DNA of 28,873 bases from a virus. Where the stretch lies: IMG/VR virus record IMGVR_UViG_3300007734_000549, positions 1 to 28,873 of that record; one strand, given 5' to 3'. Below are positions 1 through 28,873 of the stretch, one piece after another. The translations under genes were made by a program, and so were the position numbers. Within the stretch, counting starts at the first letter, position 1, and each line of letters starts with the position of its first letter. Below the pieces are notes generated by a model, which was not told the origin of the DNA, did no database searches, and worked only from the letters and a program-made list of their open reading frames with translations.

Positions 1-156
1 TTTATCTCGCGGTTCGGCCGCGAAGCGTTGGAGTACCGCTGCTTCCGGTGCGGCTACACCACGACAGGACCAACGGTTGAACAAGAACGCGAGCAGGCCG
101 AAAAGCGCAAGCCATTCGGCGGCGGGTTGTCCTCCATCTTGAAGGATGCCGGTTAG
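1..156 (+). CDS. C-terminal part of a small Cys-containing phage protein (5' end outside window)
   Basis: The frame is open from base 1 to a TAG at 154-156 and gives 51 residues. A CxxC pair (CFRCGY, about residues 14-19 of the visible part) suggests the second half of a zinc ribbon or the C-terminal part of a nuclease or replication protein. A charged helix (EQEREQAEKRK) and a Gly/Ser tail follow. The next gene starts directly after the stop, as expected in an operon. The start lies outside the window and the family is not recognised. Confidence 0.6.
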   Translation, partial: FISRFGREALEYRCFRCGYTTTGPTVEQEREQAEKRKPFGGGLSSILKDAG

Positions 157-468
157 ATGGCCGTTCGTCTGGCGCTGCCGTTCGACGTGCAATGCCGCGC
201 CGCTAAGTTGCCCGTGCCCGTGCCGGAGTTGCGCTTTGCGCCCCCGAGGCGCTGGCGGTTCGATTGGGCCTGGCCGGCGCAACGGCTCGCGCTGGAAGTC
301 GAAGGCGGCGTGTTCATTCGCGGTCGGCATTCGAGAGGCGCGGGGATGGTGAAGGACATGGAGAAGTACAACGCGGCGACGACGGCGGGCTGGCGGTTGC
401 TGCGGGTGACGCCAAAGCAGATCGCCAGCGGGGAAGCCTTGGACGTGGCCGCAAAGGCGCTGCAATGA
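157..468 (+). CDS. PD-(D/E)XK-type phage endonuclease
   Basis: This 103-residue protein looks like the small PD-(D/E)XK (VRR-NUC/DUF559-like) nucleases common in phages. The core is RFDWAWP (Asp36) followed by LALEVEGG (Glu47 and Glu49), then GRHSRGAG and a conserved tail with KYNAATTAGWRLLRVTP. Asp36 and the ExE pair are the probable metal-binding residues (family knowledge). It would cut or process DNA in the cytoplasm, perhaps in recombination or branch resolution. The ATG directly follows the preceding stop, and the TGA overlaps the next ATG (ATGA at 465-468). Family membership is fairly secure; the substrate is unknown. Confidence 0.75.
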   Translation: MAVRLALPFDVQCRAAKLPVPVPELRFAPPRRWRFDWAWPAQRLALEVEGGVFIRGRHSRGAGMVKDMEKYNAATTAGWRLLRVTPKQIASGEALDVAAKALQ

Positions 469-605
469 GTTTCCCGATCGGGGGGTCGGGACCGGCCACT
501 GCTGGAACTGGCCCGCGCGATTCTGCGATCGGGCGACCTGTCTCTCGACAGGTGGAGGAGATCAGCAGTGGCCGGATGGTCGTGAGCGGGGAGGCGAGAT
601 CGTGA
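465..605 (+). CDS. Small ORF, probably frameshifted at a six-G run
   Basis: As written, an ATG in an ATGA overlap (465) opens a 46-residue frame ending in a TGA that overlaps the next GTG (602-605). The product is Gly/Ser-rich and not protein-like. After the six-G run at 480-485, the neighbouring frame reads LLELARAILRSGDLSLDRW and ends at 583-585, which looks far more like a helical protein but has no start codon of its own. Removing one G would join the 465 ATG to that frame and give about 39 residues. Function is unknown. I infer either a sequence error or a real slip or mutation at the G run. Confidence 0.35.
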   Translation: MSFPIGGSGPATAGTGPRDSAIGRPVSRQVEEISSGRMVVSGEARS

Positions 606-712
606 CCTACGACGAGCATCAGCGAACCGCCCGCGAGTTGTGCTGGCTCTGTTGCAAGCGCGAGGTGATCGCGACATCACCCGATGCGCGGGGGTGTGCG
701 TCGTGTCGATGA
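602..712 (+). CDS. 36-residue zinc-ribbon microprotein
   Basis: A GTG start in a GTGA overlap gives a 36-residue protein with a CxxC-C pair (Cys14, Cys17, Cys18) and a second CxxC (Cys32, Cys35) separated by about 13 residues. This is the spacing of a minimal zinc ribbon. The TGA (710-712) overlaps the ATG of the methyltransferase (709), so translation is probably coupled. Tight overlaps on both sides and the paired CxxC knuckles support it as a real gene. Role unknown; DNA or protein binding is a guess from the fold. Confidence 0.6.
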   Translation: MTYDEHQRTARELCWLCCKREVIATSPDARGCASCR

Positions 713-1551
713 GCCCGTATTACCAGGACGCGAGCTGCACACTCTACTTGGGTGATTGCCGCGACGTGCTTCCGCAGTTGGACGTCGTTGACCACGCGAT
801 TTTCGATCCGCCATTCGCAAAGGACGTGTATTTGCGCGCGTCCGCGCCAAAGACGAAGGTGGGGAGCGGCACGCCAGCGCGTATGGGCGTCGGCGCCCTG
901 AAGAAGCTCGCGGCCGGCGACATTGGCGAGATGGACGTTGAGTTCATGCGGGCGTTCCGCGATTGGGCCGCGAACGCACGGCTCAGGCGCTGGTTCATCG
1001 CGTTCTCAGACGTGGAATCGTGCCACCTCTGGCGCGAGACGATGACGAATCCATACCGGAACGCGGATCACGTTCACGATCGGGCCGCCCTTCGCTACGT
1101 CCGCACGGGCGCATGGGTGAAGCCGAATGCCATGCCACAGATGAGCGGCGATCGCCCTGCGGTGGGCTTCGAGCCCTGCACGATCGCGCACGCGCACGGC
1201 CCGATGCGTTGGAACGGCGGCGGAAAGCAGGCCATCTGGACGCACAACATCGCGTCAGGGGCCGCGCGTCCAAAGGCGCATCCGTGCCCTAAGCCGCTGC
1301 CGCTGATACGGGACATCGTGATGGATTTCACCGACCAGGGCGATGTCATTTTCGATCCGTTCGCCGGTTCAGCCACAACGATGCGCGCCGCAAAGTTGAC
1401 CGGGCGCCGCGCCATCGGCGTGGAGCTCAACGAAGAGTACGCCGAAGAAGCGGCCGAATGGCTCGAGCGCACCGAGCTAGACGAGCGGTATCTGACGACG
1501 CGGACAAAACGCGGAAAGCAAGCCGCGTTCGACATGGAGCAGCCTGCGTGA
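709..1551 (+). CDS. DNA methyltransferase, N4-cytosine/N6-adenine type
   Basis: This 280-residue enzyme would transfer a methyl group from S-adenosylmethionine to an exocyclic amine in phage DNA. The catalytic motif IV is DPPF (residues 33-36), preceded by the usual YLGDCRDVLPQL. The SAM-binding motif I is FDPFAGSATT near residue 215, followed by RRAIGVELNEEYAEEA. Catalytic motif first and SAM motif last is the beta-class order. ATG 709 was chosen over an in-frame TTG-type start 23 codons upstream because family members begin with this MSPYYQ-like N-terminus and it makes an ATGA overlap with the preceding gene. Likely use is protection from host restriction; no partner restriction enzyme is visible. 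Target sequence unknown. Confidence 0.9.
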   Translation: MSPYYQDASCTLYLGDCRDVLPQLDVVDHAIFDPPFAKDVYLRASAPKTKVGSGTPARMGVGALKKLAAGDIGEMDVEFMRAFRDWAANARLRRWFIAFSDVESCHLWRETMTNPYRNADHVHDRAALRYVRTGAWVKPNAMPQMSGDRPAVGFEPCTIAHAHGPMRWNGGGKQAIWTHNIASGAARPKAHPCPKPLPLIRDIVMDFTDQGDVIFDPFAGSATTMRAAKLTGRRAIGVELNEEYAEEAAEWLERTELDERYLTTRTKRGKQAAFDMEQPA

Positions 1552-1702
1552 TCAAGACACCGAGCGTCGGCGGCCAAGACGAAGAAGACGAACAAAGATC
1601 ATGCGCGCCACCCGGATGTTGATCGACAGGTTGCCCTACCGCGTGGACGGCCGGATTTAGATCGTAAGAAAACGTCGAAACGTCCGATTTTACTGAGGAA
1701 AT
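1552..1702 (+). other. Short gap with a degenerate gene fragment
   Basis: No convincing gene lies here. A GTG at 1548 opens only 24 codons and an ATG at 1601 only 19. The stretch about 1574-1656 is similar by eye to 3274-3355: both have GACGAAGAAGA, then ATGCGCG, then a segment encoding PYRV-D/H-G. It may therefore be a decayed or regulatory copy of that segment. Just before the next gene the unit AACGTC occurs twice in tandem (about 1672-1688), which could bind a regulator. No complete promoter is recognised. Confidence 0.3.
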
Positions 1703-2578
1703 ATGCGCTATAATGGTGGGAACGAATCGGGCGAAGGGGTCGCGGAAACGACCCCCAGCCCTGAGCAAGACCCGGTTGATAAGGACAACCAGGAGATGCC
1801 TACCAGCAAGCGTACTACATCGCCCGCGTTCCAGTTCTATCCGAAAGACTTCCTGAGTTCATCGCGTGTGCAGCGGATGTCGCTGACCGAGATCGGCGCG
1901 TACATCGTCCTGTTGTCGCATAACTGGCTGGCGGGCAGCATTCCGAGCGACACCGCCGAGATCGCCAAGATCGTCAAGGTGCCCGCTCCACGTTTCGCCA
2001 AGATGTGGCGCGGTGCGCTGTCGGAGTGTTTCACGAAGCGCGGCACCGTCCTGACGAACGAACGGCTCGACCGTGAGCGGAAGAAACAGATCGCGTTCCG
2101 CGAGAAGCAAGCGGAGTTCGGGAAGCGCGGTGGACGAAGGGTAGCCTTGACTGACCCTACCTCAACCCTTAAGGGTCAACAAAGCCCGCGTGAGCCTAGC
2201 CATTATGGAGAGTGCAAACCGGAGACAGGTTCTTTAGATAAAAAAGAAGAACGTCTCGATCTTGCGCTTGAGCGGTTTCAGCAAGCCTACCCAGCGGCAC
2301 GCCGGAAGGGCGGCTACATCGTGACGACCGCGTTCTTCGACGCGGCCGTGCGCGCTGGCGGGAGTGCGGTGCTGATGGCCGCGCTCGAGAACCACAAAGC
2401 CTCTGAGCAGTGGTCGAATCCTCGCCTGATTCCGGGCATGGACGTCTGGTTGAGCGAAGAACGCTGGCGGCAGGAATTACCAGCGGCCGGCGCGGCGAGC
2501 GCGAGCAGCGCCAATCCCAAGACGGCCGGGAACATCGCGGCCCTGAATCGCTTCATCGAACGCGGGAGGCCCGCATGA
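1703..2578 (+). CDS. DUF1376-type phage replication protein
   Basis: This 291-residue protein carries a DUF1376-like N-terminal domain: AFQFYPKDFLSSSRVQRMSL, then a helix with GAYIVLL and a short helical region with GSIP. These proteins sit in phage replication modules and are thought to act like lambda O-type initiators, with a winged-helix N-terminus, a linker and a C-terminal partner-binding part. The linker (about residues 140-185) is low complexity and holds an origin-like DNA element. ATG 1703 has GAGGAAAT just upstream and is preferred. ATG 1796, where conserved sequence begins, is an alternative that would drop 31 poorly conserved residues. The gene is followed with overlap by a helicase-loader-like gene, supporting a replication role. 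Confidence 0.7.
   Translation: MRYNGGNESGEGVAETTPSPEQDPVDKDNQEMPTSKRTTSPAFQFYPKDFLSSSRVQRMSLTEIGAYIVLLSHNWLAGSIPSDTAEIAKIVKVPAPRFAKMWRGALSECFTKRGTVLTNERLDRERKKQIAFREKQAEFGKRGGRRVALTDPTSTLKGQQSPREPSHYGECKPETGSLDKKEERLDLALERFQQAYPAARRKGGYIVTTAFFDAAVRAGGSAVLMAALENHKASEQWSNPRLIPGMDVWLSEERWRQELPAAGAASASSANPKTAGNIAALNRFIERGRPA
2138..2257. other. Candidate replication origin inside the replication gene
   Basis: Within the linker of the DUF1376 gene there are four AGGGT/ACCCT units (2138-2142, 2154-2158, 2165-2169, 2172-2176). Two of them form a perfect 12-base palindrome ACCCTTAAGGGT (2165-2176), and TGACCCT (2152-2158) pairs with AGGGTCA (2172-2178). Downstream is a strong dyad, GAGAC..GTTCTT (2222-2234) against AAGAACGTCTC (2247-2257), with a 12-base A-rich loop. 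This is the most AT-rich spot in the area. Repeats plus AT-rich DNA inside the initiator gene is the lambda origin layout (established knowledge). That it works as an origin here is inference. Confidence 0.4.
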
Positions 2579-3087
2579 TTCTCGAAGATCGCCAGTCCTT
2601 TGCCGAAGGCATGTTCATGTTGGGCGAGACGTTCAACGAGCCAATCTCCGACACGAAGGTCGAAGCGTATTTCCAAGCCTTGCTCACCTACGACATCGGG
2701 GATGTCCTGATGGCGATCCAAGGCGCGCTCCGTAACTGCAAGTTCTTTCCGCGTCCCGTCGAACTCCGCGAGTTGATCGACGGCAGCGCGGAGGATGCCG
2801 CGGAGAAGGCGTGGGGGGCTGTCCTGGGTGAAGTTCGGCGCGTCGGCTACATCGGCACGCCTCGGCTCGATGCGCGCACCCTGCGGGCGGTGGACGAGCT
2901 CTGGGGCGGCTGGCGGCGGCTGTGCGAGACGTTGCCGAAGGAGGGCCCGGAGCTCGTCGGCTGGATCAAGCAATTCAAAAACACCTACGCCGGGGTGGAG
3001 CGTGCGGCCGAGCGACAGTTGACGGCGGCGACGGTCCATCCACAGGTGCTCGCGTTCATCAAGGGCGAGCGGAAGCGGATCGGGTGA
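2575..3087 (+). CDS. G39P-like replicative helicase loader/inhibitor-type protein
   Basis: The 170-residue product begins with a helical domain like the N-terminus of phage helicase loaders such as SPP1 G39P: an AYFQALLTYDIGDVLMAIQ segment followed by NCKFFPRPVELRELI. The motif of a 'reduced' Phe-Phe-Pro-x-Pro loop after a helix pair is typical. Such proteins bind the replicative helicase and help place it at the origin. The C-terminal half is helical and charged. ATG 2575 overlaps the stop of the DUF1376 gene (ATGA), which matches an initiator-loader pair. The exact partner is inferred, and no helicase gene is in the window. Confidence 0.6.
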   Translation: MILEDRQSFAEGMFMLGETFNEPISDTKVEAYFQALLTYDIGDVLMAIQGALRNCKFFPRPVELRELIDGSAEDAAEKAWGAVLGEVRRVGYIGTPRLDARTLRAVDELWGGWRRLCETLPKEGPELVGWIKQFKNTYAGVERAAERQLTAATVHPQVLAFIKGERKRIG

Positions 3088-3260
3088 TGGCGAAGCGTAA
3101 GCGTCGAAAGCCGGTGGAGCGCGGTCCGGCGTTCGTGCCGTGCGGCCAATGCTCAAACGGCTGGATCACGCGCATTCTCTACGACGGGCATCCGGCCGCT
3201 GTGCGGTGTTGGTGTTGGGTGAGTCATCAGCAGACGTTAGCAAAGCGGGTGATCGCCTGA
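3087..3260 (+). CDS. Small Cys-rich zinc-binding protein
   Basis: A 57-residue basic protein starting in a TGATG overlap. It has a very basic N-terminus (KRKRRK), then CGQC (Cys19, Cys22) and CWCW followed by SH (Cys41, Cys43, His47), enough ligands for one zinc site. Proteins with PCGQC...CWC...H are familiar in phage replication modules near loader genes, but their role is not known to me. It ends in a TGA that overlaps a further ATG at 3260. Confidence 0.65.
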   Translation: MAKRKRRKPVERGPAFVPCGQCSNGWITRILYDGHPAAVRCWCWVSHQQTLAKRVIA

Positions 3261-3373
3261 TGCCTACTCAGCGAACAGGACGAAGAAGAGACAAGAGCTT
3301 ATGCGCGAAGGCGCATCCGGCTGTGGATCGCGGCGTTTCCGTACCGCGTCCACGGTCTGAAAGCCACGCGTGA
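3260..3373 (+). CDS. Doubtful small basic ORF
   Basis: An ATG in a TGATG overlap opens 37 codons of Arg/Ser/Pro-rich sequence (MPTQRTGRRRDKS...). The spacing fits the operon, but the protein is low complexity. The third frame over the same bases reads more like a protein (RLWIAAFPYRVHGLKATREW) and has no start codon of its own. Either this ORF only serves to couple translation, or a one-base change separates the ATG at 3260 from the better frame. Low confidence. Confidence 0.25.
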   Translation: MPTQRTGRRRDKSLCAKAHPAVDRGVSVPRPRSESHA

Positions 3374-4006
3374 GTGGCGCTTACGGAGGGAGAAGGCTAC
3401 GCCGCGGTTCCGGTTGGTTTACCTGCTCCGTGCGTCGGCGCGTTGCACGAACGGGCGAGGCTCTGGTTTGTGGGTCACGCCACGAGCGACGGACGCGAAA
3501 CAGGGCAGCAACAAAACAGGCCGGTCATCGGCGGCGCAGAGCGCAAAGGCCGGCTGGAACAATCAAGAGCTCGCCAGGCTGGCGACGTGGCCGACGCCAC
3601 GCGCCGAGGATTCAGAATCGACCGGAGCGCATCGTGGCACGCCGGACACGCTGACCAGCGCGAGCCGGCTGGCAGCGTGGAGCACGCCTCGGGCGAACAA
3701 GTGTGGATTCCCAGACGCGCACGGCAGCCACGAAGCACCAGCGCATTGGCACACGCCGGTGGTGAGGGATTACCGGAACAGCGGCGGCGACGGGACGAAT
3801 CCGAGGGACTTGCCGCGGCAAGTTTCTGGAGTGATTGCGACTGGCTCGCCTGCGTCGACGGAAAGGTCCGGCCAGTTGAACCCGGCACATTCCCGTTGGC
3901 TCATGGGCTACCCGCCCGCGTGGGACGATTGCGCGGTTACGGCAATGCCATCGTCCCGCAAGTCGCCGCGGAAGTGATCGCCGCCTACATGGAGATTTGC
4001 GAATGA
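3374..4006 (+). CDS. C-terminal fragment of a cytosine-C5 DNA methyltransferase
   Basis: The 210-residue frame begins with sequence like the middle of Dcm-type enzymes (LPAPCVGALHERARLWFVG, the motif VIII region) and ends with the conserved C-terminus GRLRGYGNAIVPQVAAEVI, which corresponds to motif X. Near the end FWSDCDWLACVDGKVRPVEP is also typical of phage C5 enzymes. Motif I (SAM loop), the Pro-Cys motif IV and the ENV motif VI are absent upstream, so the catalytic half is missing and activity is unlikely. The TGA overlaps the next ATG (ATGA at 4003-4006), supporting translation of this frame at least at its end. The middle is low complexity. It shares its bases with another plausible frame (3414-3977). 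Confidence 0.5.
   Translation: MALTEGEGYAAVPVGLPAPCVGALHERARLWFVGHATSDGRETGQQQNRPVIGGAERKGRLEQSRARQAGDVADATRRGFRIDRSASWHAGHADQREPAGSVEHASGEQVWIPRRARQPRSTSALAHAGGEGLPEQRRRRDESEGLAAASFWSDCDWLACVDGKVRPVEPGTFPLAHGLPARVGRLRGYGNAIVPQVAAEVIAAYMEICE
3414..3977 (+). CDS. Alternative-frame ORF with W-x-T-P repeats
   Basis: In the frame one base away from the methyltransferase fragment there is a 187-residue reading with four spaced units: WVTPRATD, WPTPRAED, WSTPRANK and WHTPVVRD. It ends with LNPAHSRWLMGYPPAWDDCA. From memory, W-P-T-P-x-x-x-D repeats ending in LNP..W.LMG.P.GW occur in many phage proteins. The frame is open without a stop from 3261; the only usual start codon is TTG 3414. Third-position GC is high in this frame too. 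Which of the two frames is translated, or whether both are, cannot be settled here. Confidence 0.4.
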   Translation: MVYLLRASARCTNGRGSGLWVTPRATDAKQGSNKTGRSSAAQSAKAGWNNQELARLATWPTPRAEDSESTGAHRGTPDTLTSASRLAAWSTPRANKCGFPDAHGSHEAPAHWHTPVVRDYRNSGGDGTNPRDLPRQVSGVIATGSPASTERSGQLNPAHSRWLMGYPPAWDDCAVTAMPSSRKSPRK

Positions 4007-4551
4007 GCACGACTCCGAAAGAAGCGATGGAATCAACTCGGACGGATGACGCGGTAGCCCGCTGCTTACCGAACCAGGTAGAGCCGCCCATTCGCGAATC
4101 TTCTTCTTCTGATCATTCTTCTTCTGATCTCACCAGCGTGAGAGAGACCGCACCGACGACAGGTGAACCGATGAGCGATCTACCCGCACGAGCGTCCGCT
4201 TGGTTGAACAAGCGCAAGTCAACGCTTCCCGTGACGGGGTTCGTGACCGTTCAGGAAGGCGAACGGTTGATCCGCGAGCTTCTCGATCTCATCAAGGAGC
4301 AGGCCCAGCAGATCGCCACGAAGGGCTGGCAGCCGATCTCGACGGCGCCGAAGGATGGGACGGTTATTGTGGCGTGGGGACGCGGCGATGGTCCAGGCTC
4401 TCAGCAGTGGGTCGAAAAGGTCTGCTATTGGGAAGCCCCGCCTGGGTTGCAATCGTGCTGGACGTTCGACGTGGACGGCTGTAAATGCGAGCCCGAAGGC
4501 TGGATGCCCCTCCCCTCTCCACCCGTAGCTGACGAAGGGATCACCACATGA
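4003..4551 (+). CDS. DUF551 domain protein
   Basis: The 182-residue protein has a C-terminal DUF551 domain: WQPISTAPKDGTVIVAW near residue 108, and the closing GWMPLPSPP. DUF551 proteins are common small phage proteins of unknown biochemical function. The first 55 residues are Ser/Thr/Glu-rich and include a run from a trinucleotide-like DNA repeat. An internal ATG at 4171 with AGGTG about five bases upstream could be the real or a second start and would leave a compact 126-residue protein. The gene overlaps both neighbours by four bases. Confidence 0.8.
   Translation: MSTTPKEAMESTRTDDAVARCLPNQVEPPIRESSSSDHSSSDLTSVRETAPTTGEPMSDLPARASAWLNKRKSTLPVTGFVTVQEGERLIRELLDLIKEQAQQIATKGWQPISTAPKDGTVIVAWGRGDGPGSQQWVEKVCYWEAPPGLQSCWTFDVDGCKCEPEGWMPLPSPPVADEGITT
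4101..4129 (+). repeat. Two-copy tandem repeat in DUF551 gene
   Basis: TTCTTCTTCTGATC occurs twice in tandem (4101-4114 and 4116-4129) with a 15-base period, encoding Ser-Ser-Ser-Asp-type residues twice. The period is a multiple of three, so copy-number change would keep the frame. It lies in the poorly conserved N-terminal part before the alternative start at 4171. Confidence 0.7.
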
Positions 4552-4658
4552 GTGAGCAGACCAAATGCGATGTCTGTGGCGCGAAGGCTGACGGCTGCAT
4601 TGGGACACGCTGGCTGTGTCGCACTTGTTTCTGGAAGATTGCGAGGTTGGGACGATGA
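4548..4658 (+). CDS. 36-residue zinc-ribbon microprotein
   Basis: ATG in an ATGA overlap opens a 36-residue protein with CDVC (Cys7, Cys10) and CRTC (Cys24, Cys27) and an extra Cys17, followed by a basic amphipathic tail (FWKIARLGR). The two CxxC knuckles 13 residues apart form a minimal zinc ribbon. The stop overlaps the next ATG at 4655. The paired knuckles and tight overlaps make it a convincing gene despite its size. Function unknown. Confidence 0.65.
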   Translation: MSEQTKCDVCGAKADGCIGTRWLCRTCFWKIARLGR

Positions 4659-5455
4659 CGTCCTCCTGTGCGACCTGTACCGCCTTACAGCAGCTCATTG
4701 GCGAGATGCGCGACTGCGCGGCGGCATGGATAGCCGACACCGATACGCTACACGCTCGTGGCCTTGGGCGGTGCGTGAATACGTGGTGCGACCGGCTGGG
4801 AAGTTTCATCGCGCGTGGTCAGGAAGTGCCCGCCAGCGGGGCGACAGGATCTATCGCAGCCACCAACGAGACGGCTGCCAGCGTCTTTGGGGCAATGCAA
4901 ACCGGCTTCATTCCGAAGCGTGCGTGCGAAGGCGCGGCAACGATCGATGACGGCGATATGCGCGAGTGCCCGCACCAAGATTGCCGCGTCCGCGTGGCCC
5001 ACGACCTCGTAGACCACTCGTTCTTTGGATTCAAGGCAAGCTGCCCGATGAAGAAGGGAAGATCCGGCACAGGCGATGGGAACCAGCCACCCAGCAACTC
5101 CGCGGTAGATCCCCAAACTGATCGAACATCAAGCGGTTCCACGCGCGATCCTGGATCGTGTCCTTCTTGCGTTTCTCTTCAATCAGCGAAGGAGATCGCC
5201 GAACGAGAGCGGGACGACTGGAAGAAAGAAAATGGCCGAATATCGCTACTTTATGCCAGCCAAGAACATCGCCTAAGGGAAGCCGAACGTGCACTCGCGT
5301 CTCTCAAAGAAGCACTGAAATGCTTGGATGACGACAGGGTGATGGCCGTGGCTGTCGAGGCTCAGGCGCATTACGACTGCACCGCTGCCGTGTTGAAGGT
5401 TATCGCCGGCGCGTCTGTTTCTCTCCCGACAGGACCGGAGGATCCCGCCAAGTGA
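4655..5455 (+). CDS. Unknown Cys-rich protein with C-terminal coiled coil
   Basis: The 266-residue product is not recognised. It starts with CATCTALQQL, contains a possible second zinc site in the middle (CPHQDCRVR...CP), a Ser/Pro/Asp-rich linker, then CPSCVSLQSA and a long charged helix (KEIAERERDDWKKEN, LREAERALASLKEAL) that should form a coiled coil. The N-terminal CxxC-x-x-LQ unit resembles the later CPSC-x-x-LQ unit, suggesting an internal duplication or fusion of two related pieces. ATG 4655 is chosen because it overlaps the previous TGA. It ends in a GTGA overlap with the HNH gene. Confidence 0.6.
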   Translation: MTSSCATCTALQQLIGEMRDCAAAWIADTDTLHARGLGRCVNTWCDRLGSFIARGQEVPASGATGSIAATNETAASVFGAMQTGFIPKRACEGAATIDDGDMRECPHQDCRVRVAHDLVDHSFFGFKASCPMKKGRSGTGDGNQPPSNSAVDPQTDRTSSGSTRDPGSCPSCVSLQSAKEIAERERDDWKKENGRISLLYASQEHRLREAERALASLKEALKCLDDDRVMAVAVEAQAHYDCTAAVLKVIAGASVSLPTGPEDPAK

Positions 5456-6096
5456 AGGCGCATGTCATCGGATGCACAAAGGCGCTGAGCGTCCCGGTAG
5501 ACCTCTGCGAGTGTGGAGGGCGAACCGTGGTGAGGGATGGCGACCTGAAGGCCCGAGCGGAGCAGCTACTGGAAGGCTCCGACAATGCGTTCGTGGTGGG
5601 TGCTCCGCCTGTCCTACGTGAGCTTCTCGATCTCGTCTCTGGCCTGTTCATCCTTCACAGTTGCGACAACAGGCCATGCGTGAATCCGGCGCACCTGCGA
5701 GCAGGAACACCGAAAGACAACGCGCACGACGCGATGGTGCGCGATCGGGTGCTCTTCGGGGAACGAAACGAGAGCGCCAAGCTAACCGAGGCGCAAGTAC
5801 TGGAAATGCGCGAGTTACGACAAGCCGGCTGGAAGAGTCCGAAACTCGCGAAACGATTCGGCGTTGCTCAGGGGATCGTTCTTCAAATCTGCAAGGGCAA
5901 TCTTTGGCGCCGTTCGGCGGGGCCGCTCCAACCGCTAGTAACACCACCTAAGCCTCCCGTCACCGAGAAGGCGTGTACGGCGTGCGGTGTCGTCAAGCCG
6001 CTTGCCGGGTTTCACTCAGGTCGCAATGCCTGTCGTAAATGCCGCAACGCAATGCGAACCAATCTTGCGGCGAAAGCGAAAGCGGAAGGCCGGTGA
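5452..6096 (+). CDS. HNH endonuclease fused to HTH and zinc-ribbon segments
   Basis: This 214-residue protein contains an HNH_3-type nuclease core: LHSCDNRPCVNPAHL with His69, Asn78 and His81 as likely catalytic or metal residues and Cys71/Cys76 as structural ligands. Then comes a helix-turn-helix-like segment (LTEAQVLEMRELRQAG...LAKRFGVAQ, about 111-150) and a C-terminal zinc knuckle pair (Cys175, Cys178, Cys194, Cys197). The core normally begins with a longer beta region; here about 65 unrelated residues, including LLEGSDNAFVVGAPP, run straight into it. It therefore looks like a mobile HNH joined in frame to part of another gene. Probably a free-standing homing-type nuclease. GTG start in a GTGA overlap. 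Confidence 0.8.
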   Translation: MKAHVIGCTKALSVPVDLCECGGRTVVRDGDLKARAEQLLEGSDNAFVVGAPPVLRELLDLVSGLFILHSCDNRPCVNPAHLRAGTPKDNAHDAMVRDRVLFGERNESAKLTEAQVLEMRELRQAGWKSPKLAKRFGVAQGIVLQICKGNLWRRSAGPLQPLVTPPKPPVTEKACTACGVVKPLAGFHSGRNACRKCRNAMRTNLAAKAKAEGR

Positions 6097-6308
6097 CACC
6101 AGAGGACGCGCGCCAGCTCCTCGATGATGCCGAGCGCGAGGTGGAGAAGCGCACGAACGCCCCGAAGTTCCCCTGCCCGAAGTGCGGCGAGTGGTCGAGC
6201 CTGGTGAAAGACGGCCGCCCGGCGATGGACGGCTATCGTCGGAAGCGGCGGTGCGCCAGTTGCGGTCACGGCTTCTTCACGATGGAAAAAATCTCGCACG
6301 TCGCCTAG
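6093..6308 (+). CDS. NrdR-like zinc-ribbon protein
   Basis: A 71-residue protein with one zinc ribbon: CPKC (Cys28, Cys31) and CASC (Cys54, Cys57), with VKDGRP, YRRKRRC and GFFTMEKI in between and after. This closely follows the ribbon of NrdR repressors (DSR...RRRREC..C..RFTT.E), but the ATP-cone domain is absent. Phages often carry such single ribbons; DNA binding is plausible but not shown. GTG start in a GTGA overlap. It is the last gene before a non-coding junction. Confidence 0.75.
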   Translation: MTPEDARQLLDDAEREVEKRTNAPKFPCPKCGEWSSLVKDGRPAMDGYRRKRRCASCGHGFFTMEKISHVA

Positions 6309-6385
6309 CGCCCCAACATCTAGGGGTGCAATTCGCCCGCTGAGGTCCACACTGACCTTGGCTCAACCTCACCATTTTATTCGAC
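6309..6385 (+). promoter_or_regulatory. Intergenic junction with nested dyads
   Basis: This 77-base gap separates the early/accessory genes from the genes leading to the terminase. It holds CCCC/GGGG (about 6311-6325), an outer dyad TGAGGT (6341-6346) / ACCTCA (6366-6371) and an inner GGTC/GACC. The 3' part is AT-rich (CCATTTTATTCGAC). No good Shine-Dalgarno precedes the next ATG and no clear -35/-10 pair is seen. A promoter or operator here is an inference from position and symmetry. Confidence 0.3.
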
Positions 6386-6769
6386 ATGGCATCCGCCGCC
6401 CCGGTCACTCCGTTTGGCGAGTACGCCAGTAAGCCTTCGGTGCGGGATCTCGTGCGCCGCATTCAGGGTGAACTGCGCGATGGCGCATTGACGCCAGACC
6501 TCGCCCGCGAATCACTCGTCACGCTCACGGCCCTGATCGGCAACGTGAACGACGAACTGCGGATGGCCGACCACGCCTTCAAGGTGGTGCTCCTGCGGTG
6601 CCTGGATGTCCACAGCAAGGCGAACCGAGCACGGATCGAAGCGGAGGTCAGCCCCGAGTATCAACGCGCGAGAGAGGCGAAGGATACGGGCACGCTGGTG
6701 CAGGAAATGATTCGGAGCTGCCGCGCCTACCTGCGAAGTCTCGATGAGGAAATGAGGTTGCAACGATGA
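6386..6769 (+). CDS. Unknown helical phage protein
   Basis: The 127-residue product is largely alpha-helical and charged, with no recognised motif. A short segment SVRDLVRRIQGELRDGALTP and a C-terminal helix ending in EEMRLQR are the clearest features. ATG 6386 is the first start after the junction; its Shine-Dalgarno is weak. It is coupled to the next gene by an ATGA overlap. A regulatory or packaging-accessory role is possible only by position. Confidence 0.6.
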   Translation: MASAAPVTPFGEYASKPSVRDLVRRIQGELRDGALTPDLARESLVTLTALIGNVNDELRMADHAFKVVLLRCLDVHSKANRARIEAEVSPEYQRAREAKDTGTLVQEMIRSCRAYLRSLDEEMRLQR

Positions 6770-7020
6770 CGACGTATCGCGGCCGTCCGGTTGTGTCCCG
6801 GTGGCTCAATCGCGCGCGTTTCGGGATGTGGTTGCTGGGCGAGACGCATCACGACTGTCCTCCCGTGTCGTCGCTGAGTTGGGCGAAGCCTCGCGGCGTG
6901 TGGCTGCGTCTACCTGAATGCAAGGCGCGGAATAGCTGGCGGTGGCTGTGCGCGAGGTTTAGCGCGAGCGGCCCTGTGTATGTGCTGCGCTGGACGCTTC
7001 CGGTATGGCGATCGAGCTAA
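6766..7020 (+). CDS. Unknown small basic Trp-rich protein
   Basis: An 84-residue protein, Arg- and Trp-rich (WLNRARFGMWLLGE, VWLRLPECKARNSWRWLCARF). No family is recognised. The frame begins in an ATGA overlap with the preceding gene. The pattern of Trp and Arg could mean nucleic-acid or membrane-surface contact, but nothing decisive is visible. Confidence 0.5.
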   Translation: MTTYRGRPVVSRWLNRARFGMWLLGETHHDCPPVSSLSWAKPRGVWLRLPECKARNSWRWLCARFSASGPVYVLRWTLPVWRSS

Positions 7021-7027
7021 TGGCCGC

Positions 7028-7225
7028 ATGAGCGAACACCAGCGCCTGGTCCGCCTCGCCAGCCAAGAACCCGACCTCCCGGCTGAGGAAATCTGCCGCC
7101 AGATCGAAACCAATCTCGCGGTGATTCGTCGCCAGCGTCGTCCAGATGCTGTCACCGACGAATATCGCAGCGCCGGGAGCAGCCTGAACACCATCCACCG
7201 CTTGCCATATTGGTTAACTCGATGA
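7028..7225 (+). CDS. Unknown small helical protein, possibly HTH-like
   Basis: A 65-residue protein starting at an ATG seven bases after the previous stop. The first 40 residues form two or three predicted helices (RLVRLASQEPDLPAEEICRQ, then IETNLAVIRRQRR) with the spacing of a small helix-turn-helix (LPAEEICRQIETNLAVIRR). The rest is short and basic. It sits three small genes before the terminase, where phages often have small DNA-binding proteins, but it is not identified. Confidence 0.5.
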   Translation: MSEHQRLVRLASQEPDLPAEEICRQIETNLAVIRRQRRPDAVTDEYRSAGSSLNTIHRLPYWLTR

Positions 7226-7518
7226 CCTATAAGCACGGCCTTGCCGTAGCCTGCGCTGGCAGCATCCTCGGGCTCGTCCTCGCGGCGCCCATTGCCGCCA
7301 CGCGTCCGCTGCCAGCCCCCATGATCGATCGCGTCGAGGTGCCCTCAGCCGATCGCCTCGATACCGGCGCCTCCTGCATCTACACCTGGAACGGCGATCT
7401 CTACGAATGGACCCGCGCTGATCTGGGGATCACGCTGCGGCAGGCCTGCCCGGATCGCAAGACGGCGAGAGCCCGCTGGGAACTCTCGCAGCATGGGCCG
7501 CAGGTGGTGCCGGAATGA
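7222..7518 (+). CDS. Small exported or membrane-anchored protein
   Basis: A 98-residue protein with a short Lys-containing N-terminus (MTYKHG) and a hydrophobic stretch (LAVACAGSILGLVLAAPIAA, about residues 7-26) that reads as a signal peptide or anchor. The remainder, with two cysteines (Cys at CIYTW and at QACPD) suited to a disulphide, would then be periplasmic. Start in an ATGA overlap. Role unknown; an envelope or superinfection-exclusion role is only a guess. Confidence 0.6.
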   Translation: MTYKHGLAVACAGSILGLVLAAPIAATRPLPAPMIDRVEVPSADRLDTGASCIYTWNGDLYEWTRADLGITLRQACPDRKTARARWELSQHGPQVVPE

Positions 7519-7643
7519 CGCTGTTGCAGGTCGTCACCATCGCGTGTGCGCTGCCAGTCGGGTTGTATCTCGGCACGCTGCTGTATTTCCTCACGGTGGA
7601 GCGGCTCAGGGCCTTCGCGGAGTGGCGAACAGCAAAGTACTGA
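7515..7643 (+). CDS. 42-residue single-pass membrane protein
   Basis: ATG in an ATGA overlap gives a 42-residue protein with one long hydrophobic helix (VVTIACALPVGLYLGTLLYF, about residues 6-25) and a basic C-terminal tail (ERLRAFAEWRTAKY). The TGA overlaps the ATG of the small terminase-like gene (TGATG at 7641-7645). Position between an exported protein and the packaging genes and the tidy overlaps support it as a real gene. Function unknown. Confidence 0.6.
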   Translation: MTLLQVVTIACALPVGLYLGTLLYFLTVERLRAFAEWRTAKY

Positions 7644-7906
7644 TGGCTGCTGCGAAGGGCACACGTCCACCGAACGCCGGCAAGGGCCGCAAGGCTGGCG
7701 TGCCGAACAAGGTTACCGCCAGCGCCCGAGAAGCGTTCGCGTTGGCGTTTGATGAGTCGGGCGGGTTCGCGGAATTGACGGCCTGGGCGAAGGTGAACCG
7801 CACCGAATTTTACAAGCTCTACGCGCGCCTGATTCCAGTGGAGCACGTTGGGTCCGGTGGCGAGGGACCGATTGCCACCATCGTGAAGCACATCTATGAG
7901 CAGTAG
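7643..7906 (+). CDS. Probable small terminase subunit or terminase-adjacent protein
   Basis: An 87-residue protein with N-terminal GKGRKAGVPNKVTASAREAF, seen in many small phage proteins immediately upstream of large terminases (DNA-binding basic start, then helices with FAELTAWAKVNRTEFYKLY). By position and by this sequence it is the best candidate for the DNA-recognising terminase subunit. It is short compared with well-studied small terminases, so a truncated or minimal form is possible. It overlaps the large subunit by 11 bases. Confidence 0.55.
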   Translation: MAAAKGTRPPNAGKGRKAGVPNKVTASAREAFALAFDESGGFAELTAWAKVNRTEFYKLYARLIPVEHVGSGGEGPIATIVKHIYEQ

Positions 7907-9305
7907 CGCCGCCGCTGAGCGCGTGGTGGAGATGCGCTGGAAGGGGCCGATTGGCGCCTTTATGCGCGACACGACCGGTGAGATCGACCTTGAGGGCGCG
8001 CTGTCGTCGGGGAAGACCACGGCCTGCCTCTGGAAGGAGTTCAACGCCTACCAGGAGATGCCCGGTATTCACGGGTGGCTGGGTCGCTTTGGTGATGGCG
8101 AGACGCAAACGAAGGTGCGCCCGGCCTTCGAGCAGGTGTGTCAGGAAGCCGGCGCGATCCCGCGGTGGAATGCCAAGGAGCTGTCCTACGACTTCGACAA
8201 CGGCTCGAAGTGCTACGCCTACGGACTTAAGAGCCCTGACGCCCTCAGCCGCTACTCGAAGATGCGCGGCATGGGCGTCTCACGCATCTACAACGACCAG
8301 ACCGAGGAACTACCGGAGGATTTCAGTCTCGAGCTCAGGCTACGTCTGCGGCAACCCGGCTTCCCGCATCAGTTGATTTTCAGCCCGAACCCGCCGAACG
8401 TCACGCACTGGCTGGCGCAGCAGTTCCCGGCTGATAACCGCATCCCTGGGCGGAAGTACTACGCGATCAGCATCCACGATAACGCGCACAACCTGCCGAC
8501 CGAGCTTCTAAACGCCGCGCTGCTCGCCTACCCAGACTCCCACGCCAAGCACCGCAGCGTGATTCTTGGACTGCGCGGCATGAACGTGACAGGCGAGCCG
8601 GTCTACAAGGGTGCGTTCGTGCGGGCGATTCATGAAGTGCCGCTCGAGTTCACGGCGGCGCTGCCGCTGTACGTGGCGCTGGACTTCGGCAAGCACCATC
8701 CCTGCCTGATTGCCAAACAGGTGAGCCCGCTGGGGCAGGCGCGGTTCTTAGGCGGCATCCTGGGGCAGCAGCTCTATCTCGATGATTTCCTCGCCATTGG
8801 GCAACAGAAGCTCGCGGAGTGGTTCCCGCATGCGGAGATCGTCTGGTGCTGTGACCCGGCTGGCGCGAGCGACACCAGCCACGGCACATCCGGCGCCGTC
8901 AAGATTCTCCACGACAACGGCATCTACCCGCGCCATCGGCCTGATAGCAACTCCCCGGCTGTGCGGTTGGCGATGGTGGAGCGCATGGCCTCTCAGATGC
9001 GCCGCCGCGCGGCTGACCGTTCAGAAGCGTTCGCCGTCAATGCCGACCCTGAGAAGTGGATCACTGTCTCGGAGAAGGCCACCGTACCGGATCGGTTCCT
9101 CGCGGATGGCTTCGAGGCTGGCTACGTGTGGGACGAGCACATGGTGAGCGTGGGCAATAAGCAGGTGCGGAAACCCAAGAAGGACGGCTGGTATGAGCAC
9201 GGCCAGAACTGCTCGGAGTATCTGGAGTTGAACTTTGGGAGCGGGCCACTACCTGAGCCTGAGCCGGAGTCTCAGCCTTACATCCCAAGGAGTACGTGGG
9301 GTTGA
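7896..9305 (+). CDS. Terminase large subunit (ATPase-nuclease)
   Basis: The 469-residue motor protein pumps DNA into the prohead and cuts it. Its Walker A is EGALSSGKTT (residues 33-42). The Walker B-like strand is RIYNDQTEEL (130-139, acidic pair Glu137/Glu138). The coupling motif is FSPNPP. The nuclease domain begins at LYVALDFGKHHP with its first Asp, and IVWCCDPAG supplies a second acidic residue. The length is usual for the family. It overlaps the small-subunit gene upstream and is followed by two small Cys genes and the portal. The identification is secure; the packaging strategy (headful or cos) cannot be read from sequence alone. Confidence 0.93.
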   Translation: MSSSAAAERVVEMRWKGPIGAFMRDTTGEIDLEGALSSGKTTACLWKEFNAYQEMPGIHGWLGRFGDGETQTKVRPAFEQVCQEAGAIPRWNAKELSYDFDNGSKCYAYGLKSPDALSRYSKMRGMGVSRIYNDQTEELPEDFSLELRLRLRQPGFPHQLIFSPNPPNVTHWLAQQFPADNRIPGRKYYAISIHDNAHNLPTELLNAALLAYPDSHAKHRSVILGLRGMNVTGEPVYKGAFVRAIHEVPLEFTAALPLYVALDFGKHHPCLIAKQVSPLGQARFLGGILGQQLYLDDFLAIGQQKLAEWFPHAEIVWCCDPAGASDTSHGTSGAVKILHDNGIYPRHRPDSNSPAVRLAMVERMASQMRRRAADRSEAFAVNADPEKWITVSEKATVPDRFLADGFEAGYVWDEHMVSVGNKQVRKPKKDGWYEHGQNCSEYLELNFGSGPLPEPEPESQPYIPRSTWG

Positions 9306-9517
9306 ACGAAGGCTGCCCAAAGTGTCTCCGTGGCGTTCCTGGCATCTTTTCAGATCCTATGTTCGCGTGTGATGTGTGCAACGGGACGGGAATACCAGGA
9401 TTCCCTGACTGCCAAACATGTGGGATGGCATTGTGGCTCGGCGGTAGCGAACCGATGTGCGTGAATGCGGAGTGCGAAGGCAGCCGCGGCAACAAAGCGC
9501 CCAAGGTGGCACCGTGA
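9296..9517 (+). CDS. DnaJ-zinc-finger-like small protein
   Basis: A 73-residue protein with four Cys pairs: CPKC (7-10), CDVCNGTG (25-28), CQTC (39-42) and Cys55/Cys60. CDVCNGTG matches the CxxCxGxG repeat of DnaJ zinc domains, but no J domain is present. GTG 9296 is preceded by AAGGAG with only three bases spacing; TTG 9302, nine bases away, could be used instead. It overlaps the terminase end by ten bases and the next gene by four. It may bind zinc and act as a small folding or assembly factor (inference). Confidence 0.65.
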   Translation: MGLNEGCPKCLRGVPGIFSDPMFACDVCNGTGIPGFPDCQTCGMALWLGGSEPMCVNAECEGSRGNKAPKVAP

Positions 9518-9825
9518 ACACCTTCCGCCCGTTCAAGCCGGTGTTGCGCCGCGTGCCCTCTCCCGTGCAGGACTTCCGGCCCAGCGTGAGCAGTGGCCTG
9601 ATCGTCCCTGATGACGTCTCCCGCGAGCGACAAGTCTGGACCCGCGATGAGTGGCGGCTACTCGAGCGCACGACCGCGATGCTGCACGGGCACGGCGTGA
9701 CGCTGCTGCTGCAATGCCAGCGCGAGGAGTGCCAGGAGGTGCCGCTCGAGCCGATGCGGTTGCGGGATGGCTCGTTTCGGTTGCGGTGCGCCCACATGGA
9801 CCGCGAGATGGTGAAAGCGTTCTAA
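9514..9825 (+). CDS. Small Cys-containing protein before the portal
   Basis: A 103-residue protein starting at GTG in a GTGA overlap. The N-terminus is Pro/Val-rich, followed by a helix (WTRDEWRLLERTTAML) and a beta segment with CQREEC and a single later Cys (LRCAHMDRE). This could be a partial zinc site with His. Proteins of this shape often precede portals in environmental phages, but no function is known to me. The next gene begins one base after its stop. Confidence 0.55.
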   Translation: MNTFRPFKPVLRRVPSPVQDFRPSVSSGLIVPDDVSRERQVWTRDEWRLLERTTAMLHGHGVTLLLQCQREECQEVPLEPMRLRDGSFRLRCAHMDREMVKAF

Positions 9826-12075
9826 ATGGCAGACATCCTCGACGACCTGATCGCCCGCCACGAATACCACACCACGAGCTGGCAGCCAGCACGGGATGAG
9901 GGCGCGATCGATATGCGCTATGTCGCGGGCAATCCATGGGATCCCGAAGACAAGACGCAGCGCACGGGCCGCCCGACCATCGCCCCCGAAGAGATGGGCC
10001 AGTACTTCAACCAGGTCATCAACCAGCTCTGGGCGAATCCCCGCGGGATGAAGTTCGCCCCGCGTGGCGGTGGTGCGTCGGAAGCGGGGGCGCGGTTCTA
10101 CCAGAACAAGGCGCGGGAAATCGAGTACCGCTCGCACGCCAAAGTGGCCTACATCACGGCGGCAGCCGATGCGATCCAGCGCAGCTACGGGTTTGTGCGG
10201 GTGACGGCGAGGTATGCCAGCCCGAGGAGTGGCAATCAGGAGCTGTGGATCGAAGCCTGCCCGAATCCCGACATGGTGAGCCCGGACCCGGATGCGAAGT
10301 CGCCGGATTCCTCCGACATGCAGGACTGCTTTGTCGAGGAATGGCGGCTCGAGGACGAGTTCAAGCGACAGTTTCCGACGGCGAAGGTGGTGAACTTCGG
10401 GGATCGGTCGCCGCAACAGTCGAAGTGGGCGGCGGGCTCAAAGGTGCGGATTGCGGAGTATTGGACGATTCGCACGCGGCCGCGGATGTTGCTGCTCGTG
10501 CAGCCGCCGACGCCTGTGGGACCACCTCAACAGCCCACGCGCCAGATTGCGCCGAGTCCGACCCCGCTGCCGGTGCCGATTCAGGTGTTTGAGGACGAGA
10601 TCCCCATCGGCGGGAAGGTCATCCGCGAGATCCGCGAAGTCGAGTACCCCACGGTGAAGATGTATCTGACCAACGGGCTGGAGATTCTGCACGAGGAGAT
10701 CTGGCCTGGGAAGTACATCCCGATCGTGAGCTGCTACGGCAAGGTGCTGTACGTGCCCGAGGGCGGAGAAACGAAGCGCAAGCTGATGTCGATGACGCGG
10801 TTCGGTCGGGCGCCGTGGAAGGCGATGTGCTACGCCGATTCCAGCATCTGTGAAGTGACCAGCTCGGTGGTCAAGGGCGCGTTCATGGTGCCCAAGGGCA
10901 CGTTTCCCGGCAAGTTGGGCGAGGCGGTGCAGGAGGCGATGCACCAGCCGAAGGCGTTCCTGGAGTTCGATGACGACCCCGGCAAGACCGGGAACAAGAA
11001 CGGCCCCCCGCAGCGGCCGGATTTCCCGGCTGGTCAGCATCTCCAAGCCCTGCTGCTCGTCAGCGAGCGGTTCCGGCGCGGGATTCAGAGCGCGATGGCG
11101 TCGAATTTCCTCCCCTCGCAGGCGCAGCGGAGCAATGAAAAAAGCGGCGTGGCGCTCGACGCGATCAAGCAGTCAGCGGCGACTGGAACCTTTCACTTTG
11201 TCAACAACTACGAGGACATGATCCGCCAGGTCGCGGTGATTACCGAAGATCTGATCGACAAGTACTACGACTACGGCGGCGAAACAGCGGTCATGGAAGC
11301 GGACGGCACCGCGCAGACGGTGCAGATCAACGGGCAGGGGCCGGACGCCATCTCCACGAAGGGCGATTACCTCGTGACGGTGAGCACGGGGCCGAGTTCG
11401 GACAGCGAGCACGAGGTAGTGCAGGAGTTCACGAAGCAGTTAGCGGGCAATATTGAGAAAGTGGCCGCGATCACCGGGCCGAAGCCTGCGGCGGCGGTTT
11501 TGGCGCGGTCGATTCGGCTGATGAACGGCGGGCCAGAGATGGACGCGCTCGCGGACATCATCGAGCCGCCCGAGTTCAAGAAAAAGGACGACGGCGAGCA
11601 GCCCGATCCCGAGGTGATGGCGCTCCAGGGCCAGTTGCAGCAGGCACAACAACAGCTCCAGCAGGCGGGGCAGATCATCCAGACCGAGCAGATGAAGGTC
11701 GAGGGCCAGAAGGCGCTGGAAGCCATGAAACTGGACGGCGCGCAGCGGCTGAAGGTGATGGATCTGGAGTTCCAGAAACTCAAACTCGATGTGGAGTCCG
11801 AAACGAAGCTGTCCGTCGCCGCGCTCGGGGCCAAGGTTGATCGGATGGTGCTCTTGATCGAGCAGCAGATGCGACTGGCGGATCATCTGCACGAACAGCG
11901 CGAAGGCGCGGCGGATCGCGCGCACGAACTTGGATTGAGCATCGCGGATTCGCAGCATGAAGCGCTGATGGCGGATCGCGGGCACGAGCAGGGCATGGAG
12001 CAGGGCGAGCAAGGGCACCGGCAGGCACTTGAAGCGCAGGACCGGGCCGCGATGCAGTCGGAGGCGGGTGTATGA
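9826..12075 (+). CDS. P22-like portal protein
   Basis: The 749-residue protein is close to the 725-residue P22 portal in length and plan. The N-terminal body starts with ARDEGAIDMRYVAGNPWD and contains NQLWANPRGMKF and DPDAKSPDSSDMQDCF (the D-P-D-A loop is typical). A stem region with SMTRFGRAPWKAMCYADSS follows, then a long Gln/Glu-rich coiled C-terminal barrel from about residue 595 (LQQAQQQLQQAGQIIQ). It would form the dodecameric DNA gate at one capsid vertex. A Pro-rich stretch at about residues 225-251 appears to be an insertion. Its place after the terminase and before scaffold and coat fits. Confidence 0.92.
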   Translation: MADILDDLIARHEYHTTSWQPARDEGAIDMRYVAGNPWDPEDKTQRTGRPTIAPEEMGQYFNQVINQLWANPRGMKFAPRGGGASEAGARFYQNKAREIEYRSHAKVAYITAAADAIQRSYGFVRVTARYASPRSGNQELWIEACPNPDMVSPDPDAKSPDSSDMQDCFVEEWRLEDEFKRQFPTAKVVNFGDRSPQQSKWAAGSKVRIAEYWTIRTRPRMLLLVQPPTPVGPPQQPTRQIAPSPTPLPVPIQVFEDEIPIGGKVIREIREVEYPTVKMYLTNGLEILHEEIWPGKYIPIVSCYGKVLYVPEGGETKRKLMSMTRFGRAPWKAMCYADSSICEVTSSVVKGAFMVPKGTFPGKLGEAVQEAMHQPKAFLEFDDDPGKTGNKNGPPQRPDFPAGQHLQALLLVSERFRRGIQSAMASNFLPSQAQRSNEKSGVALDAIKQSAATGTFHFVNNYEDMIRQVAVITEDLIDKYYDYGGETAVMEADGTAQTVQINGQGPDAISTKGDYLVTVSTGPSSDSEHEVVQEFTKQLAGNIEKVAAITGPKPAAAVLARSIRLMNGGPEMDALADIIEPPEFKKKDDGEQPDPEVMALQGQLQQAQQQLQQAGQIIQTEQMKVEGQKALEAMKLDGAQRLKVMDLEFQKLKLDVESETKLSVAALGAKVDRMVLLIEQQMRLADHLHEQREGAADRAHELGLSIADSQHEALMADRGHEQGMEQGEQGHRQALEAQDRAAMQSEAGV

Positions 12076-12305
12076 CTGAGCGCCTCGCGTTTCATCCAAA
12101 GGCGTTTGCGTTCGTCTGGGATATGACGCCAATGACGCCAGCCGAGCACGTTGACGCCTTTCGGAACATGCTTGATCGATGGGAGCGCGACAAAGAAGCG
12201 ATGGCGCGCAAAGTCATCATGTGCTCATGTCAGGACTGGCAACGGTGTCAGCATCCATGGCCGCAAATGGTGCCAGCCATGCAGCCGCAGGAGGCGCATC
12301 GATGA
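12072..12305 (+). CDS. Unknown small Cys/His-containing protein
   Basis: A 77-residue protein in an ATGA overlap with the portal gene. It is helical in the middle (HVDAFRNMLDRWERDKEAMA) and ends with CSCQDWQRCQHPWP, a cluster of three Cys and a His that could hold a metal. Not recognised. It is probably expressed with the portal. Confidence 0.5.
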   Translation: MTERLAFHPKAFAFVWDMTPMTPAEHVDAFRNMLDRWERDKEAMARKVIMCSCQDWQRCQHPWPQMVPAMQPQEAHR

Positions 12306-12409
12306 CGCCGTTCTGGCTGGGCGTGCTGGTGGGGTCGAGTGGTCTGGCGGCGCTGCTGATCGTCGTGTGTGGGTCATTGCTCGCGGGGGCGCGGTGGGCG
12401 AGCCGATGA
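12302..12409 (+). CDS. 35-residue single-pass membrane protein
   Basis: A 35-residue ORF in an ATGA overlap that is almost entirely one hydrophobic helix (FWLGVLVGSSGLAALLIVVC) with a short basic end (ARWASR). It is too short for a classical holin, but similar mini membrane proteins are common in phages. The tidy overlaps on both sides (ATGA at 12302 and 12406) support it. Confidence 0.5.
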   Translation: MTPFWLGVLVGSSGLAALLIVVCGSLLAGARWASR

Positions 12410-12693
12410 GTGACGCTGAACTACTGGCACGCGCTAAAGCCGCAGAACCCACAATAGGCGACACGATCACGGTCAGATTGCCGCACGCGCTGAAGTCGCG
12501 TGAACCACTGCGCCCTTCGTTGCCGACCGTGCTTGATGACATCTGGCGTCGGCGCCATACCGGGCCGGTGACCTTCCACTTTTCATCTGGGCGACCGATC
12601 AAGGTGGATTTTCCGCAGGAACCGATGACGATTCGGCTTGACACGGAGCGGCGAGAAGCGCAGAGTTATGAGGCGACGGTAGAATCGCGCTGA
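12406..12693 (+). CDS. Unknown small protein, last gene before the terminator
   Basis: A 95-residue protein with a helical start (MSDAELLARAKAAEPTIGD) and a beta-rich end (VTFHFSSGRPIKVDFPQEP). No motif is recognised. It begins in an ATGA overlap and ends 65 bases before an intrinsic terminator, so it is the last gene of the packaging operon. Confidence 0.5.
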   Translation: MSDAELLARAKAAEPTIGDTITVRLPHALKSREPLRPSLPTVLDDIWRRRHTGPVTFHFSSGRPIKVDFPQEPMTIRLDTERREAQSYEATVESR

Positions 12694-12757
12694 TTCGACC
12701 GCGAAACAATTAAATAGGTTTGACGGCGGCCGCGCATCGAGCGCGCACCCGCACAAG

Positions 12758-12798
12758 GCCCGACTTTGGAGCAGATGTCTCCGAGGCCGGGCTTTTTT
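12758..12798 (+). terminator. Intrinsic terminator between packaging and capsid genes
   Basis: GCCCG (12758-12762) pairs with CGGGC (12788-12792), an inner GGAG pairs with CTCC, and six T follow (12793-12798). This is the clearest rho-independent terminator in the window. It separates the portal operon from scaffold and coat, so either a promoter lies nearby or readthrough sets the ratio of capsid to packaging proteins. Confidence 0.75.
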
Positions 12799-12814
12799 GC
12801 GTTTAGGAGCGTTT

Positions 12815-13921
12815 TTGGAGACACCGACCGCCATCGAGACGCCGGCCGCACCCGTTGCGGCGCCGACTCCTGCCCCTGCGACCGTCAGCGCCTCCCTGGA
12901 TGCGGTCGGCAAGGGCGATTTCTCGGCGTTCCACGACTCCGAAGCCGCCGCGCGCCGCGGTGCCCCGAAACCGAGCGTCGAAGCGAAGATTGAGACGCCC
13001 GCTGCCCCCGTCACGGAGTCGCAAGCAGCCACCACGACCCCTACGACCGAGGCGCGGGCGATCTCCAAGCGTCAGCAAGAGACGAACGAGCGGATTCGTC
13101 AGGCCGTCGAGCGTGCGACCGAAACGCTCCGGCGCGAAAACGAGCAGCTACGCCGTGGACCGACGCCAGCGCAGCCCCAGGCCCAGCCCGCGCAGCGTGA
13201 ACCCGAGTGGAAGCGATACGCGGCGATGCCGGACGCCCCCAAGCTCGCGGAGTTCGACTCCGTCGAGGATCACGCCGCCGCGATGGCCCTGTTTGTGGCC
13301 GATACACGCCACGCCGAGCGCACGGCGCACGAATCCTCGCGCACCGTCTCTGAGCAACTCACCGTCGCCCAGCAGGCGCGGGTTGAAGCGTTCGGCGCCC
13401 AGCTTGAAGCCGCCAAGACGGCGGATCCGACCTTTGTTGAAGCTCTGACCCCGGAAGTGCGCGCGCTGAAACCGTTCAGTGCCTTGCAGCCTGGGGAAGC
13501 GGGCGGCCCCGCCAACGTGGTCGCTGAGCAGATTTTCGATTCTCCTGTCGCCCCGCAGGTCTTGCGTCATCTCTCGACGCATCCCGAGGCACTGACGCGG
13601 CTCACCACGACGCCCGCGTCGATTCTGGCCCTGCCACCCGCGGCACAGGCCAAAGCGCACATCCAGTGGATCGTGCGCGAGTTCGGCAAGCTCGAAGCGC
13701 AATTTGAAACCGCCGAGGAGCCCGCAGTTCCAGACGCATCCGCGCGTCCTGTTGTGGATCCCCCGGCCTCACCCATTTCAGCGGCCCCGCCGCCGCTGCC
13801 CACGATTTCCCGTGCCGGACAAAGCGTTGACGCGAAAGCGGCGGCGCTCGCGAAAGGCGATTTCGCCGCCTTCTCGCAGTTGGAACGGGCCGACCGTGCG
13901 GCGAAGCGGCGATCCGCCTAA
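12815..13921 (+). CDS. Scaffolding protein
   Basis: The 368-residue protein directly precedes the coat gene. It is Ala/Pro/Glu-rich with a long charged helical part (AISKRQQETNERIRQAVERA, then TLRREN) and no fold of a known enzyme, as expected for a scaffold that is released on maturation. The motif KGDFSAF...RR lies near the N-terminus (residues 33-48) and recurs as KGDFAAF...KRR at the C-terminus (347-366), so both ends may bind the coat. TTG 12815 is chosen because AGGAG (12805-12809) lies five bases upstream; an earlier in-frame TTG (12797) sits inside the terminator T-run. The identification rests on position and composition. Confidence 0.75.
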   Translation: METPTAIETPAAPVAAPTPAPATVSASLDAVGKGDFSAFHDSEAAARRGAPKPSVEAKIETPAAPVTESQAATTTPTTEARAISKRQQETNERIRQAVERATETLRRENEQLRRGPTPAQPQAQPAQREPEWKRYAAMPDAPKLAEFDSVEDHAAAMALFVADTRHAERTAHESSRTVSEQLTVAQQARVEAFGAQLEAAKTADPTFVEALTPEVRALKPFSALQPGEAGGPANVVAEQIFDSPVAPQVLRHLSTHPEALTRLTTTPASILALPPAAQAKAHIQWIVREFGKLEAQFETAEEPAVPDASARPVVDPPASPISAAPPPLPTISRAGQSVDAKAAALAKGDFAAFSQLERADRAAKRRSA

Positions 13922-13944
13922 CCACATGACTGGAGTAGCCACAC

Positions 13945-15204
13945 ATGGCTAACGTTTTCAATAACGTCCAGACCAAAGCGAGCTGGGTGGCCATGAAGGG
14001 CCTCGACCTGCTCGTGAACGGTCTGCACGTCGCCCCGTATTTCGATACGAGCTACAGCGGCGAGTACGCGCAGAAGTTCGCGATCGGTCGCACCCTCACG
14101 ATCCCGCTCTCGCAGCGCATCCGTCCGCGCACGGACATGACCTACAACCCCGGCGCGATGGATCGGCCGACCACCACCCTGCCGATCGACCAGGTGCGCG
14201 GCTACGACCTGGAGTGGGAATCGATCGAAAAGGCGCTCGACATGGAGCGCGGCGAGGCGCGCGTCGAGGAGCTCTACCTGAAGCCGGCCGTCGCGTATCT
14301 GCGGCAGGAAGTGGACAAGTACTGCGCGCAGTTCGCGGCCCAGAACGCCAACATGGTGGTCGGAGCGCTCGGCACCAACGCGAGCACGCTGGATGCTACC
14401 TCGGCGGCGGCCAAGCAGGCGCTCGAGCAGATGGGCGGGATGCCGGATGACGGCGACGTCGCCGCGTGTCTCCCCCCGGCCGTGTTGCGGGCGATTAAGA
14501 CCAGCAACATCGGGTATTTCAACCCGCAGACGGATCTCGCCAAGACCTGGCGCAGCGGCAACATCGGCACCGCGGACGGGATGGACTTCTATTCGTCCAA
14601 CTCGCTCTACAAGCACACCGCGGGCACCTGGGCCAGCACCGTCTCGATGAGCGGCGCGAACCAGAGCGGATCGTCCATCCTGGTGAGCTGCACCAGCGGC
14701 GACACGTTCAAGCAGGGCGACAAGTTCACCATCGCGGCGGTGAACGAGGTCAACCTGATGTCGCGCATCACGACCACGACAGCGGCGGCCGGCACGAAGT
14801 ATTTCACCGTGACCGCCGACGTGACGGCGACGGCCTCGACGGCGACGATCCCCATCTATCCGCCGATCTACGGCCCGACGTCGAACTACCAGAACGTCGA
14901 TGCCCTGCCGGCGAACTCGGCGGCGCTCACGCTCTGGACCGGCACGACCTCACCGAACGGCAAGAGCGGCAAACTCGGGCTCGTGATCGCCCCTGGCGCG
15001 TTCCTGCTGGCGGCGGTGAAGCTCGAGGAGCCGACCGCGGTGGAAATCTGCAAGCAGTATCAGGATCCCAAGACGGGGATCGCGCTGCGGTTTATTCGGC
15101 AGTGGGACAACATCCAGAGCCGGATGACGAATCGGTTTGACATGACGTTCGGATGCGGTGTGGGGCTGGCTGAGCAGTCCAGCGTCGTCATCGCGTGCGC
15201 GTAA
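13945..15204 (+). CDS. P22-like major capsid (coat) protein
   Basis: The 419-residue product is close to the 430 residues of P22 coat. The N-terminus MANVFNNVQTKASWVAMKGL, the segment FAIGRTLTIPLSQRIRPRTD and a Thr/Ser/Ala-rich insert at about residues 225-310 (TWASTVSMSG... VTADVTATAS) match the HK97-fold coat with an inserted accessory domain, as in P22. The C-terminus (RFIRQWDNIQSRMTNRFDMT) is typical of P22-like coats. A weak GGAG lies about ten bases before the ATG. It forms the icosahedral shell. It is followed by an exported-type protein instead of the usual head-completion gene. Confidence 0.88.
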   Translation: MANVFNNVQTKASWVAMKGLDLLVNGLHVAPYFDTSYSGEYAQKFAIGRTLTIPLSQRIRPRTDMTYNPGAMDRPTTTLPIDQVRGYDLEWESIEKALDMERGEARVEELYLKPAVAYLRQEVDKYCAQFAAQNANMVVGALGTNASTLDATSAAAKQALEQMGGMPDDGDVAACLPPAVLRAIKTSNIGYFNPQTDLAKTWRSGNIGTADGMDFYSSNSLYKHTAGTWASTVSMSGANQSGSSILVSCTSGDTFKQGDKFTIAAVNEVNLMSRITTTTAAAGTKYFTVTADVTATASTATIPIYPPIYGPTSNYQNVDALPANSAALTLWTGTTSPNGKSGKLGLVIAPGAFLLAAVKLEEPTAVEICKQYQDPKTGIALRFIRQWDNIQSRMTNRFDMTFGCGVGLAEQSSVVIACA

Positions 15205-15215
15205 AGGAGATGACC

Positions 15216-15755
15216 ATGAAGCGAATCAATCTGCCTCTCGTCGGGCTTCTGGCGTTTCTCCTCGTGTGGAGCGGCGCCCCTCTCTCGGCGGCGATCACGC
15301 CGGGCGGCTTGCTCAGCAACACCACCCTCAGTGTCGCCATCAACAGCACGCAGACCACGCTGGTGTTGGCGTCGGCGTCCGCGAGTTCGGGATCGACATT
15401 CGGGGCACCGGCCGCGGGCCAGTGTCTCTACATCGATTACGAAATGATGCGGATCGTGTCCATCGCCAGCACCACGGCGACGGTGCAGCGAGGGACGGCG
15501 CGGCGCAGCTCGCACGCGGCCAGCGCGGTGATCCTGACCGGACCCTGTAACGGCTCACAGGGCGGGTTCATGCGGGCGGATCCGCCGAATATCGGAGGAA
15601 ACCAGGATTGCACGCTCTACGTGTTGCCGTGGGTGAATCAGCTCACGGGTGACTCGTGGTGGTGCGATCTGGTGAGCGCGACGAGCGGCACATGGAGCGT
15701 CACCAACACCGTCCAGAACAACGGCACGGCGGGCAGTCGGCGGGTCGCGCAGTAA
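15216..15755 (+). CDS. Signal-peptide-bearing adhesin/decoration-like protein
   Basis: The 179-residue protein starts with a textbook Sec signal: basic MKRIN, then LPLVGLLAFLLVWSGAPLSA, with cleavage expected near residue 26. The mature part is Ser/Thr/Ala-rich beta sequence (TTLSVAINSTQTTLVLASA..., YIDYEMMRIVSIAS, TVQRGTARRSSHAASA), a pattern I know from phage surface and fibre domains with V-x-RGT...HASGA. Two Trp-Cys-type sites (SWWCDL) may form disulphides. AGGAG (15205-15209) stands six bases before ATG 15216; the earlier ATG 15210 is too close. Export of a virion protein is unusual. Confidence 0.6.
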   Translation: MKRINLPLVGLLAFLLVWSGAPLSAAITPGGLLSNTTLSVAINSTQTTLVLASASASSGSTFGAPAAGQCLYIDYEMMRIVSIASTTATVQRGTARRSSHAASAVILTGPCNGSQGGFMRADPPNIGGNQDCTLYVLPWVNQLTGDSWWCDLVSATSGTWSVTNTVQNNGTAGSRRVAQ

Positions 15756-15775
15756 TCGCGGGAGGGCTGCTGGCG

Positions 15776-16174
15776 GTGACGCTGGCGGCCCTCTCGTGGC
15801 ACTCCAGCGCCGCGTTCACGTCTGAACGGGCGCTGTGGGCGCAGGCGCAGCGGGTCGCGCCGACATTGCCAGATCCGTGGATTCACGGGGCGATGGCAGT
15901 CTTAAACGCCGGCGATCCGCGCGAGGCGGGGCGCTGGCGCGAGGCTGAACAGTTACTCGATCGGGCGCGGTCAGTCGTCTCATCACAGTCCTTCACGGAG
16001 CAGCAATGGGCCAGGGATGCGATCAAGGCCACGACGGCGGTGATTCGCATGCGTCAGGGGCGACTCCTCGAGGCGTCGGCGCTGATGCAGGACGCGAAGC
16101 CGGACACGGCGCGGGGGCGACTCTGCGCGCACTTCCGCTCGGTGTGTGCCTTGGCGGCCTCGTCGGGCTCGTGA
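15776..16174 (+). CDS. Membrane/TPR fragment like the C-terminus of PMT/TMTC-type transferases
   Basis: The product (132 residues from GTG 15776) begins with the end of a transmembrane helix and continues with SERALWAQAQRVAPTLPDPW and TPR-like helices (REAEQLLDRARSVVSSQSF, GRLLEASALM). The S/T-x-x-LW...P motif followed by TPR is what normally comes after the last membrane helix of TMTC-like or Wzy-like transferases. ATG 15692, 64 bases inside the previous gene, would add a basic start and restore the full membrane helix. The gene overlaps the next one, which encodes the membrane catalytic half. It looks like a detached and relocated C-terminal module (inference). Confidence 0.55.
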   Translation: MTLAALSWHSSAAFTSERALWAQAQRVAPTLPDPWIHGAMAVLNAGDPREAGRWREAEQLLDRARSVVSSQSFTEQQWARDAIKATTAVIRMRQGRLLEASALMQDAKPDTARGRLCAHFRSVCALAASSGS

Positions 16175-17046
16175 TGCTGGCGACTCTGCGGATCTGGACG
16201 ATGCCGTTTGTCTACGACGATGCGGAGTGGATGGCGCAAAGCGCGGCTCAGTGGTCGGTCGGGGCCGTGCCGTTTCGATTCGCGCAGTGGCTGGGGGATG
16301 GTCTGCCGCGGGCCGCACATGCGGTCGTGCTCGGGCTCCATCTCATAAACGGCCTCCTGCTGTGGGTGGTCTCGCGGCGGTGGCTTTCCGAGACTGGGGC
16401 GCTGCTGGCGCTGACGCTGTTCTGGCTCCATCCCTTGCCGTTACAGGCGGTGTTCTACGTCACGGGCGGTCGCGAGGTGTGGCTGACGACGCTGACGCTG
16501 CTGGCGGTGCTCGGTGGCCTTCACGGCGGGGTCTTGGGCTGGACGCTCGGGATCAGTGCGTGGCTCTCGGCGGTCGGCGTAAAGACCAGCGCGCTGCCGG
16601 TGCTGTTGGCGGTGCCGTTCGTCTGGGCGTGCGCGCGGGGCTACGGGCGACTGCTCGCGGTGCTGCTGGTGTGCGTGGGGCTCTCGACGACGGGGCCGTG
16701 GGCGCTGTCTAGCGAGGCGGTACGGACGTGGGCGGTGAGCCTGACGCGCTATCTCGGATTTGTGGCGTGGCCGGACGGGTTCTCCATCGTGCATGACTGG
16801 CGGGTCGTGTCGCCGGCTATCGGCGGGGTGGCGCTGGCGGGGCTCCTTTGGCTTGGCGTCGTCGCGTGGTCGCGGTCGCGCGCGGCGTGGTGGGCGTGGC
16901 TCTGGGTGGTGGCGCTGACGTGCCCGCGGGCGCTGGTGAGCGGCCCCACGTTGACGGAAGCCCAGATGTATCTGCCCCTCGTCGCGGTGTGGATCGCGAT
17001 CGGGTTGGCGGTGGACGGTTTCAAGGAAAAGAGAGTGTATGGCTGA
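16144..17046 (+). CDS. Multi-pass GT-C glycosyltransferase half (PMT/TMTC-like)
   Basis: About 300 residues with eight to ten hydrophobic segments. Hallmarks of the TMTC/PMT group are visible: FVYDDAEWM just after the first helix (Asp25-Asp26, the usual catalytic acid site of the first outer loop), a helix with LHLINGLLLW, WLHPLPLQAVFYVTGGREVW (about 95-113) and TEAQMYLPLVAVWIAIG near the end. Such enzymes transfer sugars from lipid carriers to proteins outside the cytoplasm. GTG 16144 is chosen because it keeps the first membrane helix; ATG 16174 (TGATG overlap) would cut it. The C-terminal TPR part is missing here and lies in the upstream gene. A glycosyltransferase within capsid genes is unexpected. 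Confidence 0.65.
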   Translation: MCLGGLVGLVMLATLRIWTMPFVYDDAEWMAQSAAQWSVGAVPFRFAQWLGDGLPRAAHAVVLGLHLINGLLLWVVSRRWLSETGALLALTLFWLHPLPLQAVFYVTGGREVWLTTLTLLAVLGGLHGGVLGWTLGISAWLSAVGVKTSALPVLLAVPFVWACARGYGRLLAVLLVCVGLSTTGPWALSSEAVRTWAVSLTRYLGFVAWPDGFSIVHDWRVVSPAIGGVALAGLLWLGVVAWSRSRAAWWAWLWVVALTCPRALVSGPTLTEAQMYLPLVAVWIAIGLAVDGFKEKRVYG

Positions 17047-17257
17047 AGCAGGTAAAGCGTTCGATCTGATGAATCCCCCGGTATCGATCTCGGGTGGGGC
17101 GACAGGCTTTCAGGAATATCCGAAGCATCTGCGCCAGGCGGATGGCTCGATCGTGGTCGTGACGTCCCGCGAGGACGAGGCGGCGCACACGCCAGCGCCG
17201 GCCGCCGAAGAGCCAGTGAAGCGCGGCCCCGGTCGGCCTCGCACTGACGCGGCCTGA
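17039..17257 (+). CDS. Small virion-associated-type protein with AT-hook-like tail
   Basis: A 72-residue protein whose middle (FQEYPKHLRQADGSIVVVTS) resembles small proteins found next to coat and head-completion genes. The C-terminus KRGPGRPRTDAA contains RGRP-like GPGRPR, the core of an AT-hook that can bind the DNA minor groove. ATG 17039 overlaps the preceding gene by eight bases and the stop overlaps the next ATG (TGATG). Function unknown. Confidence 0.55.
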   Translation: MAEAGKAFDLMNPPVSISGGATGFQEYPKHLRQADGSIVVVTSREDEAAHTPAPAAEEPVKRGPGRPRTDAA

Positions 17258-18012
17258 TGTCGATTACCGCCCAGGATCTCATACGGCTCGCGCTGCTCGA
17301 GATCCGCGTGGCGCGATCGGGCGACGTCGTGAGCCCGAACCTCAACGCAGACGCGTTGCTGGTGCTCAATGAGTATCTTGATCGGCTCAACGTCACGCCG
17401 CGGGCACTGTACGACACGACACAGACCACGTTCACGCTCACGCCGAGTCTACAACCGCACACGATCGGCCTGACGGCGAATAGCCCAACCTTCAGCGTCT
17501 CGATCAACCGGCCAGCGCGCATCATCAGCGCCAATATCGTCTTGTCGGGGAATATCCGCGTCCCGGTGAACATCCTAAACGAACAGGGATGGGACGCAAT
17601 CACGGCGGGCGCGGCGGCGGGGCAGAGCGTCACGATCACGAGTTCCATCCCGACGGATCTGTTCTACAAGCCGACGTGGCCGAACGGCTCGATCTATCTC
17701 TGGCCGGTGCCGACCGCTAACAAGCTCGAGTTGCGTTTCGAGACGTTGCTCGCCTCGCTCGCGCTGACAGACACGTTCACCTTGCCGATGGGCTATCAGC
17801 AGGCGCTGCGGTTGACGCTCGCGGAGCTTCTTGCGCCGATGTGCGGGCAAGAGGTGTCCGCGGACACGAAGCGCGCGGCTCGAGACGCGCGCGAAGCGGT
17901 CTGGGGCACCAACGACGTCAGCCTTGATGCGATGCCGGATGTGGGCATGGCGGCCACGGGTCGCGGGGGCGGCTGGAACTACAAAACAGGACAGATCGGA
18001 GCCTCCCAATGA
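17257..18012 (+). CDS. P22 gp4-like head-tail adaptor/head completion protein
   Basis: The 251-residue protein starts with a helical segment (AQDLIRLALLEIRVARSGD, then LNADALLVLNEYLDRLN) like the N-terminus of P22 gp4-type adaptors that plug the portal. The middle is beta-rich with IYLWPVPTANKLELRFE and a late helix LPMGYQQALRLTLAELLAP, usual for this group. It is longer than P22 gp4 (166 residues), matching environmental relatives. Its place between coat and the gp10-like gene supports the call. Confidence 0.7.
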   Translation: MSITAQDLIRLALLEIRVARSGDVVSPNLNADALLVLNEYLDRLNVTPRALYDTTQTTFTLTPSLQPHTIGLTANSPTFSVSINRPARIISANIVLSGNIRVPVNILNEQGWDAITAGAAAGQSVTITSSIPTDLFYKPTWPNGSIYLWPVPTANKLELRFETLLASLALTDTFTLPMGYQQALRLTLAELLAPMCGQEVSADTKRAARDAREAVWGTNDVSLDAMPDVGMAATGRGGGWNYKTGQIGASQ

Positions 18013-18269
18013 TAGCGAATCCGCAATATACGGCCGGTGTGGCGATTACCAAGAGCGACACCGTGGACTTTACGAGCGTCGGCGGTGCGAACGAGCTGCT
18101 GTGCGATGCGATCTACGTCGGCGGGGCGGGCGTCGTGGTGGTGGCGTTTCAGGACAACTCCACGGCGTCGTTTACCTGCATCGCGGGGCAGATTCTGCCC
18201 GTGAAGGCGCGGCGGGTGAACAGCACGAACACCACCGCCACGCTGATGGTCGCGCTGTACGACCTCTGA
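18009..18269 (+). CDS. Small beta-rich virion protein (decoration/spike-type)
   Basis: An 86-residue protein beginning in an ATGA overlap. It has the layout SDTVDFTSVGGANELLCDAI, YVGGAGVVVVAFQD, then PVKARRVNSTNTTATLMVAL. I recognise this as a common small structural protein in phage head regions, with a D-x-Y-V-G-G-x-G core and a terminal beta strand ending VALY. It is probably attached to the virion, but the exact site is not known. Confidence 0.6.
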   Translation: MIANPQYTAGVAITKSDTVDFTSVGGANELLCDAIYVGGAGVVVVAFQDNSTASFTCIAGQILPVKARRVNSTNTTATLMVALYDL

Positions 18270-18272
18270 TTC

Positions 18273-18686
18273 ATGCCGATTCAGCGAACCGAAAGCGGGA
18301 CGTTTGCGGCTGGTGGGCCGGTGAAGAGATACCGCATGAAATCTGCGGGTGGACGACTTCAACTCGCTCACAGGTTGCGCGCGGAATCCGCACTCGGCAA
18401 GCCGTTGCCGCACAAGGCCGAAGTGCATCACGCCGATGGCAGCAAGCGCGACGACGCACCGCTCGTGATTTGTCAGGACCACGCTTATCACCGCCTGCTA
18501 CATCTGCGAACGCGCGTACTCAGGGCTGGCGGCGATCCGAACACTGAGCGCATTTGTAACGGGTGCAAGCAGATCAAGCCGCTTGATGCGTTTACTCCTG
18601 CCGCCGCGGCGCGCGGCGATTGGCAGTGTCGCGCGTGTCCTACGAAACAGGCTCGTCAATTACTACGTCGGAAGGTGGCGGCGTAA
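18273..18686 (+). CDS. HNH endonuclease (homing type)
   Basis: The 137-residue protein has an HNH-type core: GKPLPHKAEVHHADGSKRDD (His52, His53) and LVICQDHAYHRLLHLRTR. These are standard features of phage HNH nucleases, where the two His and the D-H-x-x-Y-H-x-L-L-H segment hold the metal. The C-terminal knuckles (Cys95, Cys98, Cys119, Cys122) around KPLDAF resemble those of the HNH gene at 5452. It lies between two structural genes with no overlap on either side, as expected for an intruding homing gene. Host DNA target unknown. Confidence 0.8.
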   Translation: MPIQRTESGTFAAGGPVKRYRMKSAGGRLQLAHRLRAESALGKPLPHKAEVHHADGSKRDDAPLVICQDHAYHRLLHLRTRVLRAGGDPNTERICNGCKQIKPLDAFTPAAAARGDWQCRACPTKQARQLLRRKVAA

Positions 18687-18687
18687 A

Positions 18688-20154
18688 GTGGCCAAATGGC
18701 CTGCTTTTATCGGGGGGAGTTATCCGGCGACGGCCTGGAGTGCCGACGTCGAAGATACCCTCAATTTGTACGTCGAAAAGATGGAAGTGCGCGGCGGGAA
18801 GAATCCTGACGGGATGCTGCTCCCCACGCCTGGGTTTACCAGTTGGGCCACGTCCTCATTGGTCGGCAGTCGCGGTGCGCTCTATTGCGAAGGGCGGCTG
18901 TTCTGGGTGATGGGCACGGCGCTGCTCGAAATCAGCAGCACGGGCACGATCACGAACCGCGGGACCATCGCGTCGGACGGGAACCCCGCGCAGTTGGCCT
19001 ATAACGGCATCGTCGGCGGCCATCTCGGGATTTGTTCCGGGGGCAACGTCTACAACTTCGTCCTGAGCAGTAATTCGCTCAGCTCGGCGCTGTTGACGGG
19101 CGGCTATACCCATCTCAGTGTCGCGCACGGCTACGGGCTGGCGTTCAATCCGACGACCGGCAAGGTCAATCTCTCGAATCTGAACAGCATGGCGACGTGG
19201 AGCGCGTCGAACTTCTTCCGCCGCTCGCTGTTTTCTGATCCGTGGCAGGCGATGTTCGTGGATCAGAACGCGCTGATATGGCTCCCTGGCACGGAGACGT
19301 TTGAAGTCTGGTACGACACCGGATCAGGGACGCAGCCGTGGGCGCCGCTCTCTGGTTTGATTGGTCGGTACGGCATCCGCGCGCCGTTTGCCTACGGCAT
19401 CAGCGGGCTGGGCCTGACCTGGCTGGCGAGCACGGGCGAAGGCGGGACGGATGTGGTGCGGACCACTGGATCGATCCCGAAAGTCGTGAGCACGTTTCCC
19501 ATCTCCACGGCGATTTCCAGTATTCGACGGAGCACCACGATCGCCAATGCCGAATGTGTGCCGTATCACATGGACGGGCACACGTTCCAGAATTTTTCCT
19601 TTCCCTCCGCGCCAGGCACTGCCCCGAAAACCCTCACCTACGACATGGAGGGGTCTGTCTGGACGAAGCGCGGCCAGTGGCTCTCTGCGTCGAGCAGCTA
19701 TGACGTGTGGGCGCCTCGCGTCCATGTGGACGCCTACGGCAAGCATCTCGTGGGCGATCGCGCCACCGGCACGATCTGGACGATGGATCCGACCGTCTCG
19801 ACGGACATCGACGGCAACGGGATCGTGCGGCAGCGGATCGCGCCGGGGATTACCGACGAGCACAAGCGCCATCCGATCGAACAGATCGAACTGTTGATGG
19901 ATGTTGGCGTGGGGCTCTCTGGAACTGGGCAGGGCAGCGATCCGCAGGCGATGTTGTCGGTGTCTGACGATGGCGGGCAGACCTACGGCAACGAACTGTG
20001 GGCGTCGATGGGGCGGATTGGGCAGTACCGCAAGCGCGTCTACTGGCAGCAGTTGGGGGCGAATCCTGACACGGTGATCAAGGTGCGCTGGTCGGATCCG
20101 GTGCCGGTGCGCGTCAGTGATTGCTGGGTCAATAACTTGGAATCAAACCGCTGA
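18688..20154 (+). CDS. P22 gp10-like packaged DNA stabilization protein
   Basis: The 488-residue protein is close to P22 gp10 (472 residues). Its N-terminus MAKWPAFIGGSYPATAW... DTLNLYVEK matches the family start (M-x-x-x-P-x-F-V-G-x-x-Y ... N-L-Y-x-E), and the rest is repeated beta strands with many Gly-Trp pairs. A late part with SVSDDGGQTYGNE and WSDPVPVRVSDCWVN is also typical. It caps the portal-gp4 channel. GTG 18688, two bases after the HNH stop, gives the family N-terminus; GGTGG lies upstream. In-frame starts inside the HNH gene give unrelated residues and are rejected. Confidence 0.82.
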   Translation: MAKWPAFIGGSYPATAWSADVEDTLNLYVEKMEVRGGKNPDGMLLPTPGFTSWATSSLVGSRGALYCEGRLFWVMGTALLEISSTGTITNRGTIASDGNPAQLAYNGIVGGHLGICSGGNVYNFVLSSNSLSSALLTGGYTHLSVAHGYGLAFNPTTGKVNLSNLNSMATWSASNFFRRSLFSDPWQAMFVDQNALIWLPGTETFEVWYDTGSGTQPWAPLSGLIGRYGIRAPFAYGISGLGLTWLASTGEGGTDVVRTTGSIPKVVSTFPISTAISSIRRSTTIANAECVPYHMDGHTFQNFSFPSAPGTAPKTLTYDMEGSVWTKRGQWLSASSSYDVWAPRVHVDAYGKHLVGDRATGTIWTMDPTVSTDIDGNGIVRQRIAPGITDEHKRHPIEQIELLMDVGVGLSGTGQGSDPQAMLSVSDDGGQTYGNELWASMGRIGQYRKRVYWQQLGANPDTVIKVRWSDPVPVRVSDCWVNNLESNR

Positions 20155-20621
20155 TGCCGCAAGCCCTTGGGCCGATCCCCTCGGATCAGGACATCACTGA
20201 ACAGGGCGGGCCTATTACGACCTATTTCCGCCTGCGCTGGCAGGAATTGATTGACAGCTTCACGAAGGTGCCAACGCTGGTGACGATCGACACGGGCGTC
20301 TTGGCGGCGGCGCTGGCGACGACGGCCGCGCAGACGGTGATCGCGCCGGGGATGTATCGGCTCGGGCTCTACATCCAGAAAATCACGGCGGATGGGGTGA
20401 ACTCGTCGCTCACGGTGACGGTGGGCTGGACAAGTCGCGGGATTCCGTTGACGAAGACGTTTACCGCGCTGACCACGGACACGATCGGCGCGAATGACAG
20501 CTACACCTGGGAGCTGTATTCGGACGCGAACAGCGACATCACGTATGCGGTGGCGTATGCGTCGAACACGCCGGGGAATATGACGTACCGCCTGAATGGG
20601 GCACTGGAAAAGCTGGCATGA
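20154..20621 (+). CDS. Virion structural protein of unknown role
   Basis: The 155-residue protein starts at an ATG overlapping the gp10-like stop by one base (TGATG). Its N-terminus ITEQGGPITTYFRLRWQELI is helical and resembles connector-attached proteins in environmental phages. The rest is beta-rich (RLGLYIQKITADG... VTVGWTSRG... TYAVAYASNTPG). Position after gp10 and the beta content suggest a tail-connector or small tail component. A tail needle is not supported because no long coiled coil is present. Confidence 0.55.
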   Translation: MPQALGPIPSDQDITEQGGPITTYFRLRWQELIDSFTKVPTLVTIDTGVLAAALATTAAQTVIAPGMYRLGLYIQKITADGVNSSLTVTVGWTSRGIPLTKTFTALTTDTIGANDSYTWELYSDANSDITYAVAYASNTPGNMTYRLNGALEKLA

Positions 20622-20998
20622 CGAGCCGCATTTTGCCGCCGGAAGAGTGGCCGCGCCTCGCAGGGACGGAACTCGATGGCGCGTACCAGACGTTGCCGCC
20701 GCACGCTCAGATCGTGGTGGTTGAGGATAACGGGCAGATCGTCGCGTGCTGGTCGCTGTTTGCCGTATGGCACGTCGAAGGGCTGTGGACAGCCCCCACG
20801 CATCGCGCGCAACCGTCCGTGGTGTTTCGGTTGGTTGGGGCGATGAAGCGGCTCGTGCGGGCGCAGGGCGTGCGGAGCGTCTATACCGCCGCGTGCAGCG
20901 AGGACGTGCGGGCGTTGATTACACGGTTCGGCGGGACGCAGGTGCCGGCGGACGCTTACATGTTGCCACTCGGAGGATCGTCATCATGCCACTCGTAG
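20618..20998 (+). CDS. GNAT-acetyltransferase-like phage protein
   Basis: The 126-residue protein has the strand-helix order of a shortened GNAT fold: PPHAQIVVVEDNGQIVACW, a beta strand HVEGLWTAPTHR, a helix VVFRLVGAMKRLVRAQGV and a final VRSVYTAACSEDVRALI. The canonical acetyl-CoA loop (Q/R-x-x-G-x-G/A) is not evident, so it may not be an enzyme. Similar GNAT-like proteins occur among head-tail genes of P22-like phages. It overlaps both neighbours. Role unknown. Confidence 0.5.
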   Translation: MTSRILPPEEWPRLAGTELDGAYQTLPPHAQIVVVEDNGQIVACWSLFAVWHVEGLWTAPTHRAQPSVVFRLVGAMKRLVRAQGVRSVYTAACSEDVRALITRFGGTQVPADAYMLPLGGSSSCHS

Positions 20999-21636
20999 CC
21001 GCTGCGGCCATCACGGCCGGCTCGCAGTTGTTCAATGCCAGCATGCAGTCGAAGTCTGCTGACAATGCCACGCGCGCGAACGTGGCCGCCGCCGACCGCG
21101 CCGCCCGCGCGCAGAGAGAGGCCGCAGACAAGGCTGAAGCGTTCGCGCGTCAACAGGCCCAGAACGCGTACGCCAACGACGAAGCCGCCCGCCGCGGCAA
21201 TTACGAGCAGTGGGCAGCCACCGAAGGCCGGCGCGGCACGATTGGCGAACTGCTCGGGCTCGGCAAGCGGAACATTCCCGCCTATGCGCCGGGGGTGGAT
21301 CCGAACTTCGGCGGCGGCGGCACGAGCGGGCCGATGCCGGTGCCTGGGAGTGGACGGCAGACAACCGGCACGGGGGTTGACGCCTACGGACGCCCTCCCG
21401 GCGATCCGATGTATGGCGTGCCCGCGCCCTCGCCTCGCGCACCGAAATCGCGTCCAGCGAATCAGGGCTCCGTGGACTCGTATCTGCGCCCGATTGTCGC
21501 CGGAGACGCGCCGCCAGAACCAGAGGCCGAATTGCACACCTACCAGATGGATCCCGCCGAAGTCGAAGCGGCCCGGCGCCGCAAGATGGCCGGCGCATCG
21601 CAAGGGTCGGTCGGCTCGTATCTGAGGACTGCGTAA
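20986..21636 (+). CDS. Probable internal virion/ejection protein with repeated QGSV-SYLR motif
   Basis: The 216-residue protein has a hydrophobic start (MPLVAAAAITAGSQLFNAS), an Ala/Arg/Glu-rich helix (AADRAARAQREAADKAEAF) and a Pro/Gly-rich C-terminal half. NQGSVDSYLRPI and SQGSVGSYLRTA form a two-copy motif, the second at the very C-terminus. The layout, with a membrane-active N-terminus and flexible body, fits a small ejection protein such as those encoded after gp10 in P22-like phages (position-based). GGAGG stands about nine bases before ATG 20986. It overlaps the preceding gene. Confidence 0.5.
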   Translation: MPLVAAAAITAGSQLFNASMQSKSADNATRANVAAADRAARAQREAADKAEAFARQQAQNAYANDEAARRGNYEQWAATEGRRGTIGELLGLGKRNIPAYAPGVDPNFGGGGTSGPMPVPGSGRQTTGTGVDAYGRPPGDPMYGVPAPSPRAPKSRPANQGSVDSYLRPIVAGDAPPEPEAELHTYQMDPAEVEAARRRKMAGASQGSVGSYLRTA

Positions 21637-22518
21637 ATGCTCGACACACGCGAAGACGAATACGGCACTCCGATCGACCCGCCCGCTGACGACTGGAATC
21701 CGGGTGGGCCTGGGCCGTGGCCGCCAGACTACGAAGACCACAACGGGCCGTGGGCGCCGGCACCGGAGCAGCCGATGGTACCTGGTGTCAATCAGCCGCT
21801 ACCGCCAGGTAATCCGACACCGCCGCCGCCTGGGCCTGGTGGTGGCGGTGGCTTTACCGGCTCGTTCAATGCGCCCGATCGGATGGCCTATCCCTCATTG
21901 CCGACCGTCCCGAACGCGCCGATCCCGAACCTGCCGGCCTTCGCGCAGGCGCCCGCGTTCAGCTACGACCCGTATACCGCGCCCACGCCGTTCAAGTCGC
22001 CCTCCGTCGATGACATGCTCATCGATCCCAGCTACAACTGGCGGAAGGCGCAGGGTGAGGAATCGCTCCAACGCTGGGCCGCCGCGCGCGGCACGTTGAA
22101 CGATTCCGGCACGGCGAAATCGCTCCTCGAATACGGCGGGAATGCCGCCTCGCAGGAGTACGCCAACATCTGGAACCGCGACTACAACGCGTACAACACG
22201 AACGAAGCCAACCGCGCAAAGACGTACGACACGAACCGCGCCGGGGCGGTGCAGCAGTACAACACGAACTATCAAACGCAGTACGTCGACCCCTATAAGG
22301 CGGCGTACCAGACGGCGATCGACACCTGGATTCCGCAGCAGGAAACGTGGCGTGCGGGCGTGGATATGTCGCGGCTCGGCTACACGACGCAGAGCGGGCA
22401 GGTGATGCACGACAACGACATGAACTACGCCAACGCCTGGAACAGCTTCCTGTTCGACTACAACAAGTGGAAGAACGGGCCGCTGGATGATCAGACCTAC
22501 GGCTACGGGATGGCCTGA
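21637..22518 (+). CDS. Virion/ejection-type protein, conserved phage family
   Basis: The 293-residue protein has a Pro/Gly-rich N-terminal third, including a PPPPGPGGGGG linker. A conserved helical part follows with DPSYNWRKAQGEESLQRWAA, ARGTLNDSGTAKSLLEYG and NAASQEYANIWNRDYNAY. This D-P-x-Y-x-x-R...ARG-L-x-SG-x-x-K-x-L pattern occurs in many proteins encoded between tail-connector and tail-fibre genes; I take it as an internal or tail-tip virion protein. The gene starts immediately after the previous stop and overlaps the next by one base. Confidence 0.65.
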   Translation: MLDTREDEYGTPIDPPADDWNPGGPGPWPPDYEDHNGPWAPAPEQPMVPGVNQPLPPGNPTPPPPGPGGGGGFTGSFNAPDRMAYPSLPTVPNAPIPNLPAFAQAPAFSYDPYTAPTPFKSPSVDDMLIDPSYNWRKAQGEESLQRWAAARGTLNDSGTAKSLLEYGGNAASQEYANIWNRDYNAYNTNEANRAKTYDTNRAGAVQQYNTNYQTQYVDPYKAAYQTAIDTWIPQQETWRAGVDMSRLGYTTQSGQVMHDNDMNYANAWNSFLFDYNKWKNGPLDDQTYGYGMA

Positions 22519-23990
22519 TGCCGTACCAAGCCTTTGACCCCTCGCGCTACGCCGGTTCGATTGGCGATCTGATCATGCGCCGCGGCGACATCGAGGCGCA
22601 GCGCGCGCAGACGGTGGCGAACGCCCAGAGTCAGGCGCAGCAGATACGTGGGCAGGCGTGGGGCGGAGCGATGCAGAACATCGCGGGCAGTGTCGGTGAT
22701 GCGATCAACGGCTACATGCGCGAGAAGCAGGAAGCGCCGTTGCGGGCGCAGCGGTTGGAGTCTGAACGGCTCCAGAACGAAGCCGCGCGGATGCAGATCG
22801 CGGGCGCAAAGCAGGCGGCCGAGGACAAGTCGATTCTCGGCTCCGCGCAGGGGAGCGGGATGGAGCCGGATGCGGTCAAAGCGCAACTGGCGCAGTTGGG
22901 GCGGGGGGATCTGATCCCGATCTACGAGCAGACGCACGCGAACCTCGAGACGGCGCGGCTTGGGTTGCAGGAGCAGCGGACGAAGGTGCAAGGGCTGGAA
23001 GCGGACTACTTCGGCGCGATGGCAGCCGGAGTGAAGAAAGCCAACATGGACCCGATCGCGGTGGAGTGGGCGCTGGCGCAGGCCGACGCGGACGGCCACG
23101 ACACCAAGCAGCTTCGGGAATTGCTCAAGCAGAAGCCGGACGCGCTGCCGCAGCTCATTGATGGGCTGATCGAGAAGTCACCCACGCAGCGGAAGTTGCT
23201 TGGCGAAGAAGCCGAGCGCACCCTGAAAACTGCCACTGAGAACCGGATGGCCGAGCAGGCGCGGCAGGCCGCCGCCGATAAGGAAGCGGACAACAAGCGG
23301 GCTGATACGCAGGCCGCAGAAGTCGCCCGCCACAACGCGGCGATGGAGCGGATCGGCACGATGACGGCGGGCCGTTCAGGTGCGGCTCAGGAAGAAACCG
23401 CGCGCCACAACCGGGCAATGGAAGATGCCGCCAAGAACCAGAAGGTAACCGGCGCGCAGCGGAAGGTGCTCGGATTCTTTAATCGCATGTTGGAGGCTGA
23501 GCGCAACGCCCGCAGCGTGGAGAACTCGGTTGGGGGCCGTGACTTCGCGGCCGAATGGTTGCCGGGTGAGTGGCTGGAGAACTTCGCGAAATCTGACGAA
23601 GGCCAGAAATACACCCAAGCGCAGCGCACGTTCACGGAAGGCCGACTGCGGAAGGAATCAGGCGCGGCGATCCCGCTCAACGAATACGAAACCGATCGAT
23701 CGACCAACTTTAAGCGGCCGAACGACACGGCCGAGAACGTCGCCCAGAAGCGCGCCGCACGCTTGGCGCTGCTTAAGGGAGCCGCGAACGAGGCGGGGCC
23801 GGCGCTACAGGAGTACTTCGGCAGCGGGGCCACAATCGATGACCTCCTCAGCGAGTTCTCAGACAGCGAGGCGATGGTCCCTGCGACGGTGGGAGGACAG
23901 CCGCCGAAAGAGGGCACCATCAAGCCGATTGACGGCTTCCCAGGCGCGGAACAGACGTTCCGCGGCGGGAAGTGGATTCGGACGAAGTAA
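22518..23990 (+). CDS. Internal virion/DNA-transfer-type protein
   Basis: A 490-residue, highly helical and charged protein (long coiled segments such as RLESERLQNEAARMQIAGAK). The C-terminal part, about residues 315-425, has TEGRLRKESGAAIPLNEYET followed by a region ending FKRPNDTAENVAQKRAAR. That is a conserved phage signature (L-R-x-E-S-G-A-A-I) seen in tail or DNA-transfer proteins. By position it is the counterpart of P22 gp20/gp16-type ejection proteins. Starts in a TGATG overlap; the stop overlaps the next ATG (TAATG). Confidence 0.6.
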   Translation: MPYQAFDPSRYAGSIGDLIMRRGDIEAQRAQTVANAQSQAQQIRGQAWGGAMQNIAGSVGDAINGYMREKQEAPLRAQRLESERLQNEAARMQIAGAKQAAEDKSILGSAQGSGMEPDAVKAQLAQLGRGDLIPIYEQTHANLETARLGLQEQRTKVQGLEADYFGAMAAGVKKANMDPIAVEWALAQADADGHDTKQLRELLKQKPDALPQLIDGLIEKSPTQRKLLGEEAERTLKTATENRMAEQARQAAADKEADNKRADTQAAEVARHNAAMERIGTMTAGRSGAAQEETARHNRAMEDAAKNQKVTGAQRKVLGFFNRMLEAERNARSVENSVGGRDFAAEWLPGEWLENFAKSDEGQKYTQAQRTFTEGRLRKESGAAIPLNEYETDRSTNFKRPNDTAENVAQKRAARLALLKGAANEAGPALQEYFGSGATIDDLLSEFSDSEAMVPATVGGQPPKEGTIKPIDGFPGAEQTFRGGKWIRTK

Positions 23991-25942
23991 TGGGGCAGGG
24001 TCTTCCTCCTATCGGGGCTGAAGTACCACAGGCCAGCGGCCTGCCGCCTATTGGGGCTGAAGTTCAGCCGACATTCCGCAGCACGAATGCTAAAGATGCC
24101 AGCGGCAACGCCGTGGTGCGCGCGGCCGGTGACGTGCTCGGCGGCTGGTGGGAGAACGTAAGTCCCGTCCCGTTAATCAAGGCGGTGTCTAGTATGACCG
24201 CTGACGAGTTCGCGAGCGCGAAGCGTGCCGCGGACAAGGGCGACTACACCGGCGCGGTACTCCACGCCGTCAACGCCCATCCCGTAACGACGGTCGGCAA
24301 GATGCTGATCAACCTCGGGAAGTCGCACTGGGATCAGGTCGAGAAAGCCTACGAGTCCGCGAAGCAGGGGCGCGTGAGTGAGGCGGCAGGGCACGGACTC
24401 GCGGCGGTGATTCCGGTCGCCGGCCCTATGGCGGCTGATGCCGGTGAGCGCGCGTCCGAAGATGGCTGGGCGCGAACCACGGGCCGCGCGCTCGGCATCC
24501 TCACGCCTGCTGCGTTGTCGAAAGCCCTCCCGCGCCGCGTCTCGGTGCCTCTGCGACCCTCCATGCAGACGACGAATCCTGTCGAAGCGGCCGCGGTGCA
24601 GTTTGGACACGCGCGCGGAATCCCGATTGATGCCGGCACGGCTACTGGTTCGCAGTTCGTGAGGAACGTCCAGAAGCGCGTGGGCGGCACCTGGGGCGGC
24701 GCGAACACCGCGGAGAACGCGCAGGCCGCCTCTGCGGATGGTCTCGCTCGTGTCGGCAAGGAACTCGCGGGCGAATCCAACGCGTCAGCCGCGTCAGGCG
24801 TGCGCCCTAGTGGTCCCGTCAACACACCTGGGCCTCCGGCCACGCCCGTGTCGGCTGGGCAATCCGTGCTGCAGCGGTTCGATCGCGAGATCGCCACACT
24901 GAACCAGCGTGCGACGACGAATTACGACGCCATCCGGGCCGCGGAGCAGCAGCAGGCCGCACGCATCGCGCAGACCGGAGGCATTAGGGGGCCGGCGACC
25001 GCGAGTAAGCCGTTTACCAATGTGCCGTTCGCGGTGGATGTGGCTGACGCGCGCGCCGCCTTGCGCCCGATGTACGACGAGATGATGCGCGCGGCCGAGA
25101 TTGCGCCGCCGATGGGGGCTGACGCCCGCGCGCTCCAAGCGCTCGATCGGCTGATGCAGGGGCCGGATTCTGCGCCGTTGTCGGTAGTGGACCGCGCCCT
25201 GAGTGATCTCAAGGCGCTCGATCGCCAGTGGCAGGGGCCGGTCAAGGAAATCGTGAAGCAGATGGACGCGCGAGTGCGCGCCGCCGCAGCACAGGCGGGG
25301 CCGAAGGTGCTCAAGGCACTTGAAGATGGGCGCGCGGCCACGAAGCAGAAATATGCGGTCGAAGAGGTGCGCGATCTCCTCTCTAGCGAACCGGGTCAGG
25401 TGTTCAAGCAACTCACCGCCAATCAAGATACGGCGCTGAATCGCCTCAAGGCGGTGCAGGCGATCGCACCCACCGAGATCCCCAACGTGGCGCGCGCCTA
25501 TCTCGAGGACGCGCTGGAGTTGGCGACCTCCGAAGGCGGATTCGGCCACGCGGATCGCCTCTTCGCGAACTGGCAGAAGTTGGGCGGCGAAACCAAACGC
25601 GTACTTTTCCCGAAAGCCGGACAGATCGAAGCGTTGGACAACTTCTTTCTGCTCGCGAAGAAGATCGGCAAGAACCCCAACCCGAGCGGCACCGCGCCAA
25701 CGCTGACCGCGACACAGCTCCTCGCCGGCATTCCCGCGTGGGCGATTGCCAAGGTGCTGTATACGCCGGCTGGCGTGACCGCCTTAACGCGCGGCGCGCG
25801 GATGACGATCGGCACCGCGCCTGCCGTGCGCGCGACCGGGATCGCGCAGATAGCAAAGGTATTTCAGGATGCCGGCGTGCCGGTGCCTGCTACGGCAGGG
25901 GAAGACCGGCGAGATACGCCAGTAGCCAGAGGGTCACGTTGA
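23990..25942 (+). CDS. Large internal virion/ejection protein
   Basis: The 650-residue protein is Ala/Arg-rich and mainly helical, with hydrophobic patches (GHGLAAVIPVAGPMAADAGE; LLAGIPAWAIAKVLYTPAGV) that could contact a membrane. It begins with two copies of GLPPIGAEV (residues 4-12 and 17-25). No lytic transglycosylase motif is seen. Large Ala-rich proteins in this position in P22-like and T7-like phages leave the capsid with the DNA, so ejection is the best guess. Start ATG overlaps the preceding TAA. The last codons lie over a minus-strand membrane-protein frame. Confidence 0.55.
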   Translation: MGQGLPPIGAEVPQASGLPPIGAEVQPTFRSTNAKDASGNAVVRAAGDVLGGWWENVSPVPLIKAVSSMTADEFASAKRAADKGDYTGAVLHAVNAHPVTTVGKMLINLGKSHWDQVEKAYESAKQGRVSEAAGHGLAAVIPVAGPMAADAGERASEDGWARTTGRALGILTPAALSKALPRRVSVPLRPSMQTTNPVEAAAVQFGHARGIPIDAGTATGSQFVRNVQKRVGGTWGGANTAENAQAASADGLARVGKELAGESNASAASGVRPSGPVNTPGPPATPVSAGQSVLQRFDREIATLNQRATTNYDAIRAAEQQQAARIAQTGGIRGPATASKPFTNVPFAVDVADARAALRPMYDEMMRAAEIAPPMGADARALQALDRLMQGPDSAPLSVVDRALSDLKALDRQWQGPVKEIVKQMDARVRAAAAQAGPKVLKALEDGRAATKQKYAVEEVRDLLSSEPGQVFKQLTANQDTALNRLKAVQAIAPTEIPNVARAYLEDALELATSEGGFGHADRLFANWQKLGGETKRVLFPKAGQIEALDNFFLLAKKIGKNPNPSGTAPTLTATQLLAGIPAWAIAKVLYTPAGVTALTRGARMTIGTAPAVRATGIAQIAKVFQDAGVPVPATAGEDRRDTPVARGSR

Positions 25943-26048
25943 TGAAGCAGAGCAGGGTGAGCGCGGCCACGATGGCCCAGTACCAGACCACGGAGGCGTC
26001 AACGGCTTTGGCAGGTCCGTCGATGAAGAACGTACGCCACCGTATCAA
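25890..26048 (-). CDS. Possible antisense 52-residue membrane protein
   Basis: On the minus strand a TTG (26048-26046) opens 52 codons ending in TAG (25892-25890). The product has a polar amphipathic start (MIRWRTFFIDGPAKAVDASV) and one unbroken hydrophobic helix (WYWAIVAALTLLCFINVTL, followed by LWLLAYLAG). It covers the gap between two + strand genes where no + strand gene is needed (25943-26022). Against it: rare start codon, GGAG 13 bases away, and no other minus-strand gene in the window. It may be chance. If real it would be a small membrane protein, perhaps lysis- or exclusion-related. Confidence 0.25.
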   Translation of the reverse strand: MIRWRTFFIDGPAKAVDASVVWYWAIVAALTLLCFINVTLWLLAYLAGLPLP

Positions 26049-27744
26049 GGGGCTGATTGTACTCCTACTGGCCGCCCTGTTGTGGCCGAATCTGGCCGCC
26101 GCGCAGACCTACACCGTTGCGCCTCCACCCTTCCAGACGGTACTGGACAACAGCGGCAATATCGTTAATGCCGGCTGCGTCTGGACGTATCTCGCGGGCA
26201 CCACCACGGCCGCCACGACCTACACGACCTCGAGCGGCACGGCCAACGCGAACCCCATCATCGCGGACTCTGCGGGCCGGTTCGTCGCCTATTTGACCCC
26301 CGGCACGTCGTACAAGTTCACCTACGAGAACGTGCCCTGCTCGGCGTCATCGCATGGGTCGGTCCTCAAGACGCAGGACAACATCGCGGCGGTGCCGGTG
26401 TCCGGGCTCAATGTGGACATCACGGGTACGGTGGGCGCGACGGTCACGGCTGGGGATCTGCTCTACCTCTCGGACGGCTCAGGGGCGCTCAACGCGGGCC
26501 AGTGGTACGCGGCGGATGCGGACAACACGTATTCCTCGACCACGGCGGTCACGGTGGGCTTCGCGACCGCGGCGATCACGAGCGGCACCAGCGGATCGAT
26601 GCGGACGACGGGCCGCGTGACTGGCCTGAGCGGGTTGACGGCGGGCGAAATCTACTACGCGAGCGCGACGGCGGCTGGACTCACCGCCACCCCGCCCACG
26701 AATGCGCGGTGCATCGGCAAGGCCGACAGCACGACCTCGATTGTGATTCCGTGTGATGCGGCGGTCCTCCGCACCGCAGACAGCGACGGTACGCACAGTC
26801 TCGTTGTCAATACCACGTCCAACCTGACCGCGGATCGGCTGCTCTCAGTGGTGACGGGTGACGCGGCGCAGACGTTGACGCTCAATCGTCCGCAAGCACC
26901 AGGCGGGCGGTGCTCGCTCACCACAGGTACTGCGGTGACGACCGCCGACGTGACGGCGGCGACGACGCTGTATTACACGCCATACGCGCAGGCGGCCAAC
27001 CCGAACCAGATCAGCCTCTACGACGGGTCGGCGGCGTGGCACACGCTCACGCTCAGTGAGTTGTCGATCACGATGGTGGGACTCACCGCGTCGAAGCCGT
27101 ATGACGTGTTCGTAGACTACACAGCCGGGACGCCTGCCCTTGAAGTCGTGGTCTGGACGAACGATTCGACGCGCGCCACCGCGCTCGCCACGCAAAACAG
27201 CGTCTACGTGCAGACAGGTGACACCGACTCGCTCTACGTCTGCACCATCTACACAGACGCAGCGGGCGGCGCGGTGACCGACTCGTACACGCTCAGGCAT
27301 GTGTGGAACTACTACAACCGCGTCCCCAGCGAGATGCGGAACGCGACCGAAACCGCGAATAGCTGGAACTACACGCTCGTGGCCTATCAGCAGGCCAACG
27401 CGAACGCCGCGAACCAGTTGGATCTCGTCGTCGGCGTGGCGGAAGTCTCAGTCGAGGCGATGGTACTGGCGTCGGCGTTTAACGGCAGCGCCAATATCGA
27501 GGTGGCCGTGGGGATTGGCTACGACTCCACGACGGCCGCCGCGACAGGGCTCCAGAACAATCTCGCGCAGGTGCCGGTTGGATCGATGGCGACGGTGCAA
27601 GCGCGGCTCCGGCATTACCCCGCCGTGGGGCGTCACGTCTACACCTGGTTGGAACACAGCCAAGCCTCTGGCACGACCACCTGGATCGGGGATAACGGCG
27701 GGACGTTTATGCAAACCGGCATCTCGGGGACGAGCCAGCGATGA
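26023..27744 (+). CDS. Fibre/tail-spike-like virion protein with Sec signal
   Basis: The 573-residue protein starts with a strong Sec signal (MKNVRHRIKG, then LIVLLLAALLWPNLAAA), cleavage expected after about residue 27. The mature part is beta-rich with repeated Thr/Ser/Ala strands. It includes VNTTSNLTADRLLSVVTGDA, a fibre-type motif, and a long C-terminal domain (YDVFVDYTAGTP, WNYYNRVPSEMRNATETANS, HVYTWLEHSQASGTTTW) that I recognise from fibre-like proteins of environmental phages. ATG 26023 matches the signal; ATG 25942 (TGATG overlap) would add 27 polar residues before it and spoil the signal. Receptor binding is the likely role, but export by Sec is odd for a fibre. Confidence 0.65.
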   Translation: MKNVRHRIKGLIVLLLAALLWPNLAAAQTYTVAPPPFQTVLDNSGNIVNAGCVWTYLAGTTTAATTYTTSSGTANANPIIADSAGRFVAYLTPGTSYKFTYENVPCSASSHGSVLKTQDNIAAVPVSGLNVDITGTVGATVTAGDLLYLSDGSGALNAGQWYAADADNTYSSTTAVTVGFATAAITSGTSGSMRTTGRVTGLSGLTAGEIYYASATAAGLTATPPTNARCIGKADSTTSIVIPCDAAVLRTADSDGTHSLVVNTTSNLTADRLLSVVTGDAAQTLTLNRPQAPGGRCSLTTGTAVTTADVTAATTLYYTPYAQAANPNQISLYDGSAAWHTLTLSELSITMVGLTASKPYDVFVDYTAGTPALEVVVWTNDSTRATALATQNSVYVQTGDTDSLYVCTIYTDAAGGAVTDSYTLRHVWNYYNRVPSEMRNATETANSWNYTLVAYQQANANAANQLDLVVGVAEVSVEAMVLASAFNGSANIEVAVGIGYDSTTAAATGLQNNLAQVPVGSMATVQARLRHYPAVGRHVYTWLEHSQASGTTTWIGDNGGTFMQTGISGTSQR

Positions 27745-28088
27745 CCACCATCGGGGCGAGGCTGGAAACGGCGCTGAAGGCGGCGGGCCACCAGATTATC
27801 GGTGTGTCGATTGGCGACTACGCCAACAAGGCGACATGGAAGGTGAACCCTCCGAGCCTGCAAGCGGCGTGTCAGGCGCTGATCGATGCGTTCGACCCAG
27901 ACGCCACGGCGGTGATCGATCTGGAACTCGACGCGGAGGTGAAAGCGTTGATGGATAACGAGCGGCTGTTCTCCGCGATCGTGTGGACGATCATCGACAC
28001 GTATTCGCCGCCCGCGACGATTCCGAAATACACCACCGCGCGCACGAAGGTGATCGCGGCCTACAAAACGAGACCGTGGATACCGTGA
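27741..28088 (+). CDS. Fibre-adjacent conserved phage protein of unknown role
   Basis: The 115-residue protein in an ATGA overlap begins MTTIGARLETALKAAGHQII and has GVSIGDYANKATWKV, a pattern seen in small proteins encoded next to tail fibres. A C-terminal helix follows (AEVKALMDNERLFSAIVWT, then DTYSPP). It may be a fibre assembly factor or minor tail component (inference from place). Confidence 0.5.
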   Translation: MTTIGARLETALKAAGHQIIGVSIGDYANKATWKVNPPSLQAACQALIDAFDPDATAVIDLELDAEVKALMDNERLFSAIVWTIIDTYSPPATIPKYTTARTKVIAAYKTRPWIP

Positions 28089-28279
28089 GATAGGGAAGCG
28101 GGGCCGCAGCCGGCGCGAACCAGCCACGGCCCCAAGGCAAGTCGAGCGCCATGACACGGCGCCTTTCTTCGCCCCATCGGATCTAACGTTCGAACCGGGC
28201 GGATCGAACAGAGGCGCCAGTTTAGAGCGTGCAGGGAACAGACGGGGACGCACATGAACGTACACCAGGCCACGACGCG
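28089..28279 (+). promoter_or_regulatory. Non-coding gap with three dyads before the lysis genes
   Basis: No gene of note lies here; an ATG at 28254 opens only nine codons. The gap holds GGGGCCG/CGGCCCC (28100-28106 with 28127-28133), a terminator-like GCGCC/GGCGC followed by CTTTCTTC (28146-28170) and a perfect GTTCGA/TCGAAC (28188-28193 with 28204-28209). The first two may end the structural operon and the third may be an operator for a lysis promoter. No clear -35/-10 pair is visible. Confidence 0.4.
28146..28170 (+). terminator. Weak terminator-like hairpin
   Basis: GCGCC (28146-28150) pairs with GGCGC (28158-28162) over a seven-base loop, and CTTTCTTC follows. The stem is only five pairs and the T tract is interrupted, so it is weaker than the one at 12758. 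It would end transcripts from the fibre operon. Confidence 0.35.
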
Positions 28280-28567
28280 ATGACCGCCGCTCCGCGACTG
28301 TCACCGCTCAGCGAGAACGACATTGAGGCCTTGGCCGACGTCATCGAGCGCCGTCAAGGCGAAGCCGATCGACGGAAGGGCACGGGTTCGTTCATGCGCG
28401 GCGATCTGGTCAAGACGCTCCTGAGTTACGTCATTGCCGCGCTGATCGCGTGGGGCGTGGTGCAGTCGCGTGTGGCCGTCTTGGAATCGCGGGTGAGTGG
28501 CTTCGATGCCCAACTCGCGGAGATCCGGCAGGACATTAAGACGCTGTTATCGAGGGGGGTCCGGTGA
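28280..28567 (+). CDS. Holin-like membrane protein with coiled-coil tail
   Basis: The 95-residue protein has a charged N-terminal half, one hydrophobic helix (LLSYVIAALIAWGVV, about residues 47-61) and a C-terminal coiled coil (VAVLESRVSGFDAQLAEIRQ). This matches small one-helix phage proteins lying directly upstream of endolysins. They act as holins, or otherwise as membrane-bound spanin-type or assembly proteins. ATG 28280 is used; an earlier in-frame start at 28229 would add 17 low-complexity residues. It overlaps the lysozyme gene by four bases. Confidence 0.65.
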   Translation: MTAAPRLSPLSENDIEALADVIERRQGEADRRKGTGSFMRGDLVKTLLSYVIAALIAWGVVQSRVAVLESRVSGFDAQLAEIRQDIKTLLSRGVR

Positions 28568-28873
28568 CCGGCCAAGAACTCGACGCCTTGCGCTCGCAAC
28601 TCGTGCTCCACGAAGGCAATGAGCCATTCGTCTACGACGACGCCACCGGGAAGCCGCTCAAGCGCGGCGACACGCTCAAGGGGACGCTGACTGTAGGGAT
28701 TGGCCGCAATGTGACAGACCGACCGCTCTCCGACGCCGTGCGCCGTCTCATGTGCGACGAGGACGTCAAGGATTGCCTCTATGACTTGGGCCAGTTCGCG
28801 TGGTTCGGGACGCTGGATCCGATTCGGCTCCGCGGCGTCATCGATCTGCGGTTTCAGTTGGGCGCGACTCGGT
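28564..28873 (+). CDS. T4-type lysozyme (endolysin), 3' end outside window
   Basis: The GTG in a GTGA overlap starts a glycoside hydrolase family 24 enzyme that cuts peptidoglycan at the end of infection. The visible 103 residues show the catalytic set: Glu17 in LVLHEGNEPF, Asp26 in YDDATG and Thr43 in LTVGIGRN, matching T4 Glu11/Asp20/Thr26. About eleven residues (KPLKRGDTLKG) are inserted between Asp and Thr. No signal peptide is present, so the upstream holin-like protein would release it. The frame is open to the window end. Confidence 0.88.
   Translation, partial: MTGQELDALRSQLVLHEGNEPFVYDDATGKPLKRGDTLKGTLTVGIGRNVTDRPLSDAVRRLMCDEDVKDCLYDLGQFAWFGTLDPIRLRGVIDLRFQLGATR

Follow-up and report, generated by a model that had tools for sequence, protein, structure and literature searches.

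The Gtr seroconversion clusters of phages (P22, Sf6) encode a polytopic glycosyltransferase that acts outside the cytoplasm and bring along a flippase and a donor synthase. A different architecture is found in the animal TMTC1-4 proteins, which are involved in the O-mannosylation of cadherins and consist of a single chain of 11 membrane helices with DD, KE and ERxxY motifs, a cytoplasmic N-terminus and a luminal C-terminus, the TPR following helix 11 beyond the membrane (PMC7801869). Bacteria have one-piece TMTC-like TPR proteins, such as those of Solimonas soli (L019, 475 amino acids) and Nevskia (L015), in which the DD, Lys and YLP signatures, the last membrane helix, the S..LW motif and the TPR likewise belong to one polypeptide, with the core first.

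The window analyzed here is a 28.9-kb virus contig (28,873 nucleotides) with a P22-type head region that includes terminase, portal, scaffold, coat, adaptor and Hc3 genes. Between the coat and adaptor genes lie three overlapping genes plus a gene for a 72-amino acid protein (Table 1). The favored reading, for which a probability of about 0.5 appears appropriate, is that two of the three overlapping genes encode a two-subunit TMTC-like GT-C glycosyltransferase within a phage three-gene accessory module, where assembly and activity are what we infer. The pair resembles the animal TMTC1-4 in the DD motif, the predicted cytoplasmic N-terminus and the predicted position of the TPR beyond the membrane, but is not a single chain, and its core yields no match to DUF1736. 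Compared with the bacterial proteins, the phage form consists of two genes with the TPR part first, and the ER..Y arginine is often lost. Unlike the Gtr clusters, the pair resides in a head operon, and in this partial contig neither a flippase nor a donor synthase was recognized among the main genes. The sequence-only reading had located both frames (TPR from ATG 15692 to 16174, GT-C up to 17046) between the coat and head-completion genes, and both the positions and the placement hold, with the P22-type coat gene on the 5' side and the SU10-adaptor-like gene followed by Hc3 on the 3' side. From the tight, overlapping gene packing, co-expression of the pair with the virion genes would be a fair expectation.

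Table 1. Features of the head locus (positions in the window)
Feature	Coordinates	Strand	Evidence
P22-type major coat protein, left module boundary	13945..15204	+	PF11651 E 3.8e-18; phrog_283
Secreted/periplasmic protein gene (predicted), first of module	15216..15755	+	alignment, four lineages; Sec-type signal peptide
TPR half	15692..16174	+	profile match to L019; weak Pfam TPR matches
GT-C catalytic half (predicted)	16123..17046	+	profile match to L019; AlphaFold model; motif table
Overlap, TPR gene end/GT-C gene start	16123..16174	+	four-lineage codon comparison
Small gene, 72 aa, right module boundary	17039..17257	+	tblastn to L002, L003, L004, L055
SU10-adaptor-like gene	17257-18012		PF24175 E 1.4e-6
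Head closure gene Hc3	18583-20154		phrog_578 E 1e-71

In profile-profile (HH) comparison, the GT-C gene aligns with residues 28-367 of the 475-amino acid bacterial homolog L019 (E 2.6e-26) and the TPR gene with residues 396-461 (E 9e-10); the two matches are complementary and do not overlap and, judged by sequence, each gene supplies the half of a TMTC-like GT-C/TPR protein that the other lacks. With column-shuffled controls (15 per profile, for both GT-C and TPR), probabilities were below 1% and the matches were lost. The TPR protein begins with a membrane helix that corresponds to helix 11 of the TMTC proteins, followed by an S..LW....AP linker motif and then TPR-like helices. The helix and the LW motif alone, without the TPR, still match residues 388-428 of L019 (E 6.4e-7), and therefore the match is specific to the TMTC-like family and not a generic repeat match. 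Thus, the TPR gene does not come from an unrelated family but aligns with the last helix and TPR region of the TMTC proteins. Matches to TAL effectors in a PDB sequence search were rejected as a repeat artefact, single stretches scoring 2-6 bits.

The AlphaFold model of the core, built from nine sequences (pLDDT 77, pTM 0.79), contains about ten membrane helices, by our count, and a few short or juxtamembrane ones. ArnT ranks first in the Foldseek search, in which no E-value is below 0.001. In VIA-align, Pmt4 (Z 17.7) and ArnT (Z 15.6) are followed by OST, Alg, Emb, Aft, PimE and DPY19 chains; the 34 rows with Z from 17.7 to 8.3 all correspond to GT-C enzymes or to entries for GPI transamidase or GPI mannosyltransferase, in which the matched subunits are GT-C-like, so that above Z 8 there are GT-C chains only, and the first unrelated chain appears at Z 5.8. 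The PMT/TMTC-like identity initially proposed for the second gene (16144-17046) is thus supported by both the profile match to the bacterial TMTC-like family and the GT-C fold of the model. Although the fold is common to PMT (Pmt4), ArnT and the phage core, the latter has no MIR domain and comes with a separate TPR partner instead. There is no Pfam match to the core at E 1, including PMT (PF02366) and DUF1736, and no NCBIfam or PHROG match in single-sequence searches, a weak PHROG match (E 0.18) being disregarded. The only clear neighbor in the viral fold library (BFVD) is A0A514K2W1, an uncharacterized 326-amino acid protein of a Nitrosopumilus spindle-shaped virus (Foldseek probability 1.00, TM 0.59, E 0.01), a possible GT-C enzyme in an archaeal virus.

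A search of viral metagenomes for the same gene pair beside coat genes, through coat relatives in IMG/VR and a profile scan, identified four further contigs (L002, L003, L004 and L010). These contigs and the window share the gene order coat, secreted protein, TPR, GT-C, small gene, adaptor, with only the 3' end of the coat gene included in L003 and L004. Because this order recurs in four viral relatives, the arrangement is not an assembly error, nor is it due to chance. The coat proteins of L002 and L010 are 89% and 66% identical to that of the window, and identity across the related contigs is 40-56% for the GT-C products and 41-50% for the TPR products. Outside the overlaps, dN of the TPR and GT-C genes (∼0.4-0.6) is lower than dS (∼0.7-1.4) in every pair among the four lineages, and the coat and adaptor genes have dN of 0.08-0.17 at similar dS. 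The pair is under purifying selection, yet evolves faster than the virion genes.

The bacterial relatives are not independent gene pairs but one-piece proteins. Scanning genomes with the phage profile led to three gammaproteobacterial contigs, and a profile search of 398 genomes produced 26 matches distributed over 20 genomes. Every match lies in a frame no shorter than 475 amino acids (one with an in-frame TGA), the membrane core coming first and TPR-like repeats last where inspected. The profile alignment to L019 places the phage split on the cytoplasmic side, in the loop that joins helices 10 and 11, that is, between the second-last and last membrane helices, as had been deduced from the letters, and the reversed order of the parts is seen in 5 of the 5 phage contigs. 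The proposed ‘circular permutation' stands for the gene order but not for the polypeptide: given the TMTC topology, with a cytoplasmic N-terminus and a luminal TPR (PMC7801869), a TPR joined to helix 1 would force this helix to enter the membrane from the outer side instead of from the cytoplasm and turn the catalytic domain over, and hence, the parts must be separate chains. By this reasoning, the gene order would be reversible only with the parts as separate proteins. Fusion by a programmed -1 frameshift was considered and rejected, with no conserved slippery heptamer found on inspection and the core topology inverted in such a fusion. Tandem one-piece TMTC-like genes are found in Solimonas (L014:3542-7707, with an overlap of 4 nt) and Nevskia (L015:1800-5701). 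Duplication and loss could account for the two halves, with a tandem bacterial pair as a possible source, and a segment comprising the end of the first gene and the core of the second would yield the TPR-then-core order directly; the matches are too weak as proof of this origin.

The TPR and GT-C frames are -1 related, and the GT-C frame is open from upstream of 16006 to 17046, with conserved coding from about CTG 16123 or GTG 16144. The overlap, given as about 31 bases in the sequence-only reading, has this length if the start is GTG 16144, but reaches up to ∼52 nt if it is CTG 16123. Translational coupling of the two genes within this segment is probable. At the homologous position of the GT-C start, L010 has GAGG-N6-GTG and L002/L003 have GAGG-N6-CTG; there is no ATG, GTG or TTG upstream of GT-C helix 1 in L002:8156-8243 and L003:1636-1723, and CTG initiation is suggested for these two. 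In the window, the counterpart of the L010 GTG start would be CTG 16123, which also contributes to a conserved Cys codon in the TPR frame; the constraints on the start and on the Cys are thus inseparable. The start of the TPR gene is uncertain, with ATG 15692 in the window and no start at that codon in L010.

The motifs of the GT-C core include the YDD loop, LHP, Lys and E..YLP. D31 and D32 (DD, first outer loop) and Lys 153 (the Lys of the KE motif) do not vary among the 4 phage and 24 bacterial sequences compared, and the Glu after this Lys is missing in the phages, likewise in many bacterial members. The ER..Y arginine, proposed as a donor phosphate contact in TMTC models (PMC7801869), occurs without exception in the 24 bacterial sequences, is also found in L010, which retains ERxxY, and is replaced by Ala in the window and L002 and by His in L004. 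The arginine of the RxD region is displaced by one or lost in the phage sequences, and HDW is retained in 3 of the 4 phage lineages. Because of the loss of the ER..Y arginine in three of the four lineages and the shift or loss of the RxD-region arginine, catalytic activity is plausible, but not assured; the core may lack activity or depend on a different donor.

The gene that adjoins the pair upstream is absent from the sequence-only reading. Its product is Ser/Thr-rich, with Sec-type signal-peptide-like N-termini that contain a hydrophobic segment in four lineages, among which identity is 60-77% and Cys 70, 111, 132 and 150 are invariant. The AlphaFold model of this protein is unusable (pLDDT 45), and its profile has no relative in the PDB. 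The gene is seen only in contigs that also carry the TPR/GT-C pair. In L055, the coat protein of which is 60% identical to that of the window, the secreted, TPR and GT-C genes are all missing, and the coat gene is followed by an unrelated short frame, the small gene, the adaptor and Hc3; the short frame at the module site (L055:4116-4598) is Lys/Ala-rich. The more distant L005 has no module either, and the adaptor starts ∼285 bases after the coat gene. Because the three genes occur jointly in four lineages and are jointly missing from L055 and L005, they form one accessory module. The 72-amino acid small gene (at 4740-4985 in L010) is retained whether or not a relative carries the module, and the position between it and the coat gene appears to be a variable site of insertion. 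The two extra genes of EBPR podovirus 1 at the same site were rejected as counterparts, having no membrane helices and no resemblance. From its co-occurrence with the pair as one module, the secreted protein would be the first candidate acceptor (substrate or partner); its signal peptide and invariant cysteines fit the periplasmic location of a putative acceptor.

Under the favored reading, the larger protein would lie in the inner membrane as a catalytic core of ten helices, its DD loop facing the periplasm, whereas the smaller one would add the final membrane helix together with a TPR domain in the periplasm, dock on the core and recruit acceptor proteins. The sugar would be drawn from a host polyprenyl-phosphate-sugar, no donor-making gene being recognized in the contig, and would be transferred to an exported protein in late infection, the likeliest acceptor being the signal-peptide protein of the module itself. 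Assembly of the halves, catalysis, donor, acceptor and timing are all elements that we infer. The full scenario, a two-subunit phage enzyme of the TMTC type cut as an inner slice from tandem host genes and dedicated to glycosylating the phage secreted protein late, is tentative and rather unlikely as a whole.

Similarly doubtful is the possibility that the pair modifies a host surface glycan, in the manner of ArnT or Gtr, with the TPR serving assembly only, so that the receptor is changed and superinfection blocked. The GT-C fold shared with ArnT, the well-known roles of this kind among phage Gtr enzymes and the rapid protein evolution relative to the neighboring virion genes, which fits a host-facing role, all favor this possibility. 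However, the sequence relatives of the pair are TMTC-like proteins with TPR, a class tied to animal protein O-mannosylation (PMC7801869), no flippase or GT2 donor synthase was recognized in the contig, unlike the gtr clusters, and the secreted protein gene is closely linked.

Somewhat unlikely, too, is that these proteins are catalytically dead relatives that function as membrane factors, for example, in superinfection exclusion or lysis timing. The altered arginines and the late operon location are compatible with such a role, but the strict conservation of DD and Lys, the ERxxY of L010, the HDW of three lineages and the intact fold of the model argue against it. It is highly improbable that the pair is a decaying, functionless remnant of an acquired host gene: the high divergence and the missing conventional start codons of L002 and L003 would be expected of a remnant, but the frames are open in four lineages at a synonymous distance near 1, dN is below dS in all pairs, and the frame is common to two contigs from different samples.

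Neither PHROGs nor a set of 50,697 annotated phage records contain a relative of the core, bacterial queries found no unsplit TMTC-like gene in viral contigs or annotated phages, and no phage TMTC-like system was found in the literature searched, in agreement with the initial remark that no described phage system of this shape is known. Thus, although TMTC-like enzymes are known, the split, order-reversed, phage-borne form in a head operon is undescribed within these collections and the literature searched, absence from which is not absence from nature. If active, the pair would be a natural split GT-C enzyme in which the last helix and TPR make a separable acceptor-binding subunit, which would offer a modest insight into the working of TMTC-class enzymes, and the head-operon module would represent a new phage route to altering proteins outside the cytoplasm.

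Two further genes are found in the vicinity. An HNH-endonuclease-like gene (18273-18686), located between a small fibre-like gene and Hc3, has no tblastn match in L002 or L004 and is therefore probably a mobile insertion. A GNAT-acetyltransferase-like gene (20618-20998) adjoins the head-closure genes, and similar frames occupy the same place in L002 and L004.
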